This document shows positions 1-64,000 of a DNA stretch of 64,000 bases, in pieces. The stretch's first letter is position 1, and the number at the start of each line of letters is the position of its first letter. The position numbers and the translations under genes were made by a program. The stretch is from Candidatus Baltobacteraceae bacterium (GTDB taxonomy: Bacteria; Vulcanimicrobiota; Vulcanimicrobiia; Vulcanimicrobiales; Vulcanimicrobiaceae), in assembly GCA_036488875.1 (NCBI GenBank), contig DASXGW010000008.1, positions 62,001 to 126,000 of the forward strand. Reading direction: 5' to 3'. The notes below the pieces were generated by a model. The model had not been told where the DNA came from. It did no database searches and worked only from the letters and a program-made list of their open reading frames with translations.

Positions 1-53
1 TGCAAAAAGCGGCCGCTTTAAAAAGAATTCGATCACCGAGCCATCACCTCGGT
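1..53. other. AT-rich palindromic window edge with NotI and EcoRI sites
   Basis: The first 34 bases contain a perfect 14-base palindrome centred on GCGGCCGC (about positions 7-20), flanked by A and T runs, then GAATTC at 25-30. A second small hairpin follows: ACCGAG at 35-40 pairs with CTCGGT at 48-53. The two restriction sites side by side look like a cloning or adapter linker left at a contig end. Alternatively, on the minus strand, the palindrome followed by a T run could be the intrinsic terminator of the lipoprotein gene that ends at 102. The sequence does not decide between these. Confidence 0.4.
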
Positions 54-101
54 AGCCATTTCGTGAGGATACCTTGTTCCCGTGTCCGCCCCCTCTGCTC
101 G

Positions 102-1757
102 TCAGCGTAAAGTCCAGGCGAAGGCGTTCCACGTCGGCAAGAACGCGTTGGGCGCAAAACCGCGCAGCTGCGACCGGTACGCATAGAGGTACCTGGCATT
201 GAAAAGGTACACGATCGGCACGTCGCTCGCCGCGATTCGCGCGATCTGCCCGTAGAGACGCTTACGTTCCGCTCGGTCGGTCGCCGCCAGCGCCTGCTGC
301 TCGAGCGCGTCGACCCGCGCGTTGCACCAACGCATGTAGTTTGACGGCCCGTTGCAAGCCAGCACCGCCGAATCGTCGGGATCCGCGCCCATGGTCCAGG
401 GGACATAGGCCATGTCGAAGCCGCCGCTTGCCAGCACTCCGGTACGAGGCAGGAAGAGTTGTGCGTTGCTCACGGATTTGACGTTCACGCCGACGCCGCG
501 ATCGTGCAGCTCTGCTTGCACCGCCGTCGCGACGCGCACGCCCGTCATGGATTCGGGAAACTGCACGTAGACCAACGCAAGCGCGGCGCCGTCTTTGTGC
601 CGCATCCCGTCGGCACCGCGACGCCAGCCGGCGAGATCGAACAGCGCGTCGGCGGCGCGCGGATCGTACGCGGGTTCTTTGACGGCCGGGTCGTACGCCC
701 ATGAAAACTGCGGCGTGATTTGATCGGTTACCGGATAGACGCCCAGCGTGATTTTCTTGGAGATCGCCTCGCGATCGATCGACATCGCGATCGCGCGCCG
801 AACGCGCACGTCGTCGAGCGGAGGGTGCGCCGTATTGAGCGCCAATCCGGCGACCACCGACGTCGGCACGCTGACGAAGTTCAACCCCGCTTTTCCGCGC
901 AACACCGCCAGCTGCACCGGCGCAATCAAGTTCCAATCGAGCTCGCCGGATCGTAAAAGCAGCAGATTCGTCGACGGCTCCGGCACGATGCGGACGTCGA
1001 GTCGGTCAACGGCGGGCCGGCCGCGCCAGTACAGCGGGTTGGACGCGTACGCGAGCCCTTCGCCGCGCACCCAGCGGACGAACCGGAACGGCCCGTCGCC
1101 GACGCTCGGCTTTTCGTTAAATTCGCTGCGCGCGAGCGGTCCTTGTGCGGCGAGCACGTGCTTGGGCAAAACGAACTGCGGCGAGAAGCCGTACGAAAAA
1201 TACGTCATCACCGCGGGCGCCCAGGCTTTGCGCAAATGAAAGACTACGGTATACGCGTCCGGCGCGTAAGCGCGGTCGATCAAATCGTATCCCTCGTGCG
1301 AGCGAACCGGGTTTTGCGGATCCAAAATCGCGCGCAAAGTGAACAGCACGTCTTCGCTGGTAACGGGGCGTCCGTCGCCCCATCGCACGCCCCGCCGTAA
1401 CCGGTAGACGATCGTTCGCCCGTCGGCCGTCAGGCCGCCGTTAGCCGTCGTCGGAATTTCGGAGAGCAGCGCCGGAACGGGATGCCCGGCAGCGTCGAGG
1501 TCGATGAATGGCTCGAACGACAGACGGGCAACCTGCTGCTCGACCGAGGCGGCGTCGGGGTGGACGAACAGCGGATTGAGGGTCTGCGGGTCGGCCGCGA
1601 GGGCGAATCGTACGCCTCCGACCGGGGGGCCGCTACCCTGCCCGTGGCTGCAGCCGGCCGCGAGGAGGGCTGCCAGGATTGCAAATCTCCCAACAAGCCC
1701 CCTTGCGCCGAATAAATCGTTGGTGCTATTATTGCCTGACCGAAGATTGTTCGGCAA
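102..1757 (-). CDS. Family 5 extracellular solute-binding lipoprotein (oligopeptide/dipeptide ABC type)
   Basis: This is a periplasmic or outer-leaflet binding protein of the OppA/DppA family, expected to capture peptides or similar solutes for an ABC importer. The mature part carries the family pattern: an early LNPL segment, then the VYRLRRGVRWGDGRPVTSED region and a late SIDREAI stretch. A TTG start at 1755-1757 is preferred because AGGGAGGCG lies just upstream. It gives 551 residues with a hydrophobic segment ending in a lipobox (LLAAGC, Cys about 36). The open frame runs further upstream but would cover the start of the divergent regulator. No permease or ATPase gene is in the window, so the protein is an orphan here. 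Substrate is unknown. Confidence 0.85.
   Translation of the reverse strand: MPNNLRSGNNSTNDLFGARGLVGRFAILAALLAAGCSHGQGSGPPVGGVRFALAADPQTLNPLFVHPDAASVEQQVARLSFEPFIDLDAAGHPVPALLSEIPTTANGGLTADGRTIVYRLRRGVRWGDGRPVTSEDVLFTLRAILDPQNPVRSHEGYDLIDRAYAPDAYTVVFHLRKAWAPAVMTYFSYGFSPQFVLPKHVLAAQGPLARSEFNEKPSVGDGPFRFVRWVRGEGLAYASNPLYWRGRPAVDRLDVRIVPEPSTNLLLLRSGELDWNLIAPVQLAVLRGKAGLNFVSVPTSVVAGLALNTAHPPLDDVRVRRAIAMSIDREAISKKITLGVYPVTDQITPQFSWAYDPAVKEPAYDPRAADALFDLAGWRRGADGMRHKDGAALALVYVQFPESMTGVRVATAVQAELHDRGVGVNVKSVSNAQLFLPRTGVLASGGFDMAYVPWTMGADPDDSAVLACNGPSNYMRWCNARVDALEQQALAATDRAERKRLYGQIARIAASDVPIVYLFNARYLYAYRSQLRGFAPNAFLPTWNAFAWTLR
1727..1757. promoter_or_regulatory. Candidate shared operator/promoter between the divergent lipoprotein and Lrp genes
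   Basis: Only 19 bases separate the two start codons. TTGCCTGA (1732-1739) and TTCGGCAA (1750-1757) form an imperfect inverted repeat (7 of 8 pairs, 10-base spacer), and TATTAT at 1727-1732 resembles a plus-strand -10 box. Lrp/AsnC proteins often bind their own promoter, so this is a candidate autoregulatory site. The assignment is inference from position and symmetry. Confidence 0.35.
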
Positions 1758-1776
1758 ATCCGCCTCCCTAGCGAAT

Positions 1777-2247
1777 ATGGTATTAGCAACCGAAGAACTC
1801 GACGAGCTTGATATCCGGCTCCTTGACGCGTTGCAGCGCAACGCCCGGTCCACCTTTGCCGAGCTCGGTTCGGTCGTCGGGCTCAAGGCCCCGGCCGTCC
1901 ACGACCGCGTCAAACGGCTCGAGCAGCGCGGCTACATCCAGCGCTACTCGGTACAGCTCGACGCGAAGCGTTTGGGGCTCAACCTCACCGCGTTCGTGAG
2001 CTGCTATACCGCGCCGGACTGCAAGTACGACGAGTTCACGCGAGCGTTGGGCGAGATGCCGGAAGTGTGCGAGGTGCACTCGGTCGCGGGCGAAGAGACG
2101 TTCCTCTGTAAGGTCGTCACGCGGTCCACGCAACACCTCGACGATCTGCTCGCGCGGCTCAAAGCGATGCCGGGCATGGCGCGCACGCGGACCACGATCG
2201 TTCTCACCACGCCTTTCGATCGCGGAGGAGTCACCATTCAATCATGA
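1777..2247 (+). CDS. Lrp/AsnC family transcriptional regulator
   Basis: This 156-residue protein has the usual Lrp/AsnC size and layout. An N-terminal winged helix-turn-helix (about residues 8-60, with LDELDIRLLDALQRNAR and a recognition segment around KAPAVHDRVKRLE) is followed by a RAM ligand-binding domain with the typical VCEVHSVAGEETFLCKV strand. ATG 1777 is chosen because the domain begins directly after it; no Shine-Dalgarno site is seen. Its stop overlaps the start of the next gene by four bases (ATGA), so it is translationally coupled to kdd and kamA. It probably senses lysine or a related amino acid and controls this operon, and perhaps the divergent peptide-binding protein. The ligand is inferred from context only. 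Confidence 0.9.
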   Translation: MVLATEELDELDIRLLDALQRNARSTFAELGSVVGLKAPAVHDRVKRLEQRGYIQRYSVQLDAKRLGLNLTAFVSCYTAPDCKYDEFTRALGEMPEVCEVHSVAGEETFLCKVVTRSTQHLDDLLARLKAMPGMARTRTTIVLTTPFDRGGVTIQS

Positions 2248-3308
2248 GCGCCGTTTCGCAACGTAAGGCCCATCCGCTGGGCACGCACCGCGTGCTCGAA
2301 CCGGCGGGCGCCATGCCGCAGAGCGCGTGGAAGATCGACAACACGCCGGAGCCGCACGAAAACGAGATTCTGTGCGACGTCGAGACGCTCAACATCGACT
2401 CCGCGTCATTCAAGCAGATCGCCGATGCGTGCGGCGGCGACGCGGCGCGCATCGCCGAGCACATCGTGGGGATCGTGAACCAGCGCGGCAAACAGCACAA
2501 CCCCGTCACCGGCAGCGGCGGCATGTTTATCGGTTCCGTCGCCCGGATCGGCGATGCGCTGCGCGAAGCGATCGCACTCGAACCGGGCGATCGCATCGCG
2601 TCGCTGGTATCGCTCTCGCTGACGCCGCTGCACATCGAAGAGATCGTGCGCGTCGACGTAGCGACCGGCCGCGTCTGGATCCGCGGTAAGGCGATTCTGT
2701 TCCAGAGCGGCATTTGGGCGAAGCTGCCTTCCGATATCGACGAGAACGTCGCGCTCGCCGTGCTCGACGTCGCCGGCGCGCCCGCGCAAGTCAGGCGCCT
2801 GTGCAAACCGGGGCAAACCGTCGTCGTCATCGGCGCGGGCGGAAAGAGCGGCATGCTCTCGTGCGCCGAAGCCCGTCGTCAAGTCGGCCCGGACGGCCAC
2901 GTGATCGGCGTCGTACCGCATCCGGAATCGGAATCGGCGCAGCTCATTTTGAGCGACCACCTCGTCGACACGCTGGTCAAGGCCGATGCGCGCGACACGC
3001 TCGAGCTGAGCGAGAAGGTCGCCGAGGTCGTGCCGGAGCTCGCCGACGTCACGATCAACTGCGTGAACGTGCCGGCGACCGAGATGGCGTCGATTCTCTG
3101 CACGAAGGACGACGGTATCGTCTACTTCTTTTCGATGTCGACGTCGTTTACGGCCGCCGCGCTCGGTGCCGAAGGCGTCGGACGCGACGTCACGATGATC
3201 ATCGGCAACGGCTACGCCAAGGATCACGCCCAAACGGCGCTGCAGACGCTGCGCGACCACCCGCACCTTCACGATTATTTCAACGCCAAATACGCAAAGA
3301 AACACTAG
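2244..3308 (+). CDS. kdd: L-erythro-3,5-diaminohexanoate dehydrogenase
   Basis: Kdd oxidatively deaminates (3S,5S)-3,5-diaminohexanoate to 5-amino-3-oxohexanoate with NAD, a step of anaerobic lysine breakdown. The 354-residue protein resembles the family throughout: the N-terminal LGTHRVLEP segment, a GGMFIGSV region, and a Rossmann motif VVVIGAGGKSG near residues 192-202, followed by a VNVPATEM segment. It overlaps the lrp gene by four bases and is followed 10 bases later by kamA. The 5,6-aminomutase (KamDE) that would supply its substrate from beta-lysine, and the downstream Kce and Kal enzymes, are absent from this window and must lie elsewhere if the pathway is complete. Confidence 0.88.
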   Translation: MSAVSQRKAHPLGTHRVLEPAGAMPQSAWKIDNTPEPHENEILCDVETLNIDSASFKQIADACGGDAARIAEHIVGIVNQRGKQHNPVTGSGGMFIGSVARIGDALREAIALEPGDRIASLVSLSLTPLHIEEIVRVDVATGRVWIRGKAILFQSGIWAKLPSDIDENVALAVLDVAGAPAQVRRLCKPGQTVVVIGAGGKSGMLSCAEARRQVGPDGHVIGVVPHPESESAQLILSDHLVDTLVKADARDTLELSEKVAEVVPELADVTINCVNVPATEMASILCTKDDGIVYFFSMSTSFTAAALGAEGVGRDVTMIIGNGYAKDHAQTALQTLRDHPHLHDYFNAKYAKKH

Positions 3309-3318
3309 AGGAAGAGCC

Positions 3319-4701
<1,383 letters not shown>

Positions 4702-4749
4702 TGTCATCCTGAGCGTAGCTTCCGCGTGAGCGGAAGCGAGTCGAAGGGC
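4702..4749. repeat. REP-like palindromic intergenic repeat, copy 1
   Basis: The element has conserved ends TCCTGAGCGTA (about 4708-4718) and GAGTCGAAGGGC (4738-4749). These flank a hairpin of 8 base pairs with a GTGA loop (GCTTCCGC at 4718-4725, GCGGAAGC at 4730-4737). It sits immediately after the kamA stop codon and before a terminator. A second copy in opposite orientation with the same ends but a different central palindrome lies at 16464-16500 inside a coding region. The shared ends with variable stems suggest a dispersed REP-like family. Confidence 0.75.
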
Positions 4750-4785
4750 GGGGTCACGCCGAAGGGCGTAGCCCCGTTTTTCTTT
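4749..4785 (+). terminator. Rho-independent terminator after kamA
   Basis: CGGGG (4749-4753) pairs with CCCCG (4772-4776), and inside it ACGCC (4756-4760) pairs with GGCGT (4765-4769) around a GAAG loop. The stem is followed at once by TTTTTCTTT (4777-4785). This is a textbook intrinsic terminator closing the lrp-kdd-kamA operon. The next gene starts only three bases later, at 4788, so it needs a promoter inside this region or read-through. Confidence 0.85.
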
Positions 4786-4787
4786 GT

Positions 4788-5501
4788 ATGATTGCACCGA
4801 TCGCATGGCAAGGCATCGAACTCGGCGCGCCGGTCGCGGCGTTGCGCGAGCGGCTCGGAGACCCGTCGCGCGTGTTGACCGCCGACGACCATCCCGAGTT
4901 CCAAGTGCGCCGCTATTGGATCGCCGGCGCCGACAGCACGTTCGTTCTCGTGATTTCCCGCCGGGGGTATATCGAGGCCGTACACGTCTTTACGACGGCG
5001 CCGCCGGTACAAGCCCTGGCCGGGGCCGCTCCGGATCCGTCGGGCGTTCGTCTGGGCGACACCCTCGACGACGTCAAAACCAAACATTCCGACTTTACGA
5101 GCGACACCGCAGACGACGGCGCGGTCCGGCTATCGGGGCGAGCTTCGCAGGCTCCGGGCGTCGTCGTTACCTATGAGTTTGCCGGCGGCAAGGTGCGCAG
5201 TTTTCAATGGACGATACCGGTGACCGCGACCGGCGCGGCAGCAGTTCCGGCCGAGCCGTCAGGCGATTCGGCGACGACGGCGATTCTCGACGTACAAGGC
5301 AACGAGTTTACCGGCGTCCGCTGGGAGTACATGTACGTCGCTTTTCATCCGTGCGACGAGCATACGTCGTGGAAGCCGCAGCAGCAAGCGCTACTCCACG
5401 CGAACGGGCGCAGCTACGACCGGCTTCACGTCGTCTGCCCGACGACCAAAGCCGAGCGCGACTTCTACTTCGACATCACGTCGTATTTCGGAAAGACGTA
5501 A
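4788..5501 (+). CDS. Conserved hypothetical protein with two GxxLGxPxxxVR-type repeats
   Basis: I do not recognise a characterised family. The 237-residue product has two similar stretches, GIELGAPVAALRERLGDP near residue 10 and GVRLGDTLDDVKTKHS near residue 85. Each is followed by beta-strand-rich sequence, which suggests two copies of a small alpha/beta repeat like those of SmpA/BamE-type modules. There is no clear signal peptide or membrane segment. The C-terminal part contains two cysteines (FHPCDEH and VVCPTT). It begins directly after the kamA terminator and ends 11 bases before an AraC-type regulator gene, so the two may be co-transcribed. Function is unknown. Confidence 0.7.
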   Translation: MIAPIAWQGIELGAPVAALRERLGDPSRVLTADDHPEFQVRRYWIAGADSTFVLVISRRGYIEAVHVFTTAPPVQALAGAAPDPSGVRLGDTLDDVKTKHSDFTSDTADDGAVRLSGRASQAPGVVVTYEFAGGKVRSFQWTIPVTATGAAAVPAEPSGDSATTAILDVQGNEFTGVRWEYMYVAFHPCDEHTSWKPQQQALLHANGRSYDRLHVVCPTTKAERDFYFDITSYFGKT

Positions 5502-5512
5502 GCGGCCGCCAA

Positions 5513-6196
5513 ATGGGCACGTTCCACGGTACTTGGTTGAGGACGGTCGAAACCGACGATTTTCTTTTTACCTGGACGCGTTTCGAATCCGCTGGAACCC
5601 TTTCGCCGCACGCTCACGATCGTCCGTATGCGTCCGTGGTCGTGCACGGATCTTATACCGAACTGCACGATCTCTCGCCGCGGTGGTGCACGCCGGGAAC
5701 CGCGATCGTACACGAAGCGGGAGAAGTCCACGCCGATCATTTCCACGACCCCTGCATCGTGCTCAACGCGGAATCGCGACGTGGCGACGTAGCCGGCGAC
5801 GTCATAGCAGCCGGCTTACTGCAATTCGCGCCGGTCTTTTCGATCGTCGCGAGCAAGGATCGCAACGGTCTCGACGATTTGCCCGTCTGGCTTCGAGAGA
5901 CGTGCGCGTTTCTAACCGGCGAAAGCCGAGCGACGCCGGGGCGAGCGGCGGCACTTGCCGGAAAGCACCCCGCCGATTTCAGCCGGGCGTTTCGCAAGTA
6001 CGTCGGTCTGACCCCGGGTGAGTTCCAGCGTGGCGCTCGCATTCGGCGTGCCGTCGAGCTAATGATGACGTCGCCTACCAAGCTCGCGCAGGTCGCTCAA
6101 GAATGCGGCTTTAGCGATCAGAGCCACTTCACGCATGCGTTCGTGCGTGAAGCCGGGATGCCGCCGCGAAGCTTCGCCGCCGCCTTCGCCCGCTAA
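5513..6196 (+). CDS. AraC family transcriptional regulator
   Basis: This 227-residue protein has a short cupin-like N-terminal domain (residues 1-110, with PHAHDRPYASVVVHGSYTE and EAGEVHADHFH) and a C-terminal AraC/XylS double helix-turn-helix. The family signature is VAQECGFSDQSHFTHAFVREAGMPPRSF near the end. ATG 5513 is chosen because the cupin strand pattern begins right after it; the open frame continues upstream but would overlap the preceding gene by 300 bases. The effector is unknown. The downstream protease gene starts 43 bases after its stop, so it may be a target or an operon member. Confidence 0.85.
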   Translation: MGTFHGTWLRTVETDDFLFTWTRFESAGTLSPHAHDRPYASVVVHGSYTELHDLSPRWCTPGTAIVHEAGEVHADHFHDPCIVLNAESRRGDVAGDVIAAGLLQFAPVFSIVASKDRNGLDDLPVWLRETCAFLTGESRATPGRAAALAGKHPADFSRAFRKYVGLTPGEFQRGARIRRAVELMMTSPTKLAQVAQECGFSDQSHFTHAFVREAGMPPRSFAAAFAR

Positions 6197-6239
6197 AATT
6201 TCACAAGACGAGATAGGGACGTCTCGGGATGATTGAATC

Positions 6240-8105
6240 GTGCTGACGCAACCGTGCGATCCCGTGGCCATTTATCAGCAAGCGTTCGTGGCCGCCGGCG
6301 GAGCCCGCTGGCATGCCATCCGGCAAATCGCGGCAGACGGTTCGGTCTCCCAAGACGCCCAGACCGGCAGCATTCACGTCGTCGTCGATACGAAAACCGG
6401 ACGAAGCGTGCGCATGGACGACGTTGGCGGCCGCACGACCGTTTACGTCAACGACGGGAAGGTCGTGTGGTACCGCGATTTTTCGGGCGGCGTTCACCCG
6501 CTCGACTCGCGCAACGCAGAAATGGCAGCCGTCACCGCCGCCTACATCGCGCGTCAGGCATATTTCGATCCTGCCCCCGGCGCGACGATGCGCTGTCTTG
6601 GCCGCACCATCGTTGGCGGCGCTAGCGCCGACGTTATCGCCGTGACGCCTAAGGGCGGCCTGGAGTTCCAGCAGGACGTCGACTCGGTGTCACACCTCAT
6701 CGTACGGACGATACGGCAGACTCCGACCGATACGCTCTACACAGATTGGTCCGATTTTCGCACGGTCTCCGGGGTCGCGCTACCATTTTCGATCGCCGAA
6801 CGATCGGCTTCCGGCGACGCGGAGACGCAACGAATCCGGCGATACGCGCTATCGCCCACGCTCGACGCGAAGTTCGCGCGTCCGGCGGCGTTGCCCAACG
6901 CCGGATTCGCCGGTGAGGCTCGTCAAACGACGATTCCGCTCCGCGTCGAACGCGGCGATGCCGTAATCGAAGCGTTCGTCAACGGACGAGGTCCGCTGCC
7001 GTTTCTGCTCGACACGGGCGGTCACTTCATTCTCACTCTCCAAACCGCGCGGAAGCTGGGATTAACCCTTTCGGGAGCGGGCGCGTCGGGCGGCGGCGGT
7101 TCCGGTCGCGCGCAGACGTCGTACGCATTGGTCGACGATTTGCAGATTGGAACGGCGTACCTGAGGCGTCAACCGGTCGTCGTCATCGACTACGACAACG
7201 ACTTCTCCGATCGCGGAAAGCGCGTTCCCCTTGCCGGCATCCTGGGACTCGAGGTATTCGAGCGATTTGCCACGACGCTGGATTACGGTTCGCGGTCGCT
7301 CACGCTGACGGATTTCTCCGCGTTTGCGCCGCCGGCGGGCGCGGCGTGCCTGCCGATCTCGTTTCAAGAAGACATGCCGCTCGGCAATGCGGCCGTCGAC
7401 GGGGTCGAGGGTTTGTTCGGCATCGATACCGGCAACTCGGGAACGCCGATTCTGTTTGGACCGTTTTTGCAGCGGACCGGGCTCTTACGATTCTATGGAG
7501 CCGGAAAGGCTACCGTTGGTCATGGGACCGGTGGTGCGGTGAGCATGCTGTCCCAAACGCTGCGCAAAATGAGCTTCGACAGTCTTACCTTCTCCAAACT
7601 GCCCGTAACGTTCGTCGTCGGACAGCGAGGCGGCTCGTTCTCTTCCACGACGGAGGCCGGGAACATTGGATACTTCGTTCTCTCCCACTTCGTTCCGACG
7701 TTCGACTACGGGCGAGGAGTGCTCTACCTGCAGCGCGCCTCTCACGTCCCGCTCCCGGTCTATAATCGAGCCGGTTTGACTCTCGAAAAGAGCGCGCACG
7801 ACGTCATCGCCGTGGACGGCGTTACGCCCAATGGTCCGGCGGCGCAAGCCGGTATGCGGCCGGGGGACGAAATCCTCGCGATCGACGGCGTTGCGGCATC
7901 GGATTTGGGCGTCGGCGATATCTATGCGATCGTGCGGGGTGGCGCCGGGACGGTGCTGCGGCTAACCGTTCGCCGAAAGAACGTTACGTGGAAAACCAGC
8001 GTAACGTTAAGGATCCTTCATCCGGCACCGACCGTCGGGCGTACGGAAGCACGAACGCCCATCGCGTTTCGCTCGACGTGCGCGACTGCTCCATTTCGAA
8101 TCTAA
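6240..8105 (+). CDS. Two-lobed retropepsin-like aspartic protease with C-terminal PDZ domain
   Basis: The 621-residue protein contains two aspartic-protease motifs, LLDTGGHF near residue 258 and GIDTGNSG near residue 396, so both halves of a pepsin-like active site are present. A PDZ domain follows at about 515-590 (NGPAAQAGMRPGDEILAIDGV). The first 220 residues are beta-rich, as in outer-membrane-lipoprotein-carrier-like domains. GTG 6240 is the first usable start because TGA lies in frame six bases before it. The protein therefore has no signal peptide, which is odd for this family, normally exported. A five-codon reading frame (ATG at 6229 to TGA) overlaps the start and could couple translation. 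Confidence 0.8.
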   Translation: MLTQPCDPVAIYQQAFVAAGGARWHAIRQIAADGSVSQDAQTGSIHVVVDTKTGRSVRMDDVGGRTTVYVNDGKVVWYRDFSGGVHPLDSRNAEMAAVTAAYIARQAYFDPAPGATMRCLGRTIVGGASADVIAVTPKGGLEFQQDVDSVSHLIVRTIRQTPTDTLYTDWSDFRTVSGVALPFSIAERSASGDAETQRIRRYALSPTLDAKFARPAALPNAGFAGEARQTTIPLRVERGDAVIEAFVNGRGPLPFLLDTGGHFILTLQTARKLGLTLSGAGASGGGGSGRAQTSYALVDDLQIGTAYLRRQPVVVIDYDNDFSDRGKRVPLAGILGLEVFERFATTLDYGSRSLTLTDFSAFAPPAGAACLPISFQEDMPLGNAAVDGVEGLFGIDTGNSGTPILFGPFLQRTGLLRFYGAGKATVGHGTGGAVSMLSQTLRKMSFDSLTFSKLPVTFVVGQRGGSFSSTTEAGNIGYFVLSHFVPTFDYGRGVLYLQRASHVPLPVYNRAGLTLEKSAHDVIAVDGVTPNGPAAQAGMRPGDEILAIDGVAASDLGVGDIYAIVRGGAGTVLRLTVRRKNVTWKTSVTLRILHPAPTVGRTEARTPIAFRSTCATAPFRI

Positions 8106-8160
8106 TCGGGAAGCTTTAGCACGGTAGGAAAAACCGCCGGTACGCAAAACGCGCACTCCT

Positions 8161-9276
8161 ATGATTGCGCTACTGGCTGCCGCGGCGTTGAGCGCGGCGC
8201 AGATTCACACGATCGAAACTTCCGTTCGGCAGAGCATGGCCGCCCGCCAAATCCCCTCAGTGGTCGTACGCGTCGACGTCGACGGAACGAACGTTTACTC
8301 TAAGGCGTTCGGGTATCGCGACGTCGCCAATCGCGCTGCAGCCGACGATCGGACCCGCTATCAGTACGGATCGATTACCAAGCAGTTCACTGCCGCCGCG
8401 GTTCTCGCGCTGCAAGACGATGGTAAACTTTCGATCGACGATCGTATCGGTAAGTGGCTGCCGGCATTTGCGAAGTTTCCCGTTACGATTCGGCAGCTGT
8501 TGATTCACACCGGCGCCGTTGCCGATTTCACCGAGCATCCGTGGTATCTAAAGGAATATTTCACGAACCCGTTCGTCAACTACGAGCCGCTGCTGAAGTG
8601 GTCGGCCTCACAGCCGCTGGAATTTGCGCCGGGCAGCAAGGCGCAGTACGACAACGCCGGTTACGTCATTCTCGCGCGTATCGTTGAAAAGGCAAGCGGC
8701 AAAACATTCTTCGACTACCTCAAGGATCGTTTTTTTTCGCCGCTGGGCATGACGAGCGTCGCACCGCAAACGTTCTTTCGCATCGAACCCGACACGGCAA
8801 ACGGGTATATGTTCGCGGCAATTCCTGAACTCCAAACGATCGGCCTAAAATCCAAGAGCGAACTATTTCCCGCCATTGCGTGGAATCTCGAGCAGGCCGA
8901 CGGCGCGGGCTTTCTCGTCGGTGACGCGGCCGATTTGCAGAAGTGGGATGACGCTTTGCTCGGGCATCGGGTTTTCACCGGCGCCGCAGAGAAGCTCTTC
9001 TACACGGCCGGACGGCTCGGCAATGGAAAGCCGGCCTACACCGGTCCCGAAAACCCCGCCCGTCGTCCGGCCGAATACTGCTACGGCGGCGTGGCGAAGT
9101 TCACCGGCGCCGGCTATGAGGCTTACGGCGCCAACGGCGGCACGCCGGGGTTCTTGGCATTTACCGCGACGATTCCGGCCCAGCACATCGCGCTAACGAT
9201 CCTCACCAATCACGGCGCCGATCTCGACAATAGCAAGCTCACAAACCCCGTTCTCGCGGCTCTCGTTACGAAATAA
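8161..9276 (+). CDS. Serine hydrolase of the class C beta-lactamase/PBP4* family
   Basis: A 371-residue serine hydrolase with a short N-terminal hydrophobic signal (MIALLAAAALSAAQ). The catalytic SxxK motif is SITK (Ser71, Lys74) and the second motif is Tyr-Asp-Asn near residue 163. The RQLLIHTGAVADF and EFAPGSKAQYDNAGYVILARIVEKASG stretches are typical of the beta-lactamase-like family (PF00144), which includes esterases, D-aminopeptidases and penicillin-binding proteins. True beta-lactamase activity is not implied. Its 3' end overlaps the convergent P450 gene by 11 bases. No ribosome site is obvious at ATG 8161. Confidence 0.88.
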   Translation: MIALLAAAALSAAQIHTIETSVRQSMAARQIPSVVVRVDVDGTNVYSKAFGYRDVANRAAADDRTRYQYGSITKQFTAAAVLALQDDGKLSIDDRIGKWLPAFAKFPVTIRQLLIHTGAVADFTEHPWYLKEYFTNPFVNYEPLLKWSASQPLEFAPGSKAQYDNAGYVILARIVEKASGKTFFDYLKDRFFSPLGMTSVAPQTFFRIEPDTANGYMFAAIPELQTIGLKSKSELFPAIAWNLEQADGAGFLVGDAADLQKWDDALLGHRVFTGAAEKLFYTAGRLGNGKPAYTGPENPARRPAEYCYGGVAKFTGAGYEAYGANGGTPGFLAFTATIPAQHIALTILTNHGADLDNSKLTNPVLAALVTK

Positions 9277-10585
9277 CCGCGTCCAACGAGACCGGGACCG
9301 CTCGGACCGCGACCGGTGCCGCAGGGCGCAGCGTGACCGACGGCAGCGTCGGTACTTCAACAGCCGTGTCCATTTCGAACCGGAAGCGCCGCGCAAGCGC
9401 GAGCAGGACGATCGACGCTTCCATCCATGCGAACTCCTCGCCGATGCAGCGACGCGCGCCGGCGCCGAACGGAACGAACGCAAACGGCGCCGGCGGCGCG
9501 CCGAGCCAGCGATCGGGATCGAAGCGCAGCGGATCGGGAAACAGGTCGGCGCGAACGTGCAGTAGTTTCGGTGAGATGAAGACGGTCGTGTTCGCCGGCA
9601 CGAAGCTTCCGCCGGCCAGCGTCATGTCGCCGATCGACTCGCGTCCGAGCAACCATGCCGGCGGATACAGCCGAAGCGTTTCGTGCACGACGCGCGTAAC
9701 GAAGCCGCGGTCGCCGTCCTCGGCCGCGACGCGCAGGCGTTTCTCCACGTCCGGATTGCGCGCGAGCAAATAAAACGTCCACGTCAGCAAGTTCGCCGTC
9801 GTTTCGTGTCCGGCCATGAACAGCGTCATCACCTCGTCGCGAACCTGCTCGTCGGTGAAGCGATAGCCCGTCTCGGCATCGCCGGCCGCCAGCAGCATCG
9901 ACAGCGCGTCGGCGCCCTCACTTTCGCGGCGCTTGCGCGCGATTAAATCGTAGATCACGCGATCGAGCGTCGCGCGGGCGTGGTTGAAACGGCGCGTTGA
10001 GGGCAGCGGCAGACGCTGACGAATCTGCCCGAACGGCAGCAAGCTATAAGGAAATGCCTCCATCATGAGCCGCAAGGCCTCACTCACCTCGCGGGTGGAC
10101 GCGCCTTCGTCGCTTCCAAAGAGGGTCGTGCTCGCGATGCGCAAGGTCAGCTCGGTCATCGCGGCGTGCATATCGAAGCGGTCGTCCGGGCAAATCTTCG
10201 CGGCGAAGTCCGCGGCCAGACGCTCCATCTCTCGCGCGTATCCGGCGATCCGCTCGTGATGAAACGCAGGCTGCACGATGCGCCGCATCTTGCGGTGCTG
10301 CGGCTCCTCGCTCGTCAGCAGCCCTTCGCCCAGCAAATACTTGAGGGCTCGCGTGCCCATCGACTTCACGAAAGCGTGCTGCTGCGTCACCAGCACGTCT
10401 TTGATCGCTACGGGGTCGTTGATGAAGACGTAGCTTCGCCACGGCAGGGCAAACGCGACCGTGTCGCCGTAGCGCCGCGTCATTTCGTCTAAAAATGGGA
10501 CGAAGCGCGGGAACGGGTTGGGTGCGAGCTTGCGCAGCGTCTCGAGCCGGCCGGGTCCCGGGATGGGCGTGCCTATTGACCTCAT
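9266..10585 (-). CDS. Cytochrome P450
   Basis: A soluble bacterial cytochrome P450 monooxygenase of 439 residues, normal length. The haem-binding loop is FGAGARRCIGEEFA with the thiolate cysteine. The I-helix oxygen-activation motif is AGHETTAN and the K-helix ExxR is ETLRLYPP. The N terminus (GPGRLETLRKLAPNP) starts directly with the proline-rich segment and has no membrane anchor. No ferredoxin or reductase gene is adjacent, so redox partners are elsewhere. The substrate cannot be predicted. It is divergent from the GNAT gene, with only 17 bases between starts. Confidence 0.93.
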   Translation of the reverse strand: MRSIGTPIPGPGRLETLRKLAPNPFPRFVPFLDEMTRRYGDTVAFALPWRSYVFINDPVAIKDVLVTQQHAFVKSMGTRALKYLLGEGLLTSEEPQHRKMRRIVQPAFHHERIAGYAREMERLAADFAAKICPDDRFDMHAAMTELTLRIASTTLFGSDEGASTREVSEALRLMMEAFPYSLLPFGQIRQRLPLPSTRRFNHARATLDRVIYDLIARKRRESEGADALSMLLAAGDAETGYRFTDEQVRDEVMTLFMAGHETTANLLTWTFYLLARNPDVEKRLRVAAEDGDRGFVTRVVHETLRLYPPAWLLGRESIGDMTLAGGSFVPANTTVFISPKLLHVRADLFPDPLRFDPDRWLGAPPAPFAFVPFGAGARRCIGEEFAWMEASIVLLALARRFRFEMDTAVEVPTLPSVTLRPAAPVAVRAVPVSLDAVIS

Positions 10586-10602
10586 TTGCTACAACTGTAC
10601 TC
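10586..10602. promoter_or_regulatory. Short divergent intergenic site with TACA-N2-TGTA inverted repeat
   Basis: Seventeen bases separate the P450 start (10585, minus) from the GNAT start (10603, plus). They contain TACAACTGTA (10590-10599), whose TACA and TGTA arms are symmetric. On the minus strand TACAGT lies 8 bases before the P450 ATG and resembles a -10 box. Any promoter for either gene must extend into the other gene's coding sequence. Confidence 0.3.
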
Positions 10603-11076
10603 GTGAACCACGCTGCTGTCGAAGCGCCGGCGATCCGGGCGGGCACGTTGGAGGAACTCGATCGCTACGCCGACTTTTGGATGGCGATGTTCGAGGAAGT
10701 CGGCAACTACACCGAATCCGATTTCGCGCGCGACTGGCGCGCGCGATTCCGGCAATACCTCGCATGCCGTATCGAAGCCGGTGAGGCGCGCTTCTTCGTC
10801 GCGGTCGACGACGGCGAGATCGTCGGCACTGCCGGCGCGCTGATCGCCGACGGCTATCCTTACGTGGTTCACGGAATCAAACGCGGATACATCTTCGGCG
10901 TGCGCGTCGACCCCGAGCAGCGCGGCCGCGGAATCGCCACCCGGCTCACGCAAGAGGCCGTCGCTTTCCTGCGCGATCTCGGCTGCGAGCGCGTTCGCCT
11001 GCACGCGTCGCGGTTCGGCCGCCGGGCGTACGAGCGCCTCGGGTTCGTGCCGACCAACGAGATGGAGCTGCTCTAA
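10603..11076 (+). CDS. GNAT family N-acetyltransferase
   Basis: A 157-residue GCN5-related acetyltransferase. The acetyl-CoA pyrophosphate loop is in VRVDPEQRGRGIATRLTQEAV, and the C-terminal RFGRRAYERLGFVPTNEM strand is typical of the fold. GTG 10603 is chosen because the conserved N-terminal strand (IRAGTLEEL) begins just after it; a longer frame would run back into the P450 gene. The acceptor substrate is unknown. Its stop overlaps the convergent SUI1-like gene by four bases. Confidence 0.88.
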   Translation: MNHAAVEAPAIRAGTLEELDRYADFWMAMFEEVGNYTESDFARDWRARFRQYLACRIEAGEARFFVAVDDGEIVGTAGALIADGYPYVVHGIKRGYIFGVRVDPEQRGRGIATRLTQEAVAFLRDLGCERVRLHASRFGRRAYERLGFVPTNEMELL

Positions 11077-11327
11077 CCACCGGCGAGCTTGACCTTTTTC
11101 CCCTGCGCCGCGAACCATGCTACGATGCGCTCGCGGTGGTCGCCCTGAATTTCCACGACGCCGTTCTTCGACGTTCCACCAGTACCGCAGTGGCGTTTGA
11201 GCTGCTTTGCGATCTCGTCGATCTCGCGCGGATCGAGTCCCGTTACCACGCTCATGGTTCCGGCACGTCGCCGCTCGCGCATGATGCGGATGATGCCGTC
11301 GTCGGGAACGCGTCGCGTGGTGGCCAC
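11073..11327 (-). CDS. SUI1/YciH-type translation initiation factor-like protein
   Basis: An 84-residue protein consisting almost entirely of an eIF1/SUI1 domain, with the family pattern VVTGLDPREIDEIAKQLK, KRHCGTGGTSKNGVVEIQGDH and a final GKKVKLAGG. Bacterial YciH proteins of this family are thought to influence start-site or tRNA fidelity in initiation. The start is GTG at 11325-11327; no other in-frame start is available close by. It is slightly shorter than E. coli YciH (about 108 residues), lacking the N-terminal tail. It lies 50 bases from the divergent LOG gene. Confidence 0.85.
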   Translation of the reverse strand: MATTRRVPDDGIIRIMRERRRAGTMSVVTGLDPREIDEIAKQLKRHCGTGGTSKNGVVEIQGDHRERIVAWFAAQGKKVKLAGG

Positions 11328-11377
11328 GCCACGCGCTTCGGGAGGCGCGCGCGAATCAACTGCCCAACCGCCACGCG

Positions 11378-11911
11378 ATGAAACCGCGCATCTGCATCTT
11401 CTGCGGGAGTAGCCCAGGGCACGATGGTTCGTACCTTTCGATGGCCGCGGCGACGGCGATCGTGCGCGCGGGTTTCGGCGTCGTTTACGGCGGCGGCCGC
11501 ATCGGCCTCATGGGCGCGGTCGCCGACGCTGCGCTGGCCGCCGGGGGCGATGTCGTCGGCGTGATTCCTCAAGCGCTGTCGAACGTTGAGGTCGAACATC
11601 CCGGCCTGTCGGCGCTCCACGTCGTCGGCAGCATGCACGAACGCAAGGCGTTGATGGCGAGCTCGAGCGTTGGATTCATCGCGCTGCCCGGCGGGTTCGG
11701 CACGATGGACGAGTTCTGCGAGATCCTGAGCTGGCGCCAACTGGCGATTCACGACAAGCCCATCGGCCTGCTCAACCACGCCGGCTATTACGACCGGCTC
11801 CTCGGCATGTTCGACGACATGGTGGATCGAGGGTTCCTCACCCCGGCGCATCGGACGCTCTTCGCCGACGCACCGTCGATCGACGGGCTTCTGGCGAGGA
11901 TGTTCCCATGA
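11378..11911 (+). CDS. LOG family protein (cytokinin riboside 5'-monophosphate phosphoribohydrolase-like)
   Basis: A 177-residue Rossmann-like protein of the LOG family (TIGR00730). The signature PGGFGTMDEFCE and the YGGGRIGLMG segment are present and carry the catalytic Arg and Glu of nucleoside monophosphate phosphoribohydrolases. Older databases call such proteins lysine decarboxylases, but this sequence is a LOG hydrolase; the nearness of lysine catabolic genes is not evidence for a decarboxylase. It probably hydrolyses purine or modified-purine nucleotides in the cytosol. It is followed by a palindrome-rich 67-base gap before the CGNR regulator. Confidence 0.9.
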   Translation: MKPRICIFCGSSPGHDGSYLSMAAATAIVRAGFGVVYGGGRIGLMGAVADAALAAGGDVVGVIPQALSNVEVEHPGLSALHVVGSMHERKALMASSSVGFIALPGGFGTMDEFCEILSWRQLAIHDKPIGLLNHAGYYDRLLGMFDDMVDRGFLTPAHRTLFADAPSIDGLLARMFP

Positions 11912-11922
11912 CACCACTTAAA

Positions 11923-11972
11923 GCGGTTACCCACGTGGGACATTGACGCAGAGCGATGTAACCGCCTAAGAT
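11923..11972. promoter_or_regulatory. Nested palindromes and -10 box upstream of the CGNR gene
   Basis: GCGGTTAC (11923-11930) and GTAACCGC (11958-11965) are perfect 8-base inverted repeats. Between them lies the perfect palindrome CCCACGTGGG (11930-11939). TAAGAT at 11967-11972 ends exactly six bases before the GTG start, the spacing expected for a leaderless transcript. The symmetric sites are a likely operator, perhaps for the CGNR protein itself. Confidence 0.5.
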
Positions 11973-11978
11973 AGTTAC

Positions 11979-12467
11979 GTGGCGGACTGGTTTAGCATCG
12001 GCTTTGCGGCGCTTCCGATCGAGACCGGAGCGCAGCTCGCGGGCGCCCTCGTCGACTTGGACGTACTGTCGGTGCTCCCGGCCGTGCGGCCCGAAGAGCT
12101 CGTATCGGCGACGACCTTGCGCGACGCGCTTGCGCGTTCGCTGGCGGCCGCGGCATCCGGCGACCGGCTCGCGCCTCGCGATCTCGAGACGCTCAACAGT
12201 TACGCGGCCGACGAGCCGCCCATCGTGGCGCTCTCCCCGCATGGCGAGTTGCTGCGAATCGCGACCGAACCCGTGCGTTGCGCGCTCGCGGCGATCGCGC
12301 GCGACGGGATCGGCGTCATCGCGCGCCGCGCGCGCGATTTACGGCGCTGCGACGGGTGCGACGCATATTTTCTCGACGACTCTCGGGGACGGCGCCGGCG
12401 CTGGTGCTCGATGGAGCGATGCGGGAATCGTGCGAAGGTTGCCGGCTATCGCGCGCGTCGGCGATAG
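11979..12467 (+). CDS. CGNR zinc-finger/ABATE-domain regulator
   Basis: A 162-residue protein with the CGNR zinc-finger domain at the C terminus: RRCDGCDAYFLDDSRGRRRRWC followed by MERCGNRAKVAGYRAR, supplying the four zinc cysteines and the CGNR signature. The N-terminal part matches the stress-induced ABATE-like region of this family but is short. Such proteins are predicted DNA-binding regulators. GTG 11979 is favoured by a -10-like TAAGAT six bases upstream and absence of a ribosome site. The gene converges on the carboxymuconolactone-decarboxylase-family gene with a 4-base gap. Confidence 0.8.
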   Translation: MADWFSIGFAALPIETGAQLAGALVDLDVLSVLPAVRPEELVSATTLRDALARSLAAAASGDRLAPRDLETLNSYAADEPPIVALSPHGELLRIATEPVRCALAAIARDGIGVIARRARDLRRCDGCDAYFLDDSRGRRRRWCSMERCGNRAKVAGYRARRR

Positions 12468-12471
12468 CGCC

Positions 12472-12852
12472 CTACGCGTTACGGCGTTTTTCAATCACCC
12501 GCTTAACGACGGCCATTGCGTTGAGTGCCCGGGGAAATCCCACATAGGGTATCAACGTCATCACCGCTTCGACGATCTCGGACTCGGTCAACCCGACGTT
12601 GAACGCACCGTGAACGTGCGTTTCGAGTTGACGATCGCATCCGCCCATCGTCGCTAACGAAGCGATGGCAATCAGCTCCTTGTGACGGAGGTCCCCCTCA
12701 CGCGCGTAGATCTCGCCGAATGCAAACTCGACGAGGTACCGCGTAAAGTCGGGCGCGACGGATTCGTACTCGCGCAGTAAATTGTCGGCGACTCTATCGC
12801 CGTCGACTTTTCGTAAGAGCCGTTCGCCGCGCTCGCGCGCGCTTTCGCTCAC
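12472..12852 (-). CDS. Carboxymuconolactone decarboxylase family protein
   Basis: A 126-residue all-helical protein of the CMD family (PF02627), with the family core FGEIYAREGDLRHKELIAIASLATMGGCDRQLETHVHGAFNVGLTESEIVEAV. The proteins act as 4-carboxymuconolactone decarboxylases or AhpD-like hydroperoxidases; here a single cysteine is seen and the CxxC of AhpD is absent, so peroxidase activity is not supported. GTG start at 12852 overlaps the stop of the oxoglutarate dehydrogenase fusion gene (GTGA), so it is co-translated with it. The link to central metabolism is unexplained. Confidence 0.85.
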   Translation of the reverse strand: MSESARERGERLLRKVDGDRVADNLLREYESVAPDFTRYLVEFAFGEIYAREGDLRHKELIAIASLATMGGCDRQLETHVHGAFNVGLTESEIVEAVMTLIPYVGFPRALNAMAVVKRVIEKRRNA

Positions 12853-15800
12853 TCCGACAGCGCCAGCCCGAGGATGCGTTCCTGTTCCACGGCGTGTTGG
12901 CCGGCATAGCCTTCCGACGGGCTCGCGCGGTAACCGCGGCCGATGTATTCGATGTCGAAGCCGTCGCGTTTGCTTTCCAGCAGCCGGCGCCGCACGAACG
13001 CGCGCGCCCCCATGTTCTTGGGCTCTTCCTGAACCCAGACGATCTTCTTGAGATTCGGATAGTTTCCGATCACGCGGTTGATATCGGTCGCCGGGAGCGG
13101 CGCGAGCAGTTCGATACGCGCGATGGCCGATTTCTTCAACTTACCGGCACCCTCGTGCGCGACGAGGTCGTGATAGATCTTGCCGCTGCAGAGAATGAGC
13201 CGTTCGATGCTGTTGCGATCGAGCTGCCGAGGATCGTCGATAACCGGCATGAACGTGCCGCGGGCCATTTCGTCGAGCGATCCGGACGCGGTCTCGGCTC
13301 GCAGCAGCGACTTGGGCGTCATCACGACCAGCGGAACGGCAATCGGCGATCGCGCCTGCATGCGCAGCAGGTGGTAGTAGTTGGCCGCCGTCGAGGGATA
13401 GGCAACGCGCAAGTTGCCTTCGGCCACGAGCTGCAGAAAACGCTCGAGACGCGCGCTGGAGTGCTCGGGGCCGCCGCCTTCATAGCCGTGCGGAAGCAGC
13501 AAGGTCAGACGTGACGTCTGTCCCCACTTCGCTTGGCCCGCGGCGATGAACTGATCGACGATGATCTGCGCGCCGTTGAAGAAGTCGCCGTACTGTGCCT
13601 CCCAGAGAACCAGCGCGTTGGTCTCTTCGGTCGAGTAGCCGTACTCGAAGCCCATGCACGCGTATTCCGATAGCGGACTGTTGTGGATCTCGAACGACGC
13701 CTGTCCGCTGGAAAGATGCTGCAGCGGAATCCACGTGTTTCCGCTGGACGGATCGTGCAACACGGCGTGGCGGTGGCTGAACGTGCCGCGCTCGGTGTCC
13801 TGTCCGGTGAGACGAATCGGCGTGCCGGCGGTGAGCAGCGACGCGAAGGATAGCGCTTCCGCGGTTCCCCAATCGACGATCCCCTTCTCGCCAATCGTAC
13901 CCTTGCGGCGTTCGAACTGCGTGAGCAGTTTTTTACTCGGTCCGAAGCTTTCGGGAACGGCCGCGATCGCTTCGCTCCAGGTAACCAGCTGCGCGCGATC
14001 GACCGGCGCGAGTGCGGTACCGTCGAAGGTATTGCTGCCCGACATTTTGCGGCCGTGCAGGTGCGCCGCCAACACGCCCTTGACCGCCTTGCGTGCCTCC
14101 TGCAAACGCTCCATCGCGGCGTCGATCATCGCCTGCGACTGTTCTTGCGTGAGCACTCCCTGATTGATGAGTTTGTTGGCAAAGAGCTCGCGCACGGTCG
14201 GATGGCTCTTGATCTTCTCGGCCATATGCGGCTGCGTGTACGCCGGTTCGTCTTGTTCGTTATGACCGAAACGGCGGTAGCCGATGAGATCGATGAGCAC
14301 GTCCCGGCTGAACGCGCGGCGGTAATCGATGGCCAAGTGCACGGCCGCAATACACCCGTCGACGTCGTCGGCGTTGACGTGCACGATCGGCACGTCGAAG
14401 CCTTTTGCCAAGTCGGACGCATAGCGCGTCGACCGCGCGTCGAAGGCGTCGGTCGTAAACCCGATCTGATTGTTGGCGATCAGGTGAACGGTGCCGCCGG
14501 TTTCGTAGCCCGGCAGCGATTGTAAATTGAACACTTCGGAAACGATGCCCTGGCCGATGAATGCGGCGTCGCCATGGATGAGAATCGGCACCGCACGTTT
14601 GCGTTCGAACGACGGCACGCCGTGGCTGTGGTCGGTTTGCAGCGCGCGCGCGCTCCCCTCGACGACCGGATCGACGGCTTCGAGATGGCTGGGATTGTGT
14701 GCCAAGGTGACCGCGATGCGCTTGCCTTTGGCGGTAACGAAGTCGCCCTTCGCGCCGTGATGGTATTTAACGTCGCCCATCACGTCGTCGTCGCCGAGCT
14801 GGCCTTTATACTGTCCGGCTTCGAACTCGGTCATAACTTCTTCGTACGGCATGTCGACGACGTGTGCGATCACGTTGAGCCGTCCGCGATGCGCCATGCC
14901 GATCACGGCGTTGTCGACGCCGTCGTCGGCAAGCATGTCGAGCATCTCTTGCAGCATCGGAACCATGACGTCGAGACCCTCGCCCGAGAACGTCTTCTGG
15001 CCCATGAACGCCTTGCGCACGTAACGGTCGAAGGCTTCGACGCGCGTGAGCCGCTGCAGAAACTCGATTTGCCGTTCCGGCGAAAACTTGATCCGATTCT
15101 TGCCCGTCTCGATGTAATCGCGCAGCCACACGCGCTGCGTGGCGTTCGAAATGTGCTCGATCTCGTAGGCGATCGTCGAGCTGTACGTTTCTTTGAGGTG
15201 CGGCAGCACCTCGGCGAGCGTGTTGCCCGGAAGCTTCACGCGTAAGACGCTGGCCGGAATCGCACTCTGCAGCGCCGGCGTCAAGCCGTACGTCTGCGGT
15301 TCGAGCGAAGAATCGCCGACCGGTTCGGTGCCGAGCGGATCGAGATTAGCGGCTAAGTGGCCGAAGCGCCGGTACGCCGAAACGATCGCCATGCCGGCCG
15401 CGACCGCGCGCAGCATTTCGTCCGAAGGCGCAGCGGCAGGCGCGCCCGACGCCGCGGCGGCGCCGGCGGCAACGGTGACTTGCACGACGGCAGCGGCTTG
15501 TAAACCCAACGACGCAAACACCGATTCGTAGAAACCGTCTTTGCCCTGCAGAAGCTCGTCGACGCGCCGCAGATACTCGCCGGATTGAGCGCCTTGAACG
15601 ACGCGGTGATCGTAGGTGCTCGTCATCTGCATCACGCGCGACACGCCGAGCAGCTTGAGCGATTGCTCGTTCGCGCTGGCAAAGCCGGGGGGATAGCCGA
15701 TCGCTCCCGCGGCGATGATCGCGCCTTGTCCGGCCATCAAGCGCGGCACCGACGCGACGGTACCGATGCCGCCGGGGTTGGTGAGCGTAAACGACGCGCC

Positions 15801-17102
15801 TTGCAGATCGTCGGCGGTGAGTTTGTTGTCGCGCGCCTTGACGACCAGCTCTTCGTACTTCAGGCGGAACGATGCGAAGTCCAGATCGTCGGCGTTCTTG
15901 ATGACGGGAACCACCAGGAAGCGCGATCCGTCTTTACGCTCGGCGTCGACCGCCAATCCTAAATGCACGCCCGGCTCGACGCGCTGCGGCGAACCGCCTT
16001 CGTCGCGCCGGAACGAGTTCGTGATCGCCGGAATATCGTGCGCCGCGCGCACCAGCGCGTAGGCGATGATGTGCGTGAACGAAACTTTTTCGTTGCGTCC
16101 CGCAGCCTTGATCGCGCCGTTGAGCTCCTTGCGGCGCGCGTCGAGCACGTCGACGAGGAGGGTGCGGAAGCTCGTCGCGGTTGGAATCGTGAGGCTCTGC
16201 TCCATGTAGCTGGCCAAGGTCGCGACCGGACCTTTGAGCGGCGTCAGCTTCGCACCGGCCGGTACCGGCGGCAGCGGCAACGCGGCGCTCGCGGAAACGG
16301 CCGGCGCGCGGCGCTTCGCCTGCTGGGCTTGATCGAGCACGTCGCCGCGCAGAATCAATCCGTTGGGTCCCGATCCGCGCACGAGCGCGAGATCGACGTC
16401 GAGCCGTTTTGCCATGCGACGCGCGGGTTGATCCGCCACGAAATTTTCGGAGCGTTGGGTTGCGCCCTTCGACTCCGCGCCTGCGGCGCTACGCTCAGGA
16501 CTGCGCTCGCTTCGCGAGCTTGGCGGTAAGGAAGTTGAAATTGCGTTCGCATCGATTTCCGCCAGCTTTGCGCCGACGGTAACCGTGTCGCCGGGAGCGA
16601 CGAGCACGTTGACGATCGCGCCGCTCGCGGGAGCCGGAATTTCGACGTCGACTTTGTCGGTCGTCACGTCTAGCAGCGTTTCGCCTTCCTGCACGTAGTC
16701 GCCGGCGCGTTTGCGCAACTCGACGACCGAACCTTCGGTCACCGACTCACCCATTTCGGGGAGCGTTACTTCGACGATGCGCGGCGGCCCGGCGGGCGCG
16801 GGCGCCGCGGCCGGAGGTGCGACGGCAGCCGCTTTCCCGTTGCCGTTTCGCGCGGTGTCGATGTGCGCGAGTGCCGATCCCACCGCAACCGTATCGCCTT
16901 CGTTGACGAGAATCTGCGTGATGACTCCCGACGCAGTCGCGGGAACTTCCACGTCGACCTTATCGGTGGTGACGTCGACCAATGCGTCGCCCTCGGCGAC
17001 GAAATCGCCGACTTTCTTACGCCATTCGACGATGGAGCCTTCAGTGACCGACTCACCCATTTCGGGCAGCGTCACGGTCACGGTCCCTGCCAGTTCTTCC
17101 AA
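12849..17102 (-). CDS. Fused 2-oxoglutarate dehydrogenase E2 (two lipoyl domains) and E1
   Basis: This 1417-residue protein combines E2 and E1 of the 2-oxoglutarate dehydrogenase complex. In order: two lipoyl domains (lysines in TTDKVD, residues 48 and 150), an Ala/Pro linker and a 197-216 linker, a peripheral-subunit-binding domain (about 222-258), the succinyltransferase domain (about 285-520, STYDHRVVQG with His near 499), and a full thiamine-diphosphate E1 (from about 570, with MAHRGRLNVI, HHGAKGDF and GHNEQDEP). Known actinobacterial KGD/OdhA fusions have the same E2-E1 order and the DHR..QGA variant but lack lipoyl domains. The TTG start is supported by GAGGTG upstream. E3 is not in the window. 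Confidence 0.93.
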   Translation of the reverse strand: MEELAGTVTVTLPEMGESVTEGSIVEWRKKVGDFVAEGDALVDVTTDKVDVEVPATASGVITQILVNEGDTVAVGSALAHIDTARNGNGKAAAVAPPAAAPAPAGPPRIVEVTLPEMGESVTEGSVVELRKRAGDYVQEGETLLDVTTDKVDVEIPAPASGAIVNVLVAPGDTVTVGAKLAEIDANAISTSLPPSSRSERSPERSAAGAESKGATQRSENFVADQPARRMAKRLDVDLALVRGSGPNGLILRGDVLDQAQQAKRRAPAVSASAALPLPPVPAGAKLTPLKGPVATLASYMEQSLTIPTATSFRTLLVDVLDARRKELNGAIKAAGRNEKVSFTHIIAYALVRAAHDIPAITNSFRRDEGGSPQRVEPGVHLGLAVDAERKDGSRFLVVPVIKNADDLDFASFRLKYEELVVKARDNKLTADDLQGASFTLTNPGGIGTVASVPRLMAGQGAIIAAGAIGYPPGFASANEQSLKLLGVSRVMQMTSTYDHRVVQGAQSGEYLRRVDELLQGKDGFYESVFASLGLQAAAVVQVTVAAGAAAASGAPAAAPSDEMLRAVAAGMAIVSAYRRFGHLAANLDPLGTEPVGDSSLEPQTYGLTPALQSAIPASVLRVKLPGNTLAEVLPHLKETYSSTIAYEIEHISNATQRVWLRDYIETGKNRIKFSPERQIEFLQRLTRVEAFDRYVRKAFMGQKTFSGEGLDVMVPMLQEMLDMLADDGVDNAVIGMAHRGRLNVIAHVVDMPYEEVMTEFEAGQYKGQLGDDDVMGDVKYHHGAKGDFVTAKGKRIAVTLAHNPSHLEAVDPVVEGSARALQTDHSHGVPSFERKRAVPILIHGDAAFIGQGIVSEVFNLQSLPGYETGGTVHLIANNQIGFTTDAFDARSTRYASDLAKGFDVPIVHVNADDVDGCIAAVHLAIDYRRAFSRDVLIDLIGYRRFGHNEQDEPAYTQPHMAEKIKSHPTVRELFANKLINQGVLTQEQSQAMIDAAMERLQEARKAVKGVLAAHLHGRKMSGSNTFDGTALAPVDRAQLVTWSEAIAAVPESFGPSKKLLTQFERRKGTIGEKGIVDWGTAEALSFASLLTAGTPIRLTGQDTERGTFSHRHAVLHDPSSGNTWIPLQHLSSGQASFEIHNSPLSEYACMGFEYGYSTEETNALVLWEAQYGDFFNGAQIIVDQFIAAGQAKWGQTSRLTLLLPHGYEGGGPEHSSARLERFLQLVAEGNLRVAYPSTAANYYHLLRMQARSPIAVPLVVMTPKSLLRAETASGSLDEMARGTFMPVIDDPRQLDRNSIERLILCSGKIYHDLVAHEGAGKLKKSAIARIELLAPLPATDINRVIGNYPNLKKIVWVQEEPKNMGARAFVRRRLLESKRDGFDIEYIGRGYRASPSEGYAGQHAVEQERILGLALSE
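16464..16500. repeat. REP-like repeat, copy 2, inside the E2-E1 fusion gene
   Basis: On the minus strand this stretch carries the same ends as copy 1: TCCTGAGCGTA (16490-16500) and GAGTCGAAGGGC (16464-16475), around a central GCGCC-TGC-GGCGC hairpin. A further CTCGC-TTC-GCGAG hairpin follows at about 16505-16517. It lies in frame inside the oxoglutarate dehydrogenase fusion gene and encodes about residues 197-216 of the linker between the second lipoyl domain and the subunit-binding domain, a Ser/Arg/Ala-rich stretch unlike the rest of the protein. No stop or frameshift results. Confidence 0.75.
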
Positions 17103-17184
17103 GACACCTCATTTTATCTTCAGTCGGGCCGGCGCCCTATGACGAAACCGTTTCGCCGGCCACCGGGAAGGGAATTCCTCTTGC

Positions 17185-17361
17185 ATGCGTACCAGCCTAG
17201 CCCGCGTGGTCCGGGGCACGACCGATCCGGACCGGGGGCTCGCCCCCTTGGCCCAGCCCGCGGCCGAACCCGAACTCGACCAAGAGGCGATCGAGCTCGC
17301 AAACGCGTCGATCGTCGCGGCCGCCTTGGGCCTGGGCATCTACATCGAGACGTTGGTATAG
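17185..17361 (+). CDS. Small hypothetical protein, 58 residues
   Basis: An open frame from ATG 17185 to TAG 17359-17361 encodes 58 residues. The frame has high third-position GC like its neighbours, an acidic middle (EPELDQEAIELANAS) and a hydrophobic C-terminal helix (IVAAALGLGIYIETLV). AAGGGA lies about 12 bases upstream and could be a weak ribosome site. It occupies the 237-base gap between the start of the oxoglutarate dehydrogenase fusion and the end of the YeiH gene, whose last 22 bases it overlaps in antisense. No family is recognised; it may be spurious. Confidence 0.4.
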   Translation: MRTSLARVVRGTTDPDRGLAPLAQPAAEPELDQEAIELANASIVAAALGLGIYIETLV

Positions 17362-18323
17362 TGCGCGATCGCTAGACTTCCGAGCACGATCGCGACCCAT
17401 AGCACCGCGCCCAGCACGAGCGGCCGAAAACCGGCCGCTTTTATGCGTGAGAGATCCGACGAAAGACCGACGCCGGCCAGGGCGACGACGATGGTGAAGA
17501 GCGCGATCCGTTGTATCGGCGCGTGCCATCCGGCCGGAATCGCGCCGACGCTGTCGAGCGTTGCAGCGACGAGAAACCACAGAATGAACCACGGAATCAC
17601 GGCGCGCCAGGGAACGGGCTTGTCTCCGGCGCGATGCGCGAGCATTCGCCTCCACGCGTAATAGAGAACGACGGGTACGATGAGCAGCGTACGCGTGAGC
17701 TTCACGACCACCGCGGCGTTTCCGGCAGTGTGACCGTACGCGAACGCGGCCGCGACGACGGACGACGTGTCGTTGATCGCCGTACCGGCCCACAGGCCGA
17801 ACGCCCCTTGCGTAAGCTGCAGCGCGTGACCGAGCGCGGGAAACGTCAGGACCGCGACGACGTTAAAGAAGAAAATCGTCGCCAGCGCGTACGCGACGTC
17901 GGAGCGGTCGACGTCGATCACGCTCGATAGCGCCGCGATAGCGGACCCGCCGCAGATGGCCGTGCCGATCGCGAGCAAACGGCGCAAATCGTCGTCGAGC
18001 GCGAGCGCGCGACCCGCAAAGTACGCAATCAGCAGTACCAGAACGAACGTTCCGAGCATCACGGGAAGTGCGGCACGGCCGCCCAAGGCAATTTCCCCGA
18101 GACTCAGCTGCGCGCCGAGCAGCACGATCGACCACTGGAGCACCACCTTGGCGGCAAATCCGGTGCCCGTGCTCCACAACGGCGAGAGCGGCCGGACGGC
18201 GGCGATTGCTACGCCCAAAACGATGGCAAACACCGGCGCGCCGACGAGCGGAACGTACGATCCCAGTATCTCGGCGACGGCCGCAAGTGCGACGCACGCC
18301 AAGAGTCCCGGAAGCAAACGCAC
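17340..18323 (-). CDS. YeiH/UPF0324 family putative sulfate (anion) exporter
   Basis: A polytopic inner-membrane protein of 327 residues with about ten hydrophobic helices, of the UPF0324/YeiH family. Family stretches include WSIVLLGAQLSLGEI, AIGTAICGGSAIAALSSVI and LWAGTAINDTSSVVAAAFAYG. The family is annotated as putative sulfate exporters, by association rather than by direct transport assays. The GTG start at 18323 lies three bases after the cytochrome gene, so this is the last gene of the four-gene operon starting at 20730. In that setting, export of sulfite, sulfate or another sulfur anion is a sensible but unproven role. Confidence 0.87.
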   Translation of the reverse strand: MRLLPGLLACVALAAVAEILGSYVPLVGAPVFAIVLGVAIAAVRPLSPLWSTGTGFAAKVVLQWSIVLLGAQLSLGEIALGGRAALPVMLGTFVLVLLIAYFAGRALALDDDLRRLLAIGTAICGGSAIAALSSVIDVDRSDVAYALATIFFFNVVAVLTFPALGHALQLTQGAFGLWAGTAINDTSSVVAAAFAYGHTAGNAAVVVKLTRTLLIVPVVLYYAWRRMLAHRAGDKPVPWRAVIPWFILWFLVAATLDSVGAIPAGWHAPIQRIALFTIVVALAGVGLSSDLSRIKAAGFRPLVLGAVLWVAIVLGSLAIAHYTNVSM

Positions 18324-18326
18324 GCG

Positions 18327-19121
18327 CTAAAAGTATCGCGCGGGTGTCGGCTCGGGCGCGACTATACGGTCGCCCTGGAAACGCGGCCGCTTGTGACTGA
18401 GCACGAACGCCGACACGTCGTAGGCATCTCCGATCGACAGCGATCCGGGCGCGTTCTGCGGCATATTGTAGTGGACGAATCCGGTCATTCGGTCGAGATG
18501 CGCCATGCCGGCCCCGTTATTGAACGACGTGTCTCCCCACAATGGTGGAAACGCACCGCTCACACCGGCGCCGTTGGCCTGATGGCACGCGACGCATTTT
18601 TGTCCATAGACGTGCGCGCCGTGCGCGACGTTGGGTGCGCCGGGAGGCAACGGCACGATGAAGCGATCGCCCTCGCGCTCCTTAGCCAAATTCGGTATTC
18701 CGCGCGATAGCCACGAAATGTAGGAGACCAGCGCGATCATCTCGCGGCTGGAATAGGCCGGGGGGCGGCCGTTCATACTATAAAGGAAACACTCCGCCAA
18801 CCGGTCCTGCAGCGTGATGACTCGCTTCGATCGCTTGTTCCATTGGGGAAAGCGCGCGTACGCACCGACGAGGCTGCCGCCCTTCGACTTTAAGCCGGCA
18901 TCGATGTGACACGCGGCGCACGACATGTCCGTGCGGACGTAATCTTTCATCAGCACTTGCGTGCGCGTCAGGATGTCGTGCCCGTAGCGAATCGACTCGC
19001 CCACCGGTCCCGGCGGCAGCGCCTTGGGATCGTACGTCGGACGCGAGACTTCAAACGTATTGTTCGAGCCTACGGAGCACGCGGCGAGCGCCAGCGCGAG
19101 TACGAGCGCGAACCGTTTCAC
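18327..19121 (-). CDS. TsdA-like dihaem cytochrome c (thiosulfate dehydrogenase family), lipoprotein
   Basis: A 264-residue exported dihaem cytochrome. A lipobox (LAAC, Cys15) suggests membrane anchoring. Haem motifs are CAACH (68-72) and CVACH (176-180). The N-terminal domain matches thiosulfate dehydrogenase TsdA: HIDAGLKSKGGSLVGAYARFP, LQDRLAECFLYSMNG and MIALVSYISWLSRG. Cys111 stands where TsdA has its axial cysteine haem ligand. TsdA joins two thiosulfates to tetrathionate or does the reverse. GTG 19121 is chosen because the signal peptide begins there and it overlaps the upstream stop (GTGA); the longer open frame is antisense-like. The neighbours (DsrE-like, YeiH) support a sulfur role. 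Confidence 0.85.
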   Translation of the reverse strand: MKRFALVLALALAACSVGSNNTFEVSRPTYDPKALPPGPVGESIRYGHDILTRTQVLMKDYVRTDMSCAACHIDAGLKSKGGSLVGAYARFPQWNKRSKRVITLQDRLAECFLYSMNGRPPAYSSREMIALVSYISWLSRGIPNLAKEREGDRFIVPLPPGAPNVAHGAHVYGQKCVACHQANGAGVSGAFPPLWGDTSFNNGAGMAHLDRMTGFVHYNMPQNAPGSLSIGDAYDVSAFVLSHKRPRFQGDRIVAPEPTPARYF

Positions 19122-19828
19122 AGGATCGGCGTGATGTACGTGTAGTGGTACGTCGCCTGCAAAACGGCGATGGTCGCGACCATCGACGGAACGACGACCG
19201 CGCCGGAAATCAGGTGCGTCAAAATGTCGCCGGCGACTTGCGACGGCGTCATTCCCGCCGGCGCTAAACCTTTCTTGACGATATTGCGCGCCTGTTCTTC
19301 GACGGCCGTGTGACAGGTGAGCACGATGAGTCCGCGCTCCTGCAGCGCCTCGATGGACGTGTCCTGATACATGCCCTTGTCGTCGTCGGGATCGGCATTG
19401 CGATCGGCCGGCGAGTGGCGCTTTACGTAGACGTTCGAGCCGATCGGCGCTCCGGCAGCATCCTTGAGGTCGAACAGCTGCCCGATTTTGTACTTGTCCC
19501 AAACGTAGTCGGTGTACGCGTACGACGCCGACGCGCCGTGCCCGGCCAACGCTACCGCGATGGCGCCGGCCGGATATCCGAAGCCGAACTGCAGGCCGTT
19601 GAAACTGTTTTTGACGTTATTGAGAAGCGCCGGCTTGAACGTAACCGCTTCGTACAGCTGCCGGATTTGCGCGTCACGGCCCACGATCTTCGCGAACGCG
19701 TCCATATCGAAATCGGCCTTACGCTCGACGAAATGGGTACCGCCGGGAATGCCGTGCGATTCCTGGGCGAGGGCCTGACCCGAGGCCGCCGCGACGGCCG
19801 AGGCGGCGAGAAAGGCGCTGCGATTCAT
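19118..19828 (-). CDS. Exported DsrE-like protein
   Basis: A 236-residue protein with a cleavable signal (MNRSAFLAASAVAAASGQALAQ). The C-terminal half has the layout of exported DsrE/DsrF-like proteins: a strand ending in a conserved cysteine (GLIVLTCHTAVEE), then a helix and a final VPSMVATIAVLQATYHYTYI segment resembling the VPAGV...LQ..GY.Y ending of that family. DsrE-type proteins carry sulfur on the cysteine. Overlap with the cytochrome gene and 5-base spacing from the binding-protein gene place it in a sulfur operon. The first 130 residues are less familiar. The family call is inferred from pattern, so moderate confidence. Confidence 0.6.
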   Translation of the reverse strand: MNRSAFLAASAVAAASGQALAQESHGIPGGTHFVERKADFDMDAFAKIVGRDAQIRQLYEAVTFKPALLNNVKNSFNGLQFGFGYPAGAIAVALAGHGASASYAYTDYVWDKYKIGQLFDLKDAAGAPIGSNVYVKRHSPADRNADPDDDKGMYQDTSIEALQERGLIVLTCHTAVEEQARNIVKKGLAPAGMTPSQVAGDILTHLISGAVVVPSMVATIAVLQATYHYTYITPIL

Positions 19829-19833
19829 CAGGG

Positions 19834-20730
19834 TTACTCCTCCTTTGCTGCGCCAAACGGCGAGCCGAATCCATACGAGCGGAAGATGTCACGCGCCTGC
19901 GGACTGTCGAGAAAGCGCACGAACTCCTCAGCCAGCCGCACGTGCGGCGCGCGCGTCGTAACGGCTGCTTGGTACGTTGCGGTAGCGTTGAGCCTCGACG
20001 GGATGGCTATCACTGCGACGGGAGCGCCGATGCGCTCTTGGTGAAGCCCTTCGGTCAACCAAAGCGGACCGGCGTCGACGCGTCCCTGCACGAGCCACAA
20101 CGGCGTCTGGCGATGGTGGATTTGCGTCAGCATCGTCGTGCCGTTGCGAACCTTCGTCACCATCACCGCATCGACGAGACGCGCGCCGCCGGTCTCGTGC
20201 ATCGACAGCTCGATTTGCCGCGCGATGCCTTCGTATGCCGGATTCGGCATGGCGACGCGTACGTCGGATCGTCCCAAGTCCGCCATGCCGGATACGTGCT
20301 TGGGATTGCCGCGACGCACGAGAATCGCAAGCGTGTTGCTGGCGTACGTCGTTGGATCTCGCACGAGCCCGGCGCTGCGGACCTCGGCCATGCGCCGCCG
20401 TCCGGCCATAAAGACGTCGGCCGGCGCGGAGACGCTCAAAGCACCGACTCGCAACGTCCCCGACGCAAGCTGCGCAGCCAATATTCCCGGCGGCAACGTT
20501 TCGTAGAAGACCGGCGCGGCGTCGGGATGGCTGCGCACAAAAGCGTCGACGATCGCGGGCATCGCCATCCATTCGTTGCCACCGACGAACAAAACGAGCT
20601 TTGCATTATGCAGATCGCCGTGCAAGTCCATGACGTCGTCGACGCCCGACGCGCTAAATGACGGCACGGTCGAGGGCTCGGCCGCACAACACACGGCCAG
20701 AGCCAGCCCGGCAATAAGGAAGCGCAGCAC
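19834..20730 (-). CDS. Periplasmic substrate-binding protein (ModA/type 2 binding-protein fold)
   Basis: A 298-residue exported binding protein: signal peptide MLRFLIAGLALAVCCAAEP, then a type 2 periplasmic fold with LVLFVGGNEWMAMPAIVDAF, ADVFMAGRRRMAEV, NTLAILVRRGNPKHVSGMADL and VRVAMPNPAYEGIARQIE, as in molybdate/tungstate/sulfate binding proteins. No permease or ATPase is adjacent. It is the first gene of the operon with the DsrE-like, TsdA-like and YeiH genes, so it may bind a sulfur oxyanion for the cytochrome rather than feed an ABC importer. The GTG start has TACGCT exactly six bases upstream, consistent with a leaderless transcript. Confidence 0.75.
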   Translation of the reverse strand: MLRFLIAGLALAVCCAAEPSTVPSFSASGVDDVMDLHGDLHNAKLVLFVGGNEWMAMPAIVDAFVRSHPDAAPVFYETLPPGILAAQLASGTLRVGALSVSAPADVFMAGRRRMAEVRSAGLVRDPTTYASNTLAILVRRGNPKHVSGMADLGRSDVRVAMPNPAYEGIARQIELSMHETGGARLVDAVMVTKVRNGTTMLTQIHHRQTPLWLVQGRVDAGPLWLTEGLHQERIGAPVAVIAIPSRLNATATYQAAVTTRAPHVRLAEEFVRFLDSPQARDIFRSYGFGSPFGAAKEE

Positions 20731-20744
20731 GCCCCAAGCGTAGG

Positions 20745-21665
20745 ATGCCGGAACGAATAAGTCAAATGATACGTTTGATTCCGAACATGTCGTTTGAAGA
20801 CACGCACGAGACCGATCCGGGCAACGCCACGTCGCTCTCGCTGAACCGAGGCGCTTTCGTCGGCATCGCCGCCGCCGCCGGTTCCGGAATCGCTGCGACG
20901 GCCGTTGCTCGCGCGCAAACCACGCTCGGACAGCCGCATCCGCCGCTCGTCGCCGAAGACGATCCCGCGATTTCGACCGATCGCGTGGAGCTGCGCCGTC
21001 CCGATGCAGTCGTTCCGGCCTACGCCGCGTGGCCCGTGAAGGCGCCGGTGAACGTTCCGTCCGTCGTCGTCATCATGCATATCTGGGGCGTCGACACGTC
21101 GATCCGCGACGTCGTTCGGCGCTTGGGAAAGGCCGGGATCGCCGCCATCGCTCCCGATCTCTACGCGCGCTTCGGCGCGCCCAGCGGTGACGGAAGTACC
21201 GACATCGCTACCTTCCGGCCTTACGCGTCGCAGCTCGACCGCAAGCAGTACGACGGGGACATTCGCGCGGCCGCGTTGTGGCTCTCGACGAAGTTTTCTT
21301 CGACCAAGACCGGCGTGCTGGGATTTTGCATGGGGGGTCACATCGCGTTGATTCAAGCGCTCGACAATGCCGACGTCTTTAGCACCGTATGTCCGTTTTA
21401 CGGATCGCTCAAAGACATCGATCCCGATAAGATTCACATGCCGGTCTGCGGCAGTTACGGCGCGCGCGATACCAGCATCTCGGCCGACGACGTGCGAACG
21501 TTCCGAAGCTTGCTGCACGTTCCCAACGACATTCGCGTCTACAATACGGCCGGTCACGCGTTCTTCGACGACCAGCGCGCGTCGTACGTGGCGGCCGCGG
21601 CGACCGATGCCTGGAAGCGGACCGTCGATTTTCTCCTCGAGCAGCTCGGGAGCAAGAACCGATGA
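20745..21665 (+). CDS. Dienelactone hydrolase family protein, exported
   Basis: A 306-residue alpha/beta hydrolase of the dienelactone hydrolase family. The nucleophile motif is GFCMGGHIA with a catalytic cysteine, the histidine is in YNTAGHAFFDD and the acid lies in SYGARDTSI. A hydrophobic segment after LNRGAF (about residues 36-55, GIAAAAGSGIAATAVARAQ) looks like an export signal, Tat-like but with a single arginine. The start is uncertain: ATG 20745 lies inside a possible -10 box (TAGGAT 20741-20746), so ATG 20766 or 20787 may be the true start. It overlaps rmuC by four bases. Confidence 0.85.
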   Translation: MPERISQMIRLIPNMSFEDTHETDPGNATSLSLNRGAFVGIAAAAGSGIAATAVARAQTTLGQPHPPLVAEDDPAISTDRVELRRPDAVVPAYAAWPVKAPVNVPSVVVIMHIWGVDTSIRDVVRRLGKAGIAAIAPDLYARFGAPSGDGSTDIATFRPYASQLDRKQYDGDIRAAALWLSTKFSSTKTGVLGFCMGGHIALIQALDNADVFSTVCPFYGSLKDIDPDKIHMPVCGSYGARDTSISADDVRTFRSLLHVPNDIRVYNTAGHAFFDDQRASYVAAAATDAWKRTVDFLLEQLGSKNR

Positions 21666-22882
21666 GCGCCGCGATGTTTTGGACCGGCATGGCGTTTCTC
21701 TTCGGCGCGTTTTTGGGAGCCGTCGTGGCGTGGCTGGCGGCTCGCGCCGAAAACGCCGCCCTGCGCGCAACGCTCGCGGAGACGAGGGTCACGGCCGAAC
21801 GCACCGTCGAGGCGCTGCTCGAGCGCGCGAAAAACGAGCTGCGCGACGCGACCGCGCAGCGCGCGAGCGAGCGCGTCGGCGAGCTCGTCGCTCCCGTCGC
21901 GGAACGTTTGGGCGAGTTCGACCGGCTGATTCAAGAGCTCGAAGCGCGCCGGCAGCACGACTCGGGCAGCCTGCGCGAGCAGATCGAGCATCTGCTGGGA
22001 CGTGCCGAGAAGCTCGAGAGCGCGACGACGAATCTGACGACGCAAACGTCGACGCTCGTTACCGCGCTGCGCAATCCGACGTCGCGCGGAAAATGGGGCG
22101 AGATGCAGCTTCGCAACGTCGTCGAGAAGGCGGGCATGCTGCCCTACTGCGACTTTACCGAGCAGCAGACCGTTGCAATCGAAGAAGCGCGCCTGCGCCC
22201 CGACATGACCGTCAATCTTCCCGGCGAGCGCTGCGTTTTCATCGACGCCAAAGCACCCATCGACGCCATGCAGGCGGCGCTCGAAGCGATCGACGACGAC
22301 GCGCGCCGTGCGCTGATCAAGCGGCACGCGCGCGCGCTCCGCGACCACGTCGATTCGCTGGCGCGGCGGCAGTATCAAACGGCGAAGGGATCCGCCGACT
22401 ACGTCGTGATGTTCGTTCCCGGCGAAGCGTTCCTCAGCGCTGCGTGCAATGAAGATCCGGCCCTCATCGAGTACGCGCTCGACAAGGGCGTGCTCGTCTC
22501 GGGGCCGCTTTCGCTCATCAGCCTTCTGCGCACGTTCGCGATGGGCTGGCAAGCGCTGCGCCAAGAAGAGAACGCCAAACGAATCGCGACCATCGGTAAA
22601 GTGCTCTACGAACGCGCTTTGAAGTTCGCCGAGCATCTCGCCGACGTGCGCAAACATCTCGAGAAATCCGTAAACTCGTTCAACGACGCCATCGGCTCCT
22701 ACGAAACGCGACTGCTGTCGCAAGGGCGCAAGCTCAAAGACGAAGCCGCGCTCGCCGGTGACGACCTTCCCGACATTCCGCCGATCGACGTCGTTCCGCG
22801 CAGCGTCAGCGCGCTCGACACCGCGACGACGGCAAAGCGTCTGCCGCGCGCTCAACAACTCTTCGCGGCCAACGATGAATGA
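21662..22882 (+). CDS. rmuC: DNA recombination protein RmuC
   Basis: A 406-residue RmuC homologue: N-terminal membrane helix (MFWTGMAFLFGAFLGAVVAWLAA), a coiled coil to about residue 150, then the nuclease-like RmuC domain with RGKWGEMQLRNVVEKAGM, RPDMTVNLPGERCVFIDAKAP and DYVVMFVPGEAFLSAA. RmuC limits DNA inversions between short repeats and has a restriction-nuclease-like fold. It is translationally coupled to the dienelactone hydrolase upstream (ATGA) and overlaps the PilZ gene downstream by eight bases. Confidence 0.93.
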   Translation: MSAAMFWTGMAFLFGAFLGAVVAWLAARAENAALRATLAETRVTAERTVEALLERAKNELRDATAQRASERVGELVAPVAERLGEFDRLIQELEARRQHDSGSLREQIEHLLGRAEKLESATTNLTTQTSTLVTALRNPTSRGKWGEMQLRNVVEKAGMLPYCDFTEQQTVAIEEARLRPDMTVNLPGERCVFIDAKAPIDAMQAALEAIDDDARRALIKRHARALRDHVDSLARRQYQTAKGSADYVVMFVPGEAFLSAACNEDPALIEYALDKGVLVSGPLSLISLLRTFAMGWQALRQEENAKRIATIGKVLYERALKFAEHLADVRKHLEKSVNSFNDAIGSYETRLLSQGRKLKDEAALAGDDLPDIPPIDVVPRSVSALDTATTAKRLPRAQQLFAANDE

Positions 22883-23570
22883 CGAACCGGTCGTCTCGCT
22901 AGAGTACGAGACGACGGTCAGCGCGCGCGGCATCGCTCCGGCCAACGCAGTGGTCGAGCAGATCGACGGCTCGCAATGCCGGCTGCGGACGGTCGTCTTG
23001 TTCGACGTGGGGGAGACGATCGAGTTTTCGTTGCGTTCGAGCGGCAGGGGCGAAGTGATCGTTCGAGGCACGGTTGCGGCGTACGAAATCAAAGGCCATC
23101 GCTTCGTCTACGCCATGCGATTGGACCGGATGAGCGCAAACGAGATCGCCGCGCTGAGAAAGGTCGTCGACGCGCTGGACGCACTCGACAAACTTGCCGA
23201 TGGAGCCGATCTGGAAACGCCGGCAGCGATAGACGATTTGATGCGAAGCTGCGCGCGCATTCCGGTGGACTTCGACGTCACCTTTCGCACGCCGGCGTCG
23301 GACTTCAAGGCGGCGAAGGCCGTCGACATTTCGCGAACCGGCCTGCTCATGAGCTGCGCCGAGGTGCTCGCACCGGGTTCGCCCATCGAAGTTCGGTTTA
23401 CCATTCCGGGGCGCCGGGCGAGGGAAGTCACGCTCGGAGCGCGCGTCGTAACGCGCCAGGAACCCCACCGAGGCTCGTTTTTGTACGGCTTGGCGCTGAC
23501 CTCCGTCAACGACAAAGAGCGCGGGCTGCTCGACGGCTACGTCAACGGGGCTTCGCAAACGCCACCCTAG
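22875..23570 (+). CDS. PilZ domain protein (c-di-GMP receptor), tandem
   Basis: A 231-residue protein with two PilZ-like halves. The C-terminal half has the complete c-di-GMP binding signature: RxxxR as Arg124-Ser-Cys-Ala-Arg128 and DxSxxG as Asp151-Ile-Ser-Arg-Thr-Gly156. The N-terminal half (residues 5-100) has the beta-barrel pattern but no RxxxR, resembling the YcgR-N/PilZN partner domain. ATG 22875 overlaps the rmuC stop by eight bases. The target process is unknown; the window holds two GGDEF proteins that could supply or remove c-di-GMP. The 3' end overlaps the convergent anti-sigma gene by 29 bases. Confidence 0.85.
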   Translation: MNDEPVVSLEYETTVSARGIAPANAVVEQIDGSQCRLRTVVLFDVGETIEFSLRSSGRGEVIVRGTVAAYEIKGHRFVYAMRLDRMSANEIAALRKVVDALDALDKLADGADLETPAAIDDLMRSCARIPVDFDVTFRTPASDFKAAKAVDISRTGLLMSCAEVLAPGSPIEVRFTIPGRRAREVTLGARVVTRQEPHRGSFLYGLALTSVNDKERGLLDGYVNGASQTPP

Positions 23571-24180
23571 CGTGCGCGAGTTGACGCGTACCGCTCGATA
23601 ACACGACTTCGTCGATCCTCGCGGACAGCGGCACGAACGCCGCGCGCGTCTGCATGGCCGGCGGCAGCGTCGCAACCGTCGCGCGTTTACCGTCTGCCGA
23701 CGTCACTATGGAGAGCGCGCCGGTGCCGGGCGCGGCCAAGACGTAGATCCACTCGCCGGTGCGCGCGTAAATAACCTTGGCCGCCGGTGCGTCAGGTGCG
23801 TCCGCGACGAACGGGGCGTGTTGGAAATGACCGTTCAACAGCGCGGTCATGGCGAGTTGCTGCGGCTCCGGCGTTCGCGCCGAGCGCATCGAACCCAGCC
23901 ACGGGAGCAATCCGAGAACGAATGCCGCCGCAATCGCAGCGGCCCATTTCCACGTTGGTGAAGAAGCGCGCGCGCGGAACGGTCGCAGCGCGCCGGCGGA
24001 CGCGCCTGATGCCCCGCCTTCGATCAGGCGCAGCACGGTAGCCTCGGCCTCCCCGACGCGATGCGCACATTCGCCGCAGACACGAACGTGCCGCTCGAGG
24101 CGCTCGCGCCGGCTTGCATCCAGCTGCCCCAACGCGTAAAGCTCGGCGTCTTCGCCGACGTGAGCGTTGCGTTCAAACAT
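23542..24180 (-). CDS. Zinc-binding anti-sigma factor
   Basis: A 212-residue membrane anti-sigma factor. The cytoplasmic zinc motif is His31-x3-Cys35-x2-Cys38 (HVRVCGECAH). A membrane helix lies near residue 75-95 (WKWAAAIAAAFVLGLLPWLG) and the outer part resembles RskA-type C-terminal domains. ATG 24180 overlaps the end of the sigma-factor gene by eight bases, the usual arrangement for a sigma/anti-sigma pair. It should hold the ECF sigma factor inactive until a signal at the envelope releases it. Confidence 0.88.
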   Translation of the reverse strand: MFERNAHVGEDAELYALGQLDASRRERLERHVRVCGECAHRVGEAEATVLRLIEGGASGASAGALRPFRARASSPTWKWAAAIAAAFVLGLLPWLGSMRSARTPEPQQLAMTALLNGHFQHAPFVADAPDAPAAKVIYARTGEWIYVLAAPGTGALSIVTSADGKRATVATLPPAMQTRAAFVPLSARIDEVVLSSGTRQLAHARVAFAKPR

Positions 24181-24718
24181 GAGTCGATTCCTGGGCGGCA
24201 AAGAACTCGCGCAGACGCCGCAACGCGCCCGACAACCTGCTTTTCACGGTTCCCACCGGCTCGCCGGTTCGTTCGGCGATCTCGAAATGCGTCAAACACT
24301 GATAGTAGGCCATCTGTATCGTTTCGCGCTGCCTTTCCGTAAGCGCGCTCAGCGCCCGCTCGATCGATTCGCGCTCGGCCACGACGTCGCTGTGATCCGG
24401 CGACGGCGCGGCGGGAGCGACGACGCGCGTGAGAATGCGTTCGCGCGTACCGGCGTTGCGCGACCGCGTCAGAGCTTCGTTGCGCGCGCACACGGCAAGA
24501 AACGCCCGCAGCGAACCCCGTTCCGGCGTAAACGTGTGACGGCGCTGCCACAATCGAGCCATGACGTCGTGAACGCAATCTTGGGCGTCGGGCGCGTCGC
24601 GCAGCACGCTCATGGCTGCCGCGTATAACGCGTCGCCGTGGATACGGTACGCGGCCTCGTAGGCCCAGGCTTCACCGCGTGCAAACGCGCGTGCGAGCTC
24701 GTCAGCCGAGGGTGACAT
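24173..24718 (-). CDS. ECF-type RNA polymerase sigma factor
   Basis: A 181-residue sigma-70 family factor with only regions 2 and 4. Region 2 is seen in DALYAAAMSVLRDAPDAQDCVHDVMARLWQRRHTF and region 4 in LTERQRETIQMAYYQCLTHFEIAERTGEPVGTVKSRLSGALRRLREF. It is followed by its anti-sigma factor and preceded (17-base overlap) by a phosphoesterase and a cupredoxin gene in the same operon. The regulon is probably linked to copper or oxidative stress, judging only from the cupredoxin and the nearby peroxiredoxin. Confidence 0.92.
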   Translation of the reverse strand: MSPSADELARAFARGEAWAYEAAYRIHGDALYAAAMSVLRDAPDAQDCVHDVMARLWQRRHTFTPERGSLRAFLAVCARNEALTRSRNAGTRERILTRVVAPAAPSPDHSDVVAERESIERALSALTERQRETIQMAYYQCLTHFEIAERTGEPVGTVKSRLSGALRRLREFFAAQESTHV

Positions 24719-25574
24719 TATTGACGGTAGCAGCCCCTCCGTAAAGCTCCACGGTTCGGTAGCCGACGACGTGCAGCAGCGCGTCGTGCGCGAGGGTAAC
24801 CGGACCCGGTGCGGCGGCCGTTCCCGGCGCCGGCTGCGGATACGCCGTCGCGTTGGCGGTCGCGAAGCGAATGTTCCCTTCCTGGTGTTCGATGACTTGG
24901 TGGATGTGTCCGTTGAGCACGGTCACGGCGTCGAAGCGCGACAGGAGCGCGAGCGCTTTGGTCCCGTCTTGCGTCGTCCAACCCCATTTCGCATAGAGCG
25001 CATAGAGCGGAACGTGAGCGAAGACGACGACCGGGCGCGACGACGGCAACGGCCGCAAGTCGCTTTCCAGCCACGCAATCTGCGCGCTCCCGAGCTCGCC
25101 CATCTTTTCGAAATCGAACACGTTGACGAGCGCGACGTAGTGTACGCCGCCTGCGTCCCACGAAAACCATCCGCTCGTTCCCGATTTCGGTGGAAACGCG
25201 GTATTGAACGCTTGGGCGCTCCCAAGTACGTCGTGTTCGCCGGGAATAACGATCGTGGGCGCTTTGAGTCCCCCGAGGATCTGCTTGGCCGTGTCGAACT
25301 GCTCGGGCTTCGACAAGTGCGTCACGTCGCCGGTATGGATCACAAAATCCGGCACGCGCGGCAATGCGTTGATGCGCGCGATGGTTGCTTCCAAGGTGGC
25401 CGCAACGTCGGGATTCGCCGGTTGATGAAATCCGATGTGGCTGTCGCTGATCTGCACGAAAAACGGACCGTCGGGCGCGCCCTCAGCGGCGCGCACGATG
25501 CCGCCGGCGGTTAATGCGTAGGCGATGCCGGCACCGGTCCAGCCGACGTGGCCGAGAAAATCGCCGCGCTTCAT
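24702..25574 (-). CDS. Calcineurin-like metallophosphoesterase, exported
   Basis: A 290-residue exported phosphoesterase. Metal-binding motifs are in order: DSH (QISDSHIGFH), GD (HTGDVTH), GEHD replacing the usual GNHD, an FAHVPL histidine and GHIH near residue 221. The Asn to Glu change in GNHD removes a usual metal/phosphate ligand and may alter activity. The N terminus (MKRGDFLGHVGWTGAGIAYALTAGG) is a hydrophobic export-type segment. The stop overlaps the sigma-factor gene by 17 bases and the start overlaps the cupredoxin stop (ATGA). Substrate unknown. Confidence 0.85.
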   Translation of the reverse strand: MKRGDFLGHVGWTGAGIAYALTAGGIVRAAEGAPDGPFFVQISDSHIGFHQPANPDVAATLEATIARINALPRVPDFVIHTGDVTHLSKPEQFDTAKQILGGLKAPTIVIPGEHDVLGSAQAFNTAFPPKSGTSGWFSWDAGGVHYVALVNVFDFEKMGELGSAQIAWLESDLRPLPSSRPVVVFAHVPLYALYAKWGWTTQDGTKALALLSRFDAVTVLNGHIHQVIEHQEGNIRFATANATAYPQPAPGTAAAPGPVTLAHDALLHVVGYRTVELYGGAATVNNVTLG

Positions 25575-25900
25575 TTCTTGGTCCCCGCGGGAACGACCAC
25601 GATCGCGCCCTTCATGTACGGGTGCAGCGCGCAGAAATATGCGAACGTTCCGGGCTTAGCGAAGCGATAGGCCCAAGCGTCTCCGCCGTCGATGCCCGTT
25701 GAATCGAACGACTTATTCTCGGCGGTGACGGTGTGCGCTTCGCCGTCGTCGTTGACGAAGCGCACCACGGCACCGGCCGGCACGGTGAGCTTAGCGGGGG
25801 CGAAGGCAAAATTTTTGATGTGGACCGTCGCGGTCGCGTCGGCGGTAGAAGCTTCCCCCGACGCGAGCGCGAGAACCAAGGCTAGAACCGTTGTACTCAT
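25571..25900 (-). CDS. Plastocyanin-like cupredoxin
   Basis: A 109-residue periplasmic blue-copper protein with a short N-terminal signal. Copper ligands are the histidine in GEAHTVT and the cysteine, histidine and methionine of YFCALHPYM, matching amicyanin/plastocyanin-type sites. It would carry electrons or bind copper. It is the first gene of the cupredoxin-phosphoesterase-ECF sigma-anti-sigma operon. CATAGT lies six bases upstream of the ATG, a possible -10 box for a leaderless message. Confidence 0.88.
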   Translation of the reverse strand: MSTTVLALVLALASGEASTADATATVHIKNFAFAPAKLTVPAGAVVRFVNDDGEAHTVTAENKSFDSTGIDGGDAWAYRFAKPGTFAYFCALHPYMKGAIVVVPAGTKK

Positions 25901-25936
25901 ACCCCTACTATGCGCAGGGGCGGCGTTTGGTTCGTT

Positions 25937-26488
25937 CTAGGGTTGTTTCGGGTGGCTCGCTTCCCACTGTTTGAGGGCGGCGAGGGTATTCTCGACGTGA
26001 AGCGTGGGGTCTAAGTTCGTATACGTATAGATGATGCTGCCGTCGGGCGCGATCACGTACGACGTGCGATCGGCGTATTGCGGCGCCTTGTCGAGCACGG
26101 AGTCGTACTCTTTCATGACGGCTTGATCCGTATCGGCCGCGACGGCGAACTTGCTGCGGCAATCGCTCACGGAGAACTTCTGAAGTTTGTCGATGGGATC
26201 GTGCGAGACGCCGATGACGGTTGCGCCCAGCGATTTATACTGATCGATCGCATCGGCGAACTCGTGAGCTTCGATCGTGCAGCCTTTAGTGAACGCTGCC
26301 GGATAAAAGTAGAGAACGACGGGTCCTTTTGCCAGCGCGGCGGCAAGGTTGAACGTAAAGACGTTGCCGCCTTGGCTCGCCTGCAGCGTAAACGCGGGCG
26401 CCTTTGCACCGACGGCAAGCGAGGCTAATACGGGCGCGGTGCAGAGCGCGAGGATAAAAACGGCTAGAGAAGACGAGCGACGTAGCAT
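25937..26488 (-). CDS. Exported peroxiredoxin (AhpC/TSA, BCP-like)
   Basis: A 183-residue thiol peroxidase with an N-terminal signal (MLRRSSSLAVFILALCTAPVLAS). The peroxidatic cysteine is in AAFTKGCTIEAHEF, with the preceding FYPAAF proline loop; a second cysteine in SVSDCRSKF may resolve the disulfide. ATG 26488 is chosen because the signal peptide begins there; the longer frame would cross the intergenic region. It reduces peroxides in the periplasm. It is divergent from the aspartic-protease-like gene, with an 85-base gap containing a palindrome. Confidence 0.9.
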   Translation of the reverse strand: MLRRSSSLAVFILALCTAPVLASLAVGAKAPAFTLQASQGGNVFTFNLAAALAKGPVVLYFYPAAFTKGCTIEAHEFADAIDQYKSLGATVIGVSHDPIDKLQKFSVSDCRSKFAVAADTDQAVMKEYDSVLDKAPQYADRTSYVIAPDGSIIYTYTNLDPTLHVENTLAALKQWEASHPKQP

Positions 26489-26534
26489 GGGCGACCAACC
26501 TTTCCAGGGCACACCATAACACGCAGCGGTGGGG

Positions 26535-26567
26535 AATTCATGAATTTTCCCGCGATTGCGGTAGAAT
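26535..26567. promoter_or_regulatory. 12-base palindrome and -10 box in the peroxiredoxin divergent region
   Basis: AATTCATGAATT (26535-26546) is a perfect 12-base palindrome, flanked by GGGG on the left and TTCCC on the right. TAGAAT (26562-26567) ends exactly six bases before ATG 26574, fitting a leaderless plus-strand transcript. On the minus strand TGTTATGGT (about 26504-26512) may be the -10 element for the peroxiredoxin. The palindrome could be an operator for either gene. Confidence 0.4.
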
Positions 26568-26573
26568 CGGCAG

Positions 26574-27449
26574 ATGCAACGCCGGTCATTCTTGAGCCTC
26601 GCCGCCATCGTTCCGCTGCTGGGCATTACCACGCCGATCAGCGAGGAACTCGCACTTCCCGTTGAGCTGCGCGGCGGCCGCTTCTTTGCGCTGCCGCGGC
26701 TCGCGACCGGCGGCACGTTCGCGTGCTGGCTGGACACCGACGGCGGCGGTTTCGTCTTCGCGCACGCAGTGCAGCGCCTGTCGCTTCAGACGCGTTTGGA
26801 CGGCATCAGCCGATTGGCGCAGCTGCCGCGATTCGATCCGACGCACGGCGTTCCGCCGCTGGTTCGCGACGGCGGAGAGCTTCCAATTTTCGATCCGAAA
26901 GACAGCGACGCGGCCGATCCGGTCCTTCAAGGCTTTGACGCGCAGCTCGGCGGCAGCTGGTTCGCCGATCGCGTCTGGCGGTTCGATTTCCAGCGCGGTG
27001 CGATGTCGTTGCGACTGTCGGCGCTGCCGCCCGCATTGGCGAATCTTCCCCTCGCATTCGACGGCGTCTACCCGCGCACAACGGTAACGATTGCCGGCGA
27101 AACGCTGGCGATGTCGCTGGATATCGCGGCTTCCGTAGTGCTCGCAAGCGGCAGCGGCACGACCGTATCCGCCACGAGCTTCGTGCCGCGTTCGACGTTC
27201 GAGCGCTGGCATTCCGAGCATCCGGAATGGCCGGTCGAGCGCAGCGTTTCGACGCTGCCGGGCGTCGACTCCATCGTCGTGCCCGAAGTGCGCGCCGGTA
27301 CGGCGGTCTTTAGCCGAGTCGCGTTTACGACGCGCCCCGGCGACGACGTCTTTGCGGGCAGCGAGCTCGCAGGAAAGCTCGGTGCGAACGCGTACGCGGG
27401 TCGCATCGTGACGATCGATTACCCGAACGCGCGACTGCGCGTCGATTGA
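26574..27449 (+). CDS. Degenerate retropepsin-like aspartic protease homologue, exported
   Basis: A 291-residue exported protein (MQRRSFLSLAAIVPLLGIT signal) with the fold pattern of bacterial retropepsin-like proteases: first motif region CWLDTDGGGF, mid-region LGGSWF, second motif region MSLDIAASVVL, and a final KLGANAYAGRIVTIDYPNARLRV. The first motif reads DTD instead of DTG and the second DIA instead of DTG, so a normal catalytic dyad is missing. It is probably a non-catalytic member with a binding role. Compare the intact two-lobed protein at 6240-8105. It has no clear ribosome site and a -10-like box six bases upstream. Confidence 0.65.
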   Translation: MQRRSFLSLAAIVPLLGITTPISEELALPVELRGGRFFALPRLATGGTFACWLDTDGGGFVFAHAVQRLSLQTRLDGISRLAQLPRFDPTHGVPPLVRDGGELPIFDPKDSDAADPVLQGFDAQLGGSWFADRVWRFDFQRGAMSLRLSALPPALANLPLAFDGVYPRTTVTIAGETLAMSLDIAASVVLASGSGTTVSATSFVPRSTFERWHSEHPEWPVERSVSTLPGVDSIVVPEVRAGTAVFSRVAFTTRPGDDVFAGSELAGKLGANAYAGRIVTIDYPNARLRVD

Positions 27450-27457
27450 ACGCGGCG

Positions 27458-28000
27458 CTACACCTTGAACGTCGTGCCGGCGAACTGCTTTTCGTCGTAG
27501 TTCGGGTCGGTTGACGGGCGGTCGACCTCACGCCACCACGCGCTGTACATCGCGAGCCACTCGAAGTTTTCGAAGATGTAATAGTTGCCGCGCACCTTGC
27601 GCAGGTGATAGACGAACTCGCGAATCGTGTTCCAGCGAACGCGAATCATGTAGCCGATCGCGTCGACCAGCAACGATGCGTCGAGCACCCGGCGCCGAGC
27701 GAGCGTCGCGACCGTTTCGAAATATTGCGCGACGAGCAGCAGCGCGCGATCGTCGTCGGAGTCGTCGTAGCGCGCGAGGATGTCCTCGTCGGTCGGATAC
27801 CGCTGCGCGACGCCTTCGAGGCCTTCGAACGCCGCCATCGCATTGGCGTCGGTCAACCGGTTGATCGCCTCGAGTATGGCGAGCGCATTGCGCTCGTGTT
27901 CCAGATGCCGGTTTTGCCGAACGAGCAAAAACGAAGTGACGCACATCGCAGCGGCCGCCACGATGACCGAAGCTGCCGAGACGAGCAGCTCTAAGTTCAC
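27458..28000 (-). CDS. DUF4760-type membrane-anchored protein
   Basis: A 180-residue protein with one N-terminal membrane helix (LLVSAASVIVAAAAMCVTSFLLV) and a helical cytoplasmic domain. The overall pattern (short helix, NRLTDANAMAAFEGL, YFETVATLARRRVLD, then aromatic-rich GNYYIFENFEWLAMYSAWW) resembles DUF4760 proteins of unknown function. GTG start at 28000 lies eight bases after the acyl-CoA dehydrogenase stop, so the genes are co-transcribed. Function unknown. Confidence 0.75.
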   Translation of the reverse strand: MNLELLVSAASVIVAAAAMCVTSFLLVRQNRHLEHERNALAILEAINRLTDANAMAAFEGLEGVAQRYPTDEDILARYDDSDDDRALLLVAQYFETVATLARRRVLDASLLVDAIGYMIRVRWNTIREFVYHLRKVRGNYYIFENFEWLAMYSAWWREVDRPSTDPNYDEKQFAGTTFKV

Positions 28001-28008
28001 CCGGGCGC

Positions 28009-29157
28009 TTACAAACCCATCAAGCGAGCCAGCACGACCCGCTGTACTTCGTTGGTACCTTCGCCGATCTCGTTGATCTTCTGATCGCGGTACATGCGCG
28101 AGATCGGATACTCGTCCATGAACCCGTAGCCGCCGTGAATCTGCAGCGCTTCGTTGACGACGCGGTGCGACAGCTCGCCCGCGAACAGCTTCGCAAAGCT
28201 CGCCGCCTGCACGTAGTCGCGGCCTTGGTCCTTCTCCCAGGCGGCGCGCAGCATCATCAGCTTGGCGTGCTCGATCTCCGTCAGCATGTCGACCAGCTTG
28301 AACGAGATCGCCTGAAACTTGCTGATCGGGCGGCCGAACGCGTGGCGCTCCTTGGCGTACGCCAGTGCCTCGTCGTAGGCGCCCATCGCCAGGCCGATCG
28401 AGAGCGCGGCCACCGAGATGCGGCCGCCGTCGAGGATCGTGAGGAACTGCCGGTAGCCCTCGCCCCGGGGCCCGAGCAAGTTCTCCTCGGGGACCGCCGC
28501 ATCCATAAATGAAAGCTCGCGCGTGTCGGAAGCGCGCCAGCCCATCTTCTTATACTTCTTGCTGCGGGCGAAGCCGGGCGTCTCTTGCTCCACGATGAGG
28601 TTCGAGATCTCCGGCTTGCCGTCGGGCCGGCTTCCGGTCACGACCGTGATCGTGGTACCGCCGCTGATGTCGGTGCCGGAGTTGGTGATGAACGCCTTCG
28701 TCCCGTTGACGATCCACTTGCCGTCCTTGAGCGTCGCCTTCGTCTGCACGTTGCCGGCGTCGCTGCCCGCGCTGGGCTCGGTCAGGCCGAAACCCCACAG
28801 CTTCTTTCCCTGCGCCAGCGGCACGAGGTACTTCTGCTTTTGTTCTTCCGTACCGAACAGGTAGAACGGTGTAGCGCCAAGCGAGACGTGCGCCGCCATC
28901 GTGATTGCCGTGGACGCGTCGGCGCGAGCGATCTCCATGACGGCCAGCGCGTAACTGACGGTATCGCCTCCCGCACCGCCGTACTCTTCGGGGAACGGCA
29001 GGCCCATGAAGCCGAGCTCGGCCATCTTCGCGACCAACTCGTACGGAAAGGCCTCTTCGCGGTCCATGTGCTCGGCACGCGGTTTGACCTCGTTCTGCGC
29101 GAAATCGCGCGCGAGGCTTTGGATCGCTTTTTGCTCGTCGGTCAGGTCGAAATTCAT
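28009..29157 (-). CDS. Acyl-CoA dehydrogenase
   Basis: A 382-residue FAD-dependent acyl-CoA dehydrogenase of short/branched-chain type. FAD and substrate motifs: GFGLTEPSAGSDAGNVQT, ITNSGTDISGGTTITVV and the C-terminal QIHGGYGFMDEYPISRMYRDQKINEIGEGTNEVQR, which contains the catalytic glutamate. It oxidises an acyl-CoA to the 2-enoyl-CoA and passes electrons to ETF. TACCTT lies six bases before the ATG, a possible leaderless promoter. Divergent from ftsE. Confidence 0.93.
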   Translation of the reverse strand: MNFDLTDEQKAIQSLARDFAQNEVKPRAEHMDREEAFPYELVAKMAELGFMGLPFPEEYGGAGGDTVSYALAVMEIARADASTAITMAAHVSLGATPFYLFGTEEQKQKYLVPLAQGKKLWGFGLTEPSAGSDAGNVQTKATLKDGKWIVNGTKAFITNSGTDISGGTTITVVTGSRPDGKPEISNLIVEQETPGFARSKKYKKMGWRASDTRELSFMDAAVPEENLLGPRGEGYRQFLTILDGGRISVAALSIGLAMGAYDEALAYAKERHAFGRPISKFQAISFKLVDMLTEIEHAKLMMLRAAWEKDQGRDYVQAASFAKLFAGELSHRVVNEALQIHGGYGFMDEYPISRMYRDQKINEIGEGTNEVQRVVLARLMGL

Positions 29158-29167
29158 CGTCCGAAGG

Positions 29168-29182
29168 TATAGGCCGCGGCCT
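29168..29182. promoter_or_regulatory. Divergent promoter region with AGGCCGCGGCCT palindrome
   Basis: The 47 bases between acyl-CoA dehydrogenase (start 29157, minus) and ftsE (start 29205, plus) hold a perfect 12-base palindrome at 29171-29182. TATAGG at 29168-29173 could be a plus-strand -10 box for the ftsE operon, giving a leader of about 25-30 bases. No Shine-Dalgarno site is visible before ftsE. Confidence 0.35.
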
Positions 29183-29204
29183 CAGGAAAAACCCTCTGGC
29201 AGCA

Positions 29205-29915
29205 ATGATTTCCTTGCGCAACGTCTCTCTGGTCTACCCCAACGGCGTACACGCCCTCGACAACGTCACTCTCGAAATCGCCAAAGGCGATTTCGTCTTT
29301 CTCGTAGGTCATTCCGGAACCGGCAAGTCCAGCTTGATGAAGCTTCTCTACCGTGAGGCGCGTCCGAGCTCGGGCGAGATCATCGTCGACGGAATCCGCG
29401 TCGACCGGCTCAAGAACTCGCGAGTTCCCGCGCTGCGCCGTCACTTGGGCGTCGTCTTCCAAGACTTCAAGCTTCTCTCCGACAAGACGGTGTGGGAGAA
29501 CGTGGCGTTCGCCATGCAAGTCACCGGCGCGCACACACGCGACGTGATGCGCCAGGTGCCGCGCGTGCTCGATCTCGTCGGCCTCTCGCACAAGTCGCGG
29601 ATGTATCCCAACGAACTCTCCGGCGGCGAGCAGCAGCGCACCGCGATCGCACGCGCACTCGTGAACAATCCAAAGATTCTCCTCTGCGACGAGCCGAGCG
29701 GCAATCTCGATCCGTCGAACACCACCGAAATCATGGAGCTGCTGCTCCGGATCAATCTCAAAGGCACGACCGTCGTGGTCGCCACGCACAATCAAGCCGT
29801 CGTCGACCGCATGCGCCGCCGCGTCGTCCGCCTGGAAGACGGGCGCATCGTGACCGACGAAGAACGGGGCTATTACTATCTTGGACTGGGGCAAGGTCAA
29901 GTTCTTTCTGGGTGA
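29205..29915 (+). CDS. ftsE: Cell division ATP-binding protein FtsE
   Basis: FtsE is the ABC ATPase of the FtsEX complex, which drives activation of septal peptidoglycan hydrolases. The 236-residue protein has Walker A GHSGTGKSS, Q-loop FQDFKLL, signature LSGGEQQ, Walker B ILLCDEPSGNLD and switch histidine in ATHNQ. It opens a unidirectional block of seven genes (ftsE, ftsX, kinase, regulator, EnvC-like peptidase, two S41 proteases). The end overlaps ftsX by 35 bases, tighter than usual. Confidence 0.95.
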   Translation: MISLRNVSLVYPNGVHALDNVTLEIAKGDFVFLVGHSGTGKSSLMKLLYREARPSSGEIIVDGIRVDRLKNSRVPALRRHLGVVFQDFKLLSDKTVWENVAFAMQVTGAHTRDVMRQVPRVLDLVGLSHKSRMYPNELSGGEQQRTAIARALVNNPKILLCDEPSGNLDPSNTTEIMELLLRINLKGTTVVVATHNQAVVDRMRRRVVRLEDGRIVTDEERGYYYLGLGQGQVLSG

Positions 29916-30762
29916 AGTGTTGCGCAACTTCACGCGCAACGCGAGCATGCAAGCCACCGCAATCGGAACCGTCGCGATCACGATCGTGATCCTTGGCGTG
30001 TTCCTCTTCGTGCGCGGCGAGCTTGCGGGAGTGGGCGCGAAGCTGCTCGATCAAATCGAGATCTCGGCGTACTTTTCGACGAACGCAACGCCGGCGCAGA
30101 TAGCGTCGGTTCGTCACCTCGTCGCAGCCGATCCGCGGGTCGAGTCGGTCGAGTTCGTTCCGAAGAAAGACGGACTCGCCGAGCTGCGAGACCGGACCAA
30201 AGGCGCCATCGACACCAGCACCCTCACCGAGAATCCGTTGCCCGACAAGCTTCGCGTTCGCGTGCGCGTTCCCGATCAGGTGCCCGCGGTAGCGACAAGC
30301 ATCGGCCGGCTTACCGCGATCGACAACGTCGTCTACGGTCAAACGATCGTCCAACGGCTGCTCCAGCTGGGCGACGTGATGCGGCGCGTCGGCATTGCGG
30401 TGATCGTTATCTTCCTCTTCGTCGCCGGCATCATCATCTCGAACACCATCCGCCTGACGGTGTACGCCCGCCGCCGCGAAATCGCGATCATGCAGCTCGT
30501 CGGCGCGACGAACACCTACATTCGCATGCCGTTCATCTGCGAAGGGTTGCTCGACGGGATGATCGGCGCGATCGTCGCCGTCGCCGTCCTGTCGCTCGCG
30601 CGCGCCGCGCTCTGGCCGAAGATGCTCGAGGCGCTGCCGTGGATCGGCTTTAGCTCGACGCCGATCGATCTTGGAGCGATCGTGGCCGAGCTCTTCCTCG
30701 TCGGTGCCGCCATTGGGATCGTCGCGTCGTGGATTTCGGTCGGACGCCACCTGCGAACGTAG
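29881..30762 (+). CDS. ftsX: Cell division protein FtsX
   Basis: A 293-residue ABC permease-like protein with the FtsX layout: N-terminal helix (ATAIGTVAITIVILGVFLFV), a periplasmic loop of about 120 residues (EISAYFSTNATPAQI to VPDQVPA), then three helices. Between them lies the cytoplasmic coupling segment YARRREIAIMQLVGATNTYIRMPFICEG. With FtsE it passes ATP-driven movement to a periplasmic hydrolase activator, probably the EnvC-like protein encoded three genes downstream. Start is TTG 29881 inside ftsE, so the two are translationally coupled. The end overlaps the kinase gene by 34 bases. Confidence 0.92.
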   Translation: MDWGKVKFFLGEVLRNFTRNASMQATAIGTVAITIVILGVFLFVRGELAGVGAKLLDQIEISAYFSTNATPAQIASVRHLVAADPRVESVEFVPKKDGLAELRDRTKGAIDTSTLTENPLPDKLRVRVRVPDQVPAVATSIGRLTAIDNVVYGQTIVQRLLQLGDVMRRVGIAVIVIFLFVAGIIISNTIRLTVYARRREIAIMQLVGATNTYIRMPFICEGLLDGMIGAIVAVAVLSLARAALWPKMLEALPWIGFSSTPIDLGAIVAELFLVGAAIGIVASWISVGRHLRT

Positions 30763-31793
30763 CGGAGCGGCGGCCGAACGCCGTACCGCTCGACGCTCTC
30801 CTCGCGCTCTCCAACGACGGGTTTCTCTTCGTGCGCTCCGACGCGCACGTGGCCTTGTGGAGCGAAGGAGCGTCGTCATTGTGCGGCGTTCCCGAGCGCG
30901 CGGCCTTGAATGCCGACGTTCGCCGCTTGTTCGTTTACGGCGAGAAAATTATCTCGGTTCCGTTCGACGCAACGGTGCACGAAGTACGCATCGGGGTCGA
31001 GAACAAGGCCGGCGTTCGATGGCTGCGTCTAGCCGCCATCGGCGTCGACGTCGACGCGCACACGCACGGCTGGCTCTGTTCGTTCGGACCCGAGCGCCGC
31101 TACCAGGAAATCGAACAGCTCAAGAGCGAGATCGTTGCCGCCGTATCGCACGAGCTCAAGACGCCGATCGCAACGATCAAAGCGTACGCGACGACCTTGC
31201 GCGAAAACCCGCGCGCCGTCGAAGGGCAGCGCGACGATTTTCTGCGCGTCATCGACGAGCAAACCGACCGCCTCACGCGCGTCGTCGACGAACTGCTGCT
31301 CGCCTCGCGCGTCGACGCCGAGCAGCTTCTCAAACGGCGGATTACCATTCCGCTCGAGGAGGTCGTCGACGCCGCTCTGATGGCGCTGGCCTTCGACGAC
31401 GCGACGCACCCGATCGAGCTGGAAACGCGCGGCGCGGCCCTTTCGGGCGACCCCGAAAAGCTGCGCGACGTGCTGCTCCATCTCATCGATAACGCGGCGA
31501 AGTTTTCGACCGCCGGTTCGACCATCAGGATCGAAGGCGAAACCACCGTCGACGAAACGATCGTTCGCGTGATCGATCGCGGCATCGGCATTTCCGACGA
31601 ACACCTGCCGTACATCTTCGAACGGTTCTATCGCGCGGAGCCGGAGCTGACGGCGCAGACCAGCGGAAGCGGTCTGGGATTGTCGATCGTCTCCGCGCTC
31701 GTTCGCGCTCACGGCGGCGCGATCGCGGTCAGCAGCGAACCCGGCCGGGGTTCGACGTTCACGTTGCACTTTCCAGTACGGAGCACGCCGTGA
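30729..31793 (+). CDS. PAS-type sensor histidine kinase
   Basis: A 354-residue cytosolic sensor kinase without membrane segments. The N-terminal region (residues 20-120) has PAS-like pattern. Next come HisKA with the phospho-accepting His141 in AAVSHELKTPIATI, and HATPase with HLIDNAAKFS, RVIDRGIGI, FERFYRAE and SGSGLGLSIV. The GTG start lies inside ftsX and the stop overlaps the response regulator start (GTGA), so ftsX, kinase and regulator are made together. It is the likely phosphodonor of the next gene product. Signal unknown, but it must be intracellular or come through FtsX. Confidence 0.9.
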   Translation: MDFGRTPPANVAERRPNAVPLDALLALSNDGFLFVRSDAHVALWSEGASSLCGVPERAALNADVRRLFVYGEKIISVPFDATVHEVRIGVENKAGVRWLRLAAIGVDVDAHTHGWLCSFGPERRYQEIEQLKSEIVAAVSHELKTPIATIKAYATTLRENPRAVEGQRDDFLRVIDEQTDRLTRVVDELLLASRVDAEQLLKRRITIPLEEVVDAALMALAFDDATHPIELETRGAALSGDPEKLRDVLLHLIDNAAKFSTAGSTIRIEGETTVDETIVRVIDRGIGISDEHLPYIFERFYRAEPELTAQTSGSGLGLSIVSALVRAHGGAIAVSSEPGRGSTFTLHFPVRSTP

Positions 31794-32746
31794 AAAGCGT
31801 TCCGTACGAGCTGGGGCATCACGTGCTCGTCGTCGACGACGACCGCAATTTGCGCAAGATCATCTCGACCAACTTGGAGTTGGCCGGATACAAGGTCGCG
31901 ACCGCGTCGGACGGGCGTGAGGCGCTCACCAAAATCGAGCAAGAGGTTCCCGATCTGCTCCTGCTCGACCTGATGATGCCGCACATGGACGGATACGAAG
32001 TTGCCCGCCGCGTACGCTCGCATCCCAATCCCACCATCGCCAACGTACCGATCATCATTCTCACCGCCAAGGGCGAAACCGAGGACAAGCTTCGCGGCTT
32101 TGAAGCCGGGGCCGACGATTACATAACCAAACCATTTGGACCGCGCGAGCTGCTCGCACGCGTTCGCGCAAAGATCCGGCGCGTCGAAGTCGACTCGTCG
32201 CTTTCGCCGCTCACGCGGCTGCCCGGAAATCTCGCCATCGAAGGCGAGCTGCGCAGGCGCATCGACGATCGCGAGGCGTTCGCCGTGCTCTATCTCGATC
32301 TGGACAACTTCAAAGCTTTCAACGACGTCTACGGCTTCACGCACGGGGACGAAGCGATTCAGCTCGTCGCCCGCACGTCGGTCGAGACCGTGCGGCGCCG
32401 CGGTACTCCCAACGACTTCGTCGGTCACATCGGCGGCGACGACTTCATCGTCGCAACGATTCCCGAGCGCGCCGAGGAGATCGCGCAAGGCGTCGTCGAG
32501 GAGTTCGACCGTACGATTCGTGCGCTCTATTCGCCCAAAGACTTGCGTCAAGGGTACATCGAGACGCGCGATCGGCGCGGCGTGCTCAATCGCTATCCGA
32601 TCATGTCGCTTTCCATCGCCATGGTGATCAACGACGGACAGCAAGTGACCAACTACGCGCAAATCGGAGAGAAGGCTGCAGAACTCAAGCGTTATGCGAA
32701 GTCGGTCGTCGGCTCCGTCTACATAAAGGACAAGAGGCGTCAGTGA
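31790..32746 (+). CDS. Response regulator with GGDEF-like output domain
   Basis: A 318-residue regulator: REC domain (acidic pair DDD near 16-18, phospho-acceptor Asp60 in LLLLDLMMP, Lys in TKPFG) joined to a GGDEF domain (about 140-310, with LYLDLDNFKAFNDVYGFTHGDEA). The signature loop reads GGDDF, not GGDEF, and the RxxD inhibitory site five residues before it reads TPND. Diguanylate cyclase activity is therefore uncertain; it may be a weak cyclase or a GTP/c-di-GMP sensor. It overlaps both neighbours by four bases (GTGA), linking it to ftsEX and the EnvC-like gene. Confidence 0.88.
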   Translation: MKSVPYELGHHVLVVDDDRNLRKIISTNLELAGYKVATASDGREALTKIEQEVPDLLLLDLMMPHMDGYEVARRVRSHPNPTIANVPIIILTAKGETEDKLRGFEAGADDYITKPFGPRELLARVRAKIRRVEVDSSLSPLTRLPGNLAIEGELRRRIDDREAFAVLYLDLDNFKAFNDVYGFTHGDEAIQLVARTSVETVRRRGTPNDFVGHIGGDDFIVATIPERAEEIAQGVVEEFDRTIRALYSPKDLRQGYIETRDRRGVLNRYPIMSLSIAMVINDGQQVTNYAQIGEKAAELKRYAKSVVGSVYIKDKRRQ

Positions 32747-33936
32747 ACGTAATCGCTCGCGCGAAATACGCGCTCGCACTCCTTTCGTTTGTCTCCCTCG
32801 TTCTTCCGCACGCGGCGCCGGCACAGTCCATCGACGCTAAGATTCGGGCGGAGAAAGAGAAGCAGGCGACGATACAGGCGCGCTTGCATCAAAAGCGGGC
32901 GGAGCTGCACGGGGTGACGCTGCGGTATAACGATTTGCAGCGGCAGTTGGGTGAGACCAACACGGCGATCGCCCAAGTCAACGGACGCATCGGCTCGCTG
33001 GAAGATCAAACGAATTCGACGCAGCGCCGCATCGATTGGAACTCGGTCCAGCTCGATGCCGCCAAAAAATCGCTCGCACTGCACGACGACTTGTTGCACC
33101 GGCGTCTGGTCAACATTTACGAAAACGGCGATCTGAGCTATCTAAACGTGTTGACGTCGGTGCGATCGTTCAGCGAGTTCGTCGAACGTTGGGAAGATTT
33201 GCGGCTGCTCATCGCCGCCAACGAGCGCGCCGTTCGCGCGCGCAAGGCCGCCGAACAAAAAGTGGCGGCGGTCGAGGCGGATTTGGAGCGCACGCGCTTG
33301 GAGCTGGCTTCGCAACAGCAGGAGCAGCAGGAGGCGCGCAGCCAGCTCGGCAGCTTGGCGTCCGAGCGGCAGAACTTAGTGCAGTTGGCGGCCGAGCAGC
33401 GAAGCCACGTCGCTGCCCAAGTCGCCGAGATGGAAGATCTCTCCGCCGCCGAGGAGGCGCAGCTCGAAGCGCTGATTCGCGAGCGAGAGGCCCAACTTGC
33501 GGCGCAGCGCAAGGCGGCCGGCATCGCGGGCGGGGCGACCGAGGGCGGCACCGGATCGTTCTCGTGGCCGGTGACCGGCACGATCACCTCGCCTTTCGGC
33601 TGGCGCTCCAACCCGTTCGGCGGCTCGCCCGAGTTCCACCAGGGCCTCGATATCGCGGCGCCGAGCGGAACGACCGTCACGGCGGCTGCCGGTGGAACCG
33701 TTATCATGGCACAGTGGTACGGCGGCTACGGCAACTACATTCTGATCGACCATGGGGGCGGTTACTCGACCGGGTACGGCCACCTCTCGGCGATCTACAT
33801 TTCGCAGGGACAGACGGTGCAGCGCGGCCAAGCCATCGGAGCCGTGGGCTCAACCGGTCAATCGACCGGCCCGCATCTGCACTTCGAGGTGCGGATCAAC
33901 GGGAAGCCTGTTGACCCGGCCCCCCGGCTTCATTAA
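32743..33936 (+). CDS. EnvC-like murein hydrolase activator / M23 peptidase
   Basis: A 397-residue periplasmic protein: signal peptide (ALALLSFVSLVLPHAAPAQS), a long coiled coil (about residues 30-260), and a C-terminal LytM/M23 domain. Zinc-ligand motifs are complete: HQGLDIA, GYGHLS and HLHFEV. EnvC itself lacks these ligands and only activates amidases, so this protein may be an active endopeptidase as well as an FtsEX partner (as with PcsB- or RipC-type partners). GTG start overlaps the regulator stop. Confidence 0.9.
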   Translation: MNVIARAKYALALLSFVSLVLPHAAPAQSIDAKIRAEKEKQATIQARLHQKRAELHGVTLRYNDLQRQLGETNTAIAQVNGRIGSLEDQTNSTQRRIDWNSVQLDAAKKSLALHDDLLHRRLVNIYENGDLSYLNVLTSVRSFSEFVERWEDLRLLIAANERAVRARKAAEQKVAAVEADLERTRLELASQQQEQQEARSQLGSLASERQNLVQLAAEQRSHVAAQVAEMEDLSAAEEAQLEALIREREAQLAAQRKAAGIAGGATEGGTGSFSWPVTGTITSPFGWRSNPFGGSPEFHQGLDIAAPSGTTVTAAAGGTVIMAQWYGGYGNYILIDHGGGYSTGYGHLSAIYISQGQTVQRGQAIGAVGSTGQSTGPHLHFEVRINGKPVDPAPRLH

Positions 33937-33955
33937 GACTTAGCGAGTATCGTCG

Positions 33956-34020
33956 TTGAGAAGCAACCTTCGGCGGGTAATTCGCGGTAGGTGATTAGAC
34001 TAGCCCTCAACGCGAGAGGA
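33956..34020 (+). promoter_or_regulatory. Probable sigma-70-like promoter and ribosome site for the S41 protease genes
   Basis: TTGAGA (33956-33961) and TAATTC (33978-33983) are spaced by 16 bases and could be -35 and -10 elements. AGAGGA (34015-34020) is a good Shine-Dalgarno site five bases before ATG 34026. The 89-base gap is the largest within this unidirectional block, so a separate promoter here is plausible. No terminator hairpin is seen after the EnvC-like gene. Confidence 0.4.
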
Positions 34021-34025
34021 ACTGA

Positions 34026-35444
34026 ATGACCGTAGGAATCCGCGCCTTAATTGCGGCGCTCATCGTTATCGGCGTCGCCGCGGCGAGCGCCCTTTTCGTC
34101 GGCTACCGCACCGGCATGCTCGCGGCCCAATCGGGCATCGACGTGGCAACCACGGGCGATATCAACGAGCTCTTCGGCGACGCGTCCGTCAGCGGAACGC
34201 GTCTCGTCGATCTCGCGCTGCGCAAGCTCGAGAGTTCCTACTACAAACCGATCGATCCGCAGACGCCCGTCTCGGGCGAAGCGCAAGCGCTGCGCGGCTA
34301 CCTGCACCAGAAGAAAGTCGACGACGCGAGCCTTCCGAAGCTGGCCGGCTCGACCAACACGCAGAACGACGACCAGCACGTGGCCGATCTGCTCGCGTAC
34401 GCGCAGCAGCATTACGCCGATAAGCTCGGTCCCCACGGAAACGCCGATCTCACGGACGCCGCGCTGCGCGGAATCATGAGCTCGGTCAAAGATCCGTACA
34501 CGGTCTACCTTTCGCCGCGTGAAATTCAGGGTCTCAATGAGTCGCTCTCCGGGGGCAACTTCGGCGGCATCGGCGTGTACATTTATCAGCTCAAAGACGG
34601 CCGCATCGTGGTTCAGCCGATCGAGCAGATGCCCGCGGCGCGCGCCGGCATGAAGCCCGGCGAAGTCGTCGACAGCGTCGACAACAAGAGCGTGCGCGGA
34701 CTGCCGCTCGACCGCGTCGAGGAAATGATTCGCGGCGAAGCCGGCACGACCGTTCACTTGAGCACGCACCCGTACACCGGCAAAGGCTCCGAGCGCGGGT
34801 ACGACATCGTGCGCCAGATCATTCACGTTCCGACGGTTCGCGCCAAGATTGAAGACGGCTTCGATTACGTTCGCCTTTCCGATTTCGGAACGACGTCGGG
34901 CGAAGAAGTTCGCAAGGCGCTGCTCGACGGTCAATCCAAGGGCGCGAAGGGATACATTCTGGATCTGCGCGACAACGGCGGCGGACTACTGGATGCCGCA
35001 GTGCAGATTTCCAGTCTCTTCGTTCCGCAAGGAACGATCGTTTCGACGATTCGCCGCGACGGGCAGAGCACCAGCGAGGAGGCGCTCGGCGACGCCATTC
35101 CGGGCCTTCAGCCGCTCGTCATTCTGGTCAATAAATACACCGCCAGCGCGTCGGAGATTACGTCGGGCGCTCTACAGGATTACCATATAGCGACGCTGAT
35201 CGGAACCAAGACGTTCGGTAAGGGCGTCGTCCAAAGCATTTATCCCCTGCCCGATCGCGGAGCGCTCAAGATCACGACTGCCCGGTACGTAACGCCGTTG
35301 GGCCGCGACATTCAGCACCGCGGAATCGTTCCCGATATCGTGGTCGCTCAGGATCCCGATCCGTCGCTCATCGACACCCCGGCCGATAAACAGCTCGCCG
35401 CTGCCAAGGCTCGCCTCCATACACTCTCGCCACTCATGCACTAG
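34026..35444 (+). CDS. S41 carboxyl-terminal processing protease, first copy
   Basis: A 472-residue CtpA-type serine protease with an N-terminal membrane anchor or signal (ALIAALIVIGVAAASALFVGY). Order: N-terminal helical domain, PDZ (about 175-265, GGIGVYIYQLKDGRIVV and AARAGMKPGEVVDSV), and S41 core with the catalytic serine in TASASEITSGAL and lysine in TFGKGVVQS. It trims C-terminal tails of periplasmic proteins; in other bacteria such proteases control murein hydrolases. Here it sits directly after an M23 peptidase gene. The second copy follows after 11 bases. Confidence 0.93.
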   Translation: MTVGIRALIAALIVIGVAAASALFVGYRTGMLAAQSGIDVATTGDINELFGDASVSGTRLVDLALRKLESSYYKPIDPQTPVSGEAQALRGYLHQKKVDDASLPKLAGSTNTQNDDQHVADLLAYAQQHYADKLGPHGNADLTDAALRGIMSSVKDPYTVYLSPREIQGLNESLSGGNFGGIGVYIYQLKDGRIVVQPIEQMPAARAGMKPGEVVDSVDNKSVRGLPLDRVEEMIRGEAGTTVHLSTHPYTGKGSERGYDIVRQIIHVPTVRAKIEDGFDYVRLSDFGTTSGEEVRKALLDGQSKGAKGYILDLRDNGGGLLDAAVQISSLFVPQGTIVSTIRRDGQSTSEEALGDAIPGLQPLVILVNKYTASASEITSGALQDYHIATLIGTKTFGKGVVQSIYPLPDRGALKITTARYVTPLGRDIQHRGIVPDIVVAQDPDPSLIDTPADKQLAAAKARLHTLSPLMH

Positions 35445-35455
35445 ATTTGGAAACG

Positions 35456-36817
35456 ATGAAACGCCTGTATTCGCTTGTCATTGCCGGCGCGTTCGCCGGA
35501 ATGCTCGTTCAGCTGCCCGCTTCGGCCGCGGCATCCGCTCATTTGTCGTCGGTTGAGGCCGGCGAAATTTCGACCAGCTACACGCACCTGACGACCGAGT
35601 TCTATCAAAAGGTCGACGCTCAGGTCGTGCTCGACTCCGTGCGCAATCAGCTGCTGCTCGCTATGCGTACCGCGGGCGTAAAACGCGCCTCGCTGCCGCA
35701 GGCGCATTCGACCGAAGTCGGCGACGCAAACGTCCGCACGATCGAGCACGAGGTCGAGGATGCGACTCAAGAGTCGCACGGAAAGTTCACGGTCGCGCAG
35801 CTCAGTTACGTCGCACTCGACGGCATGATGCGTGCGGTCAAGGACCGGTACACCGTCTTCTTGACGCCTAAGGAGTTCGCCGGGCTCAACCAAGATCTCG
35901 ACGGCGGCGATTTCGGCGGCACGGGCATCGTTATCCAGGTCGACGATCAAACCAAACAGATTCTCGTCGAGAACGTGGTTCCCAACGGGCCGGCCGATAA
36001 AGCCGGCATCCAGCAAGACGATCTCATCACCACGATCGACGGCAGCCCGACCAAAGGCATGACCGTGCAGCAAGCCAGCACGAAGCTGCGCGGCAAAGAA
36101 GGCACGAACGTTACGCTCGGCGTCACGCGCGAAGGCGCGTCGGTAACGCCGATAACGATTACGCGCGCGAAGATTCACCAGCTCAGCGTCTATGAAAAGA
36201 TGCTGCCGGGCAAGATCGGCTACGTCGACGTAACGGTCTTCGGACGCGACACCGGAACCGAACTCGAAACCGCGCTCGACCGTCTGCAGCAAGAGGGCGC
36301 GCGCGCGCTCGTGCTCGACCTGCGCGACAACGGGGGCGGCTATCTCGAAGCCGCGGTGGCCGTGAGCTCGAAGTTCATTCCGAGCGGTCCGATAGTATCG
36401 GTCGAGTCCCGCGCCTCGAACATCACGACGCTCGAAGCCGACGACACGGCGATTCCGCCGGTGCCGCTGGCGGTGCTGGTCAACGGCTACACCGCGTCGG
36501 CGTCCGAGATCACGTCGGGAGCGATTCAGGACAGCGGCGTCGGCACGATCGTCGGCACGAAGACCTTCGGCAAGGGCGTCGTTCAGACGATCTATCCGAT
36601 GCCCGACGGATCGGCGATCAAGATCACGACGGCGCGTTACCTCACGCCGCGTAACCGGGACATCAATCACCTCGGCATTACGCCCGACGTCGTCGTCGCC
36701 GAAAACAAGCATCCGCAGTTCGGAACGCCCGCGAAGGACGATCAGCTCACGCAAGCGGTGCAGCTGCTCGACCAGAAGTTGGCAAAGCTCGGCGATCAGG
36801 ATACGCCGACCCAGTAG
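35456..36817 (+). CDS. S41 carboxyl-terminal processing protease, second copy
   Basis: A 453-residue S41 protease with a cleavable signal (MKRLYSLVIAGAFAGMLVQLPASAAA). The PDZ domain lies at about 150-235 (GGTGIVIQVDDQTKQ, GPADKAGIQQDDLITTIDG); the catalytic serine is in TASASEITSGAIQ and lysine in TFGKGVVQT. ATG 35456 is chosen for the signal peptide; an in-frame TTG nine bases earlier is less likely. It resembles the preceding gene across the PDZ and core, so the pair looks like a tandem duplication. A hairpin follows the stop. Confidence 0.93.
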   Translation: MKRLYSLVIAGAFAGMLVQLPASAAASAHLSSVEAGEISTSYTHLTTEFYQKVDAQVVLDSVRNQLLLAMRTAGVKRASLPQAHSTEVGDANVRTIEHEVEDATQESHGKFTVAQLSYVALDGMMRAVKDRYTVFLTPKEFAGLNQDLDGGDFGGTGIVIQVDDQTKQILVENVVPNGPADKAGIQQDDLITTIDGSPTKGMTVQQASTKLRGKEGTNVTLGVTREGASVTPITITRAKIHQLSVYEKMLPGKIGYVDVTVFGRDTGTELETALDRLQQEGARALVLDLRDNGGGYLEAAVAVSSKFIPSGPIVSVESRASNITTLEADDTAIPPVPLAVLVNGYTASASEITSGAIQDSGVGTIVGTKTFGKGVVQTIYPMPDGSAIKITTARYLTPRNRDINHLGITPDVVVAENKHPQFGTPAKDDQLTQAVQLLDQKLAKLGDQDTPTQ

Positions 36818-36825
36818 CGAAATAG

Positions 36826-36856
36826 AGGGCATCTCATAAAGAGGTGCCCTTCTTGT
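36826..36856 (+). terminator. Hairpin after the S41 gene: terminator that also covers the next ribosome site
   Basis: AGGGCATCTC (36826-36835) pairs with GAGGTGCCCT (36841-36850) over ten base pairs, including one G-U, with an ATAAA loop and a T-rich tail (TCTTGT). It looks like an intrinsic terminator for the protease genes. However, its 3' arm contains GAGGTG, the only Shine-Dalgarno-like site for the UDP-sugar dehydrogenase gene, whose TTG start at 36853 follows at once. It may therefore instead control translation of that gene. Confidence 0.65.
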
Positions 36857-38061
36857 CCCTGAACCCAACGGACGTTCAATACGACGTCTGCGTCATCGGT
36901 GGTTGCGGCCACGTTGGTTTGCCGCTATCTATTGCTTTTGCGCTCCGCGGCAAGCGCGTCGCGATCGTCGACACCGACCAGCGAGCCATAGCGAAGATCC
37001 AAAGCGGCGAGATGCCGTTCGTCGAGGAGGACGGTCCCGCTTCCCTTCGCAAGGCGCTCGACTCCGGAAACCTCTCCGTTGCCGCCGGGCCGCTGGCAAT
37101 CACCGCGAGTGCCGCCATCGTTCTCGTCGTGGGCACGCCCATCGACGGTCATCTGTCGCCCTCGTTTCACGCCATCGACGAGGTGCTCGAGCAGTATCGC
37201 TCGTTCTTCCGCGACGGACAACTGATCGTACTGCGAAGCACGTTATTTCCCGGTACGTCGCAACGCGTGCTGCGTTGGGCGCAATCCGCCGGTCTGAAGC
37301 TCCACGTCGCTACCTGCCCCGAACGCATCGCTCAAGGATATGCGTTACGCGAGCTGTGCGAGCTGCCGCAGATCGTCGCATCGTCTTCCCCCGAAGGCTT
37401 GGCCGCGGCCAAGGAACTCTTCTCGACCTTGACCGACGATATCGTCGTTCTCGAGCCGATCGAAGCCGAGCTCGCAAAGCTCTATAACAACGCTTGGCGT
37501 TACATCAAGTTTGCCGCGGCGAATCAGTTCTACATGATCGCTAACGAGTTCGGTGTGGATTTCGATCGGGTGTATAACGGCGTGACGCACCGCTATCCGC
37601 GCGGCGCCGATCTTCCGCGGCCGGGCTTTTCGTCGGGTCCGTGTTTGTTCAAGGACACGATGCAGCTGTCCGCGTTTGCTAACAACCAGTTCTTTCTCGG
37701 CCATGCCGCGATGCTGGTCAACGAGGGCCTGCCGAACTACCTGGTGCGGCGAATTCGGGAAAAATGGGATTTGAACGAGATGACGATCGGCATTCTCGGC
37801 ATGTCGTTCAAAGCGGAGATCGACGACGTTCGAGATTCGCTATCCCTCAAGCTGCGCGACATCCTCGAAACCGAATGTAAGGGCGTGATCTGCTCGGACC
37901 CGTTCGTGAAGATTCCGGGAATGGTCTCGACGCAAGAGGCGATCGACCGCTCCGATCTCGTGATCCTGGCGATTCCTCATAAGGCCTATTCGAAGATCGA
38001 GCCCAACGGGAAACCGTTCGTCGATCTTTGGAACGTCTTGGGCCAAGGCCGCAGCATTTGA
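36853..38061 (+). CDS. UDP-glucose/UDP-ManNAc-type nucleotide sugar dehydrogenase
   Basis: A 402-residue enzyme of the UDP-glucose/GDP-mannose dehydrogenase family, oxidising a nucleotide sugar to the uronic acid with two NAD. Motifs: Rossmann CVIGGCGHVGLPL, VVGTPID, PERIAQGYALREL, and catalytic cysteine in GPCLFKDTMQL, then NBD-binding MSFKAEIDDVRDS. It is closer to the WecC/WbpA pattern than to plant-type UGD, but the substrate is not determined. TTG 36853 is preferred for GAGGTG eight bases upstream; GTG 36844 is an alternative. First gene of a four-gene glycan operon; its stop overlaps the epimerase start (TTGA). Confidence 0.88.
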   Translation: MSLNPTDVQYDVCVIGGCGHVGLPLSIAFALRGKRVAIVDTDQRAIAKIQSGEMPFVEEDGPASLRKALDSGNLSVAAGPLAITASAAIVLVVGTPIDGHLSPSFHAIDEVLEQYRSFFRDGQLIVLRSTLFPGTSQRVLRWAQSAGLKLHVATCPERIAQGYALRELCELPQIVASSSPEGLAAAKELFSTLTDDIVVLEPIEAELAKLYNNAWRYIKFAAANQFYMIANEFGVDFDRVYNGVTHRYPRGADLPRPGFSSGPCLFKDTMQLSAFANNQFFLGHAAMLVNEGLPNYLVRRIREKWDLNEMTIGILGMSFKAEIDDVRDSLSLKLRDILETECKGVICSDPFVKIPGMVSTQEAIDRSDLVILAIPHKAYSKIEPNGKPFVDLWNVLGQGRSI

Positions 38062-39077
38062 AAGTCCTCCTCACCGGCTCGGCCGGATTCATCGCCGGAT
38101 ATTTGGTCAACGAGCTGCTCGAAGCCGGTCACGAAGTCGTCGGGCTGGATAACTTCTCCAAGTACGGTGAAGTCAGCCGCACCTACGACGCTCATCCCCG
38201 CTACCGTTTCGTGCGCGGCGACGCGAAAGACGTGGAGCTTCTCAAGGATCTCTGCCGGGATTGCGACGTCATGATCGCGTCGGCCGCAAAGATCGGCGGC
38301 ATCAGCTACTTTCACGAGCTCGCTTACGATTTGATCGCCGAAAACGAGCGTATCGTCGCCGCCGAGTTCGACGCCGCGATTTGGGCGCACCGCGAGCATC
38401 GCCTGTCGCGGATCGTCGTGATCTCTTCGTCGATGGTCTTCGAGTCGGCCACCGATTTTCCGACGCCCGAGGGAGCGCAGTTCACGTCACCGCCCCCGCT
38501 TTCGACGTATGGATTTCAGAAGCTCGCGTGCGAGTACTTTGCCAAAGGCGCCTGGGAACAATACCAGCTCCCGTATACGATTTGCCGTCCGTTCAACTGC
38601 GTCGGTATCGGCGAGGGGCGAGCGATCGGCGACGTTGCGGTGACGTCGGGCAACGTCTCCTTGGCGATGAGTCACGTTCTGCCCGACCTGGTCCTCAAGG
38701 TAGTGAAGGGTCAAGATCCATTGCGCCTGTTTGGAGACGGCGGCCAAATCCGGCACTACACGTACGGCGGCGATTTGGCGCGCGGGATTCGCGTCTGCAT
38801 GGAAAGCGATAAGTCGGTAAACGAGGACTTCAATCTATCGACGGCGGTAGGACACACGGTCTTACAGCTCGCCGAGCTGGTTTGGAACGCGATTCGACCA
38901 GGCGTTCCGTTTCGCTACGAGAGCGATGCGCCGTTTAAGTACGACGTGCAAAAACGCGTTCCCGACGTTCGAAAAGCGCGCGACGTTTTAGGTTTTGAGG
39001 CGACGACGCCCATAGCGTCGGTTCTAGACGAGGTCATTCCGTGGATTCGAGAGCAGATTCGCCTGGGCGCGATGTAG
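38058..39077 (+). CDS. NAD-dependent sugar epimerase/dehydratase
   Basis: A 339-residue extended SDR of the GalE/RmlB superfamily. Cofactor motif TGSAGFIAG at the very N terminus and the catalytic Tyr-x3-Lys in YGFQKLACEY; SSSMVFES supplies the serine. The TTG start overlaps the previous stop by four bases and places the Rossmann strand at residue 2-4. It acts on the same nucleotide-sugar pool as the adjacent dehydrogenase, probably a uronate. Overlaps the GT2 gene by 37 bases. Confidence 0.88.
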   Translation: MKVLLTGSAGFIAGYLVNELLEAGHEVVGLDNFSKYGEVSRTYDAHPRYRFVRGDAKDVELLKDLCRDCDVMIASAAKIGGISYFHELAYDLIAENERIVAAEFDAAIWAHREHRLSRIVVISSSMVFESATDFPTPEGAQFTSPPPLSTYGFQKLACEYFAKGAWEQYQLPYTICRPFNCVGIGEGRAIGDVAVTSGNVSLAMSHVLPDLVLKVVKGQDPLRLFGDGGQIRHYTYGGDLARGIRVCMESDKSVNEDFNLSTAVGHTVLQLAELVWNAIRPGVPFRYESDAPFKYDVQKRVPDVRKARDVLGFEATTPIASVLDEVIPWIREQIRLGAM

Positions 39078-39790
39078 CCGGCCTTCTGAGCGTCGTCGTT
39101 CCCGTGCGCGACGAAGCCCAGAACGTGCAGCCGCTCTTCGAAGCGCTCGCTCGCGACGTTCGCAGTAACGCCGAGTTTCTTCTCGTCTTCGATACCGACG
39201 ACGACCCGACGGTCGCGCAGGCGCGCCTTCGAGCGGGCGAGCTTCCGGGTCCGCTCCGGCTGATCAAGAACGACCTCGGTCGTGGGCCCGCAAACGCTCT
39301 TCGCGCCGGTTTCAACGCCGCTCGCGGAGATGCGGTCGTCGTCGTCATGGCCGATCTCTCCGACGAGCTCACGATCGTCGACGCAATGCTCGAACGCCTT
39401 CGCGCCGGCTGCGACCTCGTCGTTGGTTCGCGCTACATGCGCGGCGGAAAACAGATCGGCGGCCCGGTACTCAAACGAACGCTTTCGCGGCTGGCGGGCG
39501 CATCGCTCTTCTTGTGGGGGCTGCCTACGCACGACGCGACGAATGCGTTCAAAATGTATCGCGCGAGCCTGCTGCGCGCGATCCCGATCCAAGGCGGGGG
39601 CGGCTTCGAGATCAGCATGGAGATGACGATCAAGGCGTGGCTGGCCGGCGCGAACATCTGCGAGATGCCTGCAACGTGGACCGACCGCGTTGCCGGAAAG
39701 TCGAAGTTTCGGCTGATGAAATGGCTCCCGAAGTATCTGCACTGGTACTTCTACGCTTTGCGCGGACGGCTGTCCCGAACGAAACGATAG
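39041..39790 (+). CDS. DPM1-like family 2 glycosyltransferase
   Basis: A 249-residue GT2 enzyme with no membrane helices, similar to dolichol/polyprenyl-phosphate mannose synthases: SVVVPVRDEAQNVQPLFEAL, a DTDDD metal motif, GRGPANALRAGFNAARGDAVVVVMADLSD and VVGSRYMRGG. Such enzymes load a sugar from GDP- or UDP-donor onto polyprenyl phosphate, making the lipid donor used by GT-C enzymes. The next gene and three others in this region encode GT-C proteins, which fits. GTG 39041 lies inside the epimerase gene. Confidence 0.87.
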   Translation: MDSRADSPGRDVAGLLSVVVPVRDEAQNVQPLFEALARDVRSNAEFLLVFDTDDDPTVAQARLRAGELPGPLRLIKNDLGRGPANALRAGFNAARGDAVVVVMADLSDELTIVDAMLERLRAGCDLVVGSRYMRGGKQIGGPVLKRTLSRLAGASLFLWGLPTHDATNAFKMYRASLLRAIPIQGGGGFEISMEMTIKAWLAGANICEMPATWTDRVAGKSKFRLMKWLPKYLHWYFYALRGRLSRTKR

Positions 39791-39795
39791 TTTGA

Positions 39796-41175
39796 GTGTA
39801 CGTCGGAATCGTTCTCCTGGTTCTGGCGTGGGTTGCGGTGCGTACGTTCTACCGCGGCGCTCCTTGGCCGCGCCTACCCGCATTCACGGCTGCGGGCCTG
39901 ATGCCGGCGTGCGCCGGTGCGGTCGTGCTGGTCTTCATCGCGCAGCTGCTCGTCATCGGCTACGTCGCACGGCACCAGATTGCGTCGCCGTGCTTCCTGC
40001 ACTTAGCCGTGCCGGTGGTCGCCGACTTCAGCAGCGGCGGCGGACCGGCGATGCCCCTGACCAGCGCGCTGCTGGCCGCGTTCGCCGTCGTACAGACGCT
40101 TTTGCTCGCGAGCGCGTACGTCGCCCACCAATCGCGCACGCCCAAACGTTGGGAATGGATGATGACCGGGGCGGCCGTCGCGTTGGGATTGAGCGCGGCC
40201 GTTTGGGCGCCGGCGATGACGAGCCCCGATCCGTTGATGTACTTCTCGTTTGCGAAGATCGGCTTCGGCTCGTTTGCCGCTTCAACCCACGTCGTGCGTC
40301 TGCCGAACTTCTCCGCGATATCGTGTGAAAAGGCGCTTTTGCCGTCAGCGTACGGCCCGGCATTTATCGCCTACGCCGGCGTTCTTCTCGGCCGGATACA
40401 CGATCCGGCGGTTGCGGTGCAGACGCTCCGGGCGACCAACGTGCTGTGGCTGCTCGCCTGCATTCCCTTGTTACGCCGCGCGAACGTACCGTGGATCTTG
40501 GTCGTTCTGCTGCTGCTCGATCCGCCGGTGCTGTTCCAGTACGTCGCTAACGCGCACAACGATCTCATCGCACTCGTCCTCGTGTTAGCCGCGTTCGCGT
40601 GCGCCGATACGAGCCTGATCGCCGGGATCGCGCTCGTCACCTTGGCCGGCCTCTTCAAGCTGCCGTTCGCGGCGATCGGCGCGCTGGCGTTCGCGGCGCG
40701 GCCGCCGGCATGGCAGCGCGCGGGCGCAGCCTGCGCCGGAGTTCTGCTGGCTCTCATTATCTCGTACGCCTGGGCCGGTCCCCGCTATTTCGAAGGACTG
40801 GCGTACTATCACCGGCTTTTGGACGCGACCGGCAATCCGTTTGACGTCGCGCTTACCGTCGTGGCCCTCGCAGCCATCGGCGCGGCGCTCGTCCGTCGTT
40901 GGTACGCCGGCGTCGCGAGCTTTTCGTTTCCCGGGCTTGCCGTCGCCGAGATCCAACCGTGGTACGCATTGTGGGGGCTGCCGTACGCGCTGCGCGAACG
41001 CCGGCATTTTGCGCTGTGGATCGTCCTCTTGCCGGTTGCGGCGTTTCTCATGGACGATTCGGTTTCGCGCGGCGCACAGTTAGCGATCTATGCCGTCGCC
41101 GTCGTCGCGATTGGGGTTTTCGTCCTTCGCGACCTCGCTTATAACTCGAAGCCGCACGAGCGCGCATCTTCGTAA
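39796..41175 (+). CDS. GT-C membrane glycosyltransferase, paralogue 1
   Basis: A 459-residue polytopic protein with about 11-12 helices. It has the GT-C catalytic-loop aspartate in TSPDPLMYF and the shared motifs YGPAF, NAHNDLIALVLV and PWYALWGLPYAL found in the three other paralogues of this window. The family resembles DUF2029/GT87 and MptA/B-type polyprenyl-phosphate-sugar transferases. It should add a sugar from a lipid-phosphate donor to a glycan on the outer face of the inner membrane. It follows the DPM1-like gene by five bases. Compared with paralogues 2-4 its first loop is most divergent. Confidence 0.78.
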   Translation: MYVGIVLLVLAWVAVRTFYRGAPWPRLPAFTAAGLMPACAGAVVLVFIAQLLVIGYVARHQIASPCFLHLAVPVVADFSSGGGPAMPLTSALLAAFAVVQTLLLASAYVAHQSRTPKRWEWMMTGAAVALGLSAAVWAPAMTSPDPLMYFSFAKIGFGSFAASTHVVRLPNFSAISCEKALLPSAYGPAFIAYAGVLLGRIHDPAVAVQTLRATNVLWLLACIPLLRRANVPWILVVLLLLDPPVLFQYVANAHNDLIALVLVLAAFACADTSLIAGIALVTLAGLFKLPFAAIGALAFAARPPAWQRAGAACAGVLLALIISYAWAGPRYFEGLAYYHRLLDATGNPFDVALTVVALAAIGAALVRRWYAGVASFSFPGLAVAEIQPWYALWGLPYALRERRHFALWIVLLPVAAFLMDDSVSRGAQLAIYAVAVVAIGVFVLRDLAYNSKPHERASS

Positions 41176-41852
41176 AACATTCGCACCGTGTCGAGCGAAA
41201 ACGCGTCGAGATCTTTCCCGAGCAGCGACAGCTTCGAAAGAATGTCGTTGGTTGCGGTAATAATATGGACGCCCAAGGCATCGGCCTGGACGACGTTGAG
41301 GAGCTCGCGCGGACTAGCCCAGATCAACTCCTGCAGCGGGTGAGCCGCAAGCACCGTCAACGCTTCGCGCACGATCGGTAGCGGATCGCGTCCGCTATCG
41401 GCGATTCTGCCGGCGAAGAGCGAGACGAACGAGCTCGGCCCGTCGGCTAGCGCCGCGCTGATGCCCTCGACTTGCGCCACCGTCATGAGCGCGGTGACGT
41501 TCAATTTGATACCCGCCGCGGCTAGCTTGCGCACGAGCGGAACGCTGCTGCCGGCGCGCGTATCGGTCACGGGAATCTTCACGTAGACGTTGGAGCCCCA
41601 GCGCGCGATCGTCCGCGCCTGCCGTTCCATCTCATCGAAGTCGTCAGAAAAGACTTCGAAGGAGATCGGCCTATCCGGGATCGCGTCGAGAACGTCCCGC
41701 GCGAACGCTTCGAAATCTTTCACGCCCGCTTTGCGCATGAGCGTCGGATTCGTCGTAAAGCCCTTGACGAGCGGATTGCGATACATCTCGAGCATGCCGG
41801 CCTTGTCGGCGCCGTCGGCGAAAATCTTGACGCGCAGATCCTCGGCCTTCAC
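41139..41852 (-). CDS. Transaldolase / fructose-6-phosphate aldolase-like protein
   Basis: A 237-residue class I aldolase barrel of the transaldolase subfamily. The N-terminal KIFADGADKAGMLEMYRNPLVKGFTTNPTL and the Schiff-base lysine in VYVKIPVTD are typical. It may form or use sedoheptulose 7-phosphate, which is the starting compound of the heptose pathway encoded next to it; fructose-6-phosphate aldolase activity is the other option. GTG 41852 overlaps the phosphatase stop (GTGA). The 3' end overlaps paralogue 1 by 37 bases in antisense. Confidence 0.85.
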   Translation of the reverse strand: MKAEDLRVKIFADGADKAGMLEMYRNPLVKGFTTNPTLMRKAGVKDFEAFARDVLDAIPDRPISFEVFSDDFDEMERQARTIARWGSNVYVKIPVTDTRAGSSVPLVRKLAAAGIKLNVTALMTVAQVEGISAALADGPSSFVSLFAGRIADSGRDPLPIVREALTVLAAHPLQELIWASPRELLNVVQADALGVHIITATNDILSKLSLLGKDLDAFSLDTVRMFYEDARSCGFEL

Positions 41853-42403
41853 GGGCGATACTCGCGCGTCAGAATCGCGTCGACCGCTTCGGACAACGAG
41901 CGGACGATCACGTCGGCTTCCACGTGCGACGGAGTTTCGGCATAGCCGAAATCGATGAACACGGTGGTACACCCGGCGGCGCGGCCGCATTCGACGTCTT
42001 TGACGCGGTCGCCCACGACGTAGCTTTCCGGTAACGAGATACCGCGCTCGCGCGCCGCGATCTGCAAGAGACCCGGCTTAGGCTTGCGGCACTCGCAGCG
42101 ATCCGCATCGTCGTGGAAGCAGGTGTACACGCCGTCGAGCGCCAGGGTCGAAGCGACGGCAGCGTTGATTTCCTCGACGCACTCGGTCGTCGCCGTTCCG
42201 CGCGCGACGTCGGGTTGGTTGGTCACCGCGATTGCGTAGAATCCAGCGCCGCGAACGCGATCGACCGCCTCCCGCGCGGGCGCCGCGATGACGAGCTCCC
42301 GCACCGACGACGGCGGATGCGGATTGCCGTTGCGCAATCGGGCTTCGTTGAGCACGCCGTCGCGGTCGAAAAAAACCGCCCGCTTTACTGGATCGACTCC
42401 CAC
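41849..42403 (-). CDS. gmhB: D-glycero-D-manno-heptose 1,7-bisphosphate 7-phosphatase-like HAD protein
   Basis: A 184-residue HAD phosphatase with all GmhB hallmarks: FFDRDGVLNE (catalytic Asp pair), TNQPDVARG, zinc-binding CFH and CEC in CRKPKPG, and VGDRVKDVECGRAAG. GmhB removes the 7-phosphate of heptose 1,7-bisphosphate; related histidinol phosphatases share the fold, but the neighbouring isomerase supports a heptose role. The GTG start at 42403 lies inside the isomerase gene (19-base overlap). Confidence 0.85.
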   Translation of the reverse strand: MGVDPVKRAVFFDRDGVLNEARLRNGNPHPPSSVRELVIAAPAREAVDRVRGAGFYAIAVTNQPDVARGTATTECVEEINAAVASTLALDGVYTCFHDDADRCECRKPKPGLLQIAARERGISLPESYVVGDRVKDVECGRAAGCTTVFIDFGYAETPSHVEADVIVRSLSEAVDAILTREYRP

Positions 42404-42984
42404 TTCGTTCGATCCCGTTTGAGTGCCGGATGCGATACCAAACCGTGCCACACGACCGCTTGAAAGGCTTCGGCGTGCGGGGTCACGCGTTCCGCGTTCA
42501 CGGTCGGCAGAATCAGACACGCGTCGGCCGACCGGGCGGTATCGCCGCCGTCGCGTCCGACGATTCCCAAGATGCGCGCGCCGACGCGCTTTGCCAGCTC
42601 GAGCGCCGGGCCGATGTTCGGGCTGACGTTGCGCGCCGCGTCGCCGCCGCCGACCGAAAAAACGAGCAGTGCGTCCTTCTCCGACAATCGACTGACTTTG
42701 AGCCACTCGGCGAATACCGTCGGCCAGCCGTCGTCGTTGGCGCGCGCGGTCAGTTCGGATACGTTGTCGGTCGGTGCGTACGCTTCGATGCCGCAAATCT
42801 TGCGAAAATCGTTGACGGCGTGCGACGCGTTTCCGGCACTTCCCCCGACGCCCAACACGAACAACCGTCCGTTTCGCTCGCGCACCGCAGCCAGCTCGAG
42901 CGCAATCCGCTCGGCCGCCTCTGCGTCGATCGCATCGATAACGGAACGCGCTTCCTCGAAATATTTTGCAAAAAACGGCTTCAT
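42385..42984 (-). CDS. gmhA: Phosphoheptose isomerase-like SIS-domain protein
   Basis: A 199-residue SIS-domain protein matching GmhA: VLGVGGSAGNASHAVNDF, the TDNVSELTARANDDGW loop and the VSPNIGPALELAKRVGARILGIVG strand-helix. GmhA converts sedoheptulose 7-phosphate to D-glycero-D-manno-heptose 7-phosphate. Together with GmhB, the HddA-like kinase (50535-51575) and the nucleotidyltransferase (45723-46436) it would complete a GDP-heptose-type route. ATG 42984; starts 15 bases after the GT-C paralogue 2 stop. Confidence 0.87.
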   Translation of the reverse strand: MKPFFAKYFEEARSVIDAIDAEAAERIALELAAVRERNGRLFVLGVGGSAGNASHAVNDFRKICGIEAYAPTDNVSELTARANDDGWPTVFAEWLKVSRLSEKDALLVFSVGGGDAARNVSPNIGPALELAKRVGARILGIVGRDGGDTARSADACLILPTVNAERVTPHAEAFQAVVWHGLVSHPALKRDRTKWESIQ

Positions 42985-42999
42985 CGACTTAGGATGAGA

Positions 43000-44334
43000 T
43001 CATTCTGTTTTGGCTCCCAACTGCCTGTTGCGCGCTGCCAGGATCTGCCACGCGAACACGAGCGGCACGACGATAAAGAGCGACCATATCGTAAAGAACT
43101 TGACCTCGAGCAGCACGGTCGCGAGCGGAAACGCCACCAGCGCGTAACCCAGGATACTGCGTCGCGAGAGCGCGTAGGGCAAACCCCATACCGCGTACGA
43201 CGATAGCGTGTAGGATGCCGCCAACGGCGTGAGCCAGACGACGGAGCGCAGCCGGCGCGCGCGAAACATCGCGACGACCATCGAAACGATAACGGCCAGC
43301 GCGACGGCGCCGGAGAGAATCGCCATCATCGGCGACGTCGTGGTATGCGGCAGCAGCGCGCGATAGTACCCCGCGCCGCCGGCCGCAAACGTCAGCGCCG
43401 CCGCCGCGAGCGGTATGCCGAACAGCGACGCGACGCGCGCGGCGACCGAACGAACGCGTACCATCACGGGCAAGCCGAAGAGCGCGAACGGGACTTTAAT
43501 GAGACCGCCCGCGAGAACGAGCAGCGCCGCGATCGCGGGCCGCTTAATCGCCAGCGCCGCCGCGCACAACAAGACGATTCCGAACAGATCGTTGTGTCCG
43601 CTCGCGACGTATTGAAAGAGGATTCCGGGATTGAGCGCCGTCACCGCGACGATACGATCGGGAACGCGAAGCGCGCGCATTACGGCTAAGAGTCCGGCGA
43701 ACGCCGCAGCTCCCAACGCACGCACCGCGATGACCTTACCGAGCAGCGACCCGAACGGCGCGGTCGCGATCCACGCGACGATTTGCCACAACGGTCCGTA
43801 CGGCGACGGCGGCAGCGGAATGCTCCACCACACGTCGATGGGTGCGTACTGACCGGTAAACGGCACGTTCGGCGGCGCGTACGCCGCGCGGCCGAGCAGC
43901 GCGTCCGCGACGTAGGCGTACGCGTCGGCGGTGAGCATGACGGGCGACGCGAGCGACATCGCGACGAGCGCGGCGGCGCCGATCCATATCCATCGTCCGA
44001 ACGTGCGCGAGCGGTAGAGCGCAAGCAACAGATAGGTCTGCACAGCGGCAAGCCCGACAAGCCCGGCTACGACGAAATCCTTGCCGACGGTGATGGCGCT
44101 GTTGAGCGGAAGCGGAAGAACGGCCTTCGGCGGCGTTTGCGCTTGGTGCGAAACGGCAAAAGCGACGAGCGCTAACTCGGCGGCATACGACGCGACTATA
44201 GCGCCGGCGAGCAGCGGCGCGCCGCCCGCTCGCGGGCGCTCGGGCGTCAATCCACGCTTCGCGCCGAGCTCGGCGGCGAGCATCGCCAGCGCGCCGATAT
44301 CGAATACCGCGAAGATCCACAGCAGTTCGCTCAT
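43000..44334 (-). CDS. GT-C membrane glycosyltransferase, paralogue 2
   Basis: A 444-residue polytopic protein related to paralogues 1, 3 and 4. The catalytic-loop aspartate is in LTADAYAYVADALLGRAAYAPP; other shared motifs are PYGPLWQIV, YVASGHNDLFGIVLL and SSYAVWGLPYALSRR. ATG 44334 overlaps the stop of paralogue 3 (ATGA) and gives a first helix at once; a much longer open frame upstream is antisense-like and rejected. It is followed by the gmhA-like gene. Confidence 0.78.
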   Translation of the reverse strand: MSELLWIFAVFDIGALAMLAAELGAKRGLTPERPRAGGAPLLAGAIVASYAAELALVAFAVSHQAQTPPKAVLPLPLNSAITVGKDFVVAGLVGLAAVQTYLLLALYRSRTFGRWIWIGAAALVAMSLASPVMLTADAYAYVADALLGRAAYAPPNVPFTGQYAPIDVWWSIPLPPSPYGPLWQIVAWIATAPFGSLLGKVIAVRALGAAAFAGLLAVMRALRVPDRIVAVTALNPGILFQYVASGHNDLFGIVLLCAAALAIKRPAIAALLVLAGGLIKVPFALFGLPVMVRVRSVAARVASLFGIPLAAAALTFAAGGAGYYRALLPHTTTSPMMAILSGAVALAVIVSMVVAMFRARRLRSVVWLTPLAASYTLSSYAVWGLPYALSRRSILGYALVAFPLATVLLEVKFFTIWSLFIVVPLVFAWQILAARNRQLGAKTE

Positions 44335-45656
44335 TTCGCGTACCGAATGCGACGGTTCGCAAGCGCGACGTCGAGAACTACGGCCAGCGGAAGCACGACC
44401 GCAAACGTCCACGGCCGCATGAACTTTGCGTCGACCAGCATCGTTGCCAGCGGCAGCGCGACCAGCAGATACGCGAGGATTCGGCGTCGCTCGAGCGCGT
44501 ACGGCAGGCCGTATGTCAGGTACCACGTCGCAACGTACGCGCTCATCATCGGAAAGATCCAGACCGCGCTCGCGTAGCGTCGCCCGATTGCGGCGGAAAG
44601 TCCCAAAAGCGTCAGCGCGGCTACCGTCACCGCGGCGTTGGCAAAGAACACGGCTCCCGACATCGGCAAGTGCACCGTCAACCCGCGCAGGTAATCGCTT
44701 CCGCCGCCGATCCAGGAGAGCGCGATCGCCGCGAAGATCGCCGTCGCGCACAACGCAAATCGCAGCGCTTTCGGCCGTATTCGCACGAAGACCGGCAGCG
44801 CGAGCAGTACGAACGGAAGCTTCACGAGCGCGGCAACGACCACGGCGCCGGCGCCCGCAATCGGACGCCGCGATGCCATCAGAGCCGCCGCAGCGACGAC
44901 CAGCGCGATGCCCATGAGATCGTTGTGAGCGTCGGCAACGTACTGCTGCGCGATCGCCGGATTGACCGCCGCCACGGCGATCGCACGCTGTGAAACGGAG
45001 CAGCCGCGCAACGCGGCGATCAAGCCGAGATAGCATAGCGCGCCGAGCGCGCGCAGCGCGACGATCTTTTCACCGAGGGTGGGAAACGGCGCCGTCACGA
45101 CCCGATCCAAGGCGATCCAGAGCGGCCCGTACGGCGCCGGCAGCAGCGGGGGATGGAAGAGCCGGTCGATCGCCGCGAACTCCCCCGCAAACATCGCAGA
45201 CGGCGGATGGTAGGCGTTACGGCCGAGGAGGGCGTCGCCGACGTAGGCGTACGCGTCCGGGCTGACGATCGCCGGCGCCGCAATCGATAGCGCGATGAGC
45301 GCCGCGAAGCCGATTGTCGTTTCGGTCGACGACGCACGCGACCGGAACAGCCCGGCGAGCGCCCACACTTGGACGGCGGCAACGAGCAGCAGCGCCGCTT
45401 CGATCGCATCCGGATGCGCCATCCCGTGCTCGGCGACGCCGATGGGCAGCGCCGCTCGCCACGCTTGCGTGGATGCGACGGTGACGGCCGCGTACCAAAC
45501 GATTGCGAGCTGCGCCGCGTAGCTCGCGACGAGCAGCACGATCCAAACCGGCGCGCGCCACGCCGGCACGACCGGGCGCGGAACCACGCGGCGGCCGCGC
45601 AGCTCCAGAAAGAGCAGCACGAGCGCGGCGACGTAGTACGGCAGAAAAATGATCAT
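44331..45656 (-). CDS. GT-C membrane glycosyltransferase, paralogue 3
   Basis: A 441-residue polytopic protein, closest in layout to paralogue 2. Motifs: SPDAYAYVGDALLGRNAYHPP, PYGPLWIAL, YVADAHNDLMGIALVV and TWYLTYGLPYALERR. It probably uses a polyprenyl-phosphate sugar. ATG 45656 begins the first membrane helix. Divergent from the nucleotidyltransferase gene with a 66-base gap of GC-rich sequence without a recognisable promoter. It leads the operon paralogue 3, paralogue 2, gmhA-, gmhB- and transaldolase-like genes. Confidence 0.78.
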   Translation of the reverse strand: MIIFLPYYVAALVLLFLELRGRRVVPRPVVPAWRAPVWIVLLVASYAAQLAIVWYAAVTVASTQAWRAALPIGVAEHGMAHPDAIEAALLLVAAVQVWALAGLFRSRASSTETTIGFAALIALSIAAPAIVSPDAYAYVGDALLGRNAYHPPSAMFAGEFAAIDRLFHPPLLPAPYGPLWIALDRVVTAPFPTLGEKIVALRALGALCYLGLIAALRGCSVSQRAIAVAAVNPAIAQQYVADAHNDLMGIALVVAAAALMASRRPIAGAGAVVVAALVKLPFVLLALPVFVRIRPKALRFALCATAIFAAIALSWIGGGSDYLRGLTVHLPMSGAVFFANAAVTVAALTLLGLSAAIGRRYASAVWIFPMMSAYVATWYLTYGLPYALERRRILAYLLVALPLATMLVDAKFMRPWTFAVVLPLAVVLDVALANRRIRYAK

Positions 45657-45722
45657 CCGGCGCCCTCGCCGGTTTCGGCCTCGGCCAGGTTCGCTCCCGG
45701 ACCTCGCGAAATTCCAGACCCG

Positions 45723-46436
45723 TTGCGCGCGCTCGTCTTGGCCGCAGGTTGCGGCGAACGGCTCCGTCCGCTCACCGCCGATCGTCCGAAGCCGATGATC
45801 GAAATCGGCGGCAAGCCCGTGTTGCAATACAACATCGAGCTGCTCGCTCGCGCCGGGGTCCGCGAAGCCGTCGTGAACCTGCATTACCAGCCCGACGCGA
45901 TCCGCAGCCACTTCGGCGACGGGCGCCGCTTCGGCGTGACGATCGCCTACGAATACGAGCCGGAGCTTCTGGGCACGGCCGGCGCCGCTCGCAACGCGGC
46001 CGCTCGTCTGCGCAACGGCGACTTTATCGTCGTGTACGGCGATAACTTGTCCACGATCGACATCGCCGCGCTCACCGCGTTTCATCGCGAGAAGGACGCG
46101 GATCTCACGATCGCGCTGTTCCACCGCGACGATCCCGGTCCCAGCGGCATCGTGGCCGTCGACGCCGACTCCCGGGTCACGCGGTTCGTGGAAAAACCCC
46201 GCGCCGGCGACGTGTTCAGCCGCTGGGTCAATGCCGGGTATCTCGTCGCGAAGAGCTCGGTTCTCGACCTCATTCCGGCCGACCGGCCGTACGATTTCGG
46301 CCGCGATCTTTTGCCGCGCCTGATCGGCGACGGCGCGCGCGTCTTCGGTTACCGCATGACCGAGCCGCTGTGGTGGATCGATTCCCTCGAGGATTACCGG
46401 CGCACGCAAGCCGCGTTCGCGGAGCAAGCAACGTGA
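45723..46436 (+). CDS. Sugar-1-phosphate nucleotidyltransferase (HddC/RmlA type)
   Basis: A 237-residue nucleotidyltransferase: signature RALVLAAGCGERLRPLTADRPKPMIEIGGKP at the N terminus, LLGTAGAARNAA, VVYGDNLSTIDI, and VEKPR later. The family makes NDP-sugars from sugar-1-phosphates. Given the heptose genes around it, the D-glycero-alpha-D-manno-heptose-1-phosphate guanylyltransferase (HddC) role is likely, but glucose or mannose specificity cannot be excluded. TTG 45723 places the nucleotide motif at the start as is normal; the longer frame upstream is antisense to paralogue 3. Confidence 0.8.
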   Translation: MRALVLAAGCGERLRPLTADRPKPMIEIGGKPVLQYNIELLARAGVREAVVNLHYQPDAIRSHFGDGRRFGVTIAYEYEPELLGTAGAARNAAARLRNGDFIVVYGDNLSTIDIAALTAFHREKDADLTIALFHRDDPGPSGIVAVDADSRVTRFVEKPRAGDVFSRWVNAGYLVAKSSVLDLIPADRPYDFGRDLLPRLIGDGARVFGYRMTEPLWWIDSLEDYRRTQAAFAEQAT

Positions 46437-47263
46437 GCTCCGCGCTCGCCGGAAAGTCCGTCGTCGTCACCGGCGGCAGCATGGGCATCGGCTACGCAAC
46501 CGCGCGCGAAGCGCTGCAAGGCGGTGCGAACGTCACGATCTTCGCGCGCGGCGCGCGCGAGCTCGAAAAAGCCGCGCACGATCTTTCCTCTGAAGGATAT
46601 GAGGACCGCGTGAATTGGATTGCCGGCGACGTTTCCGTGGCCGCCGACGTCGAGCGTCTTTTCGAGCGCGCGTCGGCGCGCTTTTCGGGCATCGACGGCG
46701 TCGTGAACGCCGCCGCGGTGCTGGAACCCATCGGCACGATTCTCGACGTCGATCCCGCAGCGTGGCTGCGTACCGTCGAAATCGATTTGTTCGGTACGTT
46801 CCTCGTCACGCGCGCCGCATGCGCGGCAATGCGCGAGCGCGGCGGCAGCATCGTGCTCTTTTCGGGCGGCGGCGCTTCCGCAGCGTATCCGAACTTTACC
46901 GCGTACGCGTGCAGTAAGACCGGCGTCGTACGATTCGCCGAAACGGCCGCGCGCGAGATGGAGCCGTTCGGCATCCGGATCAACGCGCTCGCGCCCGGAC
47001 TGGTCGCTACGCGAATGGTGGAGATCACGCGCCGTTCGGGCGCTGCCGGCGCATCGGCCGCACCGCCGGTTTCGCCGGATCGCGCCGCGCGCGCGTGCGT
47101 TTTCTTCCTTTCGGACGCGGCGCGGGGGATCACCGGAAAGTTCGTCTCCGCGGTGCACGACGGTTACGAACGATGGCCCGAACGCCTCGACGAGCTGCGC
47201 GATAGCGATCTGTTTACCTTGCGACGCATTCTTCCGCGCGAACGGGGAATGGAATGGCAGTGA
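46433..47263 (+). CDS. Short-chain dehydrogenase/reductase
   Basis: A 276-residue classical SDR: TGGSMGIGYATA cofactor motif, NAAAV, catalytic serine in VLFSGGGASAAYPNFTAYACSKTG with Tyr-x3-Lys (YACSK), and a PG motif (ALAPGLVATRM). GTG 46433 overlaps the nucleotidyltransferase stop and the stop overlaps the oxidoreductase start, so the three act together. It probably oxidises or reduces a sugar or sugar nucleotide for the glycan. Confidence 0.87.
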   Translation: MSSALAGKSVVVTGGSMGIGYATAREALQGGANVTIFARGARELEKAAHDLSSEGYEDRVNWIAGDVSVAADVERLFERASARFSGIDGVVNAAAVLEPIGTILDVDPAAWLRTVEIDLFGTFLVTRAACAAMRERGGSIVLFSGGGASAAYPNFTAYACSKTGVVRFAETAAREMEPFGIRINALAPGLVATRMVEITRRSGAAGASAAPPVSPDRAARACVFFLSDAARGITGKFVSAVHDGYERWPERLDELRDSDLFTLRRILPRERGMEWQ

Positions 47264-48282
47264 TCGATCAGGAGCGTCTGCGCACCGCTGTCGTCGGCTG
47301 CGGCTTGATCGGCACGCGCCGGGCAGCCGAAACGTCGCTGCACAGCCGCACGCGTCTGCTGCTCTGCATCGATACGGCGCACGGCCCCGCCCGCAATACG
47401 GCCGAGCGTTACGGCGCCGCCTGGTCGACCGACTGGGAAATCGCCGTCGACGACGAGCGAATGGACGTCATCGTCGTCTGCACGCCCAATGCGTTCGCGT
47501 ACGACATCGCGCTCGCGGCGCTCGAACGCGGCAAGCACGTATTGGTCGAAAAACCGATGGGCTGCAGCCTGGCACAAGCGCAAGCGTTGGCCGCCGTCGC
47601 ACACCGCTCCGCGGGGCGCTTTAAAGTGGGATTCAATCATCGTTATCATCCTGCGGTGTCGCGCGCGCACGAACTGCTCGAACTCGGTGAGATCGGCGAG
47701 ATCATCTCGATGCGCGTGCGCTACGGACACGGCGGGCGCCCGGGATACGAAAAGGAGTGGCGTTGCGATCCGAACCTCTCCGGCGGCGGCGAGCTGATCG
47801 ATCAAGGCGTTCACGTAGCCGATCTGATCGCGTGGTTTGCCGGTCTGCCGTCGCAAGCGTTTGCGTACGTGCAAACCGCGGTATGGCCGATCGCGCCGGT
47901 CGAAGATAACGCGTTTGGATTGCTGCGTTACGACAACGGGGCGGTGGCGAGCCTTCACACGTCGTGGACGCAGTGGAAGAATCTCTTCTCGATGGAAATC
48001 TTCGGCCGCGACGGATCGATAACGGCCGAAGGCTTGGGTGGAAGTTACGGCACTGAACGAATCACGATCGCGCGCCGCAACCCGGCGGGCGGCGCACCGG
48101 CGTTGCGCGAGGAAGTCTTCGAAGGACCCGATCGGTCCTGGGCGATCGAGTGGCATCAGTTCGTCGCCGCCATCGAAGACGGAACGCCCTATTGGGGAAC
48201 CGCCGACGACGGTCTGGCGGCGATGCGCATCGTCAACGCACTGTACGAATCGTCGCGCGACGGCGTCCCGGTTTCGCTTTAA
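47254..48282 (+). CDS. Gfo/Idh/MocA family oxidoreductase
   Basis: A 342-residue NAD(P)-dependent oxidoreductase: N-terminal Rossmann (AVVGCGLIGTRRA), the EKP motif (VLVEKPMGCSLAQA), and the C-terminal substrate domain with GGGELIDQGVHVADLIAWFAG, which carries the usual catalytic Asp and His. It acts on sugars or inositols. It is the third gene of the plus-strand nucleotidyltransferase-SDR-oxidoreductase operon. Its stop codon overlaps the convergent methyltransferase stop by four bases (TTAA). Confidence 0.88.
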   Translation: MAVIDQERLRTAVVGCGLIGTRRAAETSLHSRTRLLLCIDTAHGPARNTAERYGAAWSTDWEIAVDDERMDVIVVCTPNAFAYDIALAALERGKHVLVEKPMGCSLAQAQALAAVAHRSAGRFKVGFNHRYHPAVSRAHELLELGEIGEIISMRVRYGHGGRPGYEKEWRCDPNLSGGGELIDQGVHVADLIAWFAGLPSQAFAYVQTAVWPIAPVEDNAFGLLRYDNGAVASLHTSWTQWKNLFSMEIFGRDGSITAEGLGGSYGTERITIARRNPAGGAPALREEVFEGPDRSWAIEWHQFVAAIEDGTPYWGTADDGLAAMRIVNALYESSRDGVPVSL

Positions 48283-49151
48283 GCTTCGGGCCGCACGCCG
48301 ACGGGAAACGCCGATACGCCGGCGCCGCGATCGACCGCACGCGTCACCCATTGCCACGGCAATGCCGCCAGCGGCGACGTGTTGCGGTGCACGCGCAGGT
48401 TCTTGAGTATTTTGTAGGCGACGATGTCGGAGAAGCCGCGCGACCAACGCGGTTCGACCGTTTGCAAACCCGACGCGCGCAGCATTCGCGCCATCGTTCG
48501 CGGCTCGAAGAACGCCACGTGAATCTCCGGAACGACGTAGGACCAGCTCGCGAGCGCACCGGCGTGGCGCGATGCGTTCCCGGTCGTGTAGAAAAACACT
48601 CCGCCCGGCGTCAGCAGGCGCGCGATCCGGTCGACGACCGGCTGCGGATCGACGAGGTGCTCGAGGACTTCGATTGCGGTGATCACGTCGAACGGTGCGG
48701 CGGCATCGAGCTGCGCGTCGTCGAGAACCGCGATGCCGCGTTCGCGGGCCAGCGCGGCGCCGCGGCCCTGGTCGTAACCGCAGGCGGCCACGCCGCGCCG
48801 CGAAAGCCAACGAACGAAACCTCCGGTGCCGCAGCCGTAGTCGAGCCAGCGAGTGCCGTTACCGACGCGTTTGATCGACTCGATCACGCCGAACGTTCCG
48901 CGCCACTCCAGCTGACGAATCGTTCGCTCGGGGTGATCGGTGTCGAAGAGATAATCCACCAGCGGATCGGCGCCTTTGCCGCGGTAGTACGCGTCGTCGT
49001 AGGGATCGGCGAGCGTGTCCGGGTCGGCGACGCACGCGAAGCCGCACTCGGCGCATCGACGCAGATGGTACGTGCGGCCGGCGCTCGCCTTGACTCCGGC
49101 CGGTTCGGTTGGCGCGCCGCAGATCGAACAGACCAGCGCGCCGCCGTTCAC
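48279..49151 (-). CDS. SAM-dependent methyltransferase with N-terminal zinc ribbon
   Basis: A 290-residue class I methyltransferase. An N-terminal zinc ribbon (CSICG and CAECGF) precedes the SAM domain (WLDYGCGTGGFVRWLSRRG, then DVITAIEVLEHLVDP). This zinc-ribbon plus Methyltransf_23 layout is common in sugar or glycan biosynthesis gene clusters. GTG 49151 overlaps the epimerase stop (GTGA). It is the last gene of the minus-strand operon that begins with the RNase E/G gene. Target unknown, probably a sugar nucleotide or glycan. Confidence 0.85.
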   Translation of the reverse strand: MNGGALVCSICGAPTEPAGVKASAGRTYHLRRCAECGFACVADPDTLADPYDDAYYRGKGADPLVDYLFDTDHPERTIRQLEWRGTFGVIESIKRVGNGTRWLDYGCGTGGFVRWLSRRGVAACGYDQGRGAALARERGIAVLDDAQLDAAAPFDVITAIEVLEHLVDPQPVVDRIARLLTPGGVFFYTTGNASRHAGALASWSYVVPEIHVAFFEPRTMARMLRASGLQTVEPRWSRGFSDIVAYKILKNLRVHRNTSPLAALPWQWVTRAVDRGAGVSAFPVGVRPEA

Positions 49152-50077
49152 GCGATGCTCGAAAGCCGCCCGGCGATGAAATCGATGGACCGGCGCAACC
49201 CTTCGCGGATCGACGTTCGCGGCTCCCAACCCAGCGCGCGAGCGGCGGTAACGTCGGCGAGATTGGCTTGCGCTTCGCCGGGGAGATCGGGTCGGCGCTC
49301 CGGTTCGACGTTCGAACCGAGCAGCTCGGCAACGATCCGATACAGCTCGTCGATGCTATAGTTGACGCCGCTGCCCAAGTTGAACGTGCGGCCGTCGGTC
49401 CGCGCGTCGTCGATGCACCGCAGGTGGAAATCGTTGACGTCGTCGACGTACACGAAGTCGCGGCGTTTCTCGCCCGTTCCGTAAATAACCGGACGCTCGC
49501 CGCGCAAGAGTTTGATAATAAACGCGCTCATGACCGGCGGAATCGAACGCCGGTAATCCTGACGCGGACCGTACACGCAAAAGTATCGCAGCGCCGTCGT
49601 GCGCATACCGTGGAACCGGCGATAAGCGTCGGCAAACGCCATGCCCGCCAGCTTGCTCGCGGCGTAAAAGCTTTCCGGACGCACGTCGTTCTCGGGCGTC
49701 GGGAGCGTTTGCGATCCTTCGTACAGCGCCGACGACTCGGCGTACACGACCTTGCCCACGCCGGCACGCCGCGCCGCTTCAAAAACGTTCACGGTACCGG
49801 TCACGTTGATGTCGGCCGTTTCCACCGGATCCGATTGGCAGTCGGCGATGCAGTTCTTGGCCGCTAAATGAAAAAGCACGTCGACGCCGTCGAGCAGATT
49901 CGCGAGCTCGGCATCGCGGATGTCGGCAACGTGCAGTTCGGCACCGTCGGGGACCTGTTCGCGTACGCCGTAAGCCAAGTTGTCGATGCCCACGACGCGA
50001 TAACCTTGCGCCAATAAGCGATCGGCGAGATTGCTTCCAATGAAGCCCGCGATGCCCGTAACCGCGATCGTCTTCAC
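49148..50077 (-). CDS. NAD-dependent nucleotide-sugar epimerase (WbpP/GalE type)
   Basis: A 309-residue extended SDR: GIAGFIGSNLADRLL cofactor motif, HLAAKNCIADC, serine in YAESSALYEG, Tyr-x3-Lys in YAASKLAG, and RYFCVYGPRQDYRRSIPPVM. It probably epimerises a UDP-sugar for the surface glycan. GTG 50077 overlaps the GtrA stop. It is not closely similar to the other epimerase at 38058-39077, so both are likely needed for different sugars. Confidence 0.88.
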   Translation of the reverse strand: MKTIAVTGIAGFIGSNLADRLLAQGYRVVGIDNLAYGVREQVPDGAELHVADIRDAELANLLDGVDVLFHLAAKNCIADCQSDPVETADINVTGTVNVFEAARRAGVGKVVYAESSALYEGSQTLPTPENDVRPESFYAASKLAGMAFADAYRRFHGMRTTALRYFCVYGPRQDYRRSIPPVMSAFIIKLLRGERPVIYGTGEKRRDFVYVDDVNDFHLRCIDDARTDGRTFNLGSGVNYSIDELYRIVAELLGSNVEPERRPDLPGEAQANLADVTAARALGWEPRTSIREGLRRSIDFIAGRLSSIA

Positions 50078-50538
50078 GCGCCGCCGCGCCGCGAAAACAG
50101 CTGCCGCGCCGTTGCGGCTATTCCGCGCCCGAACGTCAGGTGTCGGTGTCCGAAAAAGCCGATCGGCACGTTGAACGCGATGGCAACGATCTTGCCCAGC
50201 AGCGGCGGAGCGCCCAGCGCGACCGCGCCCTTGACGATCGCGGTCGTGGTAAACCACGTCGTACCGGCGACGACGGCATAGGTGGCGGCCTGATGGTGCG
50301 TCGGCCGGTCGTGCACCCGAAAGTTCACGTACTTATTGAGCGAGAAATGCGTGACGAGCGCGAGCCCCCACGATGCCGTGATGACTGCCAGCAGCGGCCA
50401 GCCGGCGTGCAGAAAGAGCGCGAACGATCCGACGTCGATGCACGTAACGAATCCGCCGATCGTCGCGTACCGCCCGAGCTGGAACGGCAACGACGTGTCG
50501 GCGTAGAACTTCTGCGCGAAATCGTGGAGGCGCGTCAT
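50074..50538 (-). CDS. GtrA family membrane protein
   Basis: A 154-residue protein with four predicted helices of the GtrA family: RYATIGGFVTCIDVGSFALFLHAGW, THFSLNKYVNFRVHD (family core) and a final IVAIAFNVPIGFFGHRHLTFG. GtrA proteins are thought to flip polyprenyl-phosphate-linked sugars across the membrane. That would bring lipid donors made by the DPM1-like enzyme to the GT-C transferases. ATGA overlap with the kinase gene. Confidence 0.87.
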   Translation of the reverse strand: MTRLHDFAQKFYADTSLPFQLGRYATIGGFVTCIDVGSFALFLHAGWPLLAVITASWGLALVTHFSLNKYVNFRVHDRPTHHQAATYAVVAGTTWFTTTAIVKGAVALGAPPLLGKIVAIAFNVPIGFFGHRHLTFGRGIAATARQLFSRRGGA

Positions 50539-51575
50539 GCTTTGACGGTGCCGTGGCGCTTCTGACTGCGCGTGACCAAAAGGTTGCTGACCACGCGGCT
50601 GCCGCTAAAATCGACCGTCCAGCTCAGACGTTCGAAACCCGCACGCTCCATGAAACCGGTGAGTGCCTTGCCGTCGCCGGCGCAGTACAACATCATGAAG
50701 CCGCCGCCGCCCGCGCCGGCGATCTTTCCGCCGGTGACGCCGTAGTCGCGGCGCACGCGATCGTAGAGTTCTTCCATCGGAGCGACCGTTACGTCGCTCG
50801 AGAGCCGTTTTTTCGCCAACCAGTGGTCGTGCATCAAGCTGCCGAAACGGTCGAAGTCCGTCTTGCGAAACGCCTCGCCGATTGCTTCACCGATCTGCTT
50901 GATCTCGCACAAACTCGCCTCGACGGACTCACTCGACCCACCATTCCCGCGCAGCGCGCCGTCTTGACGCGCGAGAATGTCGGTGGCGTCGCGACGGATG
51001 TTCGTATAGTACAGGTGCGTCTTCGCAACGAACTCCGCGACCGCGTGTGCCGGCAGCGTGAGTTTCTCGACCGCAACGCGCCCTCGATCGTCGATGCGCA
51101 GCTCGGTGAGTCCGCCGAACGCCGCCATGTATTGATCCTGTTTGCCGATCGGTTTGCGCAGCGCGTTGAGTTCGATGTCGCACGCCTCGTCGGCGATCGC
51201 GGCAGCCGAAAGAGGCAGTTCGAGATAACTCCGGATCGCGTGCAGCAATCCGACTAAATAACTGCTGGACGAACCCAGACCCGTACCCGCCGGCAGGTCG
51301 GCGAGCGAGGCGATTTCGACGGCGTCGCGGATTCCGTGCCGCAACAGCGCCTCGCGCGCGAGCTCGTGCTTGAGCTCGGCGACGTCGCCGACGGTCTCGC
51401 TCTGCGTGTAGTGCAAGCGTACGAGACGATCGGCGACGGGTACGTTGAGGGCAACGTACATATACTTGTCGATGGCGGTTGCCAGGACGTAACCGCCGTG
51501 CTTTTCGTAAAACGACGGCAAGTCGGTGCCGCCGCCGCCGAGCGTGACGCGAAACGGCGTGCGCGTGAGAATCAC
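50535..51575 (-). CDS. hddA: GHMP kinase, D-glycero-alpha-D-manno-heptose 7-phosphate kinase type
   Basis: A 346-residue GHMP kinase of the HddA pattern: RTPFRVTLGGGGTDLPSFYEKHGG, ATP motif LPAGTGLGSSSSYLVGLLHA, GKQDQYMAAFGGL and GKIAGAGGGGFMMLYC. HddA phosphorylates C1 of heptose 7-phosphate, the alpha anomer, in the GDP-heptose route. L-fucokinase-like specificity is an alternative, but the gmhA- and gmhB-like genes 8 kb away favour heptose. GTG 51575 overlaps the paralogue 4 stop (GTGA). Confidence 0.82.
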   Translation of the reverse strand: MILTRTPFRVTLGGGGTDLPSFYEKHGGYVLATAIDKYMYVALNVPVADRLVRLHYTQSETVGDVAELKHELAREALLRHGIRDAVEIASLADLPAGTGLGSSSSYLVGLLHAIRSYLELPLSAAAIADEACDIELNALRKPIGKQDQYMAAFGGLTELRIDDRGRVAVEKLTLPAHAVAEFVAKTHLYYTNIRRDATDILARQDGALRGNGGSSESVEASLCEIKQIGEAIGEAFRKTDFDRFGSLMHDHWLAKKRLSSDVTVAPMEELYDRVRRDYGVTGGKIAGAGGGGFMMLYCAGDGKALTGFMERAGFERLSWTVDFSGSRVVSNLLVTRSQKRHGTVKA

Positions 51576-52912
51576 GTCGCTACGGCGCCTTTAAGCGTCA
51601 CAGGCTTGTCGGGCGCAAATACCGCCGCCATCGTGACGATCGGCAACACGACCAGCAGCTCCCACGACCGCTCGAACGACGACTCGAAAAGCACGGTGAC
51701 GAACGGAAACAACACCAGCACGTACGCGAGGATTCGCCGGCGGGCGAGCGCGTAGGGAACGCCCCAGGCAAAGTACCACGCGAAGACGACCGCGGCGAGA
51801 TTGGGAACGACCCAGCCCGTCGTGCGCAGCCGGCGTCCGCCGAAGAACGCCAGCGCGATCAGCACCAGCGCGGCGACACCAGCGATTCGATGAACGACGT
51901 CTTCGGGCCGCGCCGTGACGTTTCCGAACAGCGAGTTGAAGTAACCGATTCCGCCGCCGAACCACGAACACGCGACGACCACTGCGAACATGCCGATCGC
52001 CCAGGCAAGACGCATCCACAACGGCCGGACCGTCGCCAGCAGCGGCAACCCCAGGACCGCGTACGGAAGTTTGACGAGACCGGCGACCGCGATGAGCCCC
52101 GTTCCCAACAGCGGCGCGCGCCGCTTGATGAACGCCGCCGCGTACGCGAGCAAGACGATGGCGATGATGTCGTTGTGACCGTTGGCGACGAACTGCAATG
52201 CCAATCCGGGATTGAGCGCCGCGATCGCCCGAACGCGTGGCGGTAGGCCGAGCGCGCCCAAAGCGGCGACGAGCGCCACGAACAGTGCGGCGTTGAGCAA
52301 GCGCAGCGCGAGAATCTTCGTCAGCAGGGTCGGCCCCAAGGACGTGACGATCGGCGCGACCACTAGCCAGAGCGGACCGTAAAGCGTCGCCGTCGGATGA
52401 CCGAACCACAAGTCGATAACGTGATACTCGCCGGGAAACGGCGTGCCCGGCGGGGTGTACGCCGCAAGTCCCAAGAGACCGTTGTGCACGTACCCGTAGA
52501 GATCGAAGCTCATCAGCGCCGGTGCGGCGAGCGAGAGCACGAGCAGGACGGCGCAGCCGGCGACGATCGCGCGCTGCGACGGAACGGTGCGGTAGATCGC
52601 GAGCAGCGCGTACGACTGCAGCGCGGCCACGGCGAGCATGATGCCGGTCAAGACGTCGGCGTTCGCGGTGGCTAATCCGCGATCGTCGACGACCATCAAC
52701 GGCATCGCAAAACGCCACGGATCGGCCGGATACTGATTGTGCGCCGCGTAGTACACGACGCCGAGCTGGACCGCGTAGCCGGCGATCACCGCGGCGATCC
52801 ATATCGCCGGGGGCAGTTTCGGCGTACGCGGCGTACGCGACGACAGCAAGCCGAAGAACTCGAAGACGACGAGCAATAGCGTGAAGAACGCGATGAAGAA
52901 CATGCTGCTCAC
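51572..52912 (-). CDS. GT-C membrane glycosyltransferase, paralogue 4
   Basis: A 446-residue polytopic protein related to paralogues 1-3. Motifs: MSFDLYGYVHNGLLGLAAYTPPGTPFPGEY with the loop aspartate, LYGPLWLVV, FVANGHNDIIAIVLL and FAWYFAWGVPYALARR. Start is GTG 52912, or ATG 52903 three codons on; no ribosome site separates them. Nine bases after the RNase E/G stop, so it shares that transcript. It probably uses a polyprenyl-phosphate sugar, perhaps heptose. Confidence 0.78.
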   Translation of the reverse strand: MSSMFFIAFFTLLLVVFEFFGLLSSRTPRTPKLPPAIWIAAVIAGYAVQLGVVYYAAHNQYPADPWRFAMPLMVVDDRGLATANADVLTGIMLAVAALQSYALLAIYRTVPSQRAIVAGCAVLLVLSLAAPALMSFDLYGYVHNGLLGLAAYTPPGTPFPGEYHVIDLWFGHPTATLYGPLWLVVAPIVTSLGPTLLTKILALRLLNAALFVALVAALGALGLPPRVRAIAALNPGLALQFVANGHNDIIAIVLLAYAAAFIKRRAPLLGTGLIAVAGLVKLPYAVLGLPLLATVRPLWMRLAWAIGMFAVVVACSWFGGGIGYFNSLFGNVTARPEDVVHRIAGVAALVLIALAFFGGRRLRTTGWVVPNLAAVVFAWYFAWGVPYALARRRILAYVLVLFPFVTVLFESSFERSWELLVVLPIVTMAAVFAPDKPVTLKGAVAT

Positions 52913-52921
52913 GCGTCGCGG

Positions 52922-55606
52922 TTACTTCGCGGTCTTGCGCTTGCGCGCCGTCTTTTTCACCTCTCCATCGTTTTCGGCAGTTTCGCTCTTTTTGGCGCGG
53001 GCGCGGCGCGGCTTGGCGTCGCTCTCGCCCCCGGCTGCCTCGGCTTTCTTGCGCGTGCGTTTGGCTTTCTCGGGTGCGGGAAGCGCGGCGATCGCCGACG
53101 CTTCGAGCTCTTTGGCAACGCCGGCAGCTGGAGCGGCGCCTCGCCGGCGGCGCGCGGGTTTGGCCTTGCGCGTCTCCTCGGGCGGAACGGTCAAGCTTGG
53201 CGGCGGTGCTTCCAACGCCGGTGGATGCGCCCGGCGAGCCGGTTCGATCGCGCGCGACGGCTCCCTAGGTGCGAGCGTTCCGGTTGGATGTGCCGCGCCG
53301 TCAGTGCCCACGCGGAAAATATGCCGGTCCGGCATCGTCGGGGTGGAGGGCAACGATCCGGTGAGCGGCTCGAAGCCGGGCGCCCCTTCACGCGGCTGAC
53401 CGCCGCCTTGCCCACCGCGTCCGCGGCGGCGGCGACGGCGGCGACGATGACGGCGTGCGCCGTCGCCGCCCGGTGCTTCACCGGCTAACGGCGCCGCAAC
53501 GCTATCGTCTTCGTCGTCTTCTTCGATTGCCGGCGCTTCCGGCGCCATCTGCACGGGCTCGCGCTGCGCACCGTTTTGCTGCATTCCGTTCTGGCCGCCG
53601 CGCCCACGGCCGCGTCCGCCGCGACGGCGACGGCGACGGCGTTTGTGATGCGCCTCGTCGTCGTCGGCGTGCGTCACTTCGCCCTCGGCGATGATGATCG
53701 CGTCGGCTTGCTCTTCACCGCGACGCTCCGCGATGAGCGCCTTGTCTTGAGCCTCTTCCTCTTCGGTGATCGTGGAAATACCGATCGGCGGACGAGCTTG
53801 ATGCTGGCGCGCCGCCTCTTCGGCCAGCTCGCGAAGCTGTTTGGTTTGTTCGGCCGGCGTGAGTTGTACTTTGCGCGCGCGTCCGCCGCGACGCCGTTTC
53901 TTCTTTGCACCGGCCGCCGCACCGACGGTCACGAGCTCGCCCATCACGTAGTCCTCGTCGTCGTCGACGTCGAGGATGCGTATGCGCGCGAAATTTCCCG
54001 CGTTGTTTGCGGCATTTTCGACTTCGACGATGCGGCCTTCCACCACGGCCGCCGCGGACGTCGCGCTCGGCAATCGTCCCGACAGCAGCTCGACGTCGTA
54101 TTCGTCGCCGACGCGCACGACGTGCGTTCCGTCTTTACTCGTCGTACCGACGTCGATTCGCGCCTTCTCGGGATGCAGCATCGGATCGACGCGCACGTGA
54201 ATGTGGCGATCGAGCTGATGGGCCAGCTCCTGACACTCGTCTTCGTACCAGAAATCCATCTGCGCCGCGACCGTCGGCGCGACGTGCGCGACGACGTTGC
54301 CGGGGCTGCCGTTAGCGTGTTTGCGAATCTGGCGGAAGGTCTCGATCGCAACCGATTGCGACGACATCACGCTGCCCATACCGCTGCAGGTCGGGCACGC
54401 GCCGCGCAGCTGCGCGCCGAGATCTTTGCCGACGCGCTTACGCGTGAACTCCAGCAGTCCGAGATTCGAAAACGACTGGATCGTGGCGCGCGTGCGATCG
54501 CGGCGCAAGCCGTCTTCGAGAGCCTTGATCACTTTGCTGCGCGACGATTCCGACGACATGTCGATGAAGTCGACCACGATGATGCCGCCGATGTCGCGCA
54601 AGCGCACCTGCCGCGCGAGTTCGTGCGCCGCTTCGAGGTTCGTCTTGAGAATCGTGTCCTCGAGATTGCGCCCGCCGGTGAACTTCCCCGAGTTGACGTC
54701 GATGACGGTGAGCGCTTCGGTCGACTCGATGACGATCGTGCCGCCCGACGGCAGCGGGATTTTGGGCTTCATGAGCTTCTGCAGCTCGTCGTTGATGCGA
54801 AAATCTTCGAACAGCGAGCGCCCGGAGTTGTAATATTCGAGACGATCGAGATACTGCGGTCCGAGCAGCTGCAGGAAGTCCCGGACTTTGCGATACTCCT
54901 CCTCGTCGTCGATGAGCACGCGCTCGACTTCGGCCGTGATGAAGTCGCGTGCGGCTTTGTAGACCAGGTTCATGTCCTTGTGCAGCAGCGACGGCGACGC
55001 GGCGCGTTTGTACGTCTCGAGAATCCCATGCCACATGCGGATGAGCACGCCGAGATCGGCGATCAGCTCCGCTTCGCTCACGCCCCCGGCCGCCGTGCGA
55101 ACCACGGTCGCCATGCCCTCGGGACGAATGCGCTTCATCACGCCCTTGAGGCGGTTGCGTTCGTCGGCCGAGTCGATCTTGCGCGAGACGCCGGAGTACT
55201 TGCCGGTCGGCATCAAGATCAGGTACCGGCCCGGCAGCGAGATGTTCGTGGAGATGCGGGCGCCCTTGAGGCCCCGCGGCTCCTTGACGATCTGGACGAG
55301 AATGTCGTCGCCCTTCTTGACCTTCTCGCTGATCGTGAAGCCGCTGTGGCCGGACGTGATCTCCACGTCGCCGATGTTCAGCGGCTGCTTGTTGATGTCG
55401 TCGACGTAGAGAAAGGCGTTGCGGCCGAGGCCGATGTCGACGAACGCCGCTCCCATACCCGGGAGGACGTTCTGTACTTTTCCTTTGTAGATCGAACCGA
55501 TGACTCGTTCTTCGCGTTCGATGTAGAGTTCGGCGAGCTCGCCGTTTTCTAAAATGGCAACCCGATTCTCCCACGGGTCGCTCGAGATCAAAATCTCGCT
55601 AGCCAA
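52922..55606 (-). CDS. Ribonuclease E/G with long basic C-terminal tail
   Basis: An 894-residue endoribonuclease of the RNase E/G family. An S1 domain (about 35-115, IGSIYKGKVQNVLPGMGAAFVDIG) and the catalytic domain (SGGTIVIESTEALTVIDVNSG and GGIIVVDFIDM, with metal-binding Asp residues) are followed by the zinc-link CPTCSGMG near residue 405. The last 300 residues are low-complexity, with Arg-rich blocks and Ala/Pro stretches, as in degradosome-scaffold tails. TTG 55606 is chosen because GAGGGA lies four bases upstream and the family start falls here. A 247-base leader region precedes it. Confidence 0.9.
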   Translation of the reverse strand: MASEILISSDPWENRVAILENGELAELYIEREERVIGSIYKGKVQNVLPGMGAAFVDIGLGRNAFLYVDDINKQPLNIGDVEITSGHSGFTISEKVKKGDDILVQIVKEPRGLKGARISTNISLPGRYLILMPTGKYSGVSRKIDSADERNRLKGVMKRIRPEGMATVVRTAAGGVSEAELIADLGVLIRMWHGILETYKRAASPSLLHKDMNLVYKAARDFITAEVERVLIDDEEEYRKVRDFLQLLGPQYLDRLEYYNSGRSLFEDFRINDELQKLMKPKIPLPSGGTIVIESTEALTVIDVNSGKFTGGRNLEDTILKTNLEAAHELARQVRLRDIGGIIVVDFIDMSSESSRSKVIKALEDGLRRDRTRATIQSFSNLGLLEFTRKRVGKDLGAQLRGACPTCSGMGSVMSSQSVAIETFRQIRKHANGSPGNVVAHVAPTVAAQMDFWYEDECQELAHQLDRHIHVRVDPMLHPEKARIDVGTTSKDGTHVVRVGDEYDVELLSGRLPSATSAAAVVEGRIVEVENAANNAGNFARIRILDVDDDEDYVMGELVTVGAAAGAKKKRRRGGRARKVQLTPAEQTKQLRELAEEAARQHQARPPIGISTITEEEEAQDKALIAERRGEEQADAIIIAEGEVTHADDDEAHHKRRRRRRRGGRGRGRGGQNGMQQNGAQREPVQMAPEAPAIEEDDEDDSVAAPLAGEAPGGDGARRHRRRRRRRRGRGGQGGGQPREGAPGFEPLTGSLPSTPTMPDRHIFRVGTDGAAHPTGTLAPREPSRAIEPARRAHPPALEAPPPSLTVPPEETRKAKPARRRRGAAPAAGVAKELEASAIAALPAPEKAKRTRKKAEAAGGESDAKPRRARAKKSETAENDGEVKKTARKRKTAK

Positions 55607-55853
55607 ATGTCCCTCAATTGTCCCAGGAGCCAAGCCCGCTTCCGGCCGAGCATCCCTAGGCTCAGGCGGTCGGCGCATCTTTTGCACCGCGGGGGGCGGC
55701 TCTCGTAAAAGCCTTCTAGTAAAAATTTTTCGTCGGGGGCCTCGCACGAGCATCGCCCATCCTCTAGGGGGCGACGCGGCGGACCGATCCGGTTGGGCCA
55801 TGCTTCCCGCAACCTCGAAGGCGGACCTGCGGCCGAGTTCGTATCAGGCAGGC

Positions 55854-56213
55854 GTGCATCGTCTCCAATTCGGCGCCGGCATCGTGTTGCTCGTACTTGC
55901 CGCTTGCTCGGCTGCTCCATCGCCCTCGCACGTCTCGGGCCCTTACCGGGGGAAGCTCAATGACGACGTGCTGTTCGAAGCCGCGACCACCGTGCTGGTC
56001 ACCAACCGCGACGTCGTCATGGCGCTCGATTGCGCCGACTCGGGGGAAGCCGCGATCGCCGCGGGGCGGGCCGTGCGCCTACCCGCTCGCGTTACGCTCT
56101 ACACGCCGGAGTTGGGGCCGGACAATCCGCCCAACGCACCGACGGTCGTCACCGACGACAAGTTCGCCGGCCGGTTGTGCACGCCCGACTCGTACGACGT
56201 CGTCAAACGGTAG
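55854..56213 (+). CDS. Small lipoprotein of unknown function
   Basis: A 119-residue lipoprotein: signal segment FGAGIVLLVLAAC with a lipobox (LAAC, Cys about 18), then SAAPSPSHVSG and a mostly polar beta-rich part. GTG 55854 with AGGCAGG just upstream is preferred over ATG 55800. No family recognised. Its last 115 bases overlap the 3' end of the convergent GT39-like gene on the other strand. The 247 bases upstream, shared with the RNase E/G start, contain AAAAATTTTT at about 55716-55725 but no clear promoter. Confidence 0.6.
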   Translation: MHRLQFGAGIVLLVLAACSAAPSPSHVSGPYRGKLNDDVLFEAATTVLVTNRDVVMALDCADSGEAAIAAGRAVRLPARVTLYTPELGPDNPPNAPTVVTDDKFAGRLCTPDSYDVVKR

Positions 56214-57877
56214 AGTTTCAGATTGCCCTCTCGGGCGACCAGACGATAATACTTCGCAACGTAGTCCGCAACGGCGGGCGCGTTGCGAAGCTGATACTCT
56301 TGCGGCGGGGTCCAGAGGCCGTTCTCGAGCGGGCCGACCGCATTCAAAAAGAACTCGGGCCGATTCGATTTTAAATCGGCGACGTAGCGGTCGATGTAAT
56401 ACTCCCGATACGGACCCGGCCACATTTGGAACTGCGACGCCGCCTCGCGCGTGCCGGGCAGCGCACCGGTGACGACGAAAACGCCGGGCTCCCATCCCCA
56501 AATCGCAATCGACGATCCGCGCGGTACCTCGCGCAGCACGGCAACTTCGCGCGGGTTCCACGGCGTGGAGCCGATTCGTATCGTGCCCGTCGTCCATTCG
56601 TGCAAGCCGAGGTACGCCAACACGGGACCGCCCACGATCGCGTAGTACGCACCCGAGACCGCGAACGCGACCGTTGCTACGATCGCAGCGCCGCGAGAAA
56701 ACCCCCGAAACCCGCCGGCTGCCGCAAGCGCGTAGACCGCACCGGCGAGCGCGCACCATGGGAAGACGACGAGCAGCAGATGGTGCGGGAACGGCTCGTC
56801 CGGTGCGAGCGCTGCGTAGAACGACATCGCAGCGGTCAACGCAATCGCGAGTGCCGCATACTCACCTTCGCGCGACGCTTTGCCGGACGATCGCCGCTGC
56901 AGTAGATACACCGCCAATAACGCCGCGACCAGCACCCCGACGGACAGCAGCAGACACCGCACCGGAAACATCGCAAACAGATCGATCGGTCCCCGCGTTA
57001 TTGGCGGTATCGCGACGCCCTGCCGTATGTACCAGAGCGGCTCGCGTACGTACGAGATCGCAAAATCGTTCCAGCCCCCGGCCAGGATCACGGGAGCGAG
57101 GATCGCGCTTAAAACCAACAATCCCGCCGCCGCGAAGACGGCGAACCGAATGGCTTTTTCGCGCGCGGTGCCCGAACCGAACGCGAGCGCAGCGAGTGTA
57201 ACGAGCGTCAGCGCGGCGTCGATGGGAAGAGACTGGACCTTTGCGAAGGGCGCGCAAGCCGCAGCCGCGCCCGCGAGCGCGCAAAATACGAGCGCCTGCC
57301 GGCCCGGCGTTTTCACGAGACCGGCAATGGCGAAGCCGAAGATCACGATCAGCAAAACCGGAATCGTCTCGCTGGAGTAGTGCGCAAAATTCATATAGGT
57401 CGAGGACGCCATGAAGAATATCGCGGCAAACGTCGCCGAGAGCCGCGCCGCGGCTTCACCGAACAGCCGGCGCACCGCAAAATAGAACACGACGACGGCA
57501 GCGCACGCCACGGCGGCCGCGAGTATCCGCGCCGTCCACCACGTGTAGCCAAAACCGAGCGCGTGCATCGCCGTCAGCGGCCAAATATCGACTGGGCCCA
57601 TCGTCATCGCGTCGAAATCGCGCCACGGTACCGGACGAACGGATGCCAAGTGAGCGGTGGCGAGCATCAGCGACTCGTCGACGTTAAACTGTTCGCGCAC
57701 CGAAATTGCCGGCCAGCGCCACGCGAAAATCGCCGCCGTCGCCGAAACGAGAAAGAGCCACGCCGGCGAGAGCCGGCTGCGGACCGGCGATCGTCCTCGG
57801 TCCAACACGGGCTGCAAGCCGAGCACCACCAAGACGCCCAGCAGTAGGCACGCCGCTGCGAAGTACGCGGACGGCAT
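56099..57877 (-). CDS. GT39/ArnT-like membrane glycosyltransferase
   Basis: A 592-residue polytopic protein with about 11-12 helices in the first 460 residues and a periplasmic C-terminal part. The first outer loop contains REQFNVDESLMLATAH, with the Asp-Glu pair typical of PMT/ArnT GT-C enzymes. It should transfer a sugar from a polyprenyl-phosphate donor. It differs from the four GHND-type paralogues and lacks their motifs. ATG 57877 overlaps the leucine-rich gene stop by one base. The C-terminal 38 codons lie antisense to the lipoprotein gene. Confidence 0.75.
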   Translation of the reverse strand: MPSAYFAAACLLLGVLVVLGLQPVLDRGRSPVRSRLSPAWLFLVSATAAIFAWRWPAISVREQFNVDESLMLATAHLASVRPVPWRDFDAMTMGPVDIWPLTAMHALGFGYTWWTARILAAAVACAAVVVFYFAVRRLFGEAAARLSATFAAIFFMASSTYMNFAHYSSETIPVLLIVIFGFAIAGLVKTPGRQALVFCALAGAAAACAPFAKVQSLPIDAALTLVTLAALAFGSGTAREKAIRFAVFAAAGLLVLSAILAPVILAGGWNDFAISYVREPLWYIRQGVAIPPITRGPIDLFAMFPVRCLLLSVGVLVAALLAVYLLQRRSSGKASREGEYAALAIALTAAMSFYAALAPDEPFPHHLLLVVFPWCALAGAVYALAAAGGFRGFSRGAAIVATVAFAVSGAYYAIVGGPVLAYLGLHEWTTGTIRIGSTPWNPREVAVLREVPRGSSIAIWGWEPGVFVVTGALPGTREAASQFQMWPGPYREYYIDRYVADLKSNRPEFFLNAVGPLENGLWTPPQEYQLRNAPAVADYVAKYYRLVAREGNLKLYRLTTSYESGVHNRPANLSSVTTVGALGGLSGPNSGV

Positions 57878-58746
57878 CAAACGGCTTCTCCTTCCTTCAA
57901 GACGTCGAGCGGCAGCGGCTCGGGAAGTCCGAGCAGCTTGGTGATTTCGACGTTCTTGCGCGCTCCACCGATATCGAGCGACAGCTCGCGTAAGGTTCGC
58001 ATCTCGACGATGAAAGCCGCGTCGGCGACGTTGAACTGCCACAAACGGCCGATCGCGAGCCGTTCCAGTCGCGGCAAGGTCGCGACCGGCGCCAAGCTTT
58101 CGAGGTGCAGCAGCGACTCGAGAGCGAGCGAACGCAGGTTGGCGTGGCCCCGCAGCGCCTCGATCGACGTGACGGGTTCGACGTTCGCCAAACGCAGCGC
58201 GACGATGCCGGGGTGGCGCAGCAGCGGATCGAGCGCGTCGACGCGCGTGCGCACGAGTTCGAGCGCGGCGAGCGAACGCACCCTCTCGATGCCGGCGCAG
58301 CCGCGCAACGATGCCGCAGCGATCGACAAGCCGCGCAGAAAGGGCAGCGCCTCGAGCGCGGCGACGTCGAACTCGCCGCCGCGGGCGTCAATGCGCAGCG
58401 TACGCACGCCGCCGAACGACGCGATCGTTTCGCGCGCGCGATCCGGCAGCCCGCCAAGCGAGAGGTCGCGCACGTGCGCGGCTCGTTGCGGCGGACGCGC
58501 AATCCGCGTTGCGTCGACCTCGAGCGTAACGACCGGAACGATGTCGAGAACCGCGTCGAGCTGCGCCACCGCGGCGCCGTGCAGACGAATCGACGCGCCG
58601 CCGCGATCGCGTGCCCAGCCGGCGATGACCTCGAGCTCGCGCGCATCGAGCGGCAACCGCCAACCCAGCCGCGCGTTCGCGCGCGGCAGCTTCTCGGCTT
58701 CGGCCGGCGAGCGGATTTCGATGACGTGTATGGGGCTGCCGTTCAT
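57877..58746 (-). CDS. Leucine-rich-repeat-like cytosolic protein
   Basis: A 289-residue protein without signal or membrane segments. From about residue 75 to the end, repeats of roughly 22-24 residues with regularly spaced leucines appear (VRDLSLGGLP, VRTLRIDARG, LRGLSIAAAS, LAALELVRTR, IVALRLANVE, LRSLALESLL, LERLAIGRL, LRELSLDIGG). This is a leucine-rich-repeat-type solenoid. Its role is unknown; the tight coupling with the GT39-like gene (TGATG) suggests a shared process. Confidence 0.7.
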   Translation of the reverse strand: MNGSPIHVIEIRSPAEAEKLPRANARLGWRLPLDARELEVIAGWARDRGGASIRLHGAAVAQLDAVLDIVPVVTLEVDATRIARPPQRAAHVRDLSLGGLPDRARETIASFGGVRTLRIDARGGEFDVAALEALPFLRGLSIAAASLRGCAGIERVRSLAALELVRTRVDALDPLLRHPGIVALRLANVEPVTSIEALRGHANLRSLALESLLHLESLAPVATLPRLERLAIGRLWQFNVADAAFIVEMRTLRELSLDIGGARKNVEITKLLGLPEPLPLDVLKEGEAV

Positions 58747-58763
58747 CGTGGAATAGGTCGCCG

Positions 58764-59414
58764 ATGGGAGGGACCAAACGCGCTTCCGGGCGTCGCTTCG
58801 ATCGCGAACACGGCGTGACTACCGAGGCGTTGATGTTTTTGGGCGAACTCGGAACCGAGCGCGGCGAAGCCTACGCGCACGCCACGCACTACGAGCCCGT
58901 TCCGGTCGAGGAGTTCGGGCTGCTGATGCGCCGCGTTCCCGCGGACGCCGTTCGCGGCGCGACGTTCGTCGACGTCGGAGCCGGCATGGGACGGGCGGTG
59001 CTGCTCGCGCGCGAGTATCCGTTCAAGCAGATCGTCGGCGTCGAGCTTTCGCCGCACCTCGTCGAAATCGCGCGCGAGAATCTGGCCCGCGGACACGGCT
59101 TCGAAGTCGCGTGCCGTGACGTACGTTTGATCCGCGCCGACGCGCGCAAGCGGCGCATGCCGCGCGGTGACCTCGTGGTGTTTCTCTACAATCCGTTCGA
59201 CCAAGAGGCGCTCGACGCGGTGCTCGATCGCATTGCCGAGCGCCGCAACGCAAGCGAAGTTTGGCTGCTCTATCACACACCCGTTCACGGCGATCTCGTC
59301 GTCCGGCGCGGCTACGAAACGGTCGCGACGCTCTCGGGCGCCGCGGCGTACCGGCTTTCGCGCCCGTCGATGAACGACTCCATGGCGCCGACGTCGAGCG
59401 CGTGCGAGAAATAG
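58764..59414 (+). CDS. Class I SAM-dependent methyltransferase
   Basis: A 216-residue methyltransferase with motif I FVDVGAGMGRAVLLARE and acidic motif II (VGVELSPHLVEIARENL). An FLYNPFD segment may take the place of the usual motif IV. The target is unknown. Start ATG 58764 lies 17 bases from the divergent leucine-rich gene. The last 103 bases overlap the 3' end of the GGDEF-EAL gene in antisense. Confidence 0.82.
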   Translation: MGGTKRASGRRFDREHGVTTEALMFLGELGTERGEAYAHATHYEPVPVEEFGLLMRRVPADAVRGATFVDVGAGMGRAVLLAREYPFKQIVGVELSPHLVEIARENLARGHGFEVACRDVRLIRADARKRRMPRGDLVVFLYNPFDQEALDAVLDRIAERRNASEVWLLYHTPVHGDLVVRRGYETVATLSGAAAYRLSRPSMNDSMAPTSSACEK

Positions 59415-61546
59415 AATCCTTGGCCGTAGTCGACGCCCATCGTGCGCAGCTTCTCGACTTGTTCTTCGTCCTCGACTCCCTCGGCTACGACGTACAACCC
59501 TAGCGTCTTTGCCAACGCCACGATCGCGCGAACGATCGCCAGCGACTGACGATCGGCGATCATCGGCTCGATGAACGAGCGGTCGATCTTCAATCCGGCG
59601 ACCGGAAGACGCTGTGCGTAACTGAGCGACGAATGACCCGTTCCGAAGTCGTCGATCATCGCTTGCACGCCGCCGGCGCGCAGCTGCGCTAAAACCGTCA
59701 GCGCCTCGTCGGCGCGCTCCATGATCGCCGTCTCGGTCAGCTCGATCTTGAGCGATTTTGGATCGAGGCCCGAGTCGCCGAGCTCGGAGTGCGTCTTGGC
59801 CAATAGATCGCCGCGATGCAGACGCGTGGCGGACACGTTCACGGAAACGGAGATGCCGGGCAGCCGCGCCTGCAAGGAAACGACGTCGCGACAGGCCTGC
59901 TTCAAGACGAGCGAGTCGATCGCGTCGATCGTTCCCGACTGTTCGGCAAGCGGGATGAAGATCGCGGGGGAGACGGCCGTGCCGTTGTCGTCGGTCCAGC
60001 GCGCGAGCGCTTCCATCGACGCAACGCGCCCCGTGCGCAAGTTCACGATGGGTTGGTACATCGCAAAAACTCGGCGATTTTCGACCGCGCGCCGCAGCGC
60101 CGTTTCGAGCGAGTGCCGGGCGATCGCGTTCTCGCGCATCCGTTCGTCGAAAACGGCGTACCGCGCGCGTCCGGAGTTCTTCGCGGCATACATCGCCGTA
60201 TCGGCGTCGCGCAGCATCTCGACGGCCGATCCGTACCGCGGCGTGCTCGTAACGATGCCGATCGATGCGCTGATGTAGATCTCGCGCTCGTCGATCGTGA
60301 AGGCCTTGCCCAACTCGCGAATGATACGATCGGCGGCGAGCTCGGCACCGGTCTGCGACGCGAGCGGCAGATACGCGACGAACTCGTCCCCGCCGATACG
60401 GCCCAGCTCGGAGCCGTCGAGCGCGATCGACAGCATGCGCTCGGCAATCGCGCAGAGCAGTTGATCGCCGACGCCGTGTCCCAAACTATCGTTGACGACC
60501 GCGAAGCGGTCCAAATCGACGAACAGTACCGTGAAACCGCCTTGCGCGTCGGGTGCGAGCGCGTGCAACTCTTCGTCGAGACGCGCCATGACGTACGCGC
60601 GATTGCGCAAACCCGTCAGCGCATCGCGCGACGCGGTTTCTTGCAGCGCCTGCGCGCGCAGCTGCAAACGGCGGTAGCGCACCAGCGCGAGGATCGCGAA
60701 TCCGACGATCGCCCAGTAGATCAGGGTGACCGGTACTCCGACGGCAATCGCTTCTTTACGCGCGGCGGCGAGCGCCGGAAAATGCGAGCCGAGATAAATC
60801 GTCCACGGCGCCGTGCGCAGTTTCGTCTGCAACGGCGTCGAGTCCAGAGCGAACGACGGTTCCGGCGCGGTGCCGGCGATGGTTATACCGCTCGCATCGG
60901 TCACCCAAAGGCGGTCCTCCGGGGCAACTTCTTGAGCGACCATGCGCGTGAGCGCCGACTGGAGCCATTCGACGAGAACGACTCCGGCGATGCGATTACC
61001 CGCGGCGAACGCCTCGCTCGCACCGATAAACGTCAGGCCGTGCGCGGACGTATACGGTCCGGTCATTGCCGGTTTGCCGGCAGCCTTCATCGCGGCTGCG
61101 TACCACGGACGGCCGAGGTAATCGTAGGCGTTGCCGGGTTCGATCCATTGTTCGGCGTCGTGCGTTCGATCGGCAGCGTAGCGATAGAGACCGAAACGCA
61201 TCGCCGCTCGCTCGAAAGCGAAAGGCTCGTAGAAAACGCCGATACCGTAGATCAGCGATCGATCCGATGCGGCCAGCAAGCGGCGCACGTCGCGCTCCAG
61301 ATCGGATTTCCGGCGTTCGCCACGAAACGTTACGTTCGCGACGTGAGCGAGCTGGACGGCGATTCCGGCGGCGTCTTCCAGCCGCAGCGCGTCCTGATTG
61401 AGCCGTGCTCCCTGAGCGGCCACCTCTTGCCGGCGGACTTCCGAGAGCCGTCCGTTCGCATAGAGCAAGCCAAGCGCGTAGATGACGGTCGCCACGAAAA
61501 GCGTGGCGACGATCCAAGGCCACGGATACCGGGAATCGTTGTTCAC
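59312..61546 (-). CDS. Membrane GGDEF-EAL c-di-GMP enzyme with extracytoplasmic sensor
   Basis: A 744-residue protein. A first helix (WIVATLFVATVIYALGLLYA), a periplasmic Cache-like sensor (about 35-265, with YLGRPWYAAAMKA and MTGPYTSAHG) and a second helix (IAVGVPVTLIYWAIVGFAILALV) precede GGDEF (IGGDEFV intact) and EAL (SMEALARW, LTETAIMERA, IDDFGTGHSSLSY, AEGVED). Both catalytic signatures are complete, so it may make or break down c-di-GMP. GTG 61546 with AGGGG upstream begins the first helix. It follows rodA by 31 bases in the same direction. Confidence 0.9.
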   Translation of the reverse strand: MNNDSRYPWPWIVATLFVATVIYALGLLYANGRLSEVRRQEVAAQGARLNQDALRLEDAAGIAVQLAHVANVTFRGERRKSDLERDVRRLLAASDRSLIYGIGVFYEPFAFERAAMRFGLYRYAADRTHDAEQWIEPGNAYDYLGRPWYAAAMKAAGKPAMTGPYTSAHGLTFIGASEAFAAGNRIAGVVLVEWLQSALTRMVAQEVAPEDRLWVTDASGITIAGTAPEPSFALDSTPLQTKLRTAPWTIYLGSHFPALAAARKEAIAVGVPVTLIYWAIVGFAILALVRYRRLQLRAQALQETASRDALTGLRNRAYVMARLDEELHALAPDAQGGFTVLFVDLDRFAVVNDSLGHGVGDQLLCAIAERMLSIALDGSELGRIGGDEFVAYLPLASQTGAELAADRIIRELGKAFTIDEREIYISASIGIVTSTPRYGSAVEMLRDADTAMYAAKNSGRARYAVFDERMRENAIARHSLETALRRAVENRRVFAMYQPIVNLRTGRVASMEALARWTDDNGTAVSPAIFIPLAEQSGTIDAIDSLVLKQACRDVVSLQARLPGISVSVNVSATRLHRGDLLAKTHSELGDSGLDPKSLKIELTETAIMERADEALTVLAQLRAGGVQAMIDDFGTGHSSLSYAQRLPVAGLKIDRSFIEPMIADRQSLAIVRAIVALAKTLGLYVVAEGVEDEEQVEKLRTMGVDYGQGFYFSHALDVGAMESFIDGRESRYAAAPESVATVS

Positions 61547-61577
61547 CAAAGCCCCTGCGAACTCGCTTGAGGCTCTT

Positions 61578-62711
61578 CTAGGCGTTCCCCAGCACGTCCC
61601 GGTCCTTCTGTGAGTAAATGTTGAGCAGCACGCCGATCGACGCAAATCCCGTCAGAATCGCGGAGCCGCCGTACGAAACGAACGGAAGCGGAATGCCCGT
61701 GATCGGCATCATGCCGATCGTCATGCCGACGTTGACGAGGACGTGGAAGAAAAACGCGCCCACGATGCCGGCGGCCAGCAAGAATCCGAAGCGGTCCCGC
61801 GCCGCCAACATCGTGCGTATGCCGCCGTAGATGAGCACGACGTAAAGTGCCAGCAGCGCGAGCGCGCCGAGAAATCCCCACTCCTCGGCCAAGACCGTAA
61901 AGATGAAGTCGGTCGAGTTTTCGGGGACGAATCCGAGTTGGGTCTGCGTGCCGTGATGGAATCCGCGACCCAGCCACTCACCGCTGCCGACCGCGATCTT
62001 CGATTGATTGAGGTTGTAGCCGGATCCGAGCGGATCGAGCTTCGGATTGAGAAAGACGAGCAAGCGAGCTTTCTGAAACGGCTTGAGCACCGCGTTGGTG
62101 CCGACGGCGGCCGCCGCGACGAGCACGACGCCGAACGCGTAAATCGCGAAGTCGCCGAGTCGCGGCAATCCGAAGAACAACACGGTACTCAATATCGCCA
62201 ACAGCACGAGCGCCGTGCCGAGATCGGGCTGCTTGAGAATCAGCAGCGCCGGAATCGCGACGGTGAGCAGCGGCTTCCACAGATCTTGCAAGTTCTCGTA
62301 CGTGCCTTTGCTCATCACGGCAGCCAACGCTATCGCCAAAATGAGTTTGGCCGGCTCGGACGGCTGGAACGTGCCGAACGGACCGAGCGAGATCCAGCGC
62401 TGCGCGCCCAGCGCGCTGTGACCGCCGCGCAAAATGAACAGCAGTAAGAGCAGGTTGACGGCGTAAAGATACGGCGCCCACCGCTGCCAGTTGCGATAGT
62501 CGACCAGCGAGAAGACGAACATCAGCGGAATGCCGAGCGCCACGTACATGATTTGACGGCGCGCCTCGCCGGCAAAAGCCGGATTGTGAAAACCGGCGGA
62601 ACTGATGCACGCGATACCAATCAGCGTGATTGCGCTGCCGGCGATTGCGAGCGGCCAATTGAACGTGCGAGCGTAGCGCTTAGCGCTGCTGCGAACGGTG
62701 AGTGTCGCCAA
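61578..62711 (-). CDS. rodA: Rod-shape determining glycosyltransferase RodA
   Basis: A 377-residue SEDS-family peptidoglycan polymerase with ten membrane helices. Family stretches: GAQRWISLGPFGTFQPSEPAKL, KQPDLGTALVLL, FVPENSTDFIFTVLAEEWGFLG and GIPLPFVSYGGSAIL. RodA elongates the lateral wall together with PBP2. Position after minDE, as in many rod-shaped bacteria, favours RodA over FtsW. The TTG start at 62711 follows minE by seven bases. Confidence 0.93.
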   Translation of the reverse strand: MATLTVRSSAKRYARTFNWPLAIAGSAITLIGIACISSAGFHNPAFAGEARRQIMYVALGIPLMFVFSLVDYRNWQRWAPYLYAVNLLLLLFILRGGHSALGAQRWISLGPFGTFQPSEPAKLILAIALAAVMSKGTYENLQDLWKPLLTVAIPALLILKQPDLGTALVLLAILSTVLFFGLPRLGDFAIYAFGVVLVAAAAVGTNAVLKPFQKARLLVFLNPKLDPLGSGYNLNQSKIAVGSGEWLGRGFHHGTQTQLGFVPENSTDFIFTVLAEEWGFLGALALLALYVVLIYGGIRTMLAARDRFGFLLAAGIVGAFFFHVLVNVGMTIGMMPITGIPLPFVSYGGSAILTGFASIGVLLNIYSQKDRDVLGNA

Positions 62712-62718
62712 TACCTCG

Positions 62719-63153
62719 CTAGTGCGCCGGAGCCGGCTTTGGCCCTGCCCCTACGGGCTGATTCTTGCGACGCCGACGGCGGCGCCGAACGATGATGTTG
62801 TTTTCGCCGGCCGCTTGAGCACCGGGCGACGTGACGTTCGGGGCGGATGCGACCGCAACGGCAGGCGCCGGTTCGGCGGCCTTGGGCGTTGCATTGGTCG
62901 GCCGGTTCACCGAGAGAATCGGGATGTTGGCCAGCATTGCGAGCGCACGATCCTGCTGCTCGAAGTTGACCTCGATGCGATCGCGATCCACTTCGACGTA
63001 CCGCGAGATGACGTCGACCAGATCGCGCTTCATCGATTCGATCATTTCGGGTGCGAGCTCGAGATGGTCGGTCATCAGCACCAGGCGCAAGCGCTCCTTG
63101 GCCGCGACGCTCGATCCGGGCTGTCCGAAGAGCCGCTTGAGGAAGTCTATCAT
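62719..63153 (-). CDS. minE: MinE with extended Arg-rich C terminus
   Basis: A 144-residue MinE, the topological factor that stimulates MinD ATPase and sets its pole-to-pole pattern. Residues 1-90 match MinE (IDFLKRLFG amphipathic start, RLRLVLMTDH MinD-binding helix, DLVDVISRYVEVDRDRIEVNFE). The remaining 55 residues are an Ala/Pro-rich linker ending in IIVRRRRRRRKN and a Pro/Ala tail. Usual MinE proteins are about 80-100 residues. ATGA overlap with minD. No minC is visible; it could lie beyond position 64000. Confidence 0.9.
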   Translation of the reverse strand: MIDFLKRLFGQPGSSVAAKERLRLVLMTDHLELAPEMIESMKRDLVDVISRYVEVDRDRIEVNFEQQDRALAMLANIPILSVNRPTNATPKAAEPAPAVAVASAPNVTSPGAQAAGENNIIVRRRRRRRKNQPVGAGPKPAPAH

Positions 63154-63995
63154 GCTTTCTTTCCTCCGAAGATCGAACCGATTTTATCCAAGAACGTTTC
63201 TTTCGTTACCGGCATCGGCGCGGGCACGTCTTCACCCGCGACGCGCGCCGCAATCGCGTGGTAGGCTGCCGCGGTGGGTCCGTCCTTGCGAAGCGCCAAG
63301 GGCTCGCCTCGGTTCGTCGTGACGATGATCTCGGGTTCGTCGGCGATCACACCGAGCAACGGCAGGCGCAGGATGGCGTTCACGTCCTCGACCGACAGCA
63401 TCTTGCCCTTCTTTACGAGCAGCGGACGCAAGCGGTTGATTACCAGCTGCGGCCGGAACCGGTTGCCAAGCAATCCGACGACGCGATCGACGTCGCGCAC
63501 CGCGGAAACCTCGGGCGTGCACACGACGATGGCTTCCTCCGCGCCCGCCACCGCGTTTTTGAAGCCGAGCTCGATGCCGGCCGGACAATCGATCAGCACG
63601 TACTCGAAGCGCTCGCGCAGCGCCGCAATCAGCGCGCGCATCTTCTCCGTATCGACTTCGTCTTTTTCGCGCGATTGCGCCGCGGCCAGCAAAAAGAGTT
63701 TCTCGCTGTGCTTGTCGGCGACGAGCGCTTCCTCGAGCGTCACGCGCTCCTCGAGCACGTCGAGCAAGTGGTGCTTGACGCGGCTTTCCAGACCGAGAAC
63801 GATGTCGAGATTGCGCAACCCGACGTCCGCGTCGACCAGCGCGACGGACGCGCCGCGCTGCGCGAGCGCGGTACCGAGATTGGCGGTCGTCGTCGTCTTG
63901 CCGACGCCGCCTTTTCCGGAGGTGACGACGATCGCTCGCCCTAGCGGTTTCGCGCGCTCCGGCACACTTTCCAGTGTGGGCTGTAGTTGATGCAT
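63150..63995 (-). CDS. minD: Septum-site determining ATPase MinD
   Basis: A 281-residue ParA/MinD ATPase: deviant Walker A SGKGGVGKTTT, switch I DADVGLRNLD, Walker B VLIDCPAG, and a C-terminal amphipathic membrane-targeting helix (TKETFLDKIGSIFGGKK). MinD recruits MinC and interacts with MinE to place the division site. ATG 63995 gives about 20 residues before the usual start; GTG 63965 would give about ten. The window ends five bases upstream. Confidence 0.93.
   Translation of the reverse strand: MHQLQPTLESVPERAKPLGRAIVVTSGKGGVGKTTTTANLGTALAQRGASVALVDADVGLRNLDIVLGLESRVKHHLLDVLEERVTLEEALVADKHSEKLFLLAAAQSREKDEVDTEKMRALIAALRERFEYVLIDCPAGIELGFKNAVAGAEEAIVVCTPEVSAVRDVDRVVGLLGNRFRPQLVINRLRPLLVKKGKMLSVEDVNAILRLPLLGVIADEPEIIVTTNRGEPLALRKDGPTAAAYHAIAARVAGEDVPAPMPVTKETFLDKIGSIFGGKKA
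63963..63978. other. Perfect 6-base-pair hairpin at the minD start region
   Basis: CACACT (63963-63968) and AGTGTG (63973-63978) form a perfect stem with a TTCC loop. It overlaps the alternative GTG start at 63965 of minD. It may be a chance structure or one that influences start choice. Confidence 0.3.
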
Positions 63996-64000
63996 CGCTG

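Follow-up and report, generated by a model that had tools for sequence, protein, structure and literature searches.

An operon of Eremiobacterota joining a divergent relative of the haem-free thiosulfate dehydrogenase with a TsdA cytochrome

In a genome of the Eremiobacterota, a little-studied soil phylum, we found an operon encoding two proteins of unrelated thiosulfate dehydrogenase types, a haem-free one and a two-haem cytochrome, together with a protein that binds anions and an exporter of sulfur anions. As judged by profile comparisons, the gene previously called DsrE-like encodes a divergent protein distantly related to TSD (AFE_0042), the haem-free thiosulfate dehydrogenase with which Acidithiobacillus ferrooxidans forms tetrathionate. 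The partnership of TSD and TsdA is not local but recurs across phyla. It is rather probable that the products of the operon handle thiosulfate and tetrathionate as a module in the periplasm, the TSD-like protein working together with TsdA as an alternative to DoxDA. The sequence-only reading had proposed a periplasmic sulfur-oxidation or tetrathionate-handling module, and this proposal was supported, as were the identity of the TsdA and the kept gene order.

Organisation of the operon and its products

Within the window (the whole 64,000-nucleotide stretch of DNA that was analysed), the operon consists of four minus-strand ORFs in the order SBP, TSD-like, TsdA and YeiH, spaced by +5, -4 and +3 bases, exactly as the sequence-only reading had described. 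The range it had given, 18323-20730, covers three of the genes but ends at the start codon of the YeiH gene, which itself (17340-18323) falls outside. The Rfam search returned no match, and a promoter scan, with 2 sites where 0.9 would be expected, was not taken as evidence.

The first gene (19834..20730, minus strand, start GTG) is predicted to encode an orphan periplasmic solute-binding protein of the SBP_bac_11 family, presumably with an oxyanion as ligand. The Pfam match was strong (PF13531, 1.4e-43), and the AlphaFold model matched ModA, PEB3 and SubI (best E 3e-14). The protein shares 40-46% identity with the SBPs located beside TSD, TsdA, DoxD or DsrE in Proteobacteria and Bacteroidota; it appears to be a homologue of the substrate-binding proteins adjoining TSD in Proteobacteria and is probably homologous to Acidithiobacillus sbp (AFE_0043). 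No permease or ATPase gene was present in the operon or among the directly adjoining genes, and its description as an orphan was borne out by the sulfate ABC importer of the genome, CysTWA, which is encoded on C14 and has its own binding protein. Two other identities were rejected: ModA of an ABC importer (modA 45 bits, cut-off 62.5) and CysP/Sbp (sulfate SBP 32.5 against 155.5, the importer with its own SBP being elsewhere).

The second gene (19118..19828, minus strand, start ATG) is predicted to encode a secreted TSD-family protein that is haem-free thiosulfate dehydrogenase-like and distantly DsrE-like. It matched the model NF052225 (ThioSDhTetH) at 8e-33, but its score of 113.8 bits falls far short of the equivalog cut-off of 300, which two other Eremiobacterota proteins passed; thiosulfate dehydrogenase activity is therefore not to be assumed. 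Among characterised proteins a thiosulfate dehydrogenase is its closest relative, and hhalign against the proteobacterial TSDs gave a probability of 99.9 over 183 columns, covering most of the mature protein. The pair Cys172-His173 (codons at 19310..19315, minus strand) is invariant in 29 Eremiobacterota homologues and aligns with the invariant Cys-His of the proteobacterial TSDs. Moreover, a solute-binding protein adjoins the gene (19834-20730), a feature of TSD membership that is seen as the same pairing in Proteobacteria.

The third gene (18327..19121, minus strand, start GTG) most likely encodes a true TsdA, the dihaem cytochrome c thiosulfate dehydrogenase/tetrathionate reductase, as a predicted lipoprotein with the lipobox LAAC. 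Its two CxxCH haem sites lie in SoxA/TsdA and cytochrome c domains that take up the full length of the protein (SoxA-TsdA_cyt-c PF21342, 5.9e-18; Cytochrom_C PF00034, 1.4e-13), and the structure of Allochromatium vinosum TsdA (4wqc) matched residues 34-250, including both domains, at an E value of 4e-46. The haem 1 motif CAACH (residues 68-72, 18906..18920, minus strand) and the haem 2 motif CVACH (residues 176-180, 18582..18596, minus strand) are invariant in the alignment. So are Cys111 (18789..18791, minus strand; 18 sequences), which aligns with the haem-1 cysteine ligand of A. vinosum TsdA, and Met220 (18462..18464, minus strand) at the position of the haem-2 axial ligand (ligand roles according to PMC5146829). 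Motifs, lipobox, Pfam and 4wqc thus agree with the earlier description of a TsdA-like dihaem lipoprotein, and the alignments are in line with the suggested role of Cys111 as a haem ligand. SoxA was rejected, as the SoxA model, with a cut-off of 110 bits, gave only 48.7, and SoxA structures reached at most 33 bits compared with 161 for TsdA.

The last gene (17340..18323, minus strand, start GTG) encodes a YeiH-family putative exporter, the cargo of which would be sulfite or sulfate (Cons_hypoth698 PF03601, 2.4e-72, 243.9 bits against a gathering score of 24.5). With TIGR00698 it scored 138 bits and did not reach the subfamily cut-off of 232.6.

Recurrence of the TSD-TsdA pairing

The four-gene order was found, whole or broken only by a contig end, at 16 of 38 homologous loci, and at 34 of the 38 TsdA lies directly downstream of TSD on the same strand, although the whole neighbourhood, with RmuC, KGD and DLH flanking the operon, is syntenic across the family, so that the adjacency within this family is not independent. 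The conservation of the order, and of the central pair above all, implies that the four-gene arrangement is not due to chance. Across 149 Eremiobacterota genomes, TsdA was located within 1.5 kb of 47 of the 59 strong TSD-family hits (88 bits or more), in 46 cases on the same strand; the two genes co-occurred in 50 of 55 genomes (Fisher p 2e-20, uncorrected for kinship). Some TSD paralogues have no TsdA nearby.

The pairing was also detected in other contexts. Loci L021 and L035 reveal a second SBP-TSD-TsdA copy in the same genome in a different neighbourhood, and in a distant class (L085/L087) MBL-rhodanese, TSD, TauE, rhodanese and TsdA occur together. In genome G084 the TSD at the syntenic position is of the proteobacterial type (401 bits), and its gene overlaps that of a TsdA of the Eremiobacterota type; here a proteobacterial-type TSD has been swapped in, in place, for the local one. 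Outside the phylum, TSD is found near TsdA on proteobacterial plasmids, namely those of Paraburkholderia, Methylobacterium, Bradyrhizobium, Burkholderia and Caballeronia; for three plasmid-borne TSDs there is no TsdA in the vicinity. Two culturable species, Methylobacterium radiotolerans and Paraburkholderia fungorum, have the same cluster. Plasmid copies of such genes are annotated as 'transcriptional initiation protein Tat' or 'hypothetical protein'; our literature search returned no paper linking 'transcriptional initiation protein Tat' with thiosulfate. Acetobacterial plasmids and A. ferrooxidans have DoxD/DoxDA in place of TsdA as the partner that accepts the electrons (PMC2754497, PMC6335251).

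Proposed mechanism and alternatives

In the module that we favour, the orphan binding protein would keep or present a sulfur oxyanion in the periplasm. Cys172 of the TSD-family protein might carry thiosulfate as a Cys-S-thiosulfonate, which a DsrE protein forms with tetrathionate (PMC4175335) and through which the TsdA reaction proceeds (PMC4423706), or the protein might condense two thiosulfates, and it would pass the electrons of the reaction and/or the thiosulfonate to TsdA. The latter, with haem 1 ligated by Cys111/His and haem 2 by His/Met, would catalyse or complete the interconversion of thiosulfate and tetrathionate, its electrons going via a periplasmic cytochrome c to haem-copper oxidases, while YeiH would export cytoplasmic sulfite or sulfate arising from further sulfur processing. 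We infer this division of labour, the physical partnership of the proteins, the chemistry of Cys172 and the direction of the reaction, for which oxidation is preferred. A broader version, which we advance tentatively, is that TSD and TsdA form two halves of one system in many bacteria; TSD would handle the substrate or the thiosulfonate, and TsdA and DoxDA would be interchangeable acceptors, representing a cytochrome c route and a quinone route, respectively.

TsdA is bidirectional, and the module could also run in reverse, TsdA acting as a tetrathionate reductase that serves respiration or detoxification, with tetrathionate being bound and handed over by the TSD-like protein. Consistent with this, Met220 is preceded by Asn219, as in the reductive Campylobacter jejuni enzyme and not by a lysine corresponding to Lys208 of the oxidising A. 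vinosum TsdA (PMC5146829), so that this residue does not decide for oxidation; in addition, the DsrE-family protein DsrE3A reacts with tetrathionate but not with thiosulfate (PMC4175335). However, the two COX1 (haem-copper oxidase) genes of the genome point to aerobic respiration, genes of sulfur oxidation (MBL-rhodanese, TauE, YeiH, oxidase) are present in related clusters, and according to the alignment the TsdAs of those very clusters have Asn at the Lys208 position as well. We therefore regard the reverse direction as unlikely.

TsdA enzymes of other bacteria function without any TSD. The TSD-like protein could be a general periplasmic sulfane-sulfur carrier of the DsrE type, with TsdA acting alone and the genes merely co-regulated. 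Its score below the TSD cut-off and its similarity to DsrE profiles (hhalign probabilities of 91.8 and 70.6, unrelated controls 0.3-0.4) fit such a role, as does the DsrE-type protein that takes the place of TSD beside TsdA and/or SBP in Hymenobacter and two distant Eremiobacterota. On the other hand, the slot beside TsdA is held by TSD-type proteins, one of them above the TSD cut-off, and the nearest characterised relative is a thiosulfate dehydrogenase; we judge the carrier role to be about as improbable as the reverse reaction. The earlier label "DsrE-like" stands insofar as profile comparison indicates DsrE ancestry. Pfam gave it no support, as no family, and hence no PF02635, was reported at E ≤ 1, and Foldseek returned no significant PDB match for the model (pLDDT 87), so that the protein is a candidate member of the DsrE fold at most.

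The sequence-only reading had the binding protein deliver the anion directly to the cytochrome, replacing an ABC importer. The orphan status of the SBP and the separate binding protein of CysTWA are compatible with this, and in two distant Eremiobacterota SBP adjoins TsdA with no TSD match. Nevertheless, most TSD-TsdA pairs have no adjoining SBP, which stands beside only 20 of the 59 TSD-type hits, and it is found next to a sulfite-oxidase-like pair as well. On acetobacterial plasmids it occurs together with TSD and DoxD, and the stretch read contains no TsdA, which makes TSD, not TsdA, its more constant companion. These distributions argue against direct delivery, which we consider still less probable. 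Finally, that common descent simply keeps functionally unlinked genes together is very improbable, even though RmuC, DLH and KGD are widely kept around the operon in the family: the intergenic distances are +5, -4 and +3, and family synteny was rejected as a full explanation because TSD with TsdA recurs in Proteobacteria, in a different class where the neighbours are others, and at another locus within one genome.

Relation to known systems and significance

The literature searched contained no description of this combination, in agreement with the sequence-only reading. The nearest counterpart is the tsd-sbp-doxDA cluster of A. ferrooxidans, AFE_0041-0046 with AFE_0042 as TSD (Kikumoto et al. 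2013, as cited in PMC6335251 and PMC2754497). There, too, a TSD-family protein adjoins a periplasmic binding protein and an anion-transporter gene is near; that cluster features sulfur-induced expression, its redox partner is DoxDA instead of TsdA, its exporter is a TDT-type protein instead of YeiH, and the TSD-like protein described here belongs to a separate, divergent subfamily. With the TsdA/TsdBA enzymes of A. vinosum, C. jejuni and Marichromatium purpuratum the cytochrome shares the two haems, the haem-1 Cys and the haem-2 Met, whereas it differs in being a predicted lipoprotein, in its TSD-like partner, in an operon without TsdB and in having Asn for Lys208. Similarity to DsrE3A of Metallosphaera cuprina (PMC4175335) is at the profile level and extends to a conserved cysteine that matches the one of DsrE in the alignment; the TSD-like protein is larger, secreted, and without PF02635 or a significant fold match. 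The exporter resembles the putative YeiH/SuyZ exporter of Hyphomicrobium (Hden_0834) in family and in its association with thiosulfate oxidation, but it scores below the NCBIfam YeiH cut-off and sits in a TSD-TsdA operon. Hden_0834 is the gene that thiosulfate induces most strongly in Hyphomicrobium (526-fold) and a proposed sulfite exporter (PMC11582611); papers joining TsdA and YeiH treat the latter as an exporter gene in Hyphomicrobium, and the passages searched for YeiH mention no such operon.

The electron acceptor of the Acidithiobacillus TSD is an open question: ubiquinone was not reduced by the enzyme, nor was horse cytochrome c (PMC6335251), and a pathway figure marks an acceptor with '?' (PMC10859504). 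The TSD-TsdA pairing, alternating with DoxDA, names two candidate partners, and its recurrence suggests what the haem-free enzyme passes its electrons to. The plasmid genes now carrying the Tat or hypothetical annotations could receive function-based names. No SoxB above the cut-off was found in the host genome. For the Eremiobacterota, the operon would add a widespread thiosulfate/tetrathionate route besides the Sox system reported in Vulcanimicrobium (PMC9758169).

Layout of the operon and identity of its cytochrome

The four minus-strand genes described in the sequence-only reading were recovered as open reading frames with the same spacings (+5, -4 and +3 bases): a binding protein (SBP, 20730-19834), a DsrE-like protein (19828-19118), a dihaem cytochrome (19121-18327) and the exporter YeiH (18323-17340). 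The first three lie inside the range proposed earlier, 18323-20730, whereas YeiH falls outside it. The genome assembly comprises 3.7 Mb at a completeness of 97.6%. By eye we spotted TTGACT-17-TACGCT (20765-20737, minus strand), which a promoter scan did not return; it ends six bases ahead of the SBP GTG, so the transcript would be leaderless. A dienelactone-hydrolase-like (DLH) gene with an apparent signal peptide (20745-21665, plus strand) diverges from the operon, and its family was found again beside the operon in 26 loci. At 12849-17102 (minus strand), one 1417-aa ORF in which lipoyl/dihydrolipoyl-transferase-like and 2-oxoglutarate-decarboxylase-like parts are fused is syntenic with the operon across the Eremiobacterota family.

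The cytochrome carries the previously noted CAACH, Cys111 and CVACH, as well as a lipobox, and its homology identifies it as TsdA: the structures of Allochromatium vinosum TsdA matched with E 4e-46 over both domains, assigned by Pfam as SoxA-TsdA and cytochrome c. As a SoxA it was rejected, having missed the equivalog cut-off. Both CxxCH motifs, Arg107, Cys111, Ser115 and Met220 were invariant in an alignment of 18 TsdAs. In A. vinosum TsdA the switching ligand is Lys208, whereas the window protein has an Asn (Asn219) at this position, as do most TsdAs of the alignment and the tetrathionate-reducing enzyme of Campylobacter jejuni (PMC5146829). The TsdA of NZ_CP130332.1, a plasmid recorded as Lysinibacillus fusiformis, matched with nearly the same score as a Stenotrophomonas plasmid TsdA (40.8 vs 41.2% identity, same span), and the species label may be wrong.

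A homologue of the Acidithiobacillus thiosulfate dehydrogenase

The DsrE-like protein matched no Pfam family, and its sole NCBIfam match was NF052225 (Acidithiobacillus-type thiosulfate dehydrogenase, TSD) with 113.8 bits and E 8e-33. The cut-off being 300 bits, it is therefore a TSD homologue, not a certified member; TSDs of two other Eremiobacterota exceeded this value. Its family profile aligned with proteobacterial TSDs over 183 columns (99.9% probability), Cys172-His173 coinciding with their invariant Cys-His. Profile comparison also detected DsrE proteins (91.8% and 70.6% probability; unrelated controls 0.3-0.4%), but Foldseek did not detect this likeness, so the earlier label is plausible and unproven. 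Two further TSD-family paralogues of the genome, on contig C1 (L042:8573-9454, 45% identity; L043:8501-9217, 23%), both keep the cysteine and have no TsdA nearby.

Recurrence of the TSD-TsdA pair

A search for the gene order covered the 38 closest loci from GTDB genomes; all with a named phylum were Eremiobacterota, the remainder being labelled only 'bacterium', which places the window in this phylum. In 34 loci the gene immediately following TSD, in the same orientation, was TsdA; in the other four the contig ended at the TSD gene (two), TsdA was divergent (L033) or TsdA was missing (L034). SBP was upstream in 20/38 and YeiH downstream in 19/38, and all four genes occurred in 16/38, some being cut by contig ends. 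Across 149 Eremiobacterota genomes, TsdA was within 1.5 kb of 47 of the 59 TSD-family hits of at least 88 bits (46 on the same strand), several exceptions being contig breaks, and it was present in 50 of 55 TSD-bearing genomes, a statistic that ignores kinship. As the flanking RmuC, DLH and KGD genes are syntenic too in the Eremiobacterota family, the weight rests on independent contexts.

One genome holds a second SBP-TSD-TsdA copy in another neighbourhood (L035 vs L021). Genes for MBL-rhodanese, TSD, TauE, rhodanese and TsdA occur together in L085 and L087, whose genomes belong to a distant family within this class. The syntenic slot of genome G084 encodes a proteobacterial-type TSD (401 bits), which the tree places among plasmid TSDs; the overlapping TsdA stays among those of Eremiobacterota, one component having been exchanged and the pairing kept.

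TSD, a cytochrome c and TsdA also occur on plasmids of Paraburkholderia fungorum, Methylobacterium radiotolerans, two Bradyrhizobium, Burkholderia stagnalis and Caballeronia, mostly with SBP, and YeiH is near such loci in Methylobacterium and B. betae. Gluconobacter and Kozakia have TSD-SBP-DoxD, and a Hymenobacter plasmid (Bacteroidota) the order YeiH-TsdA-DsrE-SBP-SBP, with a true DsrE (PF02635) in TSD's place. Among 12 plasmid TSD loci inspected, seven had TsdA, two DoxD and three neither. Public annotations of plasmid TSD genes (L119-L130) read 'transcriptional initiation protein Tat' or 'hypothetical protein', which is uninformative for a putative enzyme family.

Accessory genes and a possible division of labour

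By family and predicted fold (ModA, PEB3, SubI), SBP is an oxyanion-type binding protein. The sulfate ABC importer of this genome comes with a binding protein of its own, so SBP is an orphan, as first read; since it is lacking beside most TSD-TsdA pairs, it is accessory. YeiH matched PF03601 well and did not reach the YeiH subfamily cut-off. In Hyphomicrobium, yeiH is the most thiosulfate-induced gene and encodes a proposed sulfite exporter (PMC11582611), and an adjoining LysR gene encodes a proposed sulfite sensor (PMC12423496); 21 loci (L004:4049-4972 and 20 others) likewise have a LysR-type regulator gene directly ahead of the operon, the window having none. Elsewhere, the SBP family adjoins a sulfite-oxidase-like molybdopterin protein together with what may be a small cytochrome (L151:3401-6059, G057), by gene content another sulfur-oxidation association, and overlaps a CsoR/CstR-type repressor gene (L155:2406-3742, G058), possibly a sulfide/persulfide-sensing regulator.

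No SoxB exceeded the cut-off in the genome, which has two COX1 genes. Kikumoto et al. reportedly found in 2013 that the Acidithiobacillus ferrooxidans TSD is haem-free. Its gene (AFE_0042) adjoins those of a periplasmic solute-binding protein (AFE_0043) and DoxDA (AFE_0044), with higher expression of these genes on sulfur than on iron (PMC2754497, PMC6335251). The enzyme produced tetrathionate and reduced neither ubiquinone nor horse cytochrome c (PMC6335251); a 2024 review draws an electron acceptor as '?' in its pathway figure (PMC10859504). TsdA catalysis proceeds via a Cys-S-thiosulfonate (PMC4423706), and DsrE3A forms and passes on a protein-Cys-S-thiosulfonate (PMC4175335). By analogy, TSD-type proteins most likely handle their substrate by the invariant cysteine and require a redox partner, which would be TsdA for electron transfer to cytochrome c and DoxDA for transfer to quinone, while SBP may offer thiosulfate or tetrathionate to TSD.
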